From positions 1 through 64,000 of the forward strand of contig JAEPRB010000102.1 of the NCBI GenBank assembly GCA_016758965.1: a DNA stretch of 64,000 nt. Direction: 5' to 3'. Made by a program: the position numbers and the translations under genes. Every line of letters begins with the position of its first letter. Positions within the stretch are counted from its first letter, which is position 1. The DNA is from Circinella minor (lineage: Eukaryota; Mucoromycota; Mucoromycetes; Mucorales; Lichtheimiaceae). Below the pieces are notes generated by a model. That model worked only from the letters and a program-made list of their open reading frames with translations, did not search any database and was not told the origin of the DNA. Positions 1-64,000 of this stretch are shown one piece after another.

Positions 1-60
1 ACTCACAACAGCATCAGTGGTAGCATTAACGGATGGATTAGTGTTTTGAATTTCGCTCAT
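1..60 (-). CDS. 5' end of an unidentified gene running off the left edge
   Basis: On the minus strand an ATG at 58-60 opens a frame that stays open to the window edge and begins MSEIQNTNPS. It is rich in Asn, Ser and Thr. There is no in-frame stop in the 20 visible codons, and the upstream 500 bases are AT-rich and gene-free, as a fungal promoter would be. No domain can be recognised in so short a piece. It could be a host gene or the first codons of a transposon gag-like frame, since it faces a TE cluster. Confidence 0.35.
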   Translation of the reverse strand, partial: MSEIQNTNPSVNATTDAVVS

Positions 61-594
61 TTTTAAGGATGTTCAAGAATATGAAGTATTGAAGTTTAAG
101 GACAACAAATAATATTGTATGTAAATACGCAGAAAGATTTTTTTTCGAGGTTGTGGCAGTAAGATAAAAATCAGTGGAGTTGAAAAAAGAAGTCTAATCC
201 ATATAAGGAAGGTAATTTTATTGAATGGTTTATTATATATAAGATAGTTGCATATTATTTTGCATATTATATATGGTGCTAAAGTGATACACTATTGGTC
301 AATAACGTTTACAAATTTATGATCTTTATTATGTTATTGGGTAGATAATTGTGAAAAGCATAATATTCATTGGCTCAGAATATCAGTTGAACCAAAACAT
401 TATAAATTATGATAGGTTCACATCATGGTGTCATTGTATAAATCAAATTTTAATATAATAGATAATATGTATTTATATAGAAGCAAATAAAAATGTGTTT
501 ATTTTAATTTTATTTCAAAGCATATTTGCTATTTATTATCTAATAATAGCTACTACAAATATAGATATAACTACGGACTACATAAAATTTATTA
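61..594. other. AT-rich spacer without a recognisable gene
   Basis: The stretch is strongly AT-rich with short TATA-like strings. It would hold the promoter of the minus-strand frame at 1-60 and the 3' flank of the minus-strand gene ending at 595. I see no conserved reading frame, tandem repeat or structured RNA in it. Confidence 0.5.
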
Positions 595-2013
595 TTAACG
601 AAAAGTGGCACCACGTCTACCATGAGGACGACCAACACGCCCTGAGCGAACCATGTTGCTTTTAGCAGCAACACGTCCACGACCACCAGAAGAGCTCCCA
701 CGACTGCGAAGAGCACCACCACGACCACCAGAAATGTGATTTGATCTTGGATTATGGTCTATAGGAAATACATATGATATAATAATTACGAGTGACAAAC
801 CTATTATATGTTATTAAAAGGATGATATATTAATAATCACAAGCATTCATGTACTCATAATGAAAGAGATAGCTGTCTTTTCTACCTTGTTCAACCTAGA
901 TCGGTATATCATCACTGGAGGATTCCTCCGCACTTGTCAGTTCTACACCTAGCAGAATGTCCTGGCTTTCTTGGTTGACTTTATCTTCTTCCAACCAACT
1001 ACCTGGATTATATGGAAGTGTGGTGTCACTAAAAAAATAAGATTTACATATTGAAAAAATGAAGTTAGATATCAACATCGATGGTGTTTGTATAATTAGA
1101 AAAGATTAGCGTATTACCTTTGATCACCATGTCGTTCAGAATTCCGAACCGATTCTTCTTCACTAGCCACAAATTCTTTCTGGGTGACATGTGTATCTAA
1201 TATAATTAAAATATTATATGTTAGAAAATACAAAAAAAAACTTATAAGATGTATGCGAACAGCACTAACCTGGATGCTGCTGAGGAACTTGTTCACCTAA
1301 TATAAATAAAATAATATATTAGATAATAGACAACAAAAGTGAACAAAATGTTTGAGGAGATAGTAACCTTCTTGATTGTCATCATTCGCACGTATTTTAT
1401 TCCATGCCCTCACCATCAACAATCGGGCACCCCAGTATCCAGCACATGCCGCCAAAGGAAACATGTCAGTTGTCAGTCGTTCTAGCATATCGACCACTTC
1501 ATGCTTTTGACCAGCATTCAGGTCAGACCACGAAAAAGAAGCAGGTAGATTAGCTTGTGAGTGAAGAGTATATGCAACTCATGCTGCTAGTGGCTTTACC
1601 ATTCTCTTGAATGTGGTGAGATACACAGGATTCCATAGCTCCTCACCTAGAACGCTACGCCCAAGAATGCTGTACAGGTCCCACGAGAACTGACGGAGGT
1701 TACCACTCTGGTCAACAGAATGACAAACTATACTTTGGATGGTGAGCCCAGTGAATGGATTTGAAGTGACCGGAGGCTGACGGATGGCTGGAGGTATGCT
1801 CAGACAACTGTCTGCTTCTACAGGACGACGTGTAAGAAGGTGTACTTGATCATCCAAACTGGTGACAACACCGGAAAGTGTAGTTATAGCATTCTCAATA
1901 CGCTCCAATGTTAGTCTTGTTGAGCGTGCTTCACGGTTAATTTGCTCACGTATATCATTAACCATGGCAGTATCCTGGGCAAAGAGTCTAAGTGCTTCAA
2001 TATCAGTTGACAT
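595..2013 (-). pseudogene. multi-exon RGG-tailed protein, probably an accessory ORF of the adjacent transposon; broken
   Basis: Exons read on the minus strand are 2013-1368, 1296-1270, 1196-1118, 1028-896 and 758-595, each bounded by GT and AG. The first exon starts with ATG and a predicted coiled coil (residues 1-65), followed by a globular region. The last exon is an RGG/GRG-rich basic tail (SGGRGG, SSSGGRGR) of the RNA-binding type. Exon 1 carries an in-frame TGA at 1577-1579, after which the same frame continues with protein-like sequence. Exon 4 also runs into TAG at 896-898 before the RGG exon. I therefore call it decayed. I do not recognise the globular region. Its head-to-head position with the Tnp2-like transposase at 2536-5379 suggests it is the second ORF of the same CACTA-type element, but that is inference. 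It could also be a broken host RNA-binding protein. Confidence 0.45.
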
Positions 2014-2535
2014 GCTTGGAACTTACGATTATAAAAAATGGGAAGTAGAAATGGAAGAGAAGGAATATATTCATTTTAGGATGGGCAACGTCAAGAAGTA
2101 GCTGATAAAATTTTTTTTTGTTGTGTAAGTGTTGTATCCAACTAACAATGGCTTCATAATAACGGTCATTTAAAACTATATATATATATTTAAATACAGC
2201 ATAGCTCAAATATGGCGTCTCCTCAAATATGCTTCACTGACATTTTAATATTTCACGGTGCGTTTCAATGACTCTTAATATTAAAGAAGTCCGTCTTTTT
2301 TATTGATACTATTTGACAGCTGCATTGATATATTATTTTATCAACGGCAAAACGTATAGGATATAATGTTCACATATCTTATTTTCATTATTCATCGTCA
2401 TGAACAAATCAGAAGACTATCATTGTTTCAAATACGCATATTATTGATATACCCTGACATTGATTAGGATTTAATATAAGTACATAGTGATAATATTTTA
2501 TTTAGTAAATATCAGTTACTTCATTTATCATATCA
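2014..2535. other. AT-rich divergent spacer with homology to 13050-13430
   Basis: This lies between two divergently read TE genes and has no open frame. Parts of it match the insert inside the first gypsy element: GAAGTCCGTCTT occurs here at about 2286 and there at about 13137, and both copies then share a GATAATATTTTATTT stretch at about 2490 and 13342. TATA-like sequences precede those stretches. It probably holds a (bidirectional) promoter of the CACTA-like element, or an older repeat. Confidence 0.4.
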
Positions 2536-5379
2536 GAAAAAATCATTACATATTACTGTCAATTCTGTCAAAAGTATATCAGCAGCGATTTTGAACCCAA
2601 AAGTATTCATTTGGATAGATGTCTTAAGAAGCATTTTGATTCTATTAGGCCCCTTCCATCACAATTTGGTGCAAGCCTATTTACCCCAAGTTCCAACAAT
2701 GTAAGATCAAACTCATTAAAAGTTGACTTTAGTCAAAATGTTATATTCATGTTTTATTTTCTTTTTATTTCATGCACTAAAATCAAAACTATTTGTAAAA
2801 CGTAACTATTTCAGATAAACCTTCAATCCAATCCAACCTGTATGTCAACCGATCATGAACAATCGTCTCCTTTGGATGTAACTGATGATGCAAACAATAT
2901 CTTAGTTCAGGATTACCATGAAGACAGTTATGAATGGGATCATTCCTCACCAGGCCGAGAAGATTTCGAGGATGATGATGAAAGTACAGCGACTAACAAC
3001 AACTTTCCTATACCTATACAATTACCTAGCAACCCAAATTTTTCATCTGTTTTTGCTCCATCTTCTGTAACTGAACCAGTGACGAGGCAAACCCCTAACG
3101 AAATACCACATTACGATTTTCGTACCAACACCCATCATTTTACGGATGATCATATCTAAACTAGCATTGATCTCTATGCACTGGCTGTCGAATATGGAGC
3201 ACCACAAGAATTATTCAAACGAATGATCGACCGCATTAACTGTTTCACATATGGAAAATTACCTCCACTCCTCAGTTATAATCTTTCCAAACAACATCTG
3301 CGTAATTCATTTCCTGTCAAGCCTATTATTTGTCCTATTTGTCCTAACGGATGCAAAATGTACTTACCGGATGATAAGGCCACAGATTGTACCCATTGTT
3401 CCGCAGCAAGATACAAGGAAGGTTCTACTACCGAGCCAGCAAAATTAATGCAGCAGCTTCCCTTAAAAGAACAGCTCGCATTACTGGTTTCAGACAAGAA
3501 AACTCGCGAGATGCTGGAGTGTAGATCCAAACGTCCTACCAAGGAAAATGTAATGACTGACATTTTTGATGGCAAACTGTACAATAATGTGAAGCATCTG
3601 TTTGAGAATGAATTGGTCATTGGATTAGGGCTTTACACAGACAACTATCAGCAGTTCAAATCCAGTAAACACTCCATGACAATTGTCCACTTAACCGTGT
3701 TAAATATAAATCCCAAGCACCGAATGGAGAACCAACTCATGCTACAAGTGGGTATACTTCCCAGACCCAACAAACCACAAGACATGACCTTCTTCAAGCC
3801 GTTATTGAGTGACCTCGAACAACTTTGTAAAAGCGGCATCATAGTTGAAACAGAAGTTGGTTCATTACGTGTGCATGCACATCTTTTATTTTGTGGTGGT
3901 GATATTTTGGCAGTTGCAAAAATGGCAGGACACAGTTCCCATACACATTATCATGGGTATAGATTTTGTTTGATTCGTGGCGAATTCATGTTGAACCATA
4001 TGACATTTCCTCCAAAACCAACATCACGACCCCATAAGATCGAATCTTTCAAGAAGCAGAAAACGGATGAAGACAAGACTAAGAATAAGGAAAGAGGCCA
4101 ATCAAATCCATCTATTTTTGCATACCTACCAACCTTGCATGGTGCGACATTTTTTCCCAATAATTTGATGCATTTGTTATCAGGCGTTGGAAAGCAACTT
4201 TGGCGTATTATCATTGGTGAATATGGTAAAGAAGGAAACCCGTTATATTTACCACCAAGAACTTGCCGAGAGTTTGGTGAACTAATTGCAGATTCACACA
4301 AGTTGTCTGTAAGTTTTGCTGGTGATTGCAGTGACATTTACTTTCATAGTGGCTTCTACTGATCAATCGACTGGATTCACTTTGCATTGTACTTGGTTTC
4401 GTCCTTATTGCTGGAGTATTATACAGACGAAAGTACTTGTGACGCGCTGATGAACTTGGCAACAGCATTTAAATACATTTGTAGCCGTGAGCTACACACG
4501 AATGACATAGTTTCCTTGAAGCAAGCAGTGAACGCATGGAACAACTGGTTATTAGTACAAGTGAATAACAAAAAACTTCCAGGATCAGTGTTTACAATCA
4601 ATCAGCATTATTTGTTGCATACATACAAGTTGGTGGAATGATTAGGACCAATGCCACACTATGCCGCGTTTTGTATGGAGAGAGCTATAGGGGAGTTAAA
4701 ACGACGAGTTCATTCTGTACGAGATGCTGGAGTTAATTCGGAGAATGTTGTTGTCGAGATAGCAGCCATTCGAAGAAGAAACAGGCTTCAAGAGCCACAA
4801 GAACGAAAAAGAAAAACTGTTCTTGCGTCTACATTGGCTAACAGTCCCAAAATATGGGGACCTTTTTCCAAAAAGTCCGCCACTGATATGAAATGTGTAA
4901 CACAGCTTAAAAACTTTTGGGCAATACATCAAGACACCTACAACACTATCATCGACCAACACCAAGAACTGGAAACAGGTAGATGACTTTGGAAAGAATC
5001 GATAGTGTATGGTGGTAAAAATCATTCATTTATTAGAATAATCACAAAGGTCAACACTGATCTAAGTTGGACCAGCTCAATTAGACCTGAAAAGCATCAG
5101 TATTTTGGTTTTATCCGAAACATCTTTGCTCATGAATACAACAATTGTCAAAAACTTCTTGCTGTAGTAGACGTCGCCGAACTTATTGAAAATCATAGTT
5201 TATGGCCATATAGAACTAGATCTGCACGACTTAAACGATGCGTCATTCAAGTGAAGAATATAGCTGGTTTTGCTAACCGGGTAGTAGGAAAAAACGGTCA
5301 TGAATATATCTTTTGGTCTCAACTAGAATCGTACAAAAAAGAGCCACCAATTGACTATAAATTAAAGTACTTGTTGTAA
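2536..5379 (+). pseudogene. Tnp2-like (CACTA/EnSpm, Transposase_21 type) DDE transposase, inactivated
   Basis: A frame opens near 2536 (possible acceptor, no clear ATG) with a zinc-finger pattern CQFC..H-x3-C-x3-H at 2557-2635. An intron is likely at 2701-2814 (GTAAG...TTTCAG). The coding part resumes at 2815 with an acidic region, then a CPNGCK..CTHC zinc motif, then the Tnp2 core: TDNYQQF, a GILPRPNKPQDM stretch, a second CGGD block, and a long C-terminal half. The order resembles Transposase_21 of plant and fungal CACTA elements, where a DDE core cuts and joins transposon ends in the nucleus. The single frame is interrupted by TAA at 3157 and TGA at about 4360, 4639 and 4984, each followed by in-frame protein. 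This is therefore a dead copy. The element ends are not visible: the right side runs straight into another transposon at about 5380. Confidence 0.65.
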
Positions 5380-5525
5380 AAAAAATTGTAATAAATTTTA
5401 AATATATAAATGAATATAACAATATAAAAATGAATATTTTTACAATATTGATAAATTTTTCGAATATTTTTCGAATATAAAATTGAATACCCGAATATTT
5501 TTCGAATATTTTTTTTCTGCGGTGT
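5380..5525. repeat. AT-rich junction with CGAATATT/TTCGAATA repeats
   Basis: Between the end of the Tnp2-like frame and the DDE transposase fragment lies an AT-only stretch in which TTTTTCGAATATTTTTCGAA recurs about three times around 5455-5515. It replaces the expected 3' end of the DDE transposase, so it probably marks a deletion or a terminus. No gene is present. Confidence 0.4.
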
Positions 5526-6258
5526 AAATTGTGTTATAAATAAAGTATATCCACCATCAACTGCTAAAGTATCATTTAGATTCATTTTATTATAAAGTTT
5601 CATATTTAAAAACATACTACCATCTGAACTATCTGAACAAAACTCACTTTTTGAAATAAAAGGTATCATATCATTAATATCAGCAGCAAATTGAGTATGT
5701 AAACCATTTTTCTTAAATTTATATGAATATAAATGGGATCTATCCAATTCTGTATCCATATAATTAATACGTGAATCATGTCCATCTAAAATTAGAGTTA
5801 CATGTTTAAATAAATCTGGATTATTTTTTCTAGCAGACAAAATACGTAACTTTATACTTGAAAACATATTTGTTAATTAATTATTTACTATTTTGTTTAT
5901 TCGTTTATAATTTTCATCATCCATCCAGAACTTTTTATAAAATGTATGAAATGTGCTTCGAGGTAAATATTTTTCTATCTCCTCTCCTGAAATTCCTGAA
6001 ACTAGATGATATAGTAAAAATAAACCTTTTTCAATTTCAAAATATGGTGCTCGATATTCTTTATTTGTATATAGAACTACTAAAAAGAAAAACACAGCAG
6101 TATAACCTAATTTCCTCAATAATATATCTTTAATTTTCTCAATAAATTTAATATGTTTAATCTCTGTTCTATGTTTAAATCTATTATGTATAACTGGCCA
6201 ATTCAATTCAAGAAAAGTCCAATAATTTGCAATAATAATGTTTACTTCATCTGTAATT
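5526..6258 (-). pseudogene. DDE_Tnp_4-like transposase, main part, truncated and split by the DIRS element
   Basis: On the minus strand the frame runs from about 6253 to 5526. It has a helical N-terminal region (HLVSGISGEEIEKYLP) and a DDE core with three acidic positions in the expected order: LILDGHDS, SSDGSMF and AVDGGYTLF. It is the cut-and-paste transposase fold of the IS5/Harbinger-related DDE_Tnp_4 group. There is an in-frame TAA at about 5877, and the C-terminus is lost after the third Asp. The first codons are not here: they lie beyond the DIRS insertion at 11032-11057, in an orientation that would continue this frame. A HARBI1-like or ISL2EU-like family label would need a profile search. 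Confidence 0.55.
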
Positions 6259-6403
6259 GCTTCAGTTGACGCAGACAAAGACAAAAATGTGGTAATAAGC
6301 TCCAAGAGCCACGCTTTATTTTTCTTTTTTAGTAACAAAATAAAATATAAAATAAAATAAACTTTATATTTTCTTTCTTTCCCCTTTATACCTACAAAAG
6401 CTG
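6259..6403. repeat. left inverted terminal repeat of the DIRS element
   Basis: The inner part (6292-6403, TGGTAATAAGCTCCAAGAGC onward) is the reverse complement of 10867-10980 with few mismatches. The outermost 33 bases (6259-6291, GCTTCAGTTGACGCAGAC onward) do not pair with the right end but recur in reverse complement in the internal complementary region. Confidence 0.85.
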
Positions 6404-6507
6404 AAGTCAATTTTTTCTTGTGTTTATAAAAAAAGGGGGGGGGGAAATGAGTATAAAAAATAAAATAAAATAAAATAAAATATGTAATAATGAGAATAAT
6501 AATATAA

Positions 6508-7887
6508 CTAAGAATAATAATTCTGTAATTGCCATAGCCACGGAAACCATGTCGGGTGGGTTATTACTACATTTTTGTCTTCGTCTGCGTCAACTGACGC
6601 ATTGTTGGTCATTCCTTCAACAATTCTTGTTGACTTCGCCTCAGACGTCAATGTGGTATTTTCTCCTGTTGTCGAAAAAATTGAATTGATTAATTGTGTG
6701 CTATCATTTTGTTGAGCTGCTGGTTTAAAATAATATTTTTCAAACGTGTTCGACCTAAGGCTCCAATTGGCATGTTGTTTTACTCTTATAATATCCACTC
6801 CTTTCTCTACTGCCTTTGTACTTGATGCAGATCTAATCGAATGAGCCTTGTACTTTGTTGTATCCACTCCCGCTCTAGCCATTATTTTTTGGACTCATAA
6901 GGCCACTGTAGACTCCTTCACTGAGTCGACCTTTCGATGATCATGTATATACGCCAGAAAAAGAGTATGTTCTTCTGGTAAATTTCTTCGTAGCGGTTTT
7001 GATTTTTCCATAAATTTAAATAATGTTGATATTAGACATAAATCTTTATCATCCATGAGGCTGAGGACCGAGGATTTTGCTTGCGTTTCTTTAGCTTCCC
7101 TGAAGTGAATGATCCCTGAAATTGGTTTGTCGTCTTTTAATTCAATTTGAATATCTCTGTATTGCAGTCTTCCTACATCCGATCTTGGTCTAGCCATAGT
7201 AACAAGACACATTGGGATAACTGTTTTTTGTTGAAGATCATATAAGTTGAGATCGCTATTATATGGCCATTCTTTTTTAATCTGGCTTGTCAGTAAAGTT
7301 GTATCCCACGTTTGAAATTGGTGTTTTTCTGGAATCAAAATTTCTTTATGTTTCTTTGCCTTGAAAAATTCAATTATGCAATCTTGATTTGCAATTGGTA
7401 TCTGATCTGGGTGGATTATCTTGAAGACAAATGCAATGGAAGAATGTAATCCATTCAAATATTGATATGAAAAATGACTATTATTCTTCAGAAAAAACAA
7501 TACATTGTTAACATTGTACTCTGTTGGAGATACTATCGGGTTTTGGGCTGCGCACCAGGTTAACCATTTATTCCAACCAGAATTGTATACATGATGTGTA
7601 TTTGTTCTTTGAGCTTGAGATAAATATTCGATTGTATCTTCATGTAAATTATTAATTGCTTTCCTCTTGTGGCAAATACGTGCCATGCGATCATGGTCCA
7701 CCTTTTCAGTTTGAACACCATCGGTTGATTTTTGTGTTTCATCTTGAGTATTGTGGGAAACCAATACTGAGTTGGCCAAGGTGGTGTCACAAGTACTGCT
7801 TGATGTATTCTTTGTTGTTTGGTCTGGTGTAGTGTTTGTGGTATGAATTTCCATGGTAGAAAGAGATACATTCCCTTCTTCAGCCAT
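6508..7887 (-). pseudogene. tyrosine recombinase of the DIRS element
   Basis: From ATG at 7885-7887 the frame has a Ser/Thr-rich N-terminus, a core-binding helical domain (GWNKWLTWCAAQN) and a catalytic domain. Recognisable catalytic positions are the first Arg in TMARPRSDVGRL, HSIRSAS (H-x-x-R), HANWS and FEKYYF with the nucleophilic Tyr. The enzyme would integrate circular DIRS cDNA. An in-frame TGA at 6895-6897 stands where this family normally has Trp, just before VQKIMARAG. The C-terminal extension is encoded within the internal complementary region. The start overlaps the end of the RT-RNase H frame by about 330 bases, as is usual in DIRS. Confidence 0.8.
6561..6658. repeat. internal complementary region of the DIRS element
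   Basis: 6561-6600 is the reverse complement of the left outer end, and 6601-6658 is the reverse complement of the right outer end (10976-11031). The two meet without spacer at GACGC|ATTGTTGG. In DIRS1 this region templates completion and circular joining of the cDNA ends. It overlaps the 3' part of the recombinase frame, so it is both coding and structural. Confidence 0.8.
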
Positions 7888-10044
7888 GTTTGTTGGAAGG
7901 CGTCTAACCCCAGTGCATCTGGATCCAGTCGAAGACTCCAGAAGTATGGTAGTCGAGTATTTAGTCTATCTGCAAATGCGTCTATTTTTAACGGACCCCA
8001 TTGTTTGTTGATTTTTTGAAATATTTGATTTAGAATTGATGCTTTGTAAATTGCCCTTTGCGTCTAGTGTTGTTGTCTGCTTAGCCAATCAGCTTGAATG
8101 TTTTCGACACCTAGAATGTGTTTGTAGTCTACTTCTAAGTTGAATTCGTTGCAGATATCTTGTATTTCTACCGCTATATTTTGTAATGTTGCTGAAGCTG
8201 TACCTTCTGATTTTGTACTGTATTTTAGGGCGGTAATATTGTCGGTGAAAATCTTTATTCGTGATTCTTTCTGACTTTTTGCATGCAGCTTTAGCACGAA
8301 ATAAATTGCTGTTAATTCTCTTACATTTATTGAATATTCTTTTTCTTTTTTGGACTATGGTCCTGTTGCTTGAACTGATCTGGAACTTACTCCCCAATCT
8401 AAGTCAAAGGCGTCTACTGGATTTTTAGACTGCTTTTGCGCATTATAATTATTTTTTTTGCGCACTTGGAATTTTTTTTTTGCGTACTCCCATTAAATTT
8501 TTTGCACACCCTAATTTTATTTTTGCGCATATAAAATTATTTCGAAAATGGATAATGATAATGTTCTTAAATATATTTGATAACGGCATTGAATATTAAG
8601 ATTATTAAGAAATAATGATGCATTGCAATATATTTTCTGAAATAGGTGAACATTGTAAGAAGCTTATTTGTAAAAAAAAAAAAAAAAAAAGTCAATGTGC
8701 AAAAATAAAATTAAGGTGTGCAAAAAATTTAATGGGAGTACGCAAAAAAAAAATTCCAAGTGCGCAAAAAAAATAATTATAATGTGCAAAAGCAGTCTAA
8801 AAATCCAGTATGTGAATGATAACTTGGGGGGCGCTGTTTGTATTGAGCTTCTGGATCATTAGCCCATTCTTCTGTTGCATCCATTCTTGCCACTATTGTA
8901 GTTCTTTCTTGCTCTCTTGGGACAAGATCATTGGTGCATCCCAATTCTGATGATAATGAGATAATGTCGCTGCCAGATCCCTCTGCATATGTCGAATATG
9001 CAGCAGGGCCTCTTCAATTGCTGGAATCATCGATGTCATCTTCCCCAGTAAGCTGGCATACCATCTGCAGTTGTAAGGCTTTTTGTGTGTGTTCATAGCT
9101 TGTTTTATTCGCCCCATTAATTTGGTCAATTTTTTGCTTGGTACATAGATTTTCATAGTTTTCGTATTAAAAACGAAGCCCAGGAATTCTTGCTGTTGTA
9201 ATGGAGTTAATACACTTTTTTGATAGTTTATCAGGAATCCTAGTTTTTCCAAATGTGATATTACTTGATGAGTATGTTTCATCGTTTCTGTTTTTGTTGT
9301 GCCCAGGATACAAATGTCGTGTAGGTAGTAGACAAGTCTGATCCATAATTTCCTCATTGGTTCTATTGCAAACCTCATCAATTTGCTGAACACCCGTGGA
9401 CTGACACTCATCCCAAAAGCTAATGTTTTGTACTGGTATACTTTCCCTTGATTTTGAAAAGTCAACTATTTCCTGGATTTTTGATGTATTGGTATTACAA
9501 CATACTCATCTTTTAAATCTAACTTGCATATAAAGTCGTTCGTCTCTATGATATCTCGTAATGCAGGTACGCCCTCCATCTTGAAATGTTGGCACTGTAT
9601 ATATTGGTTGATTTTTTGGCAGTCTAAAATAGGCCTGCGTTTGTTCGTTTCTTGAATAGTAAAGAAGTTTGATAGGAAGTCTGTATTTTGCGTTGGTGAT
9701 AATTCGATTATGTCTGCTTGAAGGAATTTTTCCACTGCTTCGTTTGCTGCCATTTGTTCTGTCGAGTTTAAGTGTATTTGACGCAATCGCCATAGTATTG
9801 GGTTTTTTATGAGTGGTATCTGGTAGCCATCTTGTATTACTGATAACGGCCATTGATGATTTGTTGTTTTCTTCCATTGTGGAACAAACATTTGAAGTCT
9901 GCCACCCGGAGCTATTCCATCAGTAGGGATGTTGTAATTGTTTGGGGAGTTTTGATTGTTGCTGACTAATTGTTTGGGGAGTTTTGATTGTTGTTGTTGG
10001 TTGTTTGAGAAATATTGTTGTTGTTGTTGTTGTTGTATCCCCAC
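7560..10044 (-). pseudogene. reverse transcriptase-RNase H of the DIRS element
   Basis: The frame starts inside the end of gag and shows the DIRS RT order: GGRLQMFVPQW, KLDLKDEY (catalytic Asp block), TLAFGMSVSPRVF, then YYLHD at about 9316-9327 where a YxDD active site is expected. His for the first Asp should abolish catalysis. RNase H follows with FTDNITALKY and ADWLSRQ. Next comes the conserved post-RNase H domain (IDAFADRLN, YLFLPWKF) down to 7560. Stops lie at 9466 (TAG), 8893 (TAG), 8355 (TAG) and 8064 (TAG). The last three stand where Trp is usual. A MITE (8417-8808) splits the RNase H domain. Confidence 0.8.
8417..8808. mobile_element. MITE with about 125-bp terminal inverted repeats and TA target duplication
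   Basis: The left end CTGGATTTTTAGACTGCTTT and the right end are inverted copies that continue for about 125 bases. The element is flanked on both sides by TA (8415-8416 and 8809-8810). The centre is AT-rich, with a run of about 19 A, and has no ORF. TA duplication and lack of coding capacity fit a Tc1/mariner-type MITE. The host RNase H frame of the DIRS element resumes on both sides, which proves insertion. Confidence 0.85.
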
Positions 10045-10841
10045 TTCGTGTGAGGGCCCGATCCAAAAAAAGAGTTTTGTGGTACACTATTTCCTCTTCT
10101 GTAGCTTTTGTAACTACCTCGTAATCCTCTGGAATTTCCTCTTGATTGGAAATGTCCATTTCCTCTGTATCCTCCTCGGAAAGTACTTACTTGTTGAAGC
10201 AATCTTTGTTCAAATTTTGCTTTGTGGTATGTATTAAGGAATTCATCACTATATGCGTTCCTAGACTTGGTGTCTTCTTCTGTGTTTTCAAAGTGTTTGA
10301 TATTATTGGGAATATTAAGTGCTTTGTCTGCGTATTCTCTTGCTTCTCGTTCTTGTATTCTTGCTGTCTCGAGACCAAAAATGGCCAATCTTTTACTTTG
10401 TTCAATGCATTTTTTAATAATTGTTTCTGTTTCTTCATTGTTTGTTGTGAAGGCAAGTTGTAAAAGTTCATAGATTTCCATGGCAACTCTCGCTTGGAAT
10501 CTTGTGTTTTCTGTAATTTTGTATATTGTATTGACCACTTGAGTGGTTTCTGTTGTGTGTCTTTTGAGATATGGAAAGACGCTTTTGTTGATCTTTTCTG
10601 GTGTGGTCCATTCATCCAGGTTATATTTCTTGGTGTCTCGTTTAAGCTTTTTGAAATTATCTTGTTTTTGTTGGTTTGGTGTATTTGCCATAGCTTTAGA
10701 GATTTCCACTGGTATTGGTAAACCAGAGAGTCTTGCTTCTTTTTCATCGTCGATTTTGCTAACGATGGTTCGGATGATGTTTTCCATTTCATCTTGAGTG
10801 TAAACTCGTTCACTTGATCCATCATTGATATTTTGTTCCAT
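9966..10841 (-). CDS. Gag-like protein of the DIRS element
   Basis: The first ATG on this frame is at 10839-10841, just inside the right terminal repeat. The protein of about 290 residues has an acidic N-terminus, a helical middle (LKRHTTETTQVVNTIYK, REAREYADKAL) and an Arg/Gly-rich tail (FRGGYRGNGHFQSRG), followed by poly-Asn. This is the layout of DIRS ORF1 proteins, which package RNA through the basic tail rather than a zinc knuckle. No stop interrupts it, in contrast to the two downstream frames. The poly-Asn/Gln stretch overlaps the start of the RT frame, where the same repeat encodes poly-Gln. Confidence 0.65.
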   Translation of the reverse strand: MEQNINDGSSERVYTQDEMENIIRTIVSKIDDEKEARLSGLPIPVEISKAMANTPNQQKQDNFKKLKRDTKKYNLDEWTTPEKINKSVFPYLKRHTTETTQVVNTIYKITENTRFQARVAMEIYELLQLAFTTNNEETETIIKKCIEQSKRLAIFGLETARIQEREAREYADKALNIPNNIKHFENTEEDTKSRNAYSDEFLNTYHKAKFEQRLLQQVSTFRGGYRGNGHFQSRGNSRGLRGSYKSYRRGNSVPQNSFFGSGPHTKWGYNNNNNNNISQTTNNNNQNSPNN

Positions 10842-10866
10842 CAATAGTTTTTTCCACGAATGCACG

Positions 10867-11031
10867 GCTTTTGAAGGTATAAAGGGGAAAGAAAGGAAAT
10901 ATAAAGTTTATTTTATTTTATATTTTATTTTGTTACTAAAAAAGGAAAATAAAGCGCGGCTCTTGGAGCTTATTACCACATTGATGTCTGAGGCGACGTC
11001 AACAAGAATTGTTGAAGGAACGACCAACAAT
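10867..11031. repeat. right inverted terminal repeat of the DIRS element
   Basis: 10867-10980 pairs with 6292-6403. The outer part (10981-11031, ending GACCAACAAT) recurs in reverse complement at 6601-6658. The element ends at 11031, where the displaced start of the DDE transposase begins. Confidence 0.85.
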
Positions 11032-11142
11032 AATTTTGTATAATCTATTTGATCCATTTTTTATTTAATAGATAAAATTCAATTTTGATATAAAAAAACT
11101 ATTTTTTTTATTAAAAACTATTATATATTTGTAAACATCTTG
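11032..11142 (-). pseudogene. displaced 5' end of the split DDE transposase and its leader
   Basis: On the minus strand an ATG at 11055-11057 opens MDQIDYTK and then hits the DIRS boundary at 11031. On the other side of the DIRS element (6258 downward) the frame continues ITDEVNIIIANYW. Rejoining the two flanks gives an uninterrupted N-terminus apart from a one-base ambiguity in a T run. The AT-rich 11058-11142 would be the leader and left end of that DNA transposon. Confidence 0.55.
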
Positions 11143-13021
11143 TTATTGCACATCCCACCCCTTCTAACAAGGGTAACTACAATAATGGTGCTGGTCCCAG
11201 CAACATTAACTTGTGCCGATTTTGCCGCCATGTTCCGTATGTCAGAGGACATGATGAATGTCAGGAGGTGCTTCGAGCTCGTCGTTCGAACTTAAATAAT
11301 AACAACAATAATAACATGGTTCGCAATCGTATGTCGCACTTGTCATCACAAGTCGAAGATGATATGCTCTCCATTAATGATGACGAACTGATGGAAACAT
11401 CATCTAACAATAATAAAAGTACTATTAAAACCAATTTATTATTACAATATAACACACATACACAAACCACAAACCACTCTTTAAAAAATAATCAAACTAA
11501 GCAAACTGACTTACCCTTGGCTATTTTTGTTCCTATCACTTTACAGGATAAACAAATACTGGCTTTCCTTGACATGGGTTGTGACAAGTCATCACTTAGT
11601 TTAGAATATATTAAAAATAATAAATTGTCATTTACACCATTTACACATCATGGTTCTGTTATAACTTCAATAGAAGGTTTAGAAGGAAAACGAGTTGGGG
11701 AAGTAAAAAATATTCTTTTAAAATATGGAGGTAAAACAGTCACCCATACTTTCGAAGCTTTACCACTTTCGGAAAACATAATCATGACTATTGGTATGGA
11801 TCTTATGCCAAAACTGGGTATCTCTATCCATGGTCTTGCCACATCATGGGATGATAATCCACATGCACACATCAATAATGATACTTGTTATGATGTTCCT
11901 CCTCCAAATAATTCACCTGCTGGTTCCGAAGAAGAACAAAATAATTTTCATATAAAAGTCAAACCATTTTTAAAACAAAATGAAGACATTCCACCTACAT
12001 CACATTGTCCTTTACCAGAAGCAGTAATTCAATTAGAAACACCTCCAAATGTCACGATATATAGACCACAATATCCTCTGCCATCAGCTTTAATTCCTGA
12101 ATTAAAAGAAACAATTAATCGATGGTTAGAAGAAGGTGTAATTATTCCTGCTCCAGTAAACACTGCTTGGAATCAACCCTTAACAGCAGTTCCAAAAACA
12201 ACTGGCCCAGATGGAATTAAAAAACATCGACTTTGCTTAGACACACGTGGAATTAACAGTGCATTAACAAATAACGATAGACACCCTATCAGTAACATCC
12301 AAGAAATTTTCTCAAAATTGAGTGGATGTAATGTTTTCACTACACTTGATTTAAAAGCAGCTTTTGAAAGATTTCCCGTATTACAAAAGCATCAACAAAA
12401 ACTTAGCTTTACGTTCTTAGGGAAACAGTACTCCTATGCAAAAGGATGCTTCGGACTCAAAACGCTTAGTAGTGCTTTTCAACGTGTCATGAACATTTTA
12501 TTTCATGATCTTCCATTCGTCAATTGTTTCATTGATGATATTATTATCGCATCTAAAAACATACACGAACATGCAGATCATGTTGCACAAGTTATAAAAA
12601 TATTGACAGATGCCAATCTAATTCTTAATCTAGACAAATGTAATTTCGCTCAAGCAAGCACACATTTATTAGGATTTAGTGTCTCAGCTAAAGGTATTGC
12701 TCTTGACGTTCGTAAAGTAACAACCGTTTTAGACTATCCTCCTTTACAAACAGGCAAAGATTGCATGAAATTTGGTGGATTAATTAATTATTTCTGCTCG
12801 TCAATACCCAACTGTGCTAAAATCATGGCCCCAATCGATGCTTTACGTCATGACAAATCACTCAAAGGAAAATGGGGTACAGCACAACAAAAAGCATTTG
12901 ACACTGTACGTCAAATATTAACCAAGACTCCTATATTACGTTATCCATCTTTAAATGATAAATTCTACATAGGTACTAATGCTAGCAATTCTGGCATAGC
13001 TTGCGTTGTATCCAACACATA
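11143..13021 (+). pseudogene. gypsy gag end, protease, reverse transcriptase and start of RNase H
   Basis: The open frame starts without ATG and contains a zinc knuckle (CRFC..GHDEC), a poly-Asn linker, a retropepsin-like domain (FLDMGCDKSSLS), RT (LDLKAAFERFPV and FIDDIIIAS, the latter an F-x-DD active site) and the first RNase H strand (YIGTNASNSG). The protease active site normally reads D-T/S-G and here reads D-M-G. The RNase H Asp normally in TDAS is Asn (12978-12980). Both changes fit C-to-T or G-to-A transitions. The frame then enters foreign sequence and stops at 13029-13031. Confidence 0.75.
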
Positions 13022-13475
13022 TTATTCATAAAGATAATTATTTGTCATTTTAATTATTAAAGTACAGCGTATTTTTAATTATGCTTTGCTGACATTTCGT
13101 GTACTTCCCTATTTGGACCATGATTTGTAAGAACACCGAAGTCCGTCTTCTATAATGATAACAGATAATAGCTGCGTAGATATATCATATCGTCAACCAC
13201 TCAAAGTCTAATTTTAATATCATTAATCTTATATTCATAATTCACACGGCCATGACAAATTTAAATCTTACGTATAGCTATATACACATAACAATATATA
13301 TCCCACCGATAATAAGATTTATATAAATAGAGATAATATTTTATTTTAATAAACTTCAGTTCAATTATTGTTCTTTTGGGTCTCGTTGAGTTTTTAACGT
13401 CTCTTTATTTTATTATATTTGATTGATATAACAGCTTGTGTCCTATATCAGATTATTAAAAATAAAACATGACAT
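13022..13475. repeat. about 450-bp insert inside gypsy RNase H, possibly a solo LTR or non-autonomous element
   Basis: RNase H breaks off near 13022 and resumes at about 13476 (IAFMSRTLSKLE). The insert has no ORF. It has a TATATAAATA box at about 13330 followed by T-rich sequence, as LTR promoters do, and it is related to 2170-2530 upstream of the Tnp2-like gene. Its exact ends and target duplication are unclear: GATAATTA at about 13033 and GATTATTA at about 13451 are only near-identical. Confidence 0.5.
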
Positions 13476-15270
13476 ATTGCTTTCATGTCTCGTACTCTTT
13501 CTAAATTAGAAAGAAATTATTCCACTACCAAGAAAGAACTTCTTGCCATCATTTTCACTCTTCATAAATTCCACCAATATATATACGATCGTGAATTCGA
13601 ACTTCATACTGACCATCGCTCACTATGCTGGTTACAAACCCAACCCATAGCTAATCGCATGATGATTAACTGGCTAGAAACTATTTTATCATATCCTGGT
13701 ATGAAAATTGTACATATGCCAGGTCTACAAAATACCCTACCAGACCTATTGAGCCGCTTATATGAAGACATCGATGACATAGCATCTTTGAGAGGGGGTA
13801 ATGCTCCAGTTCTAATACAACCGCGACATTCACTTCCGCAATTAAATGAAAACAATAATAAAAATTTAAATCCAAACGATACCATACATATGCATTCCTT
13901 ACATGCTGATAATCTATTCATTGACATGATCACACCACCAGTGGAAGATCGACATAAATTATTATTAGATCAGCATAACTTCGGTCACTTTGGTGCAGAA
14001 GCCATGACAAAAGGTTTACAAAGCCAAGGATTTAACTGGAACGGTATTTTTCACCAAGCACTGAGTATTGTATGTGCTTGTGACACATGCGCTAAAAATA
14101 ACATTATAAAACATGGATATCATCCATTACGTCCTATCCAATCTTATCTCTCTGCAGATCACTGGGCATTAGATTTAGCTGGTCCATTCAAGACCACACT
14201 TTCTGGAAATAACTACCTACTTGTCGCTGTAGATTTATGTACCAAATTTACTATTCTTCACACAATACCAAATAAACAATCTGACACAGTAGCGAGAATA
14301 TTAATACAAATATTTCAAGATTTTAGCTTCCTATGGTATATAAACGCAAACTGGGGATCTGAATTTGTCAATTCGATTATGGAAAAGTTAACAGAAGCTG
14401 CAGGTGTTTACTACCGCAAACGTACATCATATCATGCTCGATCTAATCCAGCAGAACGATATGTACAAACATCAGTGTGTGCTTTAAGAAAAAGCATTAG
14501 AGGTGCAATCAAGTCATGGGATATTTTCGTTCCAAGAATTCAACTAGCTATAAATGCTAAAATATCAAAACGTACAGACACAGCTCCCTATACATTAATG
14601 TTTGCTAGAAAAATGAACCAATTTCAAGATTTTAGAAATAAAATAGGCATAGAGCCATTATCATATGATGAGTTAAAGAAAAGAATACACAAAATGGAAA
14701 CAGTTGTTTTTCCTGGAATCAATAAATGTGTAAAAGCCATACTTGATGCACAGGCACAGAAATTTGATAAAAAACATTTAATCATTGACTTTCCACCAAA
14801 CAGCCATGTCATGGTTAGAGTAACAGATAAAGGTAGCAAATTAGAAAACGAATATGATGGTCCATATCTCGTTGTAAGAAAAACACGTGGAAGTTCTTAT
14901 GTGCTAAAAGATGAAAATAGGGAATTTAAAACCTTCCAATTATCCACCCAATCGTTTAAAATTAATCTCACAAGATGAAGTAATCCCTTGTGATGAATTA
15001 TACGAAATAAAAGCAATTGTTGCACACCGCGAAATAAAACCCGGTATTTATGAATATAAAGTAAGATGAATAGGATATGAAGAAAAGGATGATACATGGC
15101 AGAAAGCAGAAACGTTTTCTCAACAAAAAACGATATCAGAATATTGGAAAAGATTAGGCACAGAACCAAACACAAATAATATCAAAAACACAAATACTAT
15201 GATAAACAAAAGAAAAATTTCAAACTCGGAAACTTCGTTCCGAAGATCTACACGATCTAAACAAAAATAA
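13476..15270 (+). pseudogene. gypsy RNase H end, integrase and chromodomain
   Basis: RNase H resumes with FMSRTLSKLERNYSTTKKE. A linker follows, then the integrase zinc domain (HNFGHFG...CACDTC) and the catalytic core (WALDLAGPF; NANWGSEF; RSNPAERY). The second catalytic Asp is Asn at 14349-14351. After GPYLVVRKTRGSSYVLKD a one-base shift near 14936 moves the frame to NYPPNRLKLI. A chromodomain follows (YEYKVR, TGA at 15067-15069, IGYEEKDDTW), ending at about 15270. The TGA stands at an aromatic-cage Trp. Chromodomains target such elements to methylated histones. There is also an in-frame TGA at about 13466, next to the insert. Confidence 0.7.
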
Positions 15271-15321
15271 ATAATTACACAAACATAAATAAATAATGAG
15301 AAGCAACCTGAGAGGGGGTAA

Positions 15322-15668
15322 TGTGATATTCCTACCCACCATCAAAAATAAATAATAATAGTATACACCGATCTAACTCAAACATAATAATATTGGTTAC
15401 TTCTCTATTATACAATATTAAGCAAATCATACCAAATGAAACATATAACAATAATAATTTACCAATCATAATCATATACCATTAATAATAATATAAAACA
15501 TACTATATATCAATATACCAAAACTAAAACAACAAGTGAACCCATCATCGTAGGACAGGGAAATTATATACCAAAGAATATAAATATAGACTTAAAATTA
15601 AATAATGTAAATTCATCTTTTTTATCTTGATACTTTATTCATAATAAAAGACCTAATTGATTCTCACA
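15322..15668 (+). repeat. 3' LTR of the first gypsy element
   Basis: It starts TGTGATATTCC directly after the polypurine tract and TAA, and ends GATTCTCACA, giving the TGTGA...TCACA inverted ends typical of LTRs. It is 347 bases long, AT-rich and without an ORF. No second copy exists in the window, so its age cannot be read. Confidence 0.65.
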
Positions 15669-15694
15669 AAACTTATACTTTGTTATCCATTTAT

Positions 15695-16516
15695 TATCTT
15701 ACGTACCTTATTTTTCTATACATATTTCCCATCCATACGACAGTATTCCTCAAGATTGAAAAGCCAAGACTCGATCTTGTAAGAGTTACCATTATACTTT
15801 TCATCAGGGACCTTGAACCTAAACTGCCCATGTGAGTGATGGTGAGAATCTTTTCTGTCATTGTCATTACTAGAGTTCTCATCTAAGGAGTCATAAGAAG
15901 ACTCAGCGTTTATGTCTGAAGGATTTTTATCATCTGATGAATCAGAAGAGTTATCCAAGCTCGAGGGGTTACCATGTGAACTAAATCAGGAAGGACTGGG
16001 ATCTTTTAAATTACGTGATGATTTTCCCACAGTCCTTGAATTATCTGAAATTGCTTGTACCACCTTGTCTTGATGATTTGAAATTTGTTGCAATTGCGCC
16101 ATAATGCTTTGCAAAGATGATGTAAGTGTATTTACTTGGCCTTCCATTTTGCCTTGAGCATCATAAATTTTTTTCATTTCCGCTGGGAGTTGGGAGTTGA
16201 GTTCAGTATGTAGGTTGTTAACCTCTTGTAGTGCTTGAGTTGCTGAATCAACTGCTTGCATAGAACCTTGTGGTATACCTTGTTCTTCCATTTGATTCTT
16301 TACTTGACAAATTTCTTCTACTGTATCGTGATATTCAGTTTGACTTAATAAAGATGTTGTTAGTTGTGGTACTTCTATCTTCTTGTCTGACTGTTCATCT
16401 TCCTTTGTCTTGTTTATAAAGTCCACAAAACCTTGGCTTATCGGTTTGATATGAAAACGTGACCAGAACCTTTCTAACTGTCGTTGTCTTTCTTCTTGTT
16501 CTTGTTCCGAACTCAC
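15695..16516 (-). pseudogene. gag fragment of another gypsy-type element
   Basis: On the minus strand the frame has a Glu/Gln-rich coiled coil (SSEQEQEERQRQLERF at the start; NLHTELNSQLPAEM). An acidic serine-rich stretch follows, then KVPDEKYNGNSYKIESWLF, which resembles the beginning of the retrotransposon gag capsid domain. A TGA at about 15984 interrupts it in frame. It is cut off at about 15695 near the LTR of the preceding element, and no ATG is visible at its start (the frame is open upstream). It is a relic; only the capsid-like motif supports the family. Confidence 0.5.
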
Positions 16517-16764
16517 TGTGCCTTTACTGTACTCTTGAATGACTGTTATTGATTTGCTATCACTACCAAGTGTTATAGACTAAACCCAAGTCTATAGTAA
16601 TTCCAGGTCACTTTATGATACAATGAAAATAGAAAAGTGATAAAAGTGAAAAAGAGATAAAAGGACTTGTTTTTATTATTAATTGAGGGTTATAACTATT
16701 TATATGGGCTAAGCCCAATTGTACAACTCAAGCTTATTTTACTAAGCTTGGGTTCCTGGTCACA
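16517..16764 (-). repeat. possible LTR of the gag fragment
   Basis: On the minus strand this stretch begins TGTGACCAGG and ends AAAGGCACA. It contains CCCATATAAATAG as a TATA box and lies just upstream of the gag frame. Against it, no primer-binding site separates it from gag, and the gag frame stays open into it. The right edge coincides with the truncation of the neighbouring DIRS RT fragment, which supports an insertion boundary at 16764. Confidence 0.35.
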
Positions 16765-16767
16765 ATA

Positions 16768-17966
16768 TTACCTAAACGGTAACATTATAGGTTGAGGTTG
16801 AGGTTGGAGTGGAGGTAGTGAGATGGATGAAATTTTGAACCCATTTTTGATTATATGCAGTAGCCAGGTGTCGATTGAAAGAGTGGTCCACTGTATATAA
16901 AATTGGCTTAGACGACCTGTGACGAATAGTTTTGAATTGATTATTTTGTTTTGTTGTGGTAAGGATTGTTGCTGTTGAATTTTTTGTTGGTATATGAATC
17001 GGTTCTGTTGGTCAATTTGAGGTAGTATGATTGCTGTTGAATCCTTGGTGGTTATTGTTGTAGTAACCACCCTGCTAAGAGGACGGACCCGATTGAAAAA
17101 ACTGCTAATGTTGAAGAGGTTGAGTTGATTGTTGATGTTGAAAATAGTTGTTGGTAAAGCGTTTTCGGCTGTGGCGAAAATTACTAGCTTTTTGGAGGGC
17201 TTGAGCAGACGAGGTTTGTTGAGACAAAAGAGCTTGAAAATCCTCTTGAGGCATAATATAGTTGTTGTAGGCTGAAGTTGACGATGAAAAGATTAGGTTA
17301 ATAGCTTGAATGGCAAGATTACTTCGCATTTTATTAACTTGTGTGGAAGCATTCAATAGTAAGGAATGACAATCTCGAAGCATCAATAAATAGCATTGAA
17401 CATTTTTTTTATGAATATCCTTGCTGATTTCCAACCCAAGCACATCCATGAGTTGAAAAACCCCAGAGATCAAATATTGTAATCTCTTTAACGACATGTC
17501 TTGTTTGGATTGGTATGATTTCATTTTTCAGGAAGCCATAGGTATACTATCAGGTGGCTGATATTGTAAACCTTCAATGTTGGGGTACTTGTCAATAGTT
17601 GTGTGACATTCCTCATCGGAAATCATGGTAGATGGGAATAATGAAGAGTAAAGTTGAAGCACATCTGCCAAAAGAGTAGGGGGAGTCCATGCATAAGAAG
17701 GTCGAGTTTCCAAAGAATAAAGTAATTGAAACTCGTCCATCACATCTGTCATAGGTTCAGAAGTTGTTTGAACTGATGGTTGTTGCTGTTGTTGTTGTTG
17801 TTATTGGTGATCTTGTGGCTGTGGCCGCTGTTGATGTTGATGTTGATGTTGATGTTGATGTTGATGTTGATGTTGATGTTGATGTTGATGTTGATGTTGA
17901 TGTTGATGTTGATGTTGATGTTGATGTTGATGTTGATGTTGATGTTGATGTTGATGTTGATGTTGA

Positions 17967-18002
<36 letters not shown>

Positions 18003-18115
18003 GTAATAAATTCTTCTAATTGTACAATACGTTGTTGCATAGCAACAAGTTGTTCAGAAGTTTGTTCAGAATTAGTTGGGTCTATATTTTTGCAGTGCTG
18101 ACTAAGCGAAAAAGA
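16768..18115 (-). pseudogene. 5' fragment of a second DIRS element: gag and start of RT
   Basis: Read on the minus strand: a leader with a helix (QQRIVQLEEF), poly-Gln/His, a TAA at 17799 inside a CAA run, then a gag-like helical region in frame (DEFQLLYSLE), a stop at about 17528, a further helical block (LMLRDCHSLLLNASTQVNKM), a Gln-rich tail and an RT N-terminus (GRLSQFYIQWTTLSID), which in DIRS RT precedes the catalytic palm. It stops at 16768, where the putative LTR begins. Several in-frame stops make it non-functional. The RT start motif and gag style match the complete DIRS copy at 6259-11031. Confidence 0.6.
17830..17980 (+). repeat. hexanucleotide tandem repeat (GTTGAT)25
   Basis: About 25 perfect copies of GTTGAT (ATCAAC/CAACAT on the other strand) encode a Gln-His repeat on the minus strand, inside the second DIRS gag. 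Trinucleotide GTT runs flank it on both sides (17782-17800 and 17981-18001), from which it probably grew by slippage. The array is uninterrupted. Confidence 0.9.
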
Positions 18116-18443
18116 AGATCAATTATATATTATTAGAACAATTACAAATTTATTATTATTTTAAAAACTTTTTTGCTGACATTTAATAAAAAGAAGATAA
18201 AACAATTATATTTCTTATATTATATTCGAGTGTCTCACTCAATTCTAGTAGAATTTCATTCAACACTTGAATATGAAAAATTATTCTCCCGTATCTGGAA
18301 AATCTTCCTCCCTTCGGTGGAAATTAACGCATGATTCTGTACTTGGGTGATACTCGCTCCACACATAAAAAGAATTATAACAGTTCTACACATGTACAAC
18401 ACGCTGCTACTATTCATAACGACTATTCCAATTTTATGACTGC
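18116..18443. other. remnant sequence left of the complete gypsy element
   Basis: No recognisable gene. A frame from ATG at 18331 runs open to the insertion site and, after removing the gypsy element with one target duplication, continues open to a TAA at about 24023. Other frames here are broken by stops. It may be a fragment of an older element. Confidence 0.35.
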
Positions 18444-18448
18444 CACCA
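18444..18448. repeat. target-site duplication CACCA, left
   Basis: CACCA lies immediately before the LTR start TGTAAG at 18449 and is repeated directly after the other LTR at 23898-23902. Five bases is the usual length for Ty3/gypsy integrases. Confidence 0.85.
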
Positions 18449-18714
18449 TGTAAGATGTAGCTTCGGAATATAAAAATAAGGATAGAAATATAAAGTATCT
18501 GATTTATAAACGTAATAGAAGATAGCTTTTTATTATTATAATAAAGAGGAGGGTTTATATAGTTTTCTATAATATCACTATCAGCATTGTTATCACTAAA
18601 CTTCTACATGTGATTATTACTATTTTGTCTTATGATTACTATTATTTTATATAATGATTATTAAGGTTGTTACATCGGAATATGATTGGCTAGTTGATAA
18701 GTCGACACCTTACA
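18449..18714 (-). repeat. 3' LTR of the complete gypsy element
   Basis: Begins TGTAAGATGTAG and ends GACACCTTACA on the plus strand. It has short inverted ends (TGTAAG/CTTACA) and contains GTTTATATAG. It matches 23632-23897 at 262 of 266 positions. Confidence 0.9.
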
Positions 18715-21700
18715 TTATTCCCCTTTTTTCGAAAAAGACGGTGGCTTGTTATACGGCCGCATATGTTTTATGTTGGCGGTTGTGGGAAAACGGTAGTTTC
18801 CTTCTTGTTTTTGAATTTTGAACGAAGTACCATCTTTATTATTTTTTTCAAGAATCACGTATGGGCCTAACCAACGTTCCTTTGGAAATGACGATTTCTC
18901 CATATTTCGATGCAGTATAAGATCACCGGGCTTGTAATCAAACTTGGTAGTCTTGGTCTTGTCGTAAAATCTTTTTTGTCGTGCTTGTGCTTGTTTTATA
19001 TTACTTATTGCTTGACCATGAATAATAGGGATGTGCGCATTCAAGTAGTGCATCCATTTTTCAGTTTGATATGTTTTCGATTTGGGACACAATTCGTTTG
19101 GTAATGGAACCGCTGCTTTTCTTCCGTACATTAATTCAAAAGGTGTATATCCCGTCGAGCTTTGCTTGGCTGTGTTGTATGCGAACGTGATATAGGGTAG
19201 GTATTCGTCCCACTTGTGCAGCTGTTGGTCCACATAAGCTGCTAACGACGTCTTTAATGTTCTATTTACCCTTTCACAAAGTCCGTCCCCTTGTGCGTAC
19301 TCCACCGAAGTTCTTGATCTTGCAATATTAAGCCTTGTACATACAGCATTCATAGCATCGGATATATAATTTGTACCATTATCAGAGACTAATCGAGATG
19401 GGGTGCTATACTTGAGGACTACTTCATATAATAACGCGTTTGCAACATGATCAGAATCGAAACTGGGAAGAGCGATAGTGATACACCATTTGGACAAATA
19501 TTCAATAAAAACCAAAAGATATTTGTTTTTTCTTATTGTTTCTGGAAGAACAACAATATCCGTAGCCCAGATATCGCCAACATAACGCGGCAAGACGGGT
19601 TTCATTGGAGCAGCAGTTGAAATCGTACTGATTTTAAAACGTTGACAAGGATCACATCCTTTTATCCAGGCCATAACATCTTCCTTCATAGTTGGCCACC
19701 ATGCCAATTCTTGGGCTTTGTCTAACGTCTTTTTGACACCGAAATGACCAGCCATTTTTGAATCGTGAGCCGCCTGTAAAATGTTAAGAATCATCAGTGG
19801 CGGGAGAACCGGTCTTGGTGGTGTATGTTCTTTTTTCCTGAATAATATTTCTTGGTGCCAAAGAAATGGATGTTGTACGCCTTGCTGTAGAATGGATTTG
19901 ATGAATGGGTCATCTTTTTGATAACGTTGGAAATTGTCCATGGTTAGAGCAGCATGGCCTTGATTGTTTTGGAATTGACGGGAGAGTGCATTGGGAGCAG
20001 CATGGTCAACACCCTTCCAGTGAATAATAGTAAATTCATAGGCCTGTAAGGTCAGAATCCATCGGGCTAGTCGACCTCTTGGCATTTTTGTGGAGATGAT
20101 TGATTTTAAGGCAGCATGATCTGTATGAATTGCAAGCGTAGCACCATAAATGTAGCAATGAAAATATTGGATTGACCAAACAATACCGAGACATTCTAGT
20201 TCTGTTGTGGAATAATTTTTTTCAGCAGGTGTGAGTGAACGACTTGCGAAGGCAATTGGACGGCCATTTTGGATAAGTACGGCACCTAGCCCATAGTTAC
20301 TTGCATCCACATGGAGGTCATACGGTAGTCTTGGATCCGGATAGGCCAGAGTTGGTAATTTTGCTACAGCTTGCTTTAACATATCAAAGGCATGCTGACA
20401 TTCTTGTATCCATTGAAACTTCGTGTCTTTTCGTAATAATTTATATAGCGGAAATCCTGTTTGGCTCAAGTTTTTTAAAAACTTATAGTGAAACGCACAG
20501 AACCCTAAGAATCGTTGGACTTCCTTGACTGAGGATGGTGTTTTCCATGAAATGATGGCATCTGTTTTTGCTGGGTCAGCACGGATGCCATGACCATTTA
20601 TAAAGAAACCGAGGTACTTGACATCATTTTTGAATAGTTGACATTTTTGAATTGACACCTTGAGATTATATTTGTTTAGGCGACAGAGTAATGCATCGAG
20701 TTGTTGTTTATGTTCATCTTTTGTTTTGCTGAATAAAAGAACATCGTCGAGATAACAAATGGTATTTAATAATCCTTGCAATACATATGTCATACCTGCT
20801 TGAAATGATCCTGGTGCGTTGCATAGACCAAATACCATGGAATTAAATTCAAATAATTTACCATTTGCCACAAATGCTGTTTTACATTTATCACTTTCTT
20901 TTATTTTGATAGCCCAATATGCACTCTTGAGGTCGATTACTGAGAAATATTTGCTGCCGTGTAGTTTATCCAATAGTTCATCGATTGTTGGGATTGGTTG
21001 TTTTGATTTTTTAGTGACACGGTTCACCCCACGGAGATCAATTGCAAAGCGCCAGGTATTGTCAGGTTTCTTGATGAGTACAATTGGAGAGCGCCATGGG
21101 CTTATACTTGGTCGGATTACATTACGGGCTAACATAGCTTCAACTTCGTTTTGAATGATGTCATGTTCAAATGGTGAGCGACGATAATCACGAGAAACAA
21201 CAGGTGTAGAATCGCCGGTGTCGATTGGGTGTTCATAGGGTAAGTTTATAGTAGGCTGAACAGTTCCGTGATTTGTAAGCTGAGGATATTTCTTCAGAAG
21301 GTCCTGTGCTATAGCTTCGTGTTCTGCAGAATTTTGTTCTTCAATTTTGAAAATAGATCGGGTTCGGGGGCGTAAGCCAATGTCTTCATCGGTCATCCAA
21401 TCCATGCCTAGAATTATATTTTCGTTTTGATTTTCGACAACATAGAGTGTGCATTTGGTATCGACAGTATTGATGCTGAATTGGAGTGTAACAGTTTCAG
21501 TGGTCAGTTGAGTGGATTTATTACCGTAGTAAATCATGGTAGGGCGACAGATTGTTGTTGGAGCGTCAAGGTGCTGTACGAGTTGTTTTGTTATGGAACT
21601 GAGAGTTGAACCGGTATCGATAAGTGCGCTGTAATGTTTGTTGTGCTCTTTGTATTTAACAGGGACATGAAATCGAAGACGATTATTTGTGTTTTCTTGG

Positions 21701-22056
21701 TTGTTACATGATGCTGCTCTGGTGTTTTCTGGTAACATATGTTGAAAAATATCAATCCATTCATCATCGAGTGTTGGCGTTGTTGTTGGTGTTAGTGTTT
21801 GTGTGTTGTTCTGTGAATCTTTGAATTTTCTTTTTCTGCATTCCGCAATTAAATGTCCTACTTTTTTTACAATAGTGACATTTTCGTTTTTCCTTGTGGT
21901 TGTTGTCATTGCTAGTGTGGCGATTATAGGTGTTGGCATGACGATTGTTCGAATAGACGGTGTTGTTAGTATGATGATTTGGTGATCGATTGGCGCGAAA
22001 ACGGGAATTGTTATTGTTGTGGTTGGTATTAGACACATGTCAGTAATATTGAGCAT
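18715..22056 (-). CDS. Pol polyprotein of the complete gypsy element: protease, RT, RNase H, integrase
   Basis: A 1,113-codon frame without stop. Order on the protein: second half of the gag zinc knuckle (KKVGHLIAECRKRKF), retropepsin (ALIDTGSTLSS), RT (VIDLKSAYWAIKI; CYLDDVLLFS with the YxDD site), RNase H (HVDASNYGLGAV; HTDHAAL), integrase zinc domain (HFGVKKT, CDPCQRF) and catalytic core (WATDIVV; VSDNGTNY; GLCERVN), then a GPYVI C-terminal module. The true pol part starts at about 21885, where a one-base shift links it to gag. The codons before that are an out-of-frame reading of gag. The polypurine tract AAAAAAGGGGAATAA overlaps its last codons. All catalytic residues I can identify are present, so the enzyme could still be active. 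Confidence 0.85.
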   Translation of the reverse strand: MLNITDMCLIPTTTITIPVFAPIDHQIIILTTPSIRTIVMPTPIIATLAMTTTTRKNENVTIVKKVGHLIAECRKRKFKDSQNNTQTLTPTTTPTLDDEWIDIFQHMLPENTRAASCNNQENTNNRLRFHVPVKYKEHNKHYSALIDTGSTLSSITKQLVQHLDAPTTICRPTMIYYGNKSTQLTTETVTLQFSINTVDTKCTLYVVENQNENIILGMDWMTDEDIGLRPRTRSIFKIEEQNSAEHEAIAQDLLKKYPQLTNHGTVQPTINLPYEHPIDTGDSTPVVSRDYRRSPFEHDIIQNEVEAMLARNVIRPSISPWRSPIVLIKKPDNTWRFAIDLRGVNRVTKKSKQPIPTIDELLDKLHGSKYFSVIDLKSAYWAIKIKESDKCKTAFVANGKLFEFNSMVFGLCNAPGSFQAGMTYVLQGLLNTICYLDDVLLFSKTKDEHKQQLDALLCRLNKYNLKVSIQKCQLFKNDVKYLGFFINGHGIRADPAKTDAIISWKTPSSVKEVQRFLGFCAFHYKFLKNLSQTGFPLYKLLRKDTKFQWIQECQHAFDMLKQAVAKLPTLAYPDPRLPYDLHVDASNYGLGAVLIQNGRPIAFASRSLTPAEKNYSTTELECLGIVWSIQYFHCYIYGATLAIHTDHAALKSIISTKMPRGRLARWILTLQAYEFTIIHWKGVDHAAPNALSRQFQNNQGHAALTMDNFQRYQKDDPFIKSILQQGVQHPFLWHQEILFRKKEHTPPRPVLPPLMILNILQAAHDSKMAGHFGVKKTLDKAQELAWWPTMKEDVMAWIKGCDPCQRFKISTISTAAPMKPVLPRYVGDIWATDIVVLPETIRKNKYLLVFIEYLSKWCITIALPSFDSDHVANALLYEVVLKYSTPSRLVSDNGTNYISDAMNAVCTRLNIARSRTSVEYAQGDGLCERVNRTLKTSLAAYVDQQLHKWDEYLPYITFAYNTAKQSSTGYTPFELMYGRKAAVPLPNELCPKSKTYQTEKWMHYLNAHIPIIHGQAISNIKQAQARQKRFYDKTKTTKFDYKPGDLILHRNMEKSSFPKERWLGPYVILEKNNKDGTSFKIQKQEGNYRFPTTANIKHMRPYNKPPSFSKKGE

Positions 22057-23604
22057 TTTGATTCTGTATGGGGTTGTTGGTAGAGTTGGTTGGAAAGTCA
22101 GTTTTTGGAGAGTTATACATGGTACCTGTTGGTACTGATGAATATGGTTGTAACGTTAGTCCCGAACGCGCCAGATTATATTCGACTTCCGTACATAGTT
22201 TGATGGCTTCTTGTAAATTAGATGCACCTCTCATATAAACGGCTTCTTGTAGTTTTGGATGGATACGATCACAGAAAAAGTCGAGTTGTAACGGGTCGCT
22301 ATATATTTCAGCACGTATCAGAAGATCAGTAATTTCGGGTGCAAATTTACTCATTGGTGTGGTGTTTTGTCGTAAGTTTTTTAAATCAGCGAGAGCATTG
22401 CGAGTTGGTTGGGTACCCCCACCAAAATGTAAAAGAAAGGCTGATTTAAATTTATCGAAATTTTATTGTTGGTCAGGTCGCAATGTCGAAAACCATTTGA
22501 TAGCTGGGCCTTCTAAGGTGACGTTCAGTTCATCAAGGCGGTCTTCCAGCGTAAAATGAAGAAAATCACAAGTACGAGTATATGTCTCAAGCCAATGTTG
22601 AGCGGTCGTGGGGTCACCATTACTAAATTTTGGAATTTTAATGCGTTGACGACGGTCATGGATGGTAGCTGAGAGACGAGCTGTGGATGGTAATTCGGAA
22701 GATATAGGTTGTTGTGTTGATTGTGAGATGGTGGTTGTGTGATGAAGTTGTTGCTGTTGTTGTATCGATGCTTCAAGTTCAAGAAGACGTTGTTGCATAT
22801 CATGTAATTGGTGTGTTGCTGTTAAAGGTGAATTATGTGGGATTGGTGTCAGAGTTTGGCGGACAAAATGGATTAATGGTGGTGAGAGATGTAAGTCTTG
22901 GCATACCTCAGCAGTGGGCCATTCAGTATCCATCAAGAGATTTTGGAAATGGTCAGGGTGTTGTGTAAATGCAGTATGAAATTCATGGGCCATTGCTTGA
23001 CGATCAACGTGAAGTTGTTGATCCAAATTGGTTATATGTTGATCGAGAGTAAGAGCTTCTTGTTGTTGTCGGAGCAGAACTGATTCAATTTGGGCACGTT
23101 GTGGTTGGGAGATATATGGAAATGACGTTGTAACCCCCTCTATACCGCGTAATATTTCGTCACGTTGATTCAAAAGAGCTTGTTTTCTACCATATATATA
23201 GTTGACAAGATCTTGGTAGTTGTTCTTGAGTTGGAGATAATAAATACGGAGCTGTTCATCGTCAAAAAATCCAGGTTCGACCGACATGGGAGTAACGCTT
23301 GGTCTTGGGGTATTATCAGTTGTATGGACCCGACTCGGGTCAGTGGGAACACGGGGGGTGGCTGTTGAAAGGCAGTCGTTTGAGTAGGAATGGCCGAGAG
23401 CAGAAGAGAACGAGAGTGGGCCTGAACCGGAGTAACAGTTTAACGAGACAGAGGTGGCGCGGTGTGAGCAATTTGAGAAGACATTTCAGAGGCTGTTGAG
23501 TCAGGAATAATGGGAGCAGATGTAGTGGCAGCCAAAGAGGTAGTAACAGGAGTAGGAGTGGTAACTTGATCCGGGGTGAGCGATGGCGAGAGAGAAGCAG
23601 ACAT
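21764..23604 (-). pseudogene. Gag of the complete gypsy element, with several breaks
   Basis: It starts at ATG 23602-23604, about 15 bases after the primer-binding site. Pro/Thr-rich N-terminus; TAA at 23440-23442; a frame change near a C6 run at about 23355; then a coiled coil (MSVEPGFFDDEQLRIYYLQL) and capsid domain (QHWLETYTRTCDFLHF). TAA at 22461-22463 stands after DQQ. The rest of capsid follows, TGA at 22038-22040, an Asn-rich linker and a zinc knuckle (CHYCKK) interrupted by an A7 run. The knuckle is completed only in the pol frame (VGHLIAEC). All three stops lie in frame with protein-like sequence on both sides. This contrasts with the unbroken pol. Confidence 0.75.
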
Positions 23605-23618
23605 AATGTGTTAATTTA

Positions 23619-23630
23619 GCTTCTCCACCA
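23619..23630 (-). other. primer-binding site of the complete gypsy element
   Basis: On the minus strand TGGTGGAGAAGC lies one base inside the 5' LTR. TGG at its start pairs with the CCA end of a tRNA, the usual minus-strand primer. Which tRNA is used cannot be told without the genome's tRNA set. Confidence 0.7.
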
Positions 23631-23631
23631 A

Positions 23632-23897
23632 TGTAAGATGTAGCTTCGGAATATAAAAATAAGGATAGAAATATAAAGTATCTGATTTATAAACGTAATA
23701 GAAGATAGCTTTTTATTATTATAATAAAGAGGAGGGTTTATATAGTTTTCTATAATATCGCTATCAGCATTGTTATCACTAAACTTCTACATGTGATTAT
23801 TACTATTTTGTCTTATGATTACTATTATTTTATATAATGATTATTAAGGTTGTTACATCAGAATATGATTGGCTAGTTGATAAGTCGACACTTTACG
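23632..23897 (-). repeat. 5' LTR of the complete gypsy element
   Basis: Same 266-bp sequence as 18449-18714, with four differences (A/G, G/A, C/T and A/G). On the plus strand it ends TTTACG, where the other copy ends CTTACA. Four transitions and no transversion point to a fairly recent insertion with transition-biased decay. Confidence 0.9.
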
Positions 23898-23902
23898 CAC
23901 CA
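23898..23902. repeat. target-site duplication CACCA, right
   Basis: Second copy of the pentamer found at 18444-18448, directly after the LTR. Confidence 0.85.
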
Positions 23903-24475
23903 TATTAGCTGCGCTTGATGCCCATAAACATCCAGCTAGCAATCAGCACCAATATCTTGATGAACATCCCAGTACAACCTTCACCAAATGGATTGATAAC
24001 CCTCCCCCTAGCCAAAATGCATAATTAAGAAATCTTTCCCATTAGCTTCACTTACCTTTTACCCCCAACCATCTTTTTTCTTCTTTTCTCATATTTTCAC
24101 TTTAATATTAAGATAACTCCCCTATTTGATAAACTTTCAAGGATCAACTGCTAAAATAGGTTATAGGGATTTAAAATACCGACCAAATTTTTTTTTAAAA
24201 AGTTTAAAAGATCAAAGGATTAGATTCAAGGATAAATCCCGTGAAAAGCAATAGCTGAAGTTTTTTTGTGGAAATAAAATAAATTACAATAAAAAGATCA
24301 TATGCTTTTTTCTTATAGCATTGTTGTATGATTTTTGAGGTATTAGGAAAATATTCTCTGGGTTAAGTTAAAGGATCAAAGGATGAGATTCAAGGATTCA
24401 CTCTTGAAAATATTTAAACATCCGATCATCCTTTGTCTTTTGTAGTACCCCCCTTTCACGTCCTTTTCCCCATCT
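23903..24475. other. pre-insertion sequence and repeat between the gypsy and Harbinger elements
   Basis: 23903-24025 is the right-hand continuation of the frame interrupted by the gypsy element. After a pyrimidine-rich stretch comes a dispersed repeat (24198-24445), then a C/T-rich run up to the Harbinger terminus. No intact gene. Confidence 0.4.
24198..24445 (+). repeat. dispersed repeat, copy 1 (GGATCAAAGGATTAGATTCA family)
   Basis: It starts near AAGTTTAAAAGATCAAAGG and ends near CTTGAAAATATTTAAACATC. It carries two direct copies of an about 35-base motif (GATCAAAGGATNAGATTCAA) at its two ends. A second copy in inverted orientation lies at about 60185-60475. Non-coding, and without convincing inverted ends. 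Confidence 0.65.
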
Positions 24476-24550
24476 CCCAATACCTGCTCTCATGATGCGA
24501 ATCAAGTCCTGAGGGATCCTCCATATATGGAGCGTGAGCTGAGTAGGAAA
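24476..24550 (+). repeat. left terminal inverted repeat of the Harbinger element
   Basis: CCCAATACCTGCTCTCATGA through to GAGTAGGAAA is the inverted counterpart of the right end. It contains the palindrome CCATATATGG and one unit each of the motifs that are multiplied on the right. Confidence 0.8.
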
Positions 24551-24681
24551 AAAAAAAGAGCGAAAGGGCTCTTTTTTTCTCCCAAATTAGGACAAACTAA
24601 AGTGCCTTGTACACGTGCTACGCATTTCCTGAGTTCTATATTTCTTGAACTTCTTCTAAAATTTACATTCAAAATGGGTAA

Positions 24682-25854
24682 ATGGCACGACAACCAACAC
24701 GCAATTTTTTCCCCAGAATGCAACATATGTGGAATCTAAGTCGTTCTACTACTACTCCCTCACCTCGCACTACCCCAACCTTTTCAACATTTACTGATGG
24801 TAATTTAGAAAATGTTACACCCAGACCTGAGGAAAATTACCTTCCATTGCAGCCAAGTGTTGCAAATGATTTTGAAGCTTCAATGGCTAATGGAAATATC
24901 TCTTGGAATCCGGATACCATTGAAGAACTTTTTTCCTTGATGGATGTCAACTACAACAGTATTAGTGAGACTTCTAATCAACGTGTCGTTGCTAATTTGT
25001 GGGAAGGGATGTGCACGGATCTTAAGGCTCGTGCTGCAGCAGCTTTGGAAAATGACACGAGTTATGATGTTGCTACTTTTACACGCTTACTTAACGTTGA
25101 AAAAATGAAATGCAAATGGAATACAATGAGGAGTAACTATGTGATGATTCGTGATGCATGTGGTCTTACTGGTGTGGGGGGAGAGCATCCAAACGTGAAC
25201 TAGATTTATTATGATAAAGTTGGACAGATTTTGAAGGAAGATAGATCCATCCATCCTGAAAATAACATTGAATCGATGGGTGATGGTGACCGCTCCGGAG
25301 AGAGCGTATTTGAAAATTTTCAGGCTGAACGGGATCAACAGAGTACAATACAGTTGTTCCAAGCTGCAGAAGAAACCCAGGCAATGGCAACTGCACCAGA
25401 ATCGGCAGCAGCAGCAGCAACAACAACAACAGAAGCAGCAACAACAGAAACAGCAGAAGCAGCAACAACAACTGGAGGGGTTGGACGAGGTCGATATTCA
25501 TTTATTGACATTGCTGCTGTTCGACGCAACTTAACAGAAGCAAATATCGAATTCGACCAGCAGATGGAAAGAAGCCAAGACAGCATGTTTGACAGGCTGA
25601 ATGGTATTCTCGAACGCCAAGCAGCCAAACGAAAGGCAGATTTGGATGACGTTATTGACGCTATTGTAAGAGAGAGATCAGCGGATCGTGAGCTCAAGCG
25701 TCAACGTCATGAAAATCAACAATTGATGCTTGCCTGCATGAATGATAACATGGAAAAGATGGTTAGAGGCCAGAGAGCCATGCTGAGAATGATGGGATAT
25801 GGTGATGAAGTGACGCAACGAGATCGTACTAATGATGATTCCCAAGATGAATAA
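24682..25854 (+). pseudogene. Myb/SANT-like DNA-binding partner of the Harbinger transposase, one stop codon
   Basis: ATG at 24682. A trihelix/Myb-like domain occupies about residues 80-170 (VANLWEGMCTDLKARAA; MKCKWNTMRSNYVMIRD). TAG follows at 25201-25203, and the frame then continues IYYDKVGQIL, an Ala/Thr-rich linker (a CAG/CAA microsatellite) and a charged C-terminal coiled coil (RERSADRELKRQRHENQQ), ending TAA at 25854. In related Harbinger partners an aromatic residue stands at the broken position, so Trp-to-stop is likely. The product would end after the DNA-binding domain unless the stop is read through. Confidence 0.65.
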
Positions 25855-26022
25855 TAAAATACTTTGATTTTTAAAAAAACATAGTTATATAATCAACATG
25901 TATTAATCACTTTCATAATAACAAATATCACGCTAACCACCAAAAATAAATCAAACATATCAAATAGTTCTTGAGATAATTCTTTAATCAATTAATTAAT
26001 AAAAAATTCAATACGGTTCTTA

Positions 26023-27888
26023 CTATGTTGTGTTTCTAGGAATAGAGGTTAATACTCGTTGCATGAGATGATTACGGACAGATCTTCCTTCCTCTCTCAA
26101 CTGATTATGCAATCGTCGAATTGCAAGATCAGTTCGAGTAGCTGGATCCAAGTCTTCATATGAAAATGTAGGATGTGGGGTAATGTTTTCATTAGTAATT
26201 GGATCCTGACCTAACGGAAAGAGATCAATAGTGATTTCCCGACCCTGAGACTCATGGTTATCCATATCTACAAACCCGTCATACTGTTGGATTACGTCAG
26301 TTTCATCCTCTTCATCTTGAACACTGAGACATATATTATGCAATACGCAGCAAGCATAAATGGTTTTAGAAATCCGTTCAACATCCCACATAAAAAGATG
26401 TTTCCACAATTTTCTCCAACGAGCAACTAATGCACCAAATGAATGTTCAACTACAATTCTTGTACTGGAGAGTATTTTGTTAAATTCACTTTTGTCACGC
26501 TCTGTTGGATTAATAAACGGCACTACTACAGTAGGCATCATTGGGAAAGCGGAATCTAATAAAATATATATTATTCCAGTTAGCATAAAGGATATATCAC
26601 CTAAACTAATGTACAGAATTAATATATTAAGTTGATATATTACCAGCAACGACATAAGAGCGATCCATACACATACGATCAGGCATACTTAACATGTTTC
26701 GATATAATGCGCCAGACCTAAAGGCACGAGCATCATTAGTGCGTCCTTGTTTTATTCACATAATATCCCAAGTTAGTATTTAATAATGATAACGACAAAA
26801 TATTGTGGATTGTACGTCTTACCTGTATTTCCGACTTTAACGTATGTAAAACGTCGTTTATGATCGCAGACAGCAAGTAAGCAAATTGATGCATGGTTTT
26901 TTCTATCCACATAGTAGTCACCATGTCGATTAGGTTTTTGAATCACAACAAGCTTTCCGTCCATTGCTCCAACAACACCGGGTAGCCTTGGCTTTTCACG
27001 TGTTGCTCTACTTGTAAACCCTTCCATTATTTCTCGTGTACGATGAAGATCATCCTTTGGCCATGTGATATAAGCTTCACCCACAGTCCTCATTGCATTA
27101 ATAAATCGGTTAGTAAAGTTGTTATACGACCCATCCGAAATTCCAAGGGTTTCATGCATAATTCGAAATCCATAGTCAGAATTGGCAAAACGCCAAAGTA
27201 CTACTGCAACTTGAATTTCTACTGATATCCCATCTCGTTCTTGAGATCCTGCATATTCTGGATGCTCCATCAGTCCATTAACCAAACGTCCGAAAGCAGC
27301 ACGTGTAATTCGATAATGGGACTTAAAAGCTTCTCGCCCTTGTCCATTATCGCTTAGATTTGGATGACGAACTACCCACCAATGTCGTGTTTCGTATGCT
27401 CGCGATGGTCTATGTGCGCGTGGAGCATTGGCTTTCACAAACACAGGATTTCCCCAGAATATCTCAAAAAAAATATCCTCGTATACAATTCTGATTCGTA
27501 AAGCTACTTCCATCATAGATGCTACAATGCGTTCGTAAGGTATAGTATCTAATAAATCAGATTCATATGCAATCATTTCGATCAGCATTTCTTCTTCTTC
27601 TTCTCTTTGAAGCATTTCGTTATCTTCTTCTTCATTTTCAGCCATCGTCAATTCAATTGCTGCGACTGTTGTTCTTATAACTGCTATGTGAGATTCCGCA
27701 TTTGTAAAGACAAAATTAAAATCAGCATTATAAGTCATATCCAACATTCTTTCATGTGTTTCTATGTTGACATCATCAATGACAGATTCATATTCTCTGT
27801 TGTTGTTGCCGTCTAGTTGAAACAAAGAAAGGGGAAAAAAGTTGTTATTGTTCATATTATTGGGAACTCGTAAAGTATTCAAATTCAT
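26023..27888 (-). CDS. PIF/Harbinger transposase (DDE_Tnp_4), three exons
   Basis: Exons 27888-26823, 26745-26644 and 26555-26023 join in frame. The first intron has a TACTAAC branch point. The protein has an acidic N-terminal extension, a helix-turn-helix region (HYRITRAAFGRLVNGLM; ISDGSYNNFTNRFI) and a DDE core: GAMDGKLV (first Asp), RTNDARAFRSG (second) and STRIVVEHSFGALVARW (Glu). GDSAFP lies between the last two. It cuts the element's ends in the nucleus. No stop or frameshift was found, so of the TE genes here this one and the gypsy pol look intact. Confidence 0.85.
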
Positions 27889-27895
27889 ATATTAT

Positions 27896-28027
27896 TTCCT
27901 ACTCAGCTCACGCTCCATATATGGAGGATCCACCATATATGGAGGATCCCTCAGGATTTAATTCGCATCGTGAGAGCAGGTATCGTGAGAGCAGGTATCG
28001 TGAGAGCAGGTAGAGCAGGTAATGGGG
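27896..28027 (-). repeat. right terminal inverted repeat of the Harbinger element, expanded
   Basis: It matches the left repeat but is longer, because CCATATATGGAGGATCC occurs twice and ATCGTGAGAGCAGGT three times, followed by a half unit. These tandem units may be transposase or Myb binding sites. Confidence 0.75.
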
Positions 28028-28415
28028 TTTTTTATTTTCTAATTTCCTTTTTGAGCCGTCTCAATCAATATGTCCTAACAGACGCTGAATTATAGGAGAC
28101 ATAATAAAATTCATAAAATTTTAAACGTAACTCCAATAATATGCCCTACTTAACTATTAATATTGCTAAGTTTAAATATGATGGGTCAGTTTGCAAGCCA
28201 ACACTTTACATACCGTTCGTCACTAATTATAAGAATAAAGATGATAAGAAGCATATTGAAAGCGTATAGTAATAGTAATAGCAAAATTTGAAGTCAACTT
28301 CATTATATATAATATAGCTCATCTCGAATTAGGCAATCAAGTTCAAGTATATAGAGGAAAAAACAAAAACTGGAAAACAGCCATCAGTTGCACATTTGTC
28401 TTGTTTTTTTAATAA
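28028..28415. other. spacer between the Harbinger element and the kinase gene
   Basis: AT-rich, without open frames that look coding. It would contain the kinase terminator region. Nothing else seen. Confidence 0.5.
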
Positions 28416-30008
28416 TCACTCTGCTTTCGAAACATTAATGTTGTTTGAGGTGGTGGTATTAGTACATGATATTAAATTGTTATTGTTCTTGATCGTCATT
28501 GCTTCAGCTAAGCCATCAAAGCCTTGCTGTGCCACTTTACAAGTCGCTAATTTGCAAGCAAATTCCAAAGAGGACGAATAAAGCATCCCTTGTAACAACG
28601 TCGCTATGACACCTCCAATAAAGGTATCACCTGCACCTACCGAATCCTTGACCTGAGATAATCGAGGAGCTGCGGCGTGAATTACTTCTCCACTAGGCTG
28701 TAAGCAGGCTGCTCCATCCGATCCCCACGTACAATATAGCGCTGCCCTTTATTTAAAAAATATTACAACATGATAACAATTTCTTCTGTCAATCTCATAT
28801 ATAATACTTCTAAAAAAACGAAAAAAAGACAGCGTAAGCGCCAAAAAAAAAAGAAAAAGTAAAAAGAGGGATGATATATACTGTGATTTACAATGCGATC
28901 GCATTGCCCTTAAGAAATCTACTGGATGGTTGTATCCACGACATTCAGCGAATAATTTTGAAAAGAATACTACATCTCCCTGATATATAATGAAGCACTT
29001 AATGAGGTTAACCTTATATTACATGTAATCAATGATTAATTTACAAATGACATCTAAATTACCTTGTTCATGAGCAAGTCAATATGTTCTCGATCTGGTT
29101 TTTCTAACTCCACCGAGATTGTAAGGGTTGAACGCCACCCTTCACGTCGTGCTTTATCATCAATCCAGTCAATTTGTTGCACTGCCTGTTCCACATTACG
29201 ACCTTCGAAATGTATCCACTGAAAAAGCTCTTTTCTCTTCGATTCAGAAATAGGTGTTTCAGTAAATTTATCTACCTCAATTTTCTTTGCAAATTCGTCT
29301 CGAGAAATGTCTTTGATCCTGTTTTATTAAACGTAATTACCATTTTTATCAATAACAAAAAAAAAGATAACGAATAGAATATTGGTTTAAGAGAGAGACA
29401 TAATCTATATAACATCAAGAATAATTTTGGTATACACAATATAATACATACTTACGAGGTGTTCGAAATAATTGTTCTGGAACCCGTTGTCCTACTTTGA
29501 ATAATGTAAGACGAAGGCGTAGGGGATTTGCGAATTATGCATGTGGATGTTTTGATACCTTTGCCCTCGAGCTGTGTAATCATTTCCCTTTTGGATTGAA
29601 CCAAATGTTCAGAAATAACCCCATCCATATATGGAATTTGTAAGCAATATATTAGTTTAATGTGGTAATAATTATTAATATTGATAGCAGTAACACGTAT
29701 TAATCTTATCATGGAGCGATAACAAACTTTGACGATTCTTCCGGACCAATAGCAGACATAACATATACGTTAGTGTGATGAAATTGTGCTAGAACCTCGC
29801 TTGTATTCCCTATATTGCCACCACGACGTTGCTCCATGTTTAAAGCTCGTAATTTATGATCTTCTTGCGGAAAGTGGTCTACGTCAAGTATAGTATCCAA
29901 GTATATTTGTCCAACAAGAAGTACATTAGCCGGGTGATTTGTTGTCATAGTGCCCGTATACAAAGGGAATGAATTCATTAAGTTATCGATCGATTTGGAA
30001 TGTACCAT
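28416..30008 (-). CDS. PfkB-family sugar kinase, ketohexokinase-like
   Basis: Exons 30008-29728, 29587-29456, 29318-29063, 28979-28892 and 28741-28416. The N-terminal block VGQIYLDTILDVDHFPQED with RRGGNIGNTSEVLAQF is the PfkB substrate-binding region in the form found in ketohexokinases. PSSYIIQSRTTGSRTII follows. The C-terminal signature VKDSVGAGDTFIGG holds the catalytic Asp of GAGD. It should phosphorylate a sugar (fructose at C1 if a true ketohexokinase) with ATP in the cytosol. ATG at 30006-30008 is used; an internal Met (MTTNHP, 60 bases downstream) is an alternative start. The splice acceptor of exon 2 is the least certain. The gene shares a 192-bp promoter with the divergent TCP11-like gene. 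Confidence 0.8.
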
Positions 30009-30200
30009 GGGTCATGGGACGTGATGGAACAAAGTATAAAGGTAATCAAGTAAGGGAAAGAAAAAAAGGGAGGCGGGGGGGGGGAGAGGACAGACACGTG
30101 CCCAAAGCCAATTCACTTTATATATTTTTTGAACTTTTTTTTTCTGCTCCGAATTTCAATCATCCTTTTTTTCCCACTTCTTTTCTTTTCCTTTGACACT
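30009..30200. promoter_or_regulatory. shared bidirectional promoter with G-run and CACGTG box
   Basis: 192 bases separate the two start codons. The stretch contains GGGAGGCGGGGGGGGGG (30068-30084), an E-box palindrome CACGTG at 30095-30100 and T-rich tracts toward the TCP11-like gene. CACGTG is bound by bHLH factors such as Cbf1/Pho4 types in fungi. Its use here is inferred only from position. Confidence 0.45.
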
Positions 30201-33200
30201 ATGGAAAAAACAGGTTCTGGTTTTTATATCATTGATGCTTTTTCGCTTCGTCAAACATCAAAAAAGCCTTTCCATCTTGAGAAGCGCTTTTTACGTAATA
30301 ATAATTCTCTTGACAATACCAATACTACTAGCCTTGAAGAAGCTGAAGTCAAACGAGAAGCTTTGTTGGAAGCAAAACGACAGAAGCTTAAGCACAAGTT
30401 TTTGGCTGTTCAAAAGGCTGTCAAGGAAGTAGAAGCTCGTAAAGAGTCTCAACGTTTACTGTTCTGGGAATCATTACAAGTAGCTGAACTTAAACGTAAT
30501 AATCGGATTGAACAGCGTCGTGCACAAAGTAAAGAACTTGTGGAGCGGGCTAAGATTGTAGCTCGCCAAAATCTATTACGTTATGAAGCTGAACAAGGTA
30601 ATATTTTTCCTTGATATTGGGTACTTTCTTTCTTTCTCTTTTTACTATATTTATTATTGAATTTACCTGCATCCTTATAATATATAGAGCGACTTCGAAA
30701 TGCACTAGAGAATCGTTTGAAGCAATCAAATGCGAGGTGAGTGCTTGAATATATCCAGAAATGACAATTATGTTGATGTTTAGAAAGGCGGCTGCACATG
30801 CTCACTCAGCCGAAGTCAAGAATCCTGATCACGGGTACCGCGGCTGCAAGTGATGCCGGTGCTACCGATAATAGGAGAATCAAGAAGCGCAAACAACAAG
30901 GACCTTTAGTGGACAAGAGATATAATCAACATTATTATTATACGGAACGTCATCAACCTCAGCAGCAACGGCAACAACAGAACCAAAAGCAAGAAGAAGA
31001 TAAAAATGAAGAAGCTTGTAGCAAGAATGATAAGAACAAAGGCATCAAGAAAAGAAAGATTACATGGTCAGAACTTATATCTATATTCCATAAGCTTGGA
31101 CTTCCCATGTTTTCCATGCCAGAAACATGGCTGCAGTTTAATCATTTGGGCCGTCTCTTACGGAATAAGAGAGTGATTCAAGTCATTTCCAAAATATTGA
31201 ACGTAGTCTTGAACGTGATAGATAAGGATGGTCGGAAGCGTTCCCGTGTCTTATTGTCGGCATACATGATGACGATGTGTCCATGTGAGGTGTTCCAAAA
31301 TGTGCACGGTTCGGAAGAGCAGGTTAGTTTATTGTCGGGCGTTGGTTTACTTTTTGCATTTTGGTCATTTTTCTAAAACTCTCTTTGAATTTCTATTACT
31401 TCTCGTGACAAATCCCACCTCCTCGTTTCCTCTCCTTTTTTTTTTCTTTTGCACTTTTTTTTTCATTTCCGTGACTTTTCATTACTATTCCATGGATGAC
31501 AATGTACAGCAATTGCTAGCTTCTGCAAAGAAAGTACTTCAACATTTCGAGGAGATTGTGCAATCACAAGAAAATCAACCGAATTTAGCCACAAAATTAG
31601 CTTTTGAACAATGTTGGAACGGTTATTATGCATTGTTTGAATCATGGAAATCCAATGATATGACACAACTGGTAGCCAATATGTCAGCTTATTGTATGGA
31701 ATTGATGCGGCTGAAGGAAACACTCGGAAAGCAAGGTGATAATGATGGTGTGAACGAACAACTAGACCAACAAATTGTTCAAGTAAAAGAACGTATACAT
31801 GCTGTTGGTGGAGCATCTGCATTGGAACATCTTGCAGAAGCAGAACAAGCTTTACATCAGTCGTACCCACAACAAGATGCTGCAAGAACACCATCACCTG
31901 GACCTTCATCTGTTCCTCCATCACCTACTCCTCGACCTGAGCGTTCATGCGCACATGAAGAGGAGCCACCTTCTATCAGTGCTGAACAATTGAATAGACT
32001 TTTAGGTGGCTATGCACCTGTTTCGGGGATTACAAATCAACAGCTTGCCCACGAGATCATTCTTGACCCCGATTTTAAGCTTCAACGAGCTTCCACGGAT
32101 GAAGATCCTAAAACACTCGAGCAACAAGTCCGGAAAATTGCTACGCAAGCATTTTTTGATGCTGTTGAAGAAGATATTAAGAATGGATCCCCTGAAAAAT
32201 CCTTACCTCCTCTCATGAATGATGTTCGACAGGTAAAAAGAAAAAAAAACACAAAAAGCATTATATAGTGTGGATGGAGTATTTAAATTTGTTTTTATTA
32301 TTTATATTTATTATATATATATAGCGTCTTTTAGGACTGGTTCGATCCGGGTCAGGTATCCACACACAAATAAAGGAGACAATGGATATTCCACTGATCG
32401 AACAACAAACAAAGCAAAAAATCTTTGATCTTGATGAAAAATTACAATATGTGATACAAGTCATGCGACAAATTTGCGCACCAGTACGAGACGAAGCAAT
32501 TAAAGCTATAGGTGATATGGATAACAATGTACATCAATTACGTGCTATATTAGAAATGTTGGACAATATGGCGGTAGACTTGGGCAACTTTAGACTAAGA
32601 TCTTTGCGCCCACACCTGATTCCTGTGGCTGTCGAATATGAACAATCCAAGTTTGCCGAATCGCTTTCTCAAGGGCAAGTCGGATTAGCAAAGACACGGG
32701 CATGGTTGCAACAAGCCAAGAAAAAGCTTGCAGACGTGGCAAACGAACGTAATCCAGAAAACGTTCCTACTCGTAATGATAACCATCCATCTAATAATCC
32801 AAACACAGTATTTGAAGAAGCTTTTATTTCCCTTTTGATATCACCCGAGATGATATCTCCATCGTGGTGTCCTGAAACAATTTTGTTGGATGTTGAACGA
32901 ATCACACAATATCAAAATGAATTGCAATCGATTACCATCGTCGCTGCCCTAGTGATGTTGGCTAAGAATTTTGGACATGTTGGAGATCTCAATGTACTGG
33001 CTGCCAAGCTGTTTATTATGCTCGAAGATGGTAATACAACTATCGACAATCTTGCGTTAGAGATTGAACGTAATGTCTGTATTATTGATGAACAGCGTCG
33101 TCCCATGATTCGGGCTATGGTGAATAAAACCGTCTCCCATAGTGATACTGTATATTCATTACTTATGCGTCGTGTTGCTTCGGTGGTGCGTACCCAGTTA

Positions 33201-33371
33201 AATGCAGGAAAATTTGCAACTCGCGAGGTGTTGACAAGTTATGGACTCGAATGTGTTCGAAAACCCCTTGAACAACTTTGTGTACGTGTTATGATCCTTG
33301 GCAGGCACCATTTTCAAGTTTATTCCCAATGGTATAATGATATCCTAGTCAATGATGATAATAACAATTAG
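30201..33371 (+). CDS. TCP11/Sok1-family protein
   Basis: Exons 30201-30597, 30688-30736, 30784-30834, 30875-31322, 31510-32232 and 32325-33371 add to 904 codons plus stop. Residues about 50-150 form a long Lys/Glu/Arg coiled coil (VKREALLEAKRQKLKHKF). A Gln/Lys-rich linker follows, then the TCP11 helical domain from ITWSELISIFHKLG and RSRVLLSAYMM through to the C-terminus (RRVASVVRTQLNAG). Yeast Sok1 suppresses loss of protein kinase A and animal TCP11 acts in cAMP signalling. A role in PKA-related growth control is likely from family knowledge. The 40-nt intron at 30835-30874 is unusually short but is needed to keep the frame. A Pro/Ser-rich stretch (TPSPGPSSVPPSPTPRPE) looks like a phosphorylated linker. 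Confidence 0.8.
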
Positions 33372-34614
33372 TTTTCTTAACTTTTACTATAAGAAATCTT
33401 ATTCTTTTTTTTTCAAGTACTTTTTTTCTGTTTGATGATTACTCTTCTCTTTTTTTCCCTCTGCTTTCTTTTTATAGAATTTATGCAGCGTTACTTTACT
33501 GAATTGATGAAATATTATTATACCCTTTATCACTTACGCATATATATATATATATATATATACTCACAGTTTGAAACGGATAACATATTATATATATACT
33601 AAGAATATAAATATAAATATAAATATATTGTCCACTGTCCTCGAACGACCTTAAACATCAAAAAGAATTAAGTCACATCCAATGTCCGGCTACAATAAAG
33701 CAATAGACAAACCAAATGATCACATAAATTACAAATGAAAATATACGTAGCAGCTAGCACTGATCCAATGATAAATATATTGAGACATCCTATATGCTCA
33801 GCAAGGAAACTTAGCACAATACGATCAATAGCGTTTATAACTATAGACTGTTGATTGTTGTAATATTGTAATAAAAGTATTTATGTATGTGTATGTATGC
33901 AAAGGTATTCAATGCATGTTACAAAAATATAGTTTGTCAAGTTAAGTATACACTTTGTATATACATCTTTTTGTTTGTGCGTATGTAGTATACGTGTGAT
34001 TATTCGTATTGAATAATGTGATTATAAAACGAAGCATAATATACTCAGGTTGAATAATAATTTTGCTCATACAAATAATTTGTTTTGCATTACAATTACT
34101 ATTAAAAAATATGTCCCATAAACAAATATTGGAGGACAAATATTTATAAAGCAAAAACCAGTTTTTAACAATTATCATGATCATCAAAATAAATACAATT
34201 TGTCAATAAAACAAAAGGAAAATGAACAAGTTCCAACAAAAACTATTATTATTTAGTACGTATATAATAAGATCCAGTGAACTAATTATTCTTTTTACGC
34301 ATCTTTTTCTTTCAAGTATGTTACTGTGCGTATCATAGTACAATAAAATAAAAATTATTCATGTATACGTATTTATGTTGTTGACGACATCATTGTTACT
34401 TTATTTTTGTTTGATGAATTGAATTGCACTTTTTCATGTCTATTTCAAGTAATATTGTTTTGTTCTTTGTATGAGATTACAAACTACTCTTTGTCATCAA
34501 AAAAGCCAGCTATGTTTTACAGTTTATATAAAATAAAGCAAAAAGATTATCTTTTTACAGTATTTACCTATTTTTTTCAGTTTAATAAATTTTCTGCTTA
34601 TACAAACATACAAC
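33372..34614. other. long AT-rich intergenic region
   Basis: Holds the 3' flank of the TCP11-like gene, a (TA)n microsatellite at about 33540-33562 and an ATAAAT tandem stretch near 33608. The rest is low-complexity AT. The region just before 34615 should carry the promoter of the Myb-like gene. No conserved frame or RNA was found. Confidence 0.5.
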
Positions 34615-35310
34615 ATGGCTTATTGGACCGTAGAAGAATTGAACACTATGGTAAACTCAAAAAGGGAGAACCATAGAATTTCTTGGGACACAATTGCTTG
34701 TATGTTGAATTATCGACATACAAGCAGTGCTTGTCAACAACGTTATAATCGTGATTATGCGGTAATTAAAATTGAAAAAGCTTAAAGTCTTATACTATTT
34801 ATTGCTATGGAAAAAAAGAATAATATTTATATACGTAAAAACAATTTATAGCCACCACTTCCAGGTTCTTGGAATTTAGTGTGCAGAAGATTAATTTGTA
34901 AAATGAGAAGCAGAATTCCCCCTTCAAGTTGGCGTGATTGTGCAAGAGCTGTTAATAACAACATTTCAAATTGCCAACGATTTATGTTAAATTATGCGAC
35001 TGAGAAAGAATTATATCGTGGTCGGTGTGACGCCGAGTCAGAAGCATTACATGGTCTGTTACCCCAGGTAAAACTAAGTATCACCGAATTAGTACAGTAA
35101 TAATAAAACTTATCTCTTGACCCTTTTTAATTTTCACTACAGAGAATTCAAGAAGCAGGAAGACAAGGAAAATTATGGACGAATGATGAAACTGATGTTT
35201 TGATTTCTTGCAGAGCTAGAGGATATCCTTACATCATACCAGCTCTTTTATTAGGAAGATCGGTTTCTTCTTGCTCCTCCAAATACTATCGAATTAAAAA
35301 TAATATTTAA
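34615..35310 (+). CDS. Myb/SANT-like DNA-binding protein, 176 residues
   Basis: Exons 34615-34761, 34852-35067 and 35143-35310. It starts MAYWTVEELNTMV, a first SANT helix. Three units spaced as Myb-like repeats follow, each with an aromatic anchor: W in the first, SSWRDCARAVNNN in the second and KLWTNDETDVLISC in the third. Cys residues recur at SACQQRY, SNCQRF and SSCSSKYY. It would bind DNA in the nucleus. The exon structure is clean and no stop interrupts it. The Fanzor-like fragment begins 270 bases downstream on the same strand, so it could be an accessory of a transposon, but nothing proves a link. No named family was recognised. Confidence 0.65.
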
Positions 35311-35580
35311 TTTTTAAAAAAAAATTAACCATTCTGTACACATTGCCTTAAAAATTTGACATATACCATATGTACACAAACGGTAATATAATTTATGTGA
35401 GAGTGATTGAAATATAATAAATCCGAGTGCTTCCGAGTCTATATTAATTTATGGCCATGTGAATATTATGTTATTTGAATAATTCCTTGCAATAGTATCT
35501 CTTCTATTATTTTTATTGTTAGTAGAATATACGTTATTATTATTATTATTATTAAACATTTATGATACCGCCATCGTGAA
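35311..35580. other. spacer between the Myb-like gene and the Fanzor-like fragment
   Basis: AT-rich, with an (ATT)n run at 35536-35551. The RuvC-I part that a Fanzor would need upstream of 35581 is not encoded here in any frame. Confidence 0.5.
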
Positions 35581-36838
35581 ATGCGTATGCGATATTTCGG
35601 AGCACATCGTAGTGCCTTGGAAATGTTAGCCAACTTGCTAATTGGTGTGGATGAACAAAACGATGTATGTATATCCACTTGTATTATTAAATTCATTGGT
35701 ATGAAATTGCTAATTTTTTTTGTGTAATAATTTTTTATTTACAGCCACAACTTCCGCCTCAACTCCCTACCTTTTTCAGACATTCAAAAAAAGAACGTAA
35801 AAATCATCGACGAGCAGTTCGTCGAGAACGACGACGACAACCTGGATATGTGCCACCCTTGCCAACCATTGTTGCTTATGGTGACGGTAGGCTTAGACCA
35901 AGTATGAGGGGTTATGAACCTACTCCAGTGGAAGTATGTGACCATTTATATACATTAAAGCATCATATCATACAAATTCAGGATTTTAATCATTTTTCAA
36001 CCTCTTTTTCTTTATTATTATATAGACATTTCGTGCAGTGTTGGCACGTCGGACTTTAGTTATATTAACTAACGAGTCTTACACAAGTATTATGTGTTCT
36101 GTATGTCATAATCGTACAGTATCTTTAGTTCATCAAAGTCGGGGTGATCCAGATAGAGATATGTGGATATGTACAAATCATCGGTAAGATAAATCATATT
36201 AATTGTTTTTCTTTTTATTCAAGTGAGAAACTAACTCTATTTCTTCTTAAAATATAGAAAACAAAAAATAAGAAGAACTACTGGAAATAACAGAAAGGGA
36301 AGAAAGATACTTTGGTGCTGTGATGAAGAAAATAATCCATTAACACGTACATCACAATGTCCTGATCACGTGCGTGCTGGTTTGTATCGTTTCCAACTTG
36401 ATGATTTTTGAAAAAAAAAAATTACGCTACTATTGAATATTTTAAAAACTAAATTATCATACTTTCTCTTCTCTTTTTAAAATAATACGTAATAATAATA
36501 TTGTATATATAGCTGGTTATAGGCGTAATGTATATCCATATCGATGGTGTCGACATTGTGAACGAGGAATTGACGAGAATGGTGAAAATGTATTAGGTCG
36601 TGTAATAGATAGGGATCTTAACGCTGCAAATAATATTGGACGAGTATTTACAGCTTATATCAATAGCAATGGTGATCCTAACTCAAGACCATTATACCTT
36701 CGACGTCCTGCTAATCAAAACCAACATATTGATGCACAAATGCAAGAAGAAGAACTTGTTCAAGAAGAAATTGCGAGTGACGAAGAAGAAATACTGGAAG
36801 GATTACATGAAGGACAAGGGGCACAAGCTGGTGAATAG
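35581..36838 (+). CDS. Fanzor-like (TnpB-type) nuclease, C-terminal part only, spliced
   Basis: Exons 35581-35664, 35745-35933, 36026-36183, 36258-36379 and 36513-36838 give 292 codons without a break. Motifs in order: RYFGAHRSALEMLAN, YGDGRLRPSMRGYEPTP, then RTLVILTNESYTSIMCSVC. The last resembles the RuvC-II Glu and first zinc-finger Cys pair (E-x-x-TS-x-x-C-x-x-C). Further Cys pairs follow at LWCC and WCRHC, then VIDRDLNAANNIG, the RuvC-III Asp motif. Fanzors are eukaryotic RNA-guided RuvC endonucleases carried by transposons. The RuvC-I Asp region and the guide-binding N-terminus are missing, so this product should not cleave by itself. The codons just before the ATG are still in the Fanzor-like style (YRHRE), suggesting 5' truncation. 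A domesticated binding protein is possible. Confidence 0.65.
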
Positions 36839-37047
36839 TGGCTATAGAATAAAACTAAAACTGCCAGTAAAGATGTGCTGGCATTCATGTATTAAATAAC
36901 TGGGGTGAAGTAAGTACTTGTTTCTTTTGTTTCTGGTTAACATGAAAAAAATTCATGCTGTGCACTGACTTCAGTTTTTTTTATGTGAATTATATTTTTT
37001 TTATGACGTAATTTTTTCTGATAAATAAAGAACCCCAAACGGCAGCT

Positions 37048-37079
<32 letters not shown>

Positions 37080-37779
37080 AATTTAGATATTATGGCAAAA
37101 GTGGTATCATTATTATAATGTACTATATAAAGAATTACCGCTTCACAATTAGATTATATCAAATATTGTCATAGTCAACATGAGTAAAAAACGAGCGTTA
37201 TCCATTGATCTTTTGGTTCCCAACGATTTGCTACAGTAGTTAGCCATATCTTCTAGTAAGGATCTTTACATCATGAGGTCAGATCAACAAATTCCCAAGT
37301 CGCCGGAGAAAAAAACTACTAGTTTTGTTGCCTCAGGAACACAACAGTTTTGTAAATATGTAATAATACACTCGTTTTAAAAATCTGTCTAGAATAACTA
37401 TGTATAACAACAGTTCTTACCTATATTTTTGTATTATCGTACAATTACTAAAACTGATGACAAATGCGCAGAATTATTCCGTGCGAAGATCTTAGATTCA
37501 GAAAAGAGGATTACATACAGAAAACTATTTTTTTTTTTTGAAATTGCAGTGATATCGACATTAGGGTAAAGTTGAAACAATTATTAACTAATTTGAATTA
37601 CCTATTATGAATAAGCATAATATATGAAGAAAGATTGAATAACAGTGGCTACATCGATAAATAATTATATAAAATGATAAAAGTACTGTCTAATACGTAA
37701 TATAAATATATGAATCGAATGAAGAGTTTGACAAATGTAACAATATACGTATGTGAATAAAACATTTATATATAGAATG
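36839..37779. other. AT-rich intergenic region with a poly-T tract and a broken short frame
   Basis: A run of about 30 T lies at about 37049-37078. An ATG at 37180, preceded by TATAAAG near 37125, opens MSKKRALSIDLLVPNDLLQ. It hits TAG at 37237-37239 and continues open for about 45 codons (SSKDLYIMRSDQQIP). It may be a relic gene or chance. Confidence 0.35.
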
Positions 37780-39162
37780 TTATGGTATTGTTTCATAGGT
37801 AAATCCAGGACGCTGTTCTTCTACTAAATCAGAGTGGCAAGATGAAACGCCTAGCTGCTTTTTCACTTTCGTAGAGAATAGTATGGCCTGCATAACAATT
37901 AAAGAATCAATCGTTAATTGTACTGCACCGCAAATATAGAATTGAACGGGTGAACGGGTGAATATGAAGTAAAATAATTTGAAACTGTCACCAAGAAACT
38001 ATAGAACAATTGATTTACAAGTTATTAACTAATATGTTCTTCAAATTCCATATAATAAATTTCATATAGAAAAATAGAAGCCTTAATAATTCTCATCCCC
38101 TCGTAACGTTCATCATTGTTGTTTGTTTGTTTATTTATTGTTCAGCCCAAAACTTTACATCTTACACACTACTCCCTTTGTAATAGCCCGCTAAAAAATA
38201 AATATATAAATAAAATTATATTTACCCAAGTAGCCATAACGATTGCACTAAAACCGGTAGTAGATCGTCGCTTGAAGTTTGAAACACATTGGGGGAGAGG
38301 TAATGTACTTTCAATGCCTAGACTAAGAACGCCCAGCGTTTCAATGAACCAAGCATGGTATCCAAACAATTGATAGGCAACAGCAATGGTGGTTGTAAAT
38401 CCCAATAAAAAATTAACGTAGTCAAGGTAATGGTCCCATGCCCAAATTTTCTTAAGCATGGCTTTAATACCGCTCTGATTTTTTTTACTCATGATCTCGT
38501 GATTATACTGGTGATATTGTTGTTCGTCATCCAGTAACGGTTGTTGCTGCTGTTCATATTTGACAATAGGTTTGTATCGGATAACGATTTCCAGCAAGAC
38601 CAGCTGTGCGGTAATCATCACCAAAGATTGAATAAGTAAAGTAATATCAAATCGTTTACCAAGCCTAGATAATATATACTATACGTTAGTAATTATTATA
38701 TGAGATGTAAAGTTAAAAATAGTTTACTATCTATACAAATTTAAATACTCTGAATTAAGATGTATACCAAAAAAAGACCCTCAAGACGCTATTTAAATCA
38801 TAATAATAATGGAAACAATGCATTGTTGATTATTAGTAAACAATATATCTCCTTATTACTACAGTTATTTATACAGCATTTAAAAAAATTTTACTTTGAG
38901 AATAATAGGATAGCACAGGTAACTGGATTAAATCCATCACTTGATTCTTGCTTACGGATAATTAAATACTAGTTTTCATATGTAGAGGGTTTGGTTATTG
39001 GTTTAGTTAAATCTGGTTGGACTTGTACATAATTGGTTTTTGCATATTTATATTTATAATATATTTATATTTGGCTGAAATATTACATACTTGATCCACA
39101 TAGCCAATGACTGGTCCAATGGCCATAGCAATCGATAATGCAACCGATGCCAAATCAGACAT
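37780..39162 (-). CDS. PQ-loop repeat membrane protein (SLC66A2/ANY1-like)
   Basis: Exons 39162-39091, 38968-38895, 38788-38768, 38664-38226 and 37998-37780 join to 274 codons. First PQ-loop-type repeat: IAMAIGPVIGYVDQYLIIRK followed by SSDGFNPVTCAIL. The 21-nt exon supplies VLRVFFW. Second repeat: FIETLGVLSLGIESTLPLPQ with FKRRSTTGFS, then GDSFKLFYFIFTRSPVQFYI. About seven membrane spans. Relatives (PQLC1/SLC66A2 in animals, ANY1 in yeast) act at Golgi/endosome membranes and affect phospholipid asymmetry or transport. A similar role is inferred. A cytosolic Gln-rich loop (YEQQQQPLLDDEQQ) lies between the repeats. Confidence 0.85.
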
Positions 39163-39830
39163 TTCTAAATGAATGAATAAAAAAAAGGGAAGGTGTGGAG
39201 AGAAGAAAGAGAGAGAGACACTCAAAAGAAAAAAAAAAGAGGATAAACGAGAGTAATAAAAATACGGAGTGGAAGTGTTTGAAAAGAGTGTATGAGAGAA
39301 GTGGGAGTGGTGTGTATTAGGGGAAAAAGATGGATTTGTTGATAATTGAAGGAAAGGAACGTCTAACAAAAAAAAAGGAGCGAAACAGGCGTTAAGGCAT
39401 CCTAGCTGACTACAAAAAACTCTTTTTTCATGCCAGAATTCGTTCGTGGGGAGTATAACTATATCTGTAGGTCAGCAAAAATTATATTTTGAAGTGCGGA
39501 ATCAAGTTTTTTCTTCACAATTGAAATATGCATATACTTATTACACTCCACGAAGTATTTCAACTTCAACACATTTGTCAAACAAAGTGCTTTGATTCCT
39601 TGATTACCTAACAAAATAGCTCATAGAAAAAAAATACTATTACGTAGATCCTTTTATACATTATAATCATATTCCATTTCCCCTCTTTTATACTATCTTT
39701 CCTTTTTTTTTTTTTGTTTTCGTTCTCATAGTCGTAGAATCATATTTTTGTGCTTGTCTTATTGACACAAACTTCAGACCACGTCAATCTTTTTAAATTC
39801 TATTTTGAAGTTTGTTGATCGCCTTGTGTT
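39163..39830. other. spacer between the PQ-loop gene and the PIN-Fanzor locus
   Basis: Purine-rich near the PQ-loop start codon (39180-39300, GAGAGA/AAAAAG strings on the plus strand, hence pyrimidine-rich promoter-type sequence on the gene's strand). Otherwise AT-rich. No terminal inverted repeat for the neighbouring Fanzor locus could be found here. Confidence 0.45.
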
Positions 39831-42800
39831 TTATTGGGAATTAATACGACGAGACTTGCGGATCACTGCTTGGGGTCTTTGTCCATGTTCAAGGATGGAA
39901 GAAGTGGCTATAGATGCTTGCACACTTCCTGCACTTCTATCACGATGAAATTTCTTGTGGCAATTTTCGCAAACAAGGATACGAATAACTTTTTCTTTGC
40001 CTTGATTATCCAAATTATCTTTATAGAATTGTCGACTAGGAGCAGGGGACCGGCGTAAATACTCCACATACATTATTTCACCTTCCATAAAACAATGACA
40101 GCATAGTTTACTACTACAGTATTCGTCAATACGTGACAAGTCGATTTGAACAGGCTCTTGCCGTGCCTTGGCGTGGTCATAAAGTTTATCGGCAAATTGT
40201 TGAGCAAGTCCTGACTTGGCGCCCTTTCGATTACCTGTATCCATTCTATCCAACCCCATACCAATCAAGAATTTGTTCTTTCTTGTAGACAGTTCTGAAA
40301 GGGCACCTTCTTCAATTGCACGTTGACGAGACGCGTCTGCCATATTAATGATCCGTTCACATGCCTTATCGATTTCTGAGCGCATTGACATTTTTGTATC
40401 CTAGGAATGATGAAGTTCTGCTTTGCTTGAGTGCGCATCATGCAATCTAAAGCCCCGATCTTCGGCTTACCAGGTACGGATAAAAGTCAAAAATTTAACC
40501 ACATTGGATGTTTTGCTGCCACCACTTTTTGCTAAATCACGTTGAATGTTGTGGACTGAAGTCTGTTCGTTTCGATTTTCTAACCACTTCCTATTGATAG
40601 GTTCACGACCATAAAGTTCATCTCGTCTAATAGTATGTTGTACACCAGGCTGATGTTCTGTATCGGTAGGAAGATAAAAGGCACCGGCAGTCCATGTTTC
40701 ACCCAGATTAATTCCAAAAACACCTTCGTATTCGTCGAGAAGATTTGAATCATGTTGCCCAAGCTCTTCACATTTTCTGAATGCAAATTTACGGATTTCA
40801 GGAAGATATTTGAATTGACGGTGCTGTAGTTTTCGACGTGGGTGGGCCCAATCAGTCATGACAGCTTGTAAACAGACACCATTTGTTCGAAGCATGCGTA
40901 TTGTGTATCGTGAAATTTGGTGGTCATTTTCAAACATCTTACGTAAGTCAGTGGCATGTTTGGATCGTTTGATAGTGACAAGATTTGGCAAGTCAATTAC
41001 AGCACTTTTTCCCAAATCAACAATAAATGATGATGCTTCTTCAGTACTATGCACAGATCGGGCGACATCTTGCTTGAGTGTTTCGAGAGCATTATTTTCA
41101 AGAGCATCAAATAGTAATGTTTGTTCTATAATTAACATAAAAAAGAGATTGATTGAAAAAAAAAAGTTAGATAGAGTACTATTAATCACATATATATCTC
41201 ACTTTTTGAAACTTACGTTTTTTTGTGCTGTTAATTGTCAAAATATCTTGATGTGTTTCTGCTCGCTGAAGTTTATGATGTATATAATCCTTGGTATATT
41301 TGACAAAGTCGCCCATATGAGTAAGGATATTTCTGGTATATGAGCCATATAATGGAATAAATACGTTCTTGCTTGGTGCCGTTGGACAAATGGAAAAGGA
41401 AATCTTTTATGGATAATCTTCAAGAATGCGAGCCAATACAGATGTTAAAATATAAGCATGCTCAGTGGATCCAGCTTCGTCCTGACTATCATTACCATCT
41501 TGGCCTTGATTCGACGCTTCATCAGAATTAGCATCACGTTGTCGTCGTGAACCAGTCGTTGGTTGATTAACCCGTTTCATACCAAAACAATCAAATAAGT
41601 CAACTGGCGCTTGGTTAGAATTTATATCAACCTGAGATGCTCGCGCTCCAATGGGTCTTCCAACAAATCGCTGCCACTTATTTTTTTCTTGTTTGATAAA
41701 TGCATCGACATCTGTTTGAACTTTTCTTGTTGCTTTTCGAAGAGCAGCGCTAGCCTCTTTACATTTTTCAACATTTATCATGGATGAATGTCGAGCATCG
41801 ACTTCAAGAGGAATTTCCCAAATTTGTGCTGTTAAATATTCGGAAAAACCTTTTTCAGTTGTCCAACCACGAGGCACTGTTGCTTTGCGTTCCAACTGCT
41901 GATCAACTAATACCATGGTTGCCTTCTTGCCCGTTCGACGAATATGTGTCCATGTTGATTTGATCCAGTTTTGAACACTGTTGTTGATAACGTCACCTTT
42001 GTCTTTCAGATTCTTCTCGACTTGATGATCAGTAGGATCCAATGCTTCTTTTTGCCATCGACGGAGAACATAACGTCGAAATTTGTCATCGCTTGGCCAA
42101 TCAAGTGCAACTTGTGCTTGCTCCTTGAGTCTGACGGAAATATATTTGGAAAAGTTATCAACAAAGTGTGAAACGATTGTTTGTCGAAAGTGACTATCGA
42201 TGTCTTCTGCAATATCATCCAAAACTTCTATACGAAGCTTTGATGATGGTAACCATGGGATATTCTGGTCATTATATCCTGCAAACCATAATTGTCGTAC
42301 ATATAAATAAATAATGCTTCGGAGCTCTGTATTTTCACGCATAATATATGATAGAGCTTTTATTGTTTTTTTCGTCACCAGGATAAGCAACCAATGCCAG
42401 AGGATTAGTTGGAAGATTTTGAATGTTGTACTGGCCAATTGTTGCTCTATCAAATTGAACTGTGCTGTTATCCTTGTCATAACGGTGGGGTCGGTAATCG
42501 GTTGCACAATAAATAATCCATTTCCAAGTTTTGACCGAAGATGTTGAGAAAAATGACCTATAAACTTTTGTTTTTGAAGATTCATTAAGTTCTAAAGCAT
42601 ATATGACAATCATAGTACCTATCAGCATTGCGATTTGCCGTGCAAGGCTAAGCTGAAAAACTTCATGATAAATAACGCATGTCAACAAATTTCCCTGGTG
42701 AAGAGCAGCTAGATCAACTATTTGGGCTTTAGGATTCTTTACTTCTGACACTGCTATTGTAAAAGCTTTATGTGCATCTGCTATAGTTGACGAGGATGAA

Positions 42801-45090
42801 GATGTCTGTCCAACCAATTGATTTTGTTGAGAGGGACGGTCAAATGGTACATAACGTTGACATGCTTTGCTAATACTGATGAATTTAATCCACATGTCCA
42901 TGTTTTCATCGCTCGAGATATTTGTACAACCTTTGTTTCTTCAGTAGCTCCTGGTTTACGGTAATAAATCGTCTTGGCATGTCCAGTATATAACGCAGCT
43001 GTGTTTCTGGCTGTTAATAATCTTTCTTCTTCATCATCATCATCATCATCATTATTATTATTATTATTATTATTATCTTGAGTATTGATAGCCTTTCCTT
43101 TACCCTTTTGTTTTGTCTTTTGTCTTTTGGCAGAGGGGCTTGTTTGTCGTTGTTGTCTTTTACTCAAGTCACCTTTATATTCAGGTAAAGTTGCATCCAT
43201 TGGAATTCTTTGAACATCACGAATAAATAAATATCGACCTGTTTTTTTCCCATTACTTGATATATTCGTAAGTGCAGATTCATGGGGACTGCCGGAAGTA
43301 ATAGCGGAAGAACAATACGGCTGCGCTTCAGGACCTTGATCCGAGCTGCTAGCCACACTACTACTCGATTCAACAGCAGTACTACCAAATCGGAGCCGGC
43401 AACCTCCTGACAAAGTCAGAGGGGAATCAACACAGACCGAGCTCGAACGCCCTTCAAAAGAACGGAGCTGCCAATGAGCAGATTCAGATGCATTAGGTGA
43501 TTCTTTTTGTTTTTGTTTTCCTTTTCCTTTTTGTTTTTGTTTTTCTTTCTCTTTTTGCGCTTCTTTTCGTCTTTGTATTTTTGGATGATGATGGTGATGT
43601 TGTAATTGTAATTGTTGTTGCTCTTGTTGATGTTGTTCTGTATCTCTTTGTTTAAAATAAAAAGTAGTTCGAAGTTTATCAAATACAGTAAGAAAATACT
43701 CTTTTAATTGGAAAGTTGTAGACGATGATGATGGTGCTTGGTCATTATTTTGTTGAGGAGGACCAGTAGTAAAAATGCAATAAGTATATAAAGAGCACAT
43801 TGCATATCAAATTTCATCTTGTCGCTAACACGGTTATAAATTGATAACAAAGAGGCGAGCATTTCATCTGGATGGGTTCCAAGTCCGTCTTTTCCTTCTG
43901 ATTCCATCAAATTAAGCATTTGGATTCGTAACTTCGCGAAAGAAATACCATAAATATTTTTAGCATAGTCGTTACCTGATGCTGATGCAAGAATAATGAG
44001 GCGCTTTTCAGCCATATCAAAAGTACCATCGTCTTGGTGCTTGAGATGAAGCTTCTGAAGAATGTCACGTTTGGTACATAATTTGGTTGTTGATATGATA
44101 GAGCCAAGACTAGGAGTACCCCATTAATTTCCATAATTCGCATGACATCCAAACATCCTTTGTAAACTAATAAGTCACTATCGGAAGAGATAATAGCTGT
44201 TTAATTTTGTGGCGATGGCAACATCGAAGCCAACTTAATAATCATGTCCTCTGATTCATAAGATGCTTGGTAATAATAGACAGCGGGAAGAAAATCTGCT
44301 AGTGGATCAAATGTTTGATAAATTTTCTTGAGAATCTAAAAAAAAGGGTCATAAAATATGGGTCCATTAATAAAAATGTATATACTTTTTTTAATTTATT
44401 TATTTTTCTTTCTTTTGTATATCTTGCACTTATGTTATTTTGTTTTTCTATTAGGTACGATAATAATATAAAATTAGACCTACTTCAATAATAGCAGTCT
44501 TTATATCCGATGTAAAACGTACAGCACTTTTTGCTGCTGCTATGAAATCTTTGTTTTTGATACCACGTGACTTGTGTAGTTCCTTTGCCTCCTTGAATTT
44601 ACTTGTTGCGTATTGGTCGTGCTTATCATGTGTTTCAGATTTTATCGGCAAGCTTTCCCCATCAAGAACCAATACAATAGAACGTGGCATGGGATGACAG
44701 GTAACGGGGTTAAAATAGAGATTGAGGCAGCAGCTAATGATATCCGCGACGATTCCAGCAGTGACTTTTTGTTTATTATCATTTATAACATCCTGGGTAG
44801 CTGTGGAGCCAGAATATAAAAAGATAAAAAAATAAATTCACGCATACGAAAATTAATACGTACTTATTTAAGATACGTACACAAATAAAATGTGTTATAA
44901 TCTTATTACCATTTTCAAATTGAGGCTTTAAAAGATCTACAGCCCGCTTACTTAAAACCCAAAAAAATGATTGACATAAATCAATAAATACGTGGTTTAC
45001 ATTATTTGAATCCAAATGTTGCTTTGAATTATCATTAGAATGAAACACATTTTTTGATTTAAGTGTATTATGAATGTTCTTGACACCCAT
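39831..45090 (-). pseudogene. large gene joining a FEN/XRN-like PIN nuclease to a Fanzor-like RuvC nuclease; decayed
   Basis: Exons 45090-44910, 44800-44484, 44335-41217 and 41125-39831. N-terminus: MGVKNIHNTL, HVFIDLCQSFFW, VLVLDGESLPIKSE, ASYESEDMIIKLA, ISSDSDLLVY and ASGNDYAKNIYG. These are in the order and with the acidic residues of 5'-nuclease (FEN/XPG/XRN) PIN domains. Then comes a low-complexity linker (Gln/His, Lys/Gln, Asn/Asp runs) and a long helical region (WLPSSKLRIEVLDDIAEDI; DDKFRRYVLRRWQKEA). The RuvC part follows: VFGINLGETWTAGAFYLP (RuvC-I, Asn for Asp at 40707-40709), LSRIDEYCSSKLCCHC (RuvC-II Glu and zinc Cys), LVCENCHKKFHRDRSAG (zinc Cys and RuvC-III Asp). Stops at 44201 (TAA), 41407 (TAA), 40467 (TAA) and 40401 (TAG), and frame changes near 44118, 43785, 42905 and 42370 (two of them, near 44118 and 42370, at G or A runs), show decay. 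In each case the neighbouring frames join into continuous protein. Two adjacent fused pseudogenes is the alternative reading. Confidence 0.65.
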
Positions 45091-46546
45091 ATATTAATAT
45101 ATATTTATAATTAAAAAAAAACATATATAAATGAATAAAAGTGAATAGAAAATAATAATAAAAATATAAGATTTGTAAATGTAAGTTAGTATACTATATG
45201 AGTATTATATATGTAGTTAATAAAAACGAGGAGTGAGATGTGTGTGTGTTTGAGTGTTTGAGTGTTTGAGAGAAATAGAGTGTTAATGACAATGTCATTG
45301 AAAAAAAAAATCTACGTAAAGAAGATAGAGAAAAAGAAATTCTTATCTACGGATATACAATTATCTTTTTTTTTATGACAGGGAAGGGCACTTTTCCGTT
45401 TAACCATCATTATGTCCGTGCACCTTATATAACAATGAACCAATCCGGAACGCATAAAATTGCATAAATAAAAAAAAAGGGGGTTGTTTATTTTTTCTAT
45501 TAAATGAAAGAAATGATGATTACTTTATTCATTATATTCCACCATTATTATTATCATTATTACGATTATAATGATGGATTTCATTTGAATGGGAAAAGCT
45601 TGATCTTTCTTTTGGTATAGTTTTTATTCTATTCTTTGTTTGATAATTTAATGCTTATTCAGTTTTAAAATAAAGATGAATATTTTTTGACAGAAAATTA
45701 TTTGACATGACGTTATATAAAGATGCTGCTATTATTTCTATAAACATAAACACAAATAATGATAGATAAACACGCCATCGATGGTGAAATCAATTCTTTT
45801 TTTTTATTGGTTATAAATTATTTTTGTTCCTTATAGCATCAAGTAGTAAATAAGAGAGCACATTCTTTATATTGATGAACGCATGATTTCCGATTGTTAC
45901 ACAGAACATTACTTGAGCATAATAAATATTGAGCAGATATGAAAGACCATGGCATCTTTTTTTTTTTTTTCTGCTTCCTGCTCCTTGATTGAGGATGCAT
46001 AATAACAATATTTGGGGAAAAAGTGAAACATTTTTTTTTTGTTGAGTAAGGAACATTGACATCATTACATTAGTTTTCGTATTTTGATAGGAACAAAGAT
46101 AGGTTTTTCTTTTTTTTTAAAAAAAACATGGTGCACGCATAATCATAGGTATGATACATTGATCAATATCGATTAAAAAATTACAAAAAGAGTGCCATAA
46201 GAAAGTTATTCTTTCTTGTGATTACGTATAAAAATAAGACATTATGATAGTTATAATGAAAAAAAAAATAAGTATGGTATATTGGCTAGAAAGGATCATC
46301 AATCGTAATATTGTTGTTCTGCATATTGATACTCATGAATTAGTGGAAGAAAATAGGGACAGTATTTGCTTGTCATTGTGAAGATAATACAATACTATAC
46401 ATGGAAAAATAAACAATTGATAAGCACCCATGACCATAAAAAACTCTTTATTGACAATGCATTGTTCAATCTTACTGCTTTGCTAGATATATAAAAAGAT
46501 TCGTATTTTCTTTTTTTTTTTTGCCTTTCCACCAATTTTTTTTTTC
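45091..46546. other. AT-rich intergenic region upstream of the PIN-Fanzor locus
   Basis: Includes GT-rich repeats near 45240-45270 (GTGTGTGTGTTTGAGTG), several A or T runs and CTTATATAACAATG near 45424. No coding frame is convincing. Confidence 0.45.
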
Positions 46547-46793
46547 ATGACCCGGCGTACAGAAAGAAATCGAAACACTCCTGCCATGATTAACATGCAA
46601 AACAGTAGCATAATCATGGCAGGTAGTGGAAGTGATTTATAAGATCACTTATGTCGTGGTATTTTTGACCAACCAAGCAACAACAACAATAATTACGGTA
46701 GCGGTGGTCGTGGTCGTGGTGGCGGCCGAGGTATTTTCCGAGGTGATTTCCGTGGTGGTCGTGGTCGTAGCGGTCGTGGTTCTTTCACCACTG

Positions 46794-46845
<52 letters not shown>

Positions 46846-46954
46846 CGAGAATAATAATAATATTAATATTAATGATATTGATATTGATATTGACGTACTG
46901 GACATGGAGCTTGATCGCTACATGTCCAGTATTATTAGAGAAAAGAAAGATTAA
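46547..46954 (+). pseudogene. RGG-rich protein with an ALYREF/FOP-like C-terminus, early stop
   Basis: ATG at 46547 opens MTRRTERNRNTPAM, but TAA at 46640-46642 stops it after 31 codons. The same frame then continues to TAA at 46952-46954 with GSGGRGRGGGRGIF, FRGGRGRSGRGSF, a long (AAC)n-encoded Asn run and an acidic end VLDMELDRYMSS. LDxELDxYM is the UAP56-binding motif that closes Aly/REF and FOP/CHTOP mRNA-export factors, which recruit the TREX helicase. No RNA-recognition motif is present. It is either a truncated relic or a gene whose true first exon I cannot find upstream. No splice pair rescues the stop. Confidence 0.5.
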
Positions 46955-47423
46955 TTTCCTTTTTTAATATTTTTTTCTCTTTTATAATATTTTTTTTTCT
47001 TTTGTAATAATTTTTCTTTTGTAAATATTTTGTTTTTTTAATATTCATTATTAAATAAGTCAAATACCAAAAGTAGTTTTTGTTTACCTGGTGCTTCTTA
47101 CCTTATGTAAATTATAATTTCATAATGTCACAGAGGTACCGAAGTTTTTTTTTTTTTTTTTTTTATATATATATAAATAATCGGTTGAGGTTAAAAATTT
47201 TATTATGGAAGATACGTGTATGAAAATGGAACAAAGGGATGTAACATCAAAAAAGAAAACAATACTTAAAAGTCGAATATAAGGTTAAAAGATTTACTAG
47301 CTACGTAAAGAAAGAATCAGAAAATAAACAAATGGATAGTTTTTCTTTTGTTATTTTTTTGGAAATATGTATTGAAGAATATCTATCTATCTATCTATAT
47401 ATAATAATAGTAACTCAAAGCAA
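46955..47423. other. AT-rich spacer
   Basis: Contains a run of about 20 T followed by (TA)n at 47144-47172, and a TATC tetranucleotide repeat at about 47383-47397. No gene. Confidence 0.5.
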
Positions 47424-47825
47424 TTAATCATCAGGTGGATGTTGTAAAGAATGAATTACTTTTAAAGCAGAGCGAAATACTTGTTCTGGAACAAAAGGAT
47501 GATTGTTGAATACCAGATTCCAGTAGGATCGCCATAATGCAAGTATAGTGCCTTGAATTACATTAGTGTATTTGGTGAAGAATGTGGGGGTATCAGGTCC
47601 CAGCGAAGATCCATAATAACCCGAAGAAGGTTATTCCCTTCAGGCTCACAATAAAGATGGTACCCATGTGCAAGTCCAAATTGACCAGCGAACTGGACAG
47701 GTGACAAGAACAGAGCTACCATAGTACTTGTCTGCAAATTATAACTAACAACTTCAGCCAATGGTAATAGCCCATTAACTTTCACATCCGCACTTTATCA
47801 ACTGGTTGTGATTGCTCCAAAAACC
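47424..47825 (-). pseudogene. unrecognised coding fragment, possibly the end of a LINE-type RT ORF
   Basis: On the minus strand, protein-like sequence runs through three frames: EQSQPVDKVRM, then VNGLLPLAEVVSYNLQ to CEPEGNNLL, then TPTFFTKYTNVIQGTILALW to HSLQHPPDD and TAA at 47424. Two frameshifts connect them. WRSYWNLVFNNHPFVPEQV resembles the region after the RT in some fungal non-LTR elements, but the match is weak. No ATG. Confidence 0.3.
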
Positions 47826-47966
47826 CTGAGGCATTAACTAAAGGCCGTGAATTTGTGGGGAGTGTAACATAGCGGAGTTCTGAAGGGTTTTTTTAACACC
47901 TCTCCAAGGTCTCGGTTTTTTTTGGAAGCCTTGTACTTTCTTCCTCTCAACCATAAAAAAAAAGCC

Positions 47967-49820
47967 ATGTATTTTGTTAAAACAGTTGCAGGAGCGCTCA
48001 TACTATCATCTGCTTTGACAAGTGCATATATACAAACAGAACAGCAACATCCATTACAAAAATCTTCTCGAGCTGTTCCAGATCTACATGGAAAATTTTT
48101 ACATATCACTGATATTCACGTACGTGATATTTTCTTTTTTTTTTGTTGTCACATCATGTAGCTTTGTTACGTATAATGAAAATGCACGTCAAAACTGGTG
48201 GTATTGGAAACAAACATATTTTTTTGAAGTTTGTAGTTCTAATTTGTAAAATGATATGTATATATATATATATCAACTGATTAATTTTATAGGTTGATCC
48301 ATATTATGAAAATGAAGCAACGATAAAATCTGGATGTCATAGACAAGCTAAAAAACATCATAAAAAAAAGAAACGAAAAGGAAAGTTGGCAGGCTATTGG
48401 GGCAGTCCAACAAAAGGATGTGATTCTCCGCTACGTTTAGCAGAACATACCATCGATTGGATAGGCGATAGTTGGAAAGAGGAGATCGATTTTATAGTTT
48501 GGACAGGCGACAATGCAAGGTTTGTGAAAAGCAGCACTTTCTCGCATTTTCTCTGTAATGTTTATTTTTATACAGTGATCCCCAAACATTAACAAAAAAA
48601 AAACATTGACGGACATAATGTATTTCATTTTTATAACATCAATCAACTCCGATACGAAAAAACAGACATGGCCTAGATAACGATTTACCTCGTACAAGTA
48701 AAGAAATTTTGGCACTTAACCAAGCCATGACATATAGAGTACAAGATGCCTTTTATTTAAACGATAACAAAACAATTCCTATCATTCCATGTATAGGTAA
48801 TAAAAAACCCTACAGCATTATGATTATCTTCTTAATACCACACTATTAACCCCTTGTGGCTAAACACCTGTGCCCACACCGTTATTAGGAAACAATGATG
48901 TACATCCCCACAATCGCCTGCAAACAGTCAATATGTTGGAAACATACGGTGAAATGTGGCGAGATTTTATTCCTCCAGATCAAATGCCTATTTTTCGACA
49001 AGGTGGTTATTATGCTGTCGATGTCGCACCGGGATTACGTGTTTTGGCTCTTAATACACTATACTTTTTTGATTCGAATGATGCAGTGAACGGATGTCGA
49101 GATAAAAACGGGCCAGGACATGAACACTTTGAATGGATGGAAAATCAATTGAATAGTGCCCGTAGAGATCGTGCACGCGTATACATGATAGGCCATGTTC
49201 CTCCAACAGATCGTACATTTTTCGAAAGTTGTCTTAATCGCTACACTGACTTGGCAATTGAATATCAAGAAGTAATTGCCGGGCATCTTTATGGTCATGT
49301 CAACATGGATCATTTCACTGTTTTACAAAAAAATCAAGATTCTACACAGGATATCGATGATGTAGATGATGATGATAGTTACGAAGGAAACGATGACGTA
49401 GTGAATATTGCCAAAAAAGGGAAGAAATATGCGCATAAGCTTCGTAAACAATATAAAAAGATTCAAGGAAATGACCCAGCTGTGGTAATCCACGTAGCTC
49501 CCTCGATCATACCTGAATATAATCCTTCATTCCGTATCAATGAATACAATACGGATCCAGCATCCTCAAAATTTGGCACTTGGACAAAATACACCCAATA
49601 TTATGCGGATTTGAATCACTATAATGATAAAAAACGACCTGAACTCGAACCTCCGGAGTTTTATATCGAATATGCCACAGACGTTGATTATGGAATGACA
49701 GATTTGACGACAGATAGCTGGATTGATCTTGCCCAGCGCATGACACAAAAAGGATCTAAAAAATCGAAAAAACTATGGAAAAAATTTGTAGATAACATGT
49801 TTGTGCAAACAAGACATTAA
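47967..49820 (+). CDS. endopolyphosphatase, PPN1-like
   Basis: Exons 47967-48119, 48293-48519, 48666-48796 and 48889-49820 give 480 residues. An N-terminal hydrophobic segment (VAGALILSSALTSAY) acts as signal anchor. The calcineurin-type metallophosphatase motifs are complete: HITDIHVDPYY, WTGDNARHGLDND, CIGNNDVHPHN, IGHVPPTD and GHLYGHVNMDH. A CDSPLRLAEHTIDWI block is typical of Ppn1. The enzyme cuts inorganic polyphosphate chains internally, in the vacuole after delivery through the secretory path. A basic C-terminus (KKSKKLWKKF) follows. It is shorter than the yeast enzyme (about 670 residues), having short loops. No breaks. Confidence 0.9.
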
Positions 49821-50812
49821 ATTAATAAAAAAAAAATATTGTTTCATGATGGACGTATGAAAAAGAAAAATTTATTATATATAGGAAGGGGCACCTAGTT
49901 GATTACACACATATTAACCCTGTGAGCCCACATTGTGAGTGTCAAATTCAATACTAGCGTACGTACCTAAGGTACTTATTTGATATTATGTTTGTTTGCA
50001 TACAAAATCTCGAGTATCTTTCTTCTTATGAATGTTCATGAAATTATTGATAAAGATCGTTATTCTTTATAAAAATTTAATCGCCATGGATATTATTGTA
50101 TGTACATAGTTTAAAATATTACTTCGGTGAAGTATTTATACATGATTTGTTCTGAAATTCATAACAGTCCCTGTTCCATCATACATAGTGTATCACGTAT
50201 GAATAGGCAGAAAAATAGGAATGAATTTTATTATTTCTCAAACTTCAATAGAAAGATACCTATAGCCGTATCAAATTAATGAGTAACTGATCATCATTTA
50301 TATTAGTTACATAGAATGAACATTCCTCATATATTACAAGAATAGCTTCTTTTATTCTTACGCATATAAGTTGAAATGAATTTATTCAGTTTTTTTATAC
50401 CAACCTAACAATAAATAAGAGGCACATAAATAAAACAAATTTCACTATGTCACTATTACTTAGCATAAAAGTCTTACGCAGATCGCAATTCTCTTTTAGC
50501 TGTAATATATTCAAACATCGGTTGATTGTTATAGACTGTACATTGTGGATTTGCTATGTAAGCATTTTAGACTTTACCAAAGCGTTGCCATGTACGTACA
50601 AAATATACATTATAGTTTGCTGGAAAATTCGAGAATCAAGCATCTGTATAATTTGTATACTGTGTATCCATGCCTGAAATTTCGCACTCTACTTTAACAA
50701 TAAATTATCATTTTCAAATTAATAGCCCTTTTATATATAACATGTCGCCACCGAAGTACAAATCATCGATACACATTTATTATTATTTACTACATAATAA
50801 AGTGAAATAAAT
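49821..50812. other. AT-rich intergenic region between convergent genes
   Basis: It lies between the ends of the polyphosphatase and transcription-factor genes, so it should hold both terminators. No inverted repeat, gene or repeat family was recognised. Confidence 0.5.
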
Positions 50813-53800
50813 CTAATAGGAAAATGGATTGGCTGTGCTGTTATTCAATTGTTGCATCCATTCATTCCATTCACCCATATCCAATGATACAGGTACTGAA
50901 TAAAATGGATTATTTGGATCATTATGAAATGTGTTCTGTATATTTTGTTGCTGAGTTGATAATGCTGGTAGTTGTGATTGTGGTTGCTGTATAGAATGAG
51001 ATTGAGGAAGAGGCGCAATTATATTTGTTAATGGTGAAAAAACTGATGTTACAGTTGATTGTGACTCTGTATTTAAGCCGTAAGATATCGTAGAGGTTGT
51101 TGAAAGATGTTCTTGTTGTTGCTGTTGTGATAATGGCTGAGCTGATAAAGTTCTTGTAGTAGCAGTAGGATCAGCACTGGATGAATTAATAACATCGGAT
51201 AGCGGAAGTGATGCTGTGGATATGTTTCGTAGGATGATTTCCAGTTCTCCAGAACTGCAATTTTGGGTATCGTATCCAAATTGTCTAATAGTAAATGCTT
51301 CAGAACCATTTGAAGGTGGTTTATATGTGCTACGCGAGTCAGGGTTCTCTAGATTAATCAGTATATTACTTGGTAAATAAGTATTATGGACCCATTCAGT
51401 ATCCCATGATTGTAAACCATTAGTGCTATCTGATTGTTGTGATTCAAAGTAATTTGGGATTACTGTCGGTACAGCAGTAGTTGCTGCAGGTACAGCTATT
51501 GTTTCTGTTGCTGTAGAAGTCGACGACGATGACAGTGATCCCGTTGGTGGAGCCGCAGATGTATTTGTGCTGCGAGCGGATGACTGTTGTAAGGGTGATA
51601 TGCCACGACCCACATCTGAAATCTTTCTTGGAATACCTGATTCAATCTGTGTATCTTCTGGTTGACTTTGATGTTTTTCAACAGTCGTTGGTTTTTCAGT
51701 AATAGTAGTAGCAGTGGATGGCAGTGGCGGTGTAGCCTCTCGTGATGGTAATGTTACAGCTGTGGTGGCTGTTCCAGCCGCAGTTTCGTCATTCGGAGTC
51801 GGGGTATTAGCTTCAGTTTCTATTGTGATGTTCATGTTATCTATAATAAACTTCAACACTCTGTAAAGCTGTGTGGCGCGCTTAGACATATGCTGGATAT
51901 TTGTTACTAATTCCATTGTCTTGAAGACATATGCTCTACTTGGTGCCGCTATTCTTCCATCAGAATTTCTTGAATTATATATATGAATCAATGAAAATTG
52001 TAAAATAGGTGTGATATTGAAACAATATGGTAGCATCAGATAATCACGCATCGACATCTGTTCAGCAATACGTATTCCCCGAGTGGCTGCACTACTACTG
52101 ATACGAAAAGATGAATAGGATGGACGGTCACTGATATTGGTATTGCGTTCAATAAATGGTCGATGTAATAAGATTAAAGACCCAAAATAACATAATAATA
52201 ATGACGCTACATAGGTAATTATCAGTTAGCGTATCTAAATATATACATTCGCATATGGTCAAAATAATAACAATGATCATAATTTACCAATTGTTGGCGC
52301 GAAATAACCGTTAATTTCGTCAAAGTCTTTATAATTGGTTTTATCCAGCGCTGTTGGAAAACCGAATCGCCATTCTGTCAATTCATGATCAAGTCGTGTC
52401 ACAATCTGATCCCATCCATATTTGAGTGAAATTTTACTTGCCCTTGGTGTATATAATGCTTGAAGGATATGTCCCAAAATTTCAGAAAGTTTGATTAGTT
52501 GAATAAAAAGCTCGTATATTTCAGCACGTCCTTCGATTGATTCTGGTCGGAATGTCGAAGAAGGGAACCGTGGCCATGCATCATCATTTTCATCCCTTGG
52601 TTCGTCAAGGATTTCGGTCCAAGATTCGGTTGGATCTGGATAAGCGACATCATTATCCTGTATATTTTAATGTAAATACCGAAAACAATTTCAAAAAAAA
52701 ACAGACTTCTTTTCTTCCAATATATATAATCGTTTACCTCATCATGGATACTAAGAGGTCGACCCACATTTGCTGCTTGAAAGCGATCACTGATATACAA
52801 AGACCACCATATACGTTTCCGTGTTTCCTTTTCATTCTCTGGAATATCCCATCCATCACAGTCCCGATTTAATGCAAAAAATTGTGCCTAGCAATAAATA
52901 ATTAATTAATTATAGTATGAGATCAGTGTCCAACCACGCATACCTTTCTTCTTTATTTCTATCAATTTCTATCTCTCATATCGTACCAGACGAATTGCAG
53001 TACCACTCATAATCCAGCCTTCAGATTCACTTGATGATACATTTCCACTTGTATTATATATAATGATACTAGTTTGTACGGTTGAAACACTTGACTTTGG
53101 AGGATTCACTGTAACTAACGCATGGGATTGCTCAAAAAAACGGATATGCCAATTTGCAGGTGCTTCCCATTGTAAATCTGGAAATCCTGCAGTGCTTTTT
53201 TTCTTCTGTGAACCAACTTCAAGAAATCTCGCAGCAGCACCAAACATAGCATTCAATAATTCTGCACTAGGATATGTATCAGCCTGATCTCGATACTGTC
53301 GTAAGAATTCGGTCTTATTGATTACTGGTAGAAGTGGATGTACATTCATAAAGTAACTAGCAATTATATAGTTTTGTATTGTGTTACCAGCAGTATTTGA
53401 ATATGCCTTCTTCTCCACCAAATGTATTGTCTATCGTGCACTTACATTTTCATCAAACGATCGCTTGTATAACGATCCACGCCTGACATGGAATAGATCC
53501 AATGATTAATTCCAGTGACAGTTCGTGGAATAGGTGGTCCCCTGAACCGTTTTTTTTCCAAGGGATCATCGGTAGGTGATACTATTTCAACATAGTGTCG
53601 TCCAACTTTACGATACTTTCGTTCACCCACTTCATAATATTCTTTCTCCCCAATATGATCACGAAACATTTCAAGTTCAGGCATATCTCCTAGAAATCGA
53701 ACACTGTCTAATGTATCGCCTTTTTCTTGTTTATTTTTCGGAAAGGGTATAAAACGACGAGACTTTTCTTTAGGTGATGTTACTGGTCTTACGGATGATG

Positions 53801-54382
53801 TTGGAAATGATGATACTGTTGTTGAATAATGACCAATGCTCGATAATGTTGATTCAATTTTTTGTATTCGCTTCTCGAGTGTATCTACATATCGACTCCT
53901 ATTGATTTTTTTTTTTTGTTATCGAGTTAATATTATAATCTAAGGGGTACAGCACTTGATTAAACTAGCTCAACTTTTATTACCCTTTAGGTGGTCCGCG
54001 CTTTTTTGATCTTTTTATTGAGCAAAAAAAAAAAATTGAGTGGGGTGGTTGTTAGCTTACTTTATTATTATTAGACTTTTGTTTTTTTTTTCTCAAAATA
54101 ATTAAGACATACATACCCGTCTGTAAATTCACAAGTAACTCCATAGCTTATACAACTAGAACAAGGTTGATCTGGTGCACCATAACATTTTGATTTTTTA
54201 CGTCTACAGAAATCACTATATATTATTTTTGCAGGAAAAGACTGTTAAGCTTTTATTTCTCCCACCTTCGTATATTAAAAAAATTACCATGCACGCGCAG
54301 TACGAGATCTTTTGTTCGATTTTTTATTTGATTCAGTTGCTGACAATTGATTATTAGTTCCTGATTCAAATGGAGCATTCAT
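50813..54382 (-). CDS. Zn(II)2Cys6 fungal transcription factor with fungal-specific TF domain
   Basis: Exons 54382-54288, 54215-54117, 54010-53984, 53898-53446, 53356-52987, 52887-52738, 52657-52288 and 52206-50813 give 985 codons. The zinc cluster is split by intron 1: ACDFCRRKKSKC, then CSSC and GVTC (six Cys). It is followed by KKRGPPKGSRY, the usual linker, and a short coiled coil (VDTLEKRIQKIES). The fungal-specific TF domain (PF04082 type) follows: YFMNVHPLLPVINKTEFL, SEGWIMSGTAIRL, RKRIWWSLYISDR and GRPLSIHDE. The C-terminal 300 residues are Thr/Ser/Gln-rich and likely activate transcription. Resemblance is to regulators of the XlnR/carbohydrate class, but the target is unknown. The 27-nt exon 3 encodes the linker. 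Confidence 0.85.
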
Positions 54383-55131
54383 TGAGAATAAACAAAAGAG
54401 AGGTTATATGTGTGTGTAAAGTATAGTAAAGTAGATATAATGAGAAGCTACTAAAACATTCCAAAAAAGGATGCGGTAAATTGGTTTCGCCATTTTATTC
54501 CGGTTCATCTAATATCCCTAGTCTTTCTTCCTCTATTTACGCACTTTCTTACTGGTTCTATCTTTTTCTGTAAATATATTGACAAGAGGAAATGTCAATT
54601 GTCAGCCGTTATCCGCTTGATAATATTATTTTATATTATAAAGCATAATACCACTTTCATTGTCACTAAAATATCCCAATCAACAAACTGGTCACTAAGA
54701 GGAACAAATTGAATCGAACCCATGTGAAAAATAAATATTACGCAAAAATAATAACTTTTTTAATACAAATTGGTTTAAATTGTAACAAATGAATATATAT
54801 GTATATATATATTCTTTTTTTTTTAGTTGTAAAAAACGAAAATGGATGCCGTATATACTGTACTGTGTTTTTTTATCTATTTGCAATATGTAAAGAGAAA
54901 AAGAGGATAATAGAGAAAGAAATACGATAAATGTGAGTGGAAAGGATATGTGTCGTGAATGTGTGTAAAAAAAGGTCGGATGTGTTTTGTGTATTTATAT
55001 TTTTTTTGTTGAATGAAAAAGAAAGAGAGATAGAGATAGAGTGAAAATTTTACGTCAGAGAAAGATTATATATATTTACTTATACACCCTAACATTTATC
55101 GCTCCTTTCTTTGCTTCTTCAAACAAATAAT
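54383..55131. other. intergenic region upstream of the Zn cluster gene and downstream of the Hsp110 gene
   Basis: Low-complexity AT with A/G-rich stretches near 54890-55050. It should carry the transcription-factor promoter (right of 54382) and the Hsp110 3' end. Nothing else was recognised. Confidence 0.5.
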
Positions 55132-57792
55132 CTAGTCAATATCCATATCTTCCTTCTTTTCTTCGGGGTTTTCAGCAGGTTGTTCCTTCTTTTCACCTTC
55201 TTCCATAGGAGTATCTTCAGCAGGCTTGGGTGCAGGCTTGGGCTTGTTCAAGATAGGTGTAGCAAAGGCAACAACGGCACTTTCTTCTTGAGCCATATCG
55301 CGAGACAAGACAATAGGAGTATCATGCTTGGGAACCTTTTCTTGCTTACCCAACTGTTCATCTAACCAACGGCGAGCACGATCACAGCGGTCGACAATAT
55401 CTTGTTTATCTTGAGGAGGAATGTGAGAGTACTTGTCATCAGAGCTCATGGCTTCTTCAGTAAGACGTTGCAAAGTAGCACGCAAGGCACGTTCAGCACG
55501 AGGACGTTCTTCAGCTTCACGATAACGTTCAACAACAGGGCTACCAACCTTCTTCAAAGCTTCAAGCTTTTCAATGTAGACAGACTTGGGTTGATCATCA
55601 CCTTCATCGTAAATCCAGTCTACAACAGCGTTTAAGTCGCTGCAGAACTTATCCTTGATAGAAGGATCAATGTATGGACCGTAAGAACCTTCGACCTTGT
55701 CACGCATTTCATAACCATATTCTTCGAGGGAGTTCTTGGCAGCTTCAGTGGCAAAGATCAAGCGATCGTTGGAGGCCATTTGGCTTTCCTTTTCGGCGTA
55801 TTGATCCATCAAGGCCTTGCTCAAAGCAGTGGTTTGAGAAACAACAGACAAATCAGCCTTCTTGACAAGCTTCTTGGTCTTCTTGGTTTCCTTTTCACCA
55901 TCCTTGTTGGTGAATTCTTCTTCGATTTCCTTTTCTTCGACAGTGTAAGCAGATTCAACAGAGAGGATACCGTGAATGTTAAGTCTAACCTTGACCTTAA
56001 TTTCAGAAGGTTGATCAATACCCTTGATGGTATATTGGCCGATCCAGGGGTTGATACCACGGGGTAATTCAGCAGGGTTGACATAGTTAGCTTCCATGGT
56101 GAAAGGTTCGCTGCGGTGGAAAGTCAAAATCTTGGTAGAAGGCATGTTGTTGTTGTTATCAAAGACAACAATTTCAGTATCTTCTTCTTCGGGAGTAGGA
56201 GCCCAGGAGAGTTTGATGGGGTAGCTGCAAATATCATTGACACGGAAGTCACGGACCTTGAAGACAGGGGACAACATGGCGCATTGAAGAGCAGCACCAC
56301 GAGAGACAGCTTCATCTTGGTTCAAAGTAGTGGAGATTTCCTTGTTAAGAATCTTAGAGATAGTGGTCTTAATGGCAGGAATACGGGTAGTACCACCAAC
56401 CATTTCGACGGCATCAATATCTTCAACCTTGAGACCAGCATTTTCCAAAGCCTTTTGGATAGTATCGGCAGTACGACCGAACAAACCTTCAGCCCATTCT
56501 TCAAAATCGGAACGGTTGACAATGGTAGACACGTCACGGTCATCCATGATAGATTCAATATTTACAGCAGCTTGAGGGTTGGCAGACAAGACACGCTTAC
56601 AACGTTCAGCAGCGACACGCAAACGCAAGATGGCCTTCTTGTTGCTATAGACATCAATCTTGAACTTTTCCTTGAATTCTTCGGCCAACTTGTCCATAAT
56701 GACCTTGTCAAAGTCACGACCACCGAAATGCAAATCGTAAGCAGCACCACGAACAGTCAATTGACCCTTCAAGAAGGAAACAACGTTAACAGAGTAATCA
56801 GAGTGACCAATGTCAACAAAGACCACATTTCTGGGCTTGTCTTCAGGCAAGTCAAGCTTGGTGATACCGTAACCAAGGGAAGCGGCAGTCAAGTCATTGA
56901 CAAGACGCAAGCAGTTCAAACCAGCAATTTCAGCGGCAGACAAGACTGCACGACGTTGGATTTCGGTGAACCAACCAGGGACAGTGATAACACAGTCAGA
57001 GACGGGAATGTTGATTTCAGAAGCGGTGGTTTCCTTAAGCTTGCTAAGATACATGGCAATCAATTGAACGTTGGAGAAGGTTTGTTGTTCACCCAAGTAG
57101 TTAACCTAGTAAATCAGAATATTTTGTTTATCAGTTTCATATATCACAACCTCTATCTCTTTATTATAATTTTATATACCCGTCACCTTTCTCTCTCTCT
57201 CACACACACACACATTCCAATCCACGTATTATAATTATCTCCTATTACTGAGCATATATATATATATATATATATTTACCTTGACACCGGCCATACCGTC
57301 AGCTTCAGCAAGTTCAACGGGGGTCAAGTTCTTTTCAATTTCTTGGATCTCGGGATCAGCGAAAGATCGACCAGCAAGACGCTTCAAGTTGCTGGCAGTG
57401 TTCTTGAAGTTGCTAACTTCTTGAGTCTTTGCAGCTTCACCAATGAAGCGTTGCTTGACACCGAACGACACCAAGGAACTAACAGAAAATAATAATAATA
57501 ATAGTAATGTGTCAATATACTTTTTATCCTGTAAAATGAAAGAAGGCTTTTGTTTTATGTATTTATTTTTGTTGGTGGTAATTGTGGTATCTCTGATTTG
57601 CTTACGGAGTTGCGCGATTGGAGACTTCGTTACAGATAACGTCAATACCACGGTTTCTGGCAACCGAGATGACAGCTTGAAGATTTCCTACATCAAAACC
57701 CTTTAATATATATAGTTTTTAGTACCGCTACGTATAGACTAGATTTAATATAGGGGAAATATAAGAAAAGCTCATCTTACCACGACCGACAT
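55132..57792 (-). CDS. SSE1: Hsp110 chaperone (SSE1-type Hsp70 nucleotide-exchange factor)
   Basis: Exons 57792-57781 (only 12 bases, MSVV), 57700-57606, 57478-57280 and 57105-55132 give 759 codons. Nucleotide-binding domain: GFDVGNLQ (N-terminal phosphate loop with Asn, as in Hsp110), [26 protein letters not shown] and VGGTTRIPA. An extended acidic beta/linker region follows ([20 protein letters not shown]). A helical C-terminal domain ends in [10 protein letters not shown]. Hsp110 releases ADP from Hsp70 and holds unfolded proteins in the cytosol. The last four residues differ from the EEVD of Hsp70. The restricted codon use (mainly GTC, AAG, TTG, CTT) fits high expression. No breaks. Confidence 0.93.
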
Positions 57793-59333
57793 TTTTAGTA
57801 TATAAGTATTTTAACTAGAAGGAAAAGTAAGTTAAAAAAAAAGCGGGTGTCACTTTTTTTAAGAAATTTTTTAGTGTATCGTCTTTTTTTTTTGCTTAGC
57901 CTTCCATAGAATCTTGGTACCTCCGCTGCATGTTCTTCGACTTTCTCAAAGTTTCCTTTTTATCCCTTTTATGCAAATTTGTTATCTTTACGCAATATTT
58001 TTGGTAATTCATTAATTGCTTGGTATGTTATTTGAAGTTGTCAGCTTTGTTATTTGATTGAAATCAGAAGTAATTATTTTCCATCTTTTCATAACTTTTT
58101 TTATGTTTATTACTGGGGTTTTTCACCTATTTTACTATATACAGTTTTATTGTGATTCCCCACCTTTTCTCAAATAAAGGTGTCGTTAGAATTTTTTTTC
58201 TTTTCACCATATCAGGTGAAAATGAACCTATTTTGTTATTTATAATATAAAGAGAATTTTATCATGTAACACATTTATATCGTCTTGATAGCCATTGTTA
58301 TCAAGCAACAAGTGTATATAGCTCAACTTTGAACAAGTACTTTGAATAAAAAAAAACATGTATGATATAGTATGAAAATATATGGAACGTTGATACCTAT
58401 GAAACCAAAAAAAAAAAAAAAAAAGAGTACATAAGGTTAACCTGGTCGCTGGTAATTAGAATGTACAGCTACACTTTATTGTAGAATTTTCCTACTTGTA
58501 AATTCGATATTGTGCACGAATAAAGAAAATGATCTGAAGTAAGCATAAATCGTCATTTTGTCTGCTTTTTTGTATTGAACTTGAAATTTAGGATATAACA
58601 TGGTACGTAATAATGATATCGGTAAATATTATTGCTATCGATTGCGGTGGATACGTTCAATACGTATACTTATTTATATTTTTACATTGTACTAATAAAT
58701 AAAGTCTTAAAAGATTACTATTGGACATATTAAACATTGATTATTGGTTATTCTGTTTTGATATAGAACCACATGGTGGTGGAGTGTCTTCATAATTCTG
58801 TTATTACTACTACTACTGTTACTGAGCTTATGAAACATATCTATACTTGTATGGTAATGTAGTTCTATCTGAGCCTTAACCTTTCCAGACTTTCGATTCA
58901 AGCAAGTAAAAGGGCAAGATCAGTAACACAGCTGAGATAATCATTTTTTTCCAAACGAGTCTCAGCTTTAAGTTAGTCACTTCCTACGATTAATTCGCAA
59001 TTATTGTAGAACCACAATCCGACTTTAACTAATTATATAAATCCACTCGAATATACCAATTTTTTGTTTAAATGCGATACACAAAGAAAGGACATTCCAC
59101 TACAATGGATGGTAATATCACCGCAAAGAATATGTCAGTTGGAAGCTGGCTCATTCTTCTACCTATATAAAACACTATGTGCAGCAAGCTATAATATCTT
59201 TTTTATGGATGTGTTATAATTTTATAAAGCGTAACTAGAAGTCTATATTATTACAGTAATATAACTTATTTATTTAATTACTTCAATAACAATGATATAC
59301 GTAGCTATAAAACAAGATTTCTAAAAGTTTATT

Positions 59334-59367
<34 letters not shown>

Positions 59368-59426
59368 ACGTACCTATTTTACTGTATTTTTCTGACTAAT
59401 CTGTACAGTATGTGAACCCTGTTTTC
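57793..59426. other. long intergenic region with homopolymer runs
   Basis: Promoter of Hsp110 at the left (57793 onward; T-rich on the plus strand). A runs lie at about 58404 and 59335-59363 (about 30 A). No frame looks coding and no tRNA cloverleaf was found. Confidence 0.5.
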
Positions 59427-59795
59427 ATGCTAGTAATAACAAACTATTATTTATTATATGCACAAAACAATGATAACAGCAAACTGCTATTACCCTACTT
59501 AACCGTTTACATCAAAGCAACGATCAAAGCAATCTTGTCGCTAACTCCATTTCTTATTCAATTATCCACAGCTCTGGTAGCTTTACACATTGCATTATTA
59601 AATAGTATAGTTCAGGCTTTGCATGATTACAATATAAAAGCAAAAATGCTAAATAATCGCCTACAAGCTATCACGGAAGAAAAAGAAGACGATGAATATA
59701 ATTCACAAAACTGTTCTCAAGAAACTGGACAAAGTCCATGTCAAAGTTCGGAAGAAAATGTTTCTTCGCAAAGTTCTCAAGAGGGTGGAAGTTGA
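59427..59795 (+). CDS. small orphan ORF with membrane segments and Ser/Gln-rich tail
   Basis: ATG at 59427 gives about 122 codons: a hydrophobic N-terminus (LLPYLTVYIKATIKAILSL; LALLNSIV-like helix) and an acidic, Ser/Gln/Cys-rich end (SQNCSQETGQSPCQSS). It follows a 30-A run. It is not recognised and could be a chance frame. Composition is the only support. Confidence 0.25.
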   Translation: MLVITNYYLLYAQNNDNSKLLLPYLTVYIKATIKAILSLTPFLIQLSTALVALHIALLNSIVQALHDYNIKAKMLNNRLQAITEEKEDDEYNSQNCSQETGQSPCQSSEENVSSQSSQEGGS

Positions 59796-60184
59796 CAATT
59801 TTTTTGCTGGTAAAGATTATTCTTTTAAAAAAAGAAATTCAGGGGGTTTTCCCGCTGGTTTCTAACGTTAGCGACGGTAAATTTATTTATAGTGTTAGTA
59901 ATAAGACTGCCTACATTGTCTTGATACGTATTGGATAAGAATTATGCTCATGATTCGGTCGTGTGTTAAAGAAATCCGATCGTCAAGATGGTGTTCGCTG
60001 GCATAATTAACAATACTACTGAAATAGTTATGCCCTGGGTTATTATATGCGAATTTGTCGATGAAAAGTTCAGCAAGGTTATTTGCGGCGAGAGAAATAT
60101 ATAGCAAAAAATTGTAGCTAAATACGGTCTTTTCTTTTTTTGTGATTATGTCAACACTGTGCATGATTCCATCCTTGCAAGGAT
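59796..60184. other. spacer; possible relic frame on the minus strand
   Basis: A minus-strand frame at 59895-60164 contains LAANNLAELFIDKFAYNNPG without recognisable family or good start. It is adjacent to the dispersed repeat and may be part of an old element. Confidence 0.3.
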
Positions 60185-60475
60185 AAACAAATGATGATTA
60201 GATGTTTAAATATTTTCAAGAGCCAATCCTTGAACTTCATCCTTTGATCCTTTAACTGGACCCAGAGAATATTTTCTTAATACCTTAAAAAACATACAAC
60301 AATGTTATAAAATAGCTAAAAAAAATAAAATAAGCATTTAATAAAGCATGTGAAACTATAACAAAAAAATATGATCTTTTTATTTTATTTTATTTTCACA
60401 AAAAAATTTCAGCTATTGCTTTTCAAAGGTTCCGTCCTTGAATCTAATCCTTTGATCCTTTAAACTTTCAAGAAC
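60185..60475 (-). repeat. dispersed repeat, copy 2
   Basis: Reverse-complement relative of 24198-24445: the same end motifs (GTTTAAAGGATCAAAGGATT and CTTGAAAATATTTAAACATC) and the same two internal direct motifs, with a longer middle. It shows that the family is present in the gene-rich half as well. Confidence 0.65.
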
Positions 60476-60578
60476 CTGTACTAGCAGTTGAAGTACTCCT
60501 CCCACTCCTCAAGTCCCCCCAATTGCTGCTGATGAGATTCTATGTACAGTTAGACATAATTTCTTACTGCATTCAATT

Positions 60579-61000
60579 TTATAATGTTTCTGAGTCATTC
60601 AATAATTGATGTCGTTCATAGACATGAATTGTGTTCTCGGTTGGCATAGTGTCGATCATGATTTGTTCAACGTTTGGATGTTGTCTATCACAAAAAGCAA
60701 TTAACGAGCTATTCTGATTTCATAGAGTTTCATAATATAACTATCCACTTACTTTAAGAATTCACGCAAATCATTGCAGTTGGTAGACAAACCAGCGTGG
60801 TCTAATGCTACCAAGCAATTTTTTTTTTGTTTTTGTAATGTACGCTAGCATACCTAGTAAAAATAATCAGTTAATAGGAACAAAATTAGATACAATGAGA
60901 AACTGGTTTGCTTACTCTGAGTACTTCCATCTGTAGATAACTGTTTGAGCGCTTCATCTAGGGATCTTAAAGTAGAATCCAGATTTATAAACCGATCCAT
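60579..61000 (-). CDS. small unrecognised gene, three exons
   Basis: Exons 61000-60916, 60844-60753 and 60708-60579. Exon 1 is MDRFINLDSTLRSLDEALKQ. Exon 2 includes CLVALDHAGLSTNCNDLREF. Exon 3 is SLIAFCDRQHPNVEQIMID and ends LLNDSETL. Introns are 71 and 44 bases with GT-AG ends. The total is 307 bases, one too many, which localises to an A10 run in exon 2. Either the run is miscounted in the assembly or the gene is newly broken. The helical, non-repetitive character suggests a real small protein of about 100 residues. No function is offered. Confidence 0.5.
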
Positions 61001-61354
61001 TTTCGTAGGGTTTGAGTCATATTTGGATTGTTATTATACAATCCCGAATTTAAACGGATTTAAGTCTACTGATCCGCTGGGTTTTTTTTGAACCGTCATT
61101 ATAATTATGGATGCATGGATCAACTCTACGTATAACCTCAAATAGATGAGTTTAAAATATTGAAATGGTAATAAAAATTATGAGCAGTTGTTTTGGTTGT
61201 GATCTTAAAGAATATTCTTTATAGACAAAAAAGATAAAAGTAACAACTATTAACTATTTAATAAATAGCTACGTATATTGAAAAGGAGAATGATATGTTC
61301 CTGTAAGAATAGGACGTAAAAAAAAGTCGTTATAAAATAAAGTCGTTATAATGA
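61001..61354. other. spacer between the small gene and the MITE
   Basis: AT-rich. It holds the probable promoter of the small gene and two copies of AAGTCGTTATAA just before the MITE. Confidence 0.45.
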
Positions 61355-61685
61355 GAATTGCTACGGACACCCCACAAATAAAAAGCTATCAAATAGGTTC
61401 TTCAACCATACAAATTATAGTAACAGCGTTATCGCCACCAATAGCGCTTATTTGACCGCTCATAGGTATGTAACATTGAAAGGATACATTATTCCTTGTT
61501 CTGTCTTGTCTTCACAAGGGCTACAACTCTCACTTGTGTACAGACATAGTGAGAAAAGATGAGAAATATTGACTGTTATCATGATAACTACTGTATAGAT
61601 AGTATATAAGTGGTTGGATACGATGTAATTATATCAGATTGTTGTGTGCCTTTGAAAAAAAAAGGTGGGGTGTCCGTAGCAATTC
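61355..61685. mobile_element. MITE with 21-bp terminal inverted repeats
   Basis: GAATTGCTACGGACACCCCA at the left is found inverted at 61665-61685. Both ends are preceded outward by TTATAA-like sequence. The 331-bp body has a TATATAAGTGG box but no ORF. The target duplication is not clear-cut. Confidence 0.7.
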
Positions 61686-62750
61686 CCCTTTTATAATACA
61701 TCCATTGGAAAAAAGCACACAATTATTTATTTTCTTTTTACCCTTTCTAATATATGTATGCCTTTACATTATATACAGGTTTATATTTTTATATTTATAG
61801 TTTGACCATCAAAAAAAACTAGAGTTTACGTTCGTCCTTTCCTTAAATACCTCTTTATATACGTATATCATTAAACATACCTTCTCGAATCTTACCCGTA
61901 TTAAAGCACGTAGTCCACCACTGTATCAATTAGCATTATTGATCAATATTTTTTATACTTGGCACTACATTATTTTCATTATATAATGAAAAAAAATATA
62001 CATAGTGTTGTTTTTTTTATCAAAACAGACCAACTAGTGTAATACATTAACACCTATACCTTGAACGGCCCAACTATCGGCCACGACTTTACTTTCTGAA
62101 ATGGCTGCATCATACAAGATCAACTTAGCTGAGCAGCATACCTTACCCCTCTTTTCCATTGTGGATATAAAACATCAATCATAATCATAATATACTTATT
62201 TTTCTAGTGGCCTCTCACTCCATTTACTAATTACACACCAATTTACAATACTAAAAAATTTGTTTACGCATCTTTGTTATACAAAATGCATATGATTCTG
62301 TAAATTTTTTTCGGGTTCGGCTTACGATCTGTTCTTATTACTTAGTCTTACGTATTGTTCTCAATTCATAAATTAAACTTTTTAATCTCAATTTAATCTG
62401 TTATGGAACTGACTGTAACAAATGCTTTATGTAGGTCTATGATAGGAAGAACATAATTATTAGTACGATTAATATATATATAAGTAGAAGACAAGAACGC
62501 CCACTTGTTTAAAGAAAGTTACTTAGTATAACAATAACAACAAACAAACAAAAATTGCTTTGACTATATAAGGTTTAAGATTGACATGATATATAAAAAA
62601 ATCCAATCACGCGCACGATCCTGCATTTTATTATAACATATAATTCATGAAACATTAAGAAACTTCGTGTGCTTTTTCATCCTGCTTTCTCATTAGTATT
62701 TTTTTATTCTTTTCTTCTCTTTGATTCATAATTATTATTAATTTATACAA
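61686..62750. other. intergenic region, promoter side of the membrane-protein gene
   Basis: AT-rich, with several TATA-like strings (TATATATATAAG at about 62471). A T-rich, pyrimidine-rich stretch just before 62751 is typical of core promoters here. No gene was found. Confidence 0.5.
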
Positions 62751-64000
62751 ATGTCGACATTTTATAATGACGACTTACGCATGCGATCTACTACCATGCA
62801 AGAAGAATCTTTGAATAATGATCCCAGTAATGGCAGTGGTGGCAGTAGCAGTAGTAGAAACAGTAACGAATTTCCACCCACACCTCCAAGTTCGGCGCCT
62901 ACATCGAGCGCTTCTTTATATGAAAATAGTAATAGTAGTAATATTACAGCAACAACAGAAGAAGATCCTAGCAACGACGAGGTTTCTACGGCAATATCCT
63001 GGCCGATTATCTTAGCTATCGTTCCCACGCTAGGTGCCTTTTTCGCAGGGAGCGCGGAAGTATGGAGTGATTTTGTATTAAGTTTATTGATTTTATATTA
63101 CGTATATAAATGGATGACAGGTAATTAGTATACTATTATACCGTGTTGCATTTTAATATCATGTTCATTTTATTTTGCTTATATAATAATTATAATGATG
63201 CGATTTTTTTTAAGTTCCATGGTCTTATTTTGAAGGAGCACGTGCAAGACGCATTATTCATGATAATGCTTCTGCTAGAGTATTTGTAGACTCAAAACGA
63301 ATTAAACTGGGTCAGGAATTACGACATGAAGAACGCGTCGGATTATTTTGGGTTTTTATCTCTCCTTTTATTGTGGCCTATTCACTTCGTTTTACAAGAT
63401 ATTTTTTGACCAATTATGAATCTTATATGGGGTATTTTAACATTCTTATTTTTGTATTGGCTGCGATGATAAAACCATCAGAGTATGCCCTTTCCTTACT
63501 GTGTGATCGAACACAAGAGTTGCAAAGTTACTTGGGACGTAATGAACGTCTCACGGATGTGTTATGTTCCAGGGCGGATCAGATGCATAAGGAAATTAAT
63601 TATCTTTATGGACAATTAGCTACCAAAAAAGATGTTGGGAAGGTAAATTATAACTGTAATGTAGTCGTGTGCTTGATTTCCTTGATCTTTCTCCTGTTAC
63701 TGTTCTTCTTGACGTTTAAAAATTGTTTTTTCCTTTTAAATATTTTTTTTTTATTTTTATAGATTACTGCAGGATTGGAACCAACCATAGAAAAAATCGT
63801 TAAATCAGCCAAACGGATGGAGAATAAAGAGTCGAAATTTAAGAAATGGACAGAAGAACGACTTTCTGCTATTGATGATAAAGTGGATGAGTTGGATCAA
63901 TTGATTTTATATCGTATTGAACAAGATAAACGGAAATCGTCTCAACGTACATTGGTCGCATTAATGTTCTTACCTGTCAATATTGCATTATGGGCTGCAA
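62751..64000 (+). CDS. conserved-looking fungal membrane protein of unknown function, 3' end outside the window
   Basis: Exons 62751-63120, 63215-63642 and 63763 to beyond 64000. A Ser/Asn/Pro-rich cytosolic N-terminus of about 75 residues is followed by a first membrane hairpin (WPIILAIVPTLGAFF; LSLLILYYVYKWM). VPWSYFEGARARR comes next, then a second hairpin (FWVFISPFIVAYSLRF; FNILIFVLAAMIKP) and a coiled coil (ERLSAIDDKVDELDQLI), then another hydrophobic start at the edge. Proteins of this layout occur widely in fungi as uncharacterised membrane proteins. The name and function are not known to me. Confidence 0.75.

Follow-up and report, generated by a model that had tools for sequence, protein, structure and literature searches.

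Gene Organization at the Locus

The window analysed here, a stretch of 64,000 nucleotides from Circinella minor (contig JAEPRB010000102.1, positions 1 to 64,000 of the forward strand; C102 below), carries a decayed four-exon gene on its minus strand, between positions 45090 and 39831. Its structure was obtained by alignment to a second copy located on another contig of the same genome (C22). Exon 1 (44910..45090) provides the start, MGVKN, and the first Asp of a PIN domain (FIDLC, Asp at 44982), while exon 2 (44484..44800) provides the second Asp motif (LDGESLP, 44663). Exon 3 (41217..44335) holds the remainder of the PIN domain (YESE, within YESEDMI, at 44257; SDSDLL at 44182; SGNDY at 43970), followed by a low-complexity linker and a middle region. 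Exon 4 (39831..41125), further supported by a PF07282 match and by similarity to a Fanzor encoded on contig C441 of this genome, encodes a Fanzor-like RuvC domain that carries a Cys4 ribbon. This Cys4 element spans 40103-39960, with Cys at 40103, 40094, 39971, and 39962; the RuvC Glu lies at 40124 and the last Asp at 39941, and Asn occupies the place of the first Asp at 40709-40707. An initial annotation, made from the letters of the window, had proposed four exons with these outer limits; they agree with the C22-based alignment, and all the motifs that it named (FIDLC, LDGESLP, YESEDMI, SDSDLL, SGNDY, and the Cys4 element) were located on the minus strand.

Compared with C22, the window copy contains four in-frame stops and four frameshifts (indels whose length is not divisible by three), in addition to the Asp to Asn replacement in RuvC. 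Single acidic positions of the PIN domain are also altered in the decayed copies, an Asp being replaced by Glu in the window copy and an Asp by Asn in a third copy, on contig C2. The C22 copy, the one intact fusion copy seen in the genome, reads as a single protein of 1659 amino acids after removal of three GT-AG introns, with no internal stop. As judged from these alignments, the window carries a pseudogene, whereas the sequence of the C22 copy is intact, which bears out both the decay reported in the initial annotation and its forecast of an intact relative.

The same annotation had placed the PIN and RuvC parts in one gene, joined by low-complexity linkers, and C22 does read as one open frame. 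Its exon 3 (3.19 kb) is open for 1063 codons, from the PIN domain through into the Fanzor-like half, with no stop in the coding frame, the two alternative frames having 32 and 101. As the longest frame found in 500 shuffles of this exon, over three frames, is 201 amino acids, an open frame of this length is not due to chance and, because exon 3 spans both parts, the fusion is not the product of wrongly joined neighbours.

Selection on the Coding Sequence

Comparison of the C22 and window copies yields omega values of 0.46 for the PIN domain, 0.50 for the middle region, and 0.54 for the RuvC part, with binomial p of 0.002, 0.004, and 0.047, respectively (fractional counts were rounded for this test, 30.5 to 30 and 55.5 to 56). 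Indels in multiples of three account for 6 of 10 in coding sequence, versus 9 of 36 in non-coding sequence. The signals against C2 are weaker (omega of 0.67 for PIN and 0.86 for the linker; indels in multiples of three, 6/16 in coding versus 13/54 in non-coding sequence), and, as C2 is misaligned around a large deletion past the PIN part, the RuvC omega comes from C22 alone. These codon and indel patterns show purifying selection on both halves between the window and C22, that on RuvC only at p 0.047.

The linker, with an omega of 0.75 (C22 versus the window copy, binomial p 0.26), is little constrained, as would be expected if the element contained two genes that fell into one frame by accident and were translated separately, the linker never being made. 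We regard this arrangement as very improbable, given the 3.19 kb open in a single frame, the size of the linker indels (54, 27, and 3 bases, at C22 positions 3722, 3809, and 3974), and a 282-amino-acid ORF from another record (P0006), which likewise spans the tail of the PIN domain through the linker. We are, thus, rather confident in a single predicted protein, encoded by one open frame of a multi-copy mobile element, in which a FEN/XPG/EXO1-type nuclease (about residues 1-370) is followed by a low-complexity linker, then by a middle region, and lastly by the Fanzor-like RuvC/Cys4 part at the C-terminus, with a pseudogene in the window and an intact gene at C22.

The N-Terminal Nuclease Domain

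A relative of the PIN domain is encoded on contig C46 of the same genome, as a hypothetical protein (P0005) that shares the motif order and is 26% identical in the alignment used. The two domains align with a score of 200, versus 36.8 ± 5.4 for shuffled sequences, none of which reached this score in 1000 trials. Seven acidic positions of C22 are invariant between them (D37, D107, E193, D195, D218, D220, and D289), those that bind metal being presumed by analogy only. P0005 is a stand-alone PIN protein; searches of the genome with the RuvC parts gave no match on C46. Its AlphaFold model, computed on this protein by itself, has a mean pLDDT of 32.3, too low to reveal a PIN fold with a helical arch and H3TH.

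When searched against the PDB as a single query, the PIN domain gave no match; the C46 relative was needed to obtain one. The two-sequence profile (C22 and C46) matched Exonuclease 1 over profile positions 104 to 328, with an E-value of 6.6e-5 for the whole sequence and of 0.0016 for the best stretch alone, and, far more weakly, a FEN1 (E 0.37). In Pfam, the XPG_I model scored 18.3 bits, below its cut-off of 24.9. Like FEN/XPG/EXO1 5' nucleases, the fusion starts with MG and presents ordered acidic motifs (DGESLP, YESD, DSDLL, and GNDY); it differs from them in falling under the Pfam cut-offs, in being joined to a RuvC nuclease, and in residing on a mobile element. On these similarities, the N-terminus is a predicted FEN/XPG/EXO1-type nuclease domain. 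The term "FEN/XRN-like" used in the initial annotation can, thus, be kept for its FEN side, widened to EXO1, the nearest solved structure being Exonuclease 1, while a likeness to XRN was not demonstrated.

The PIN domain could act on RNA, maturing a guide RNA from the element transcript, and be uninvolved in DNA repair. RNases are found among PIN-fold nucleases, which agrees with such a role, but the nearest solved relatives, Exonuclease 1 and, at E 0.37, a FEN1, are DNA enzymes. Fanzor guide RNAs are described as coming from the 3' end of the element (PMC10432273) and need defined ends, and yet the Fanzors with demonstrated guide RNAs are, in the descriptions available, presented without such a domain. 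Overall, a role in RNA maturation seems unlikely.

The C-Terminal Fanzor-Like Half

The gene at C441 is called a canonical Fanzor from its sequence, on the basis of its DPG motif, a Glu before the ribbon, and a PF07282 score of 41.4 bits (cut-off 26.3). The last 160 residues of the fusion align to it with a score of 96, versus 26.6 ± 4.2 for shuffles (0/1000 as good), and the similarity extends into its C-terminal RP.A stretch. A genome-wide search with the C441 Fanzor at E ≤ 1 returned, besides C441 itself, only C22 (E 0.22). The RuvC Asp-Glu-Asp triad of C22 consists of D1369, E1564, and D1625, and the ordered Asp-Glu-Cys4-Asp pattern was found in none of 20,000 shuffles. In the motif EYCSSKLCCHC, which begins at 1564, the Glu lies six residues ahead of the first CxxC, the position given for the alternative catalytic Glu (Ealt) of Fanzors in PMC10711439.

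Other features depart from the Fanzor type. The RuvC1 motif at C22 1369 is DLG, with the Fanzor DPG absent, and the spacings in C22 (Asp to Glu, 194 residues; first to second CxxC pair, 40) lie outside the search pattern given for Fanzors (120-160 and 12-18, respectively; PMC10711439). PF07282 scored 23.8 bits on window exon 4 (E 5.1e-5), and the two ribbon scores of the fusion, 23.8 and 20.7 bits, are both under the cut-off of 26.3. Failure to match Fanzor/TnpB profiles had been named in the initial annotation as grounds against its reading; a match to the Cas12f1-like/TnpB profile was found, although below the Pfam cut-off. Neither a Fanzor nor a TnpB chain was retrieved from the PDB with the RuvC exon, alone or as a profile, and no NCBIfam model matched this exon.

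Since DLG at RuvC1 is TnpB-type and Fanzors almost always have DPG, according to PMC10711439, the C-terminal half could come from an ordinary TnpB of the Asp-Leu-Gly type, its Glu position being convergent with the Fanzor line. Such an origin appears improbable in view of the Glu, placed six residues ahead of the ribbon, and of the clear similarity to the C441 Fanzor into the RP.A stretch. Scored with a profile built from 13 TnpBs, the C22 ribbon reached only 4.0 bits; the scoring differs, making this a rough comparison, and the TnpBs were themselves picked from the C441 ribbon matches (among 672 plasmid and 70 phage records, 14 were taken from 80 listed, and one annotated as several pieces was left out). 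The C-terminal half is, therefore, best described as a predicted divergent relative of Fanzors, and is named Fanzor-like because the DPG motif and the normal spacings are absent. The "Fanzor/TnpB-type" RuvC of the initial annotation holds in this sense, through the C441 similarity, the Glu position, and the Cys4 element.

Fanzors have been described as WED/REC/RuvC cores with insertions. For WED/REC before the RuvC domain, the C441 comparison gave no sequence match, and the AlphaFold model of exon 4, based on a five-row alignment, is of low confidence (mean pLDDT 33.4). Shuffle tests revealed no similarity for the middle region (954/1000 and 316/1000 shuffles as good) or between exon 4 and the middle part of C441 (822/1000).

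The Mobile Element

The gene lies within a mobile element (39450..47846, minus strand), the ends of which are common to the three long copies (window, C22, and C2) and recur in the genome: the 5' end on 11 contigs and the 3' end on 11, with both at one locus on C102, C22, C2, C56, C12, and C548. The window copy contains an additional 643-bp stretch (47093..47735), absent from C22, in which window positions 47092 and 47736 are contiguous. Besides the fusion gene, a small divergent Gly/Arg-rich ORF (46547..46954, plus strand) is interrupted by a stop in the window, and a shorter open version is present in the C56 copy. Host segmental duplication was rejected as an explanation for the copies: beyond the shared ends, C22 gave no match to the window, and C2 gave four short matches of 32-86 bp only.

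The conserved 3' terminal region (39450..39605, minus strand), aligned in 10 copies, is a candidate guide-RNA region, for which no consensus base pairs were predicted; over window positions 38000-49000, nothing reached the gathering score in Rfam. A hairpin near the 3' end (GGAGTGTAA / TTACACTCC) was considered as a guide-RNA signature and set aside, being not kept in all copies and with no consensus pairs. No target duplication was established at seven loci. The best candidate was a 7-mer at C56, equalled by 61 of 2000 random pairs, and the six other loci were weaker; a 17-bp near-direct repeat at the two flanks of the window copy was discarded, visual inspection of C22 and C2 having shown no counterpart.

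The conserved 5' terminal region (47736..47846, minus strand) also starts two other elements, on C75 and C378, whose first ~100 bp are 80-85% identical to this element. They encode a different large protein, with DUF6729 and a 3'-5' exonuclease domain; no match to the 3' end of the present element was found in them, and a search of full-text literature for DUF6729 found no paper.

With neither a transposase nor any other large ORF recognised in the element, the fusion might itself be (part of) the transposition machinery, its PIN domain serving as a DNA-end or flap module that aids transposition rather than retention. The exonuclease domain encoded by the C75 and C378 elements, whose 5' end is similar, fits such a role. 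Conversely, 20 contigs carry the upstream part of the element, versus 3 on which the PIN-RuvC gene was found, suggesting that movement probably occurs in trans, by another enzyme. RuvC enzymes of the Fanzor/TnpB kind cut DNA and are not known to join it. A direct role in transposition is, thus, somewhat less likely still than one in RNA maturation. Lacking a recognised transposase of its own, the element is probably mobilised with the help of that of another element.

Relatives and Precedents

This genome also encodes a diverged PIN protein standing alone (C46) and, on C441, a Fanzor for which no PIN match was obtained. Related proteins of Circinella umbellata are partial and cover only the RuvC side. 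Among 3583 candidate proteins of full length (~900-2900 amino acids), no relative was retrieved when the PIN region was used as query. Similarly, no relative of the fusion was found in viral contigs (queried with the RuvC exon, the C441 ribbon, and the latter half of the PIN domain), prokaryote genomes (RuvC exon), plasmids (the larger exon-4 piece of the window), or phages (C22 RuvC exon).

Fanzor1 proteins (SpuFz1, GtFz1, PpFz1, and the C441 gene) share with the fusion a RuvC domain and a Cys4 ribbon, the Glu being placed six residues ahead of the first CxxC. The fusion differs by its N-terminal FEN/EXO1-type nuclease and long linker, by DLG in place of DPG, by its spacings of 194 and 40, and by its length of 1659 amino acids, versus 400-700 for Fanzors (Saito et al.). 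Its element also has gene-less copies, like those described as SpuFz1 'ghosts' in PMC10432273. Mucorales Fanzors, too, acquire extra domains, for example the Fanzor RuvC Insertion domain of PpFz1 (Parasitella, Rhizopus); unlike the PIN domain of the fusion, this insert sits inside RuvC and is described as cyclophilin-binding.

The initial annotation knew of no described family with an N-terminal FEN-like domain. In full-text literature, mostly papers available without subscription, no clear report of a Fanzor or TnpB fused to a FEN/EXO1-type nuclease was found, which leaves this claim standing but for one ambiguous phrase in a preprint: a sentence of PMC11071296, a paper with viral 'Fendons', pairs Fanzor and flap endonuclease, without itself saying whether they form the same protein. 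As far as their available text goes, PMC12719977, PMC13092281, and PMC6338049 are unrelated to the fusion.

Proposed Mechanism and Significance

The C-terminal half may be an RNA-guided DNA nuclease, using a guide from the 3' end of the element, that would cut target sites lacking the element. The fused 5' nuclease would then act on the cut DNA ends, trimming or resecting their 5' strands, and resection would favour repair from the element-bearing homologue, by which the element would be kept or copied. We put forward cutting followed by resection tentatively, as a possible mechanism. With no greater assurance, the fusion can be pictured as a self-contained homing enzyme, one polypeptide whose RNA-guided half would make a double-strand cut at the empty site and whose EXO1-like domain would resect the ends, so that homologous repair by the host would insert a copy of the element.

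In one Fanzor paper, the biological roles of these enzymes are given as unknown. A natural fusion to a FEN/EXO1-type nuclease would hint at the fate of the cut ends, a point relevant to whether Fanzor-type enzymes retain and copy their elements. The one intact gene makes this role testable, and would offer a natural design for combining guided cutting with end resection.

Gene Structure and Copies

The window forms part of contig C102 in a genome of 46.6 Mb on 619 contigs. The initial annotation had described a minus-strand locus joining a PIN nuclease to a Fanzor-like RuvC nuclease, and alignment to another copy, on contig C22, places its four exons on the minus strand at 45090-44910, 44800-44484, 44335-41217, and 41125-39831. 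In this alignment, four stops and four frameshifting indels interrupt the reading frame of the window copy, and Asn stands in place of its first RuvC Asp. In the C22 copy these exons, separated by GT-AG introns, encode 1659 aa without a stop. Its PIN-RuvC junction lies inside exon 3, open for 1063 codons with no stop in frame; the other two frames hold 32 and 101 stops, and the longest ORF in 500 base shuffles, read in three frames, did not exceed 201 aa. A third copy (C2) is colinear, with the PIN part followed by the RuvC part, its middle being gone. The two halves are most probably fused in one frame; separate translation of the PIN and RuvC parts is very improbable.

Between the C22 and window copies, dN/dS is 0.46 in the PIN part (393 codons), 0.75 in the linker (218), 0.50 in the middle (588), and 0.54 in exon 4 (427), all pushed upward because the window copy drifted after breaking. 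A binomial test, which takes no account of transition bias, gives for the same pair a synonymous excess in the PIN part (27/75, p = 0.002), the middle (30/86, p = 0.004), and, barely, the RuvC part (15/45, p = 0.047), and none in the linker (12/47, p = 0.26). Indels in multiples of three make up 6 of 10 in coding and 9 of 36 in non-coding sequence (Fisher p = 0.047), the remaining four coding indels being the window copy's frameshifts. Between C22 and the more decayed C2, omega is 0.67 in the PIN part (391 codons) and 0.86 in the linker (160), and multiples of three account for 6/16 coding and 13/54 non-coding indels. Selection has acted on both halves, on the RuvC half barely detectably.

Domain Assignment

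The C22 protein starts with MGVKN, and its acidic motifs are arranged as in FEN/XPG nucleases. A whole-genome search with the PIN part recovered (E = 1.4e-7) a stand-alone gene on contig C46 (about 5260-3546, minus strand), the sole divergent homologue of the element-borne PIN domain among the matches listed; its FEN/XPG-like product, P0005, is annotated merely as 'hypothetical protein'. Seven of seven acidic positions of C22 (D37, D107, E193, D195, D218, D220, and D289) are invariant in this relative; D195 is Glu in the window copy and D220 is Asn in C2. The pairwise score with P0005 is 200, against 36.8 ± 5.4 for shuffles (0/1000 as good). Pfam XPG_I reaches 18.3 bits on the C22 PIN part, below the 24.9 cut-off, and 24.4 on the C46 relative. 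A profile of these two sequences matched five distinct Exonuclease 1 sequences in the PDB (E = 6.6e-5 to 1.1e-3), the best single stretch of the top match giving 0.0016. The AlphaFold model of P0005 was too poor to confirm a PIN fold. Judged by sequence, there is a good case for a FEN/EXO1-type domain in the N-terminal half.

A canonical Fanzor-type gene with a DPG motif lies in the same genome on contig C441 (3401-843, minus strand), its last exon exceeding the cut-off of PF07282 (Cas12f1-like TNB). This profile gives 23.8 bits on the window ORF and 20.7 on C22, both below the 26.3 cut-off. The last 160 aa of C22 score 96 against the C441 Fanzor, compared with 26.6 ± 4.2 for shuffles (0/1000 as good), and a whole-genome search with the C441 ribbon found, besides C441, only C22 at E ≤ 1 (E = 0.22). 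Residues D1369, E1564, C1571, C1574, C1615, C1618, and D1625 of C22 follow the Fanzor order, and a Glu lies six residues ahead of the ribbon, a placement that marks Fanzors in the excerpted text of PMC10711439. The combined Asp-Glu-Cys4-Asp pattern occurred in 0/20000 shuffles, its spacings having been loosened and picked post hoc on a protein already seen. The C-terminal half is predicted to be Fanzor-like, and the label goes no further because, compared with the Fanzor pattern in the same excerpt, C22 has DLG where Fanzors have DPG and two of its spacings fall outside, and because the region ahead of the ribbon showed no similarity in any sequence comparison run. An origin of this half in the TnpB line is doubtful.

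The Mobile Element

Homology of the long copies ends at window positions 39450 and about 47846. The 3' end occurs on at least 11 contigs, as does the 5' end; both are present at one locus on C102, C22, C2, C56, C12, and C548, and C54 carries a diverged 5' end. At least 20 contigs, C102 among them, carry pieces of the 1.7-kb region that lies upstream of the gene. As these shared ends show, the element family is mobile. Searches with gene parts found the gene, as a lower bound, only on C102, C22, and C2, plus the distant C46. At the 13 other loci examined, the gene left nothing recognisable at the protein level (a single match of 25 aa had E = 0.93), and C53 and C308 have short DNA matches close to its stop codon. 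Gene-free copies of this kind resemble the SpuFz1 'ghost' elements of the excerpted PMC10432273. No target duplication was established at the element loci examined, and no transposase was recognised in the element. A direct part of the fused PIN domain in transposition is improbable.

Near-identical 17-mers TTYGTGGGGAGTRTAAC flank the window copy on both sides in direct orientation (47845-47875 and 39440-39460), a pair not seen at C22 or C2. A small divergent Gly/Arg-rich ORF (window 46547-46954) drew no Pfam match; its ending, LDMELDRYM..., is reminiscent of ALY/REF RNA-export proteins. Within this ORF at C22, a LINE-type retrotransposon (8522-3092, minus strand), called by eye from ORF1-like and reverse-transcriptase-like ORFs, is nested in the element, and reverse-transcriptase-like ORFs adjoin element 5' ends on C199 and C108. 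Beyond the element, a neighbour gene (window 47965-49821, plus strand) contains DLHGKFLHITDIH, read by eye, a motif that we take to suggest a metallophosphatase.

Elements on C75 and C378, whose first roughly 100 bp are 80-85% identical to the PIN-Fanzor element, code for a protein that combines DUF6729 with a 3'-5' exonuclease domain, the latter scoring above its cut-off at C75 and below it at C378. No 3' end common to these and the PIN-Fanzor element was found. The genome contains 50 DUF6729 matches, each exon piece counted singly, and no paper naming the domain was found in the literature searched. These elements are candidates for a helper moving the family.

Relatives and Possible Function

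The excerpted literature on Fanzor and TnpB holds no clear report of a PIN/flap-endonuclease fusion. A passage in the preprint PMC11071296, with Fanzor and flap endonuclease in one sentence, could be a precedent, as far as the excerpt goes. The nearest variant described in such excerpts is PpFz1, whose RuvC insertion binds cyclophilin. Circinella umbellata has three RuvC-part proteins, 66-90% identical, on contigs of unequal size; one more RuvC-part protein comes from a separate short record, and one further ORF, also from a separate record, covers the PIN tail and linker. None of 3583 candidates scored as a full-length relative, and the complete fusion was seen in the Circinella minor genome only. 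The family thus occurs in at least two Circinella species.

EXO1 degrades 5' ends at breaks. Fanzors, in the excerpted text of PMC10432273, cleave DNA under the direction of a guide that derives from the end of the element. Processing of such guide RNA by the fused PIN domain is unlikely. This reading and the other three rivals (a direct part in transposition, a TnpB-line origin, and separate translation) are not mutually exclusive. Tentatively, the fused protein would cut empty sites and resect the ends of that cut, and repair may thereby copy the element.
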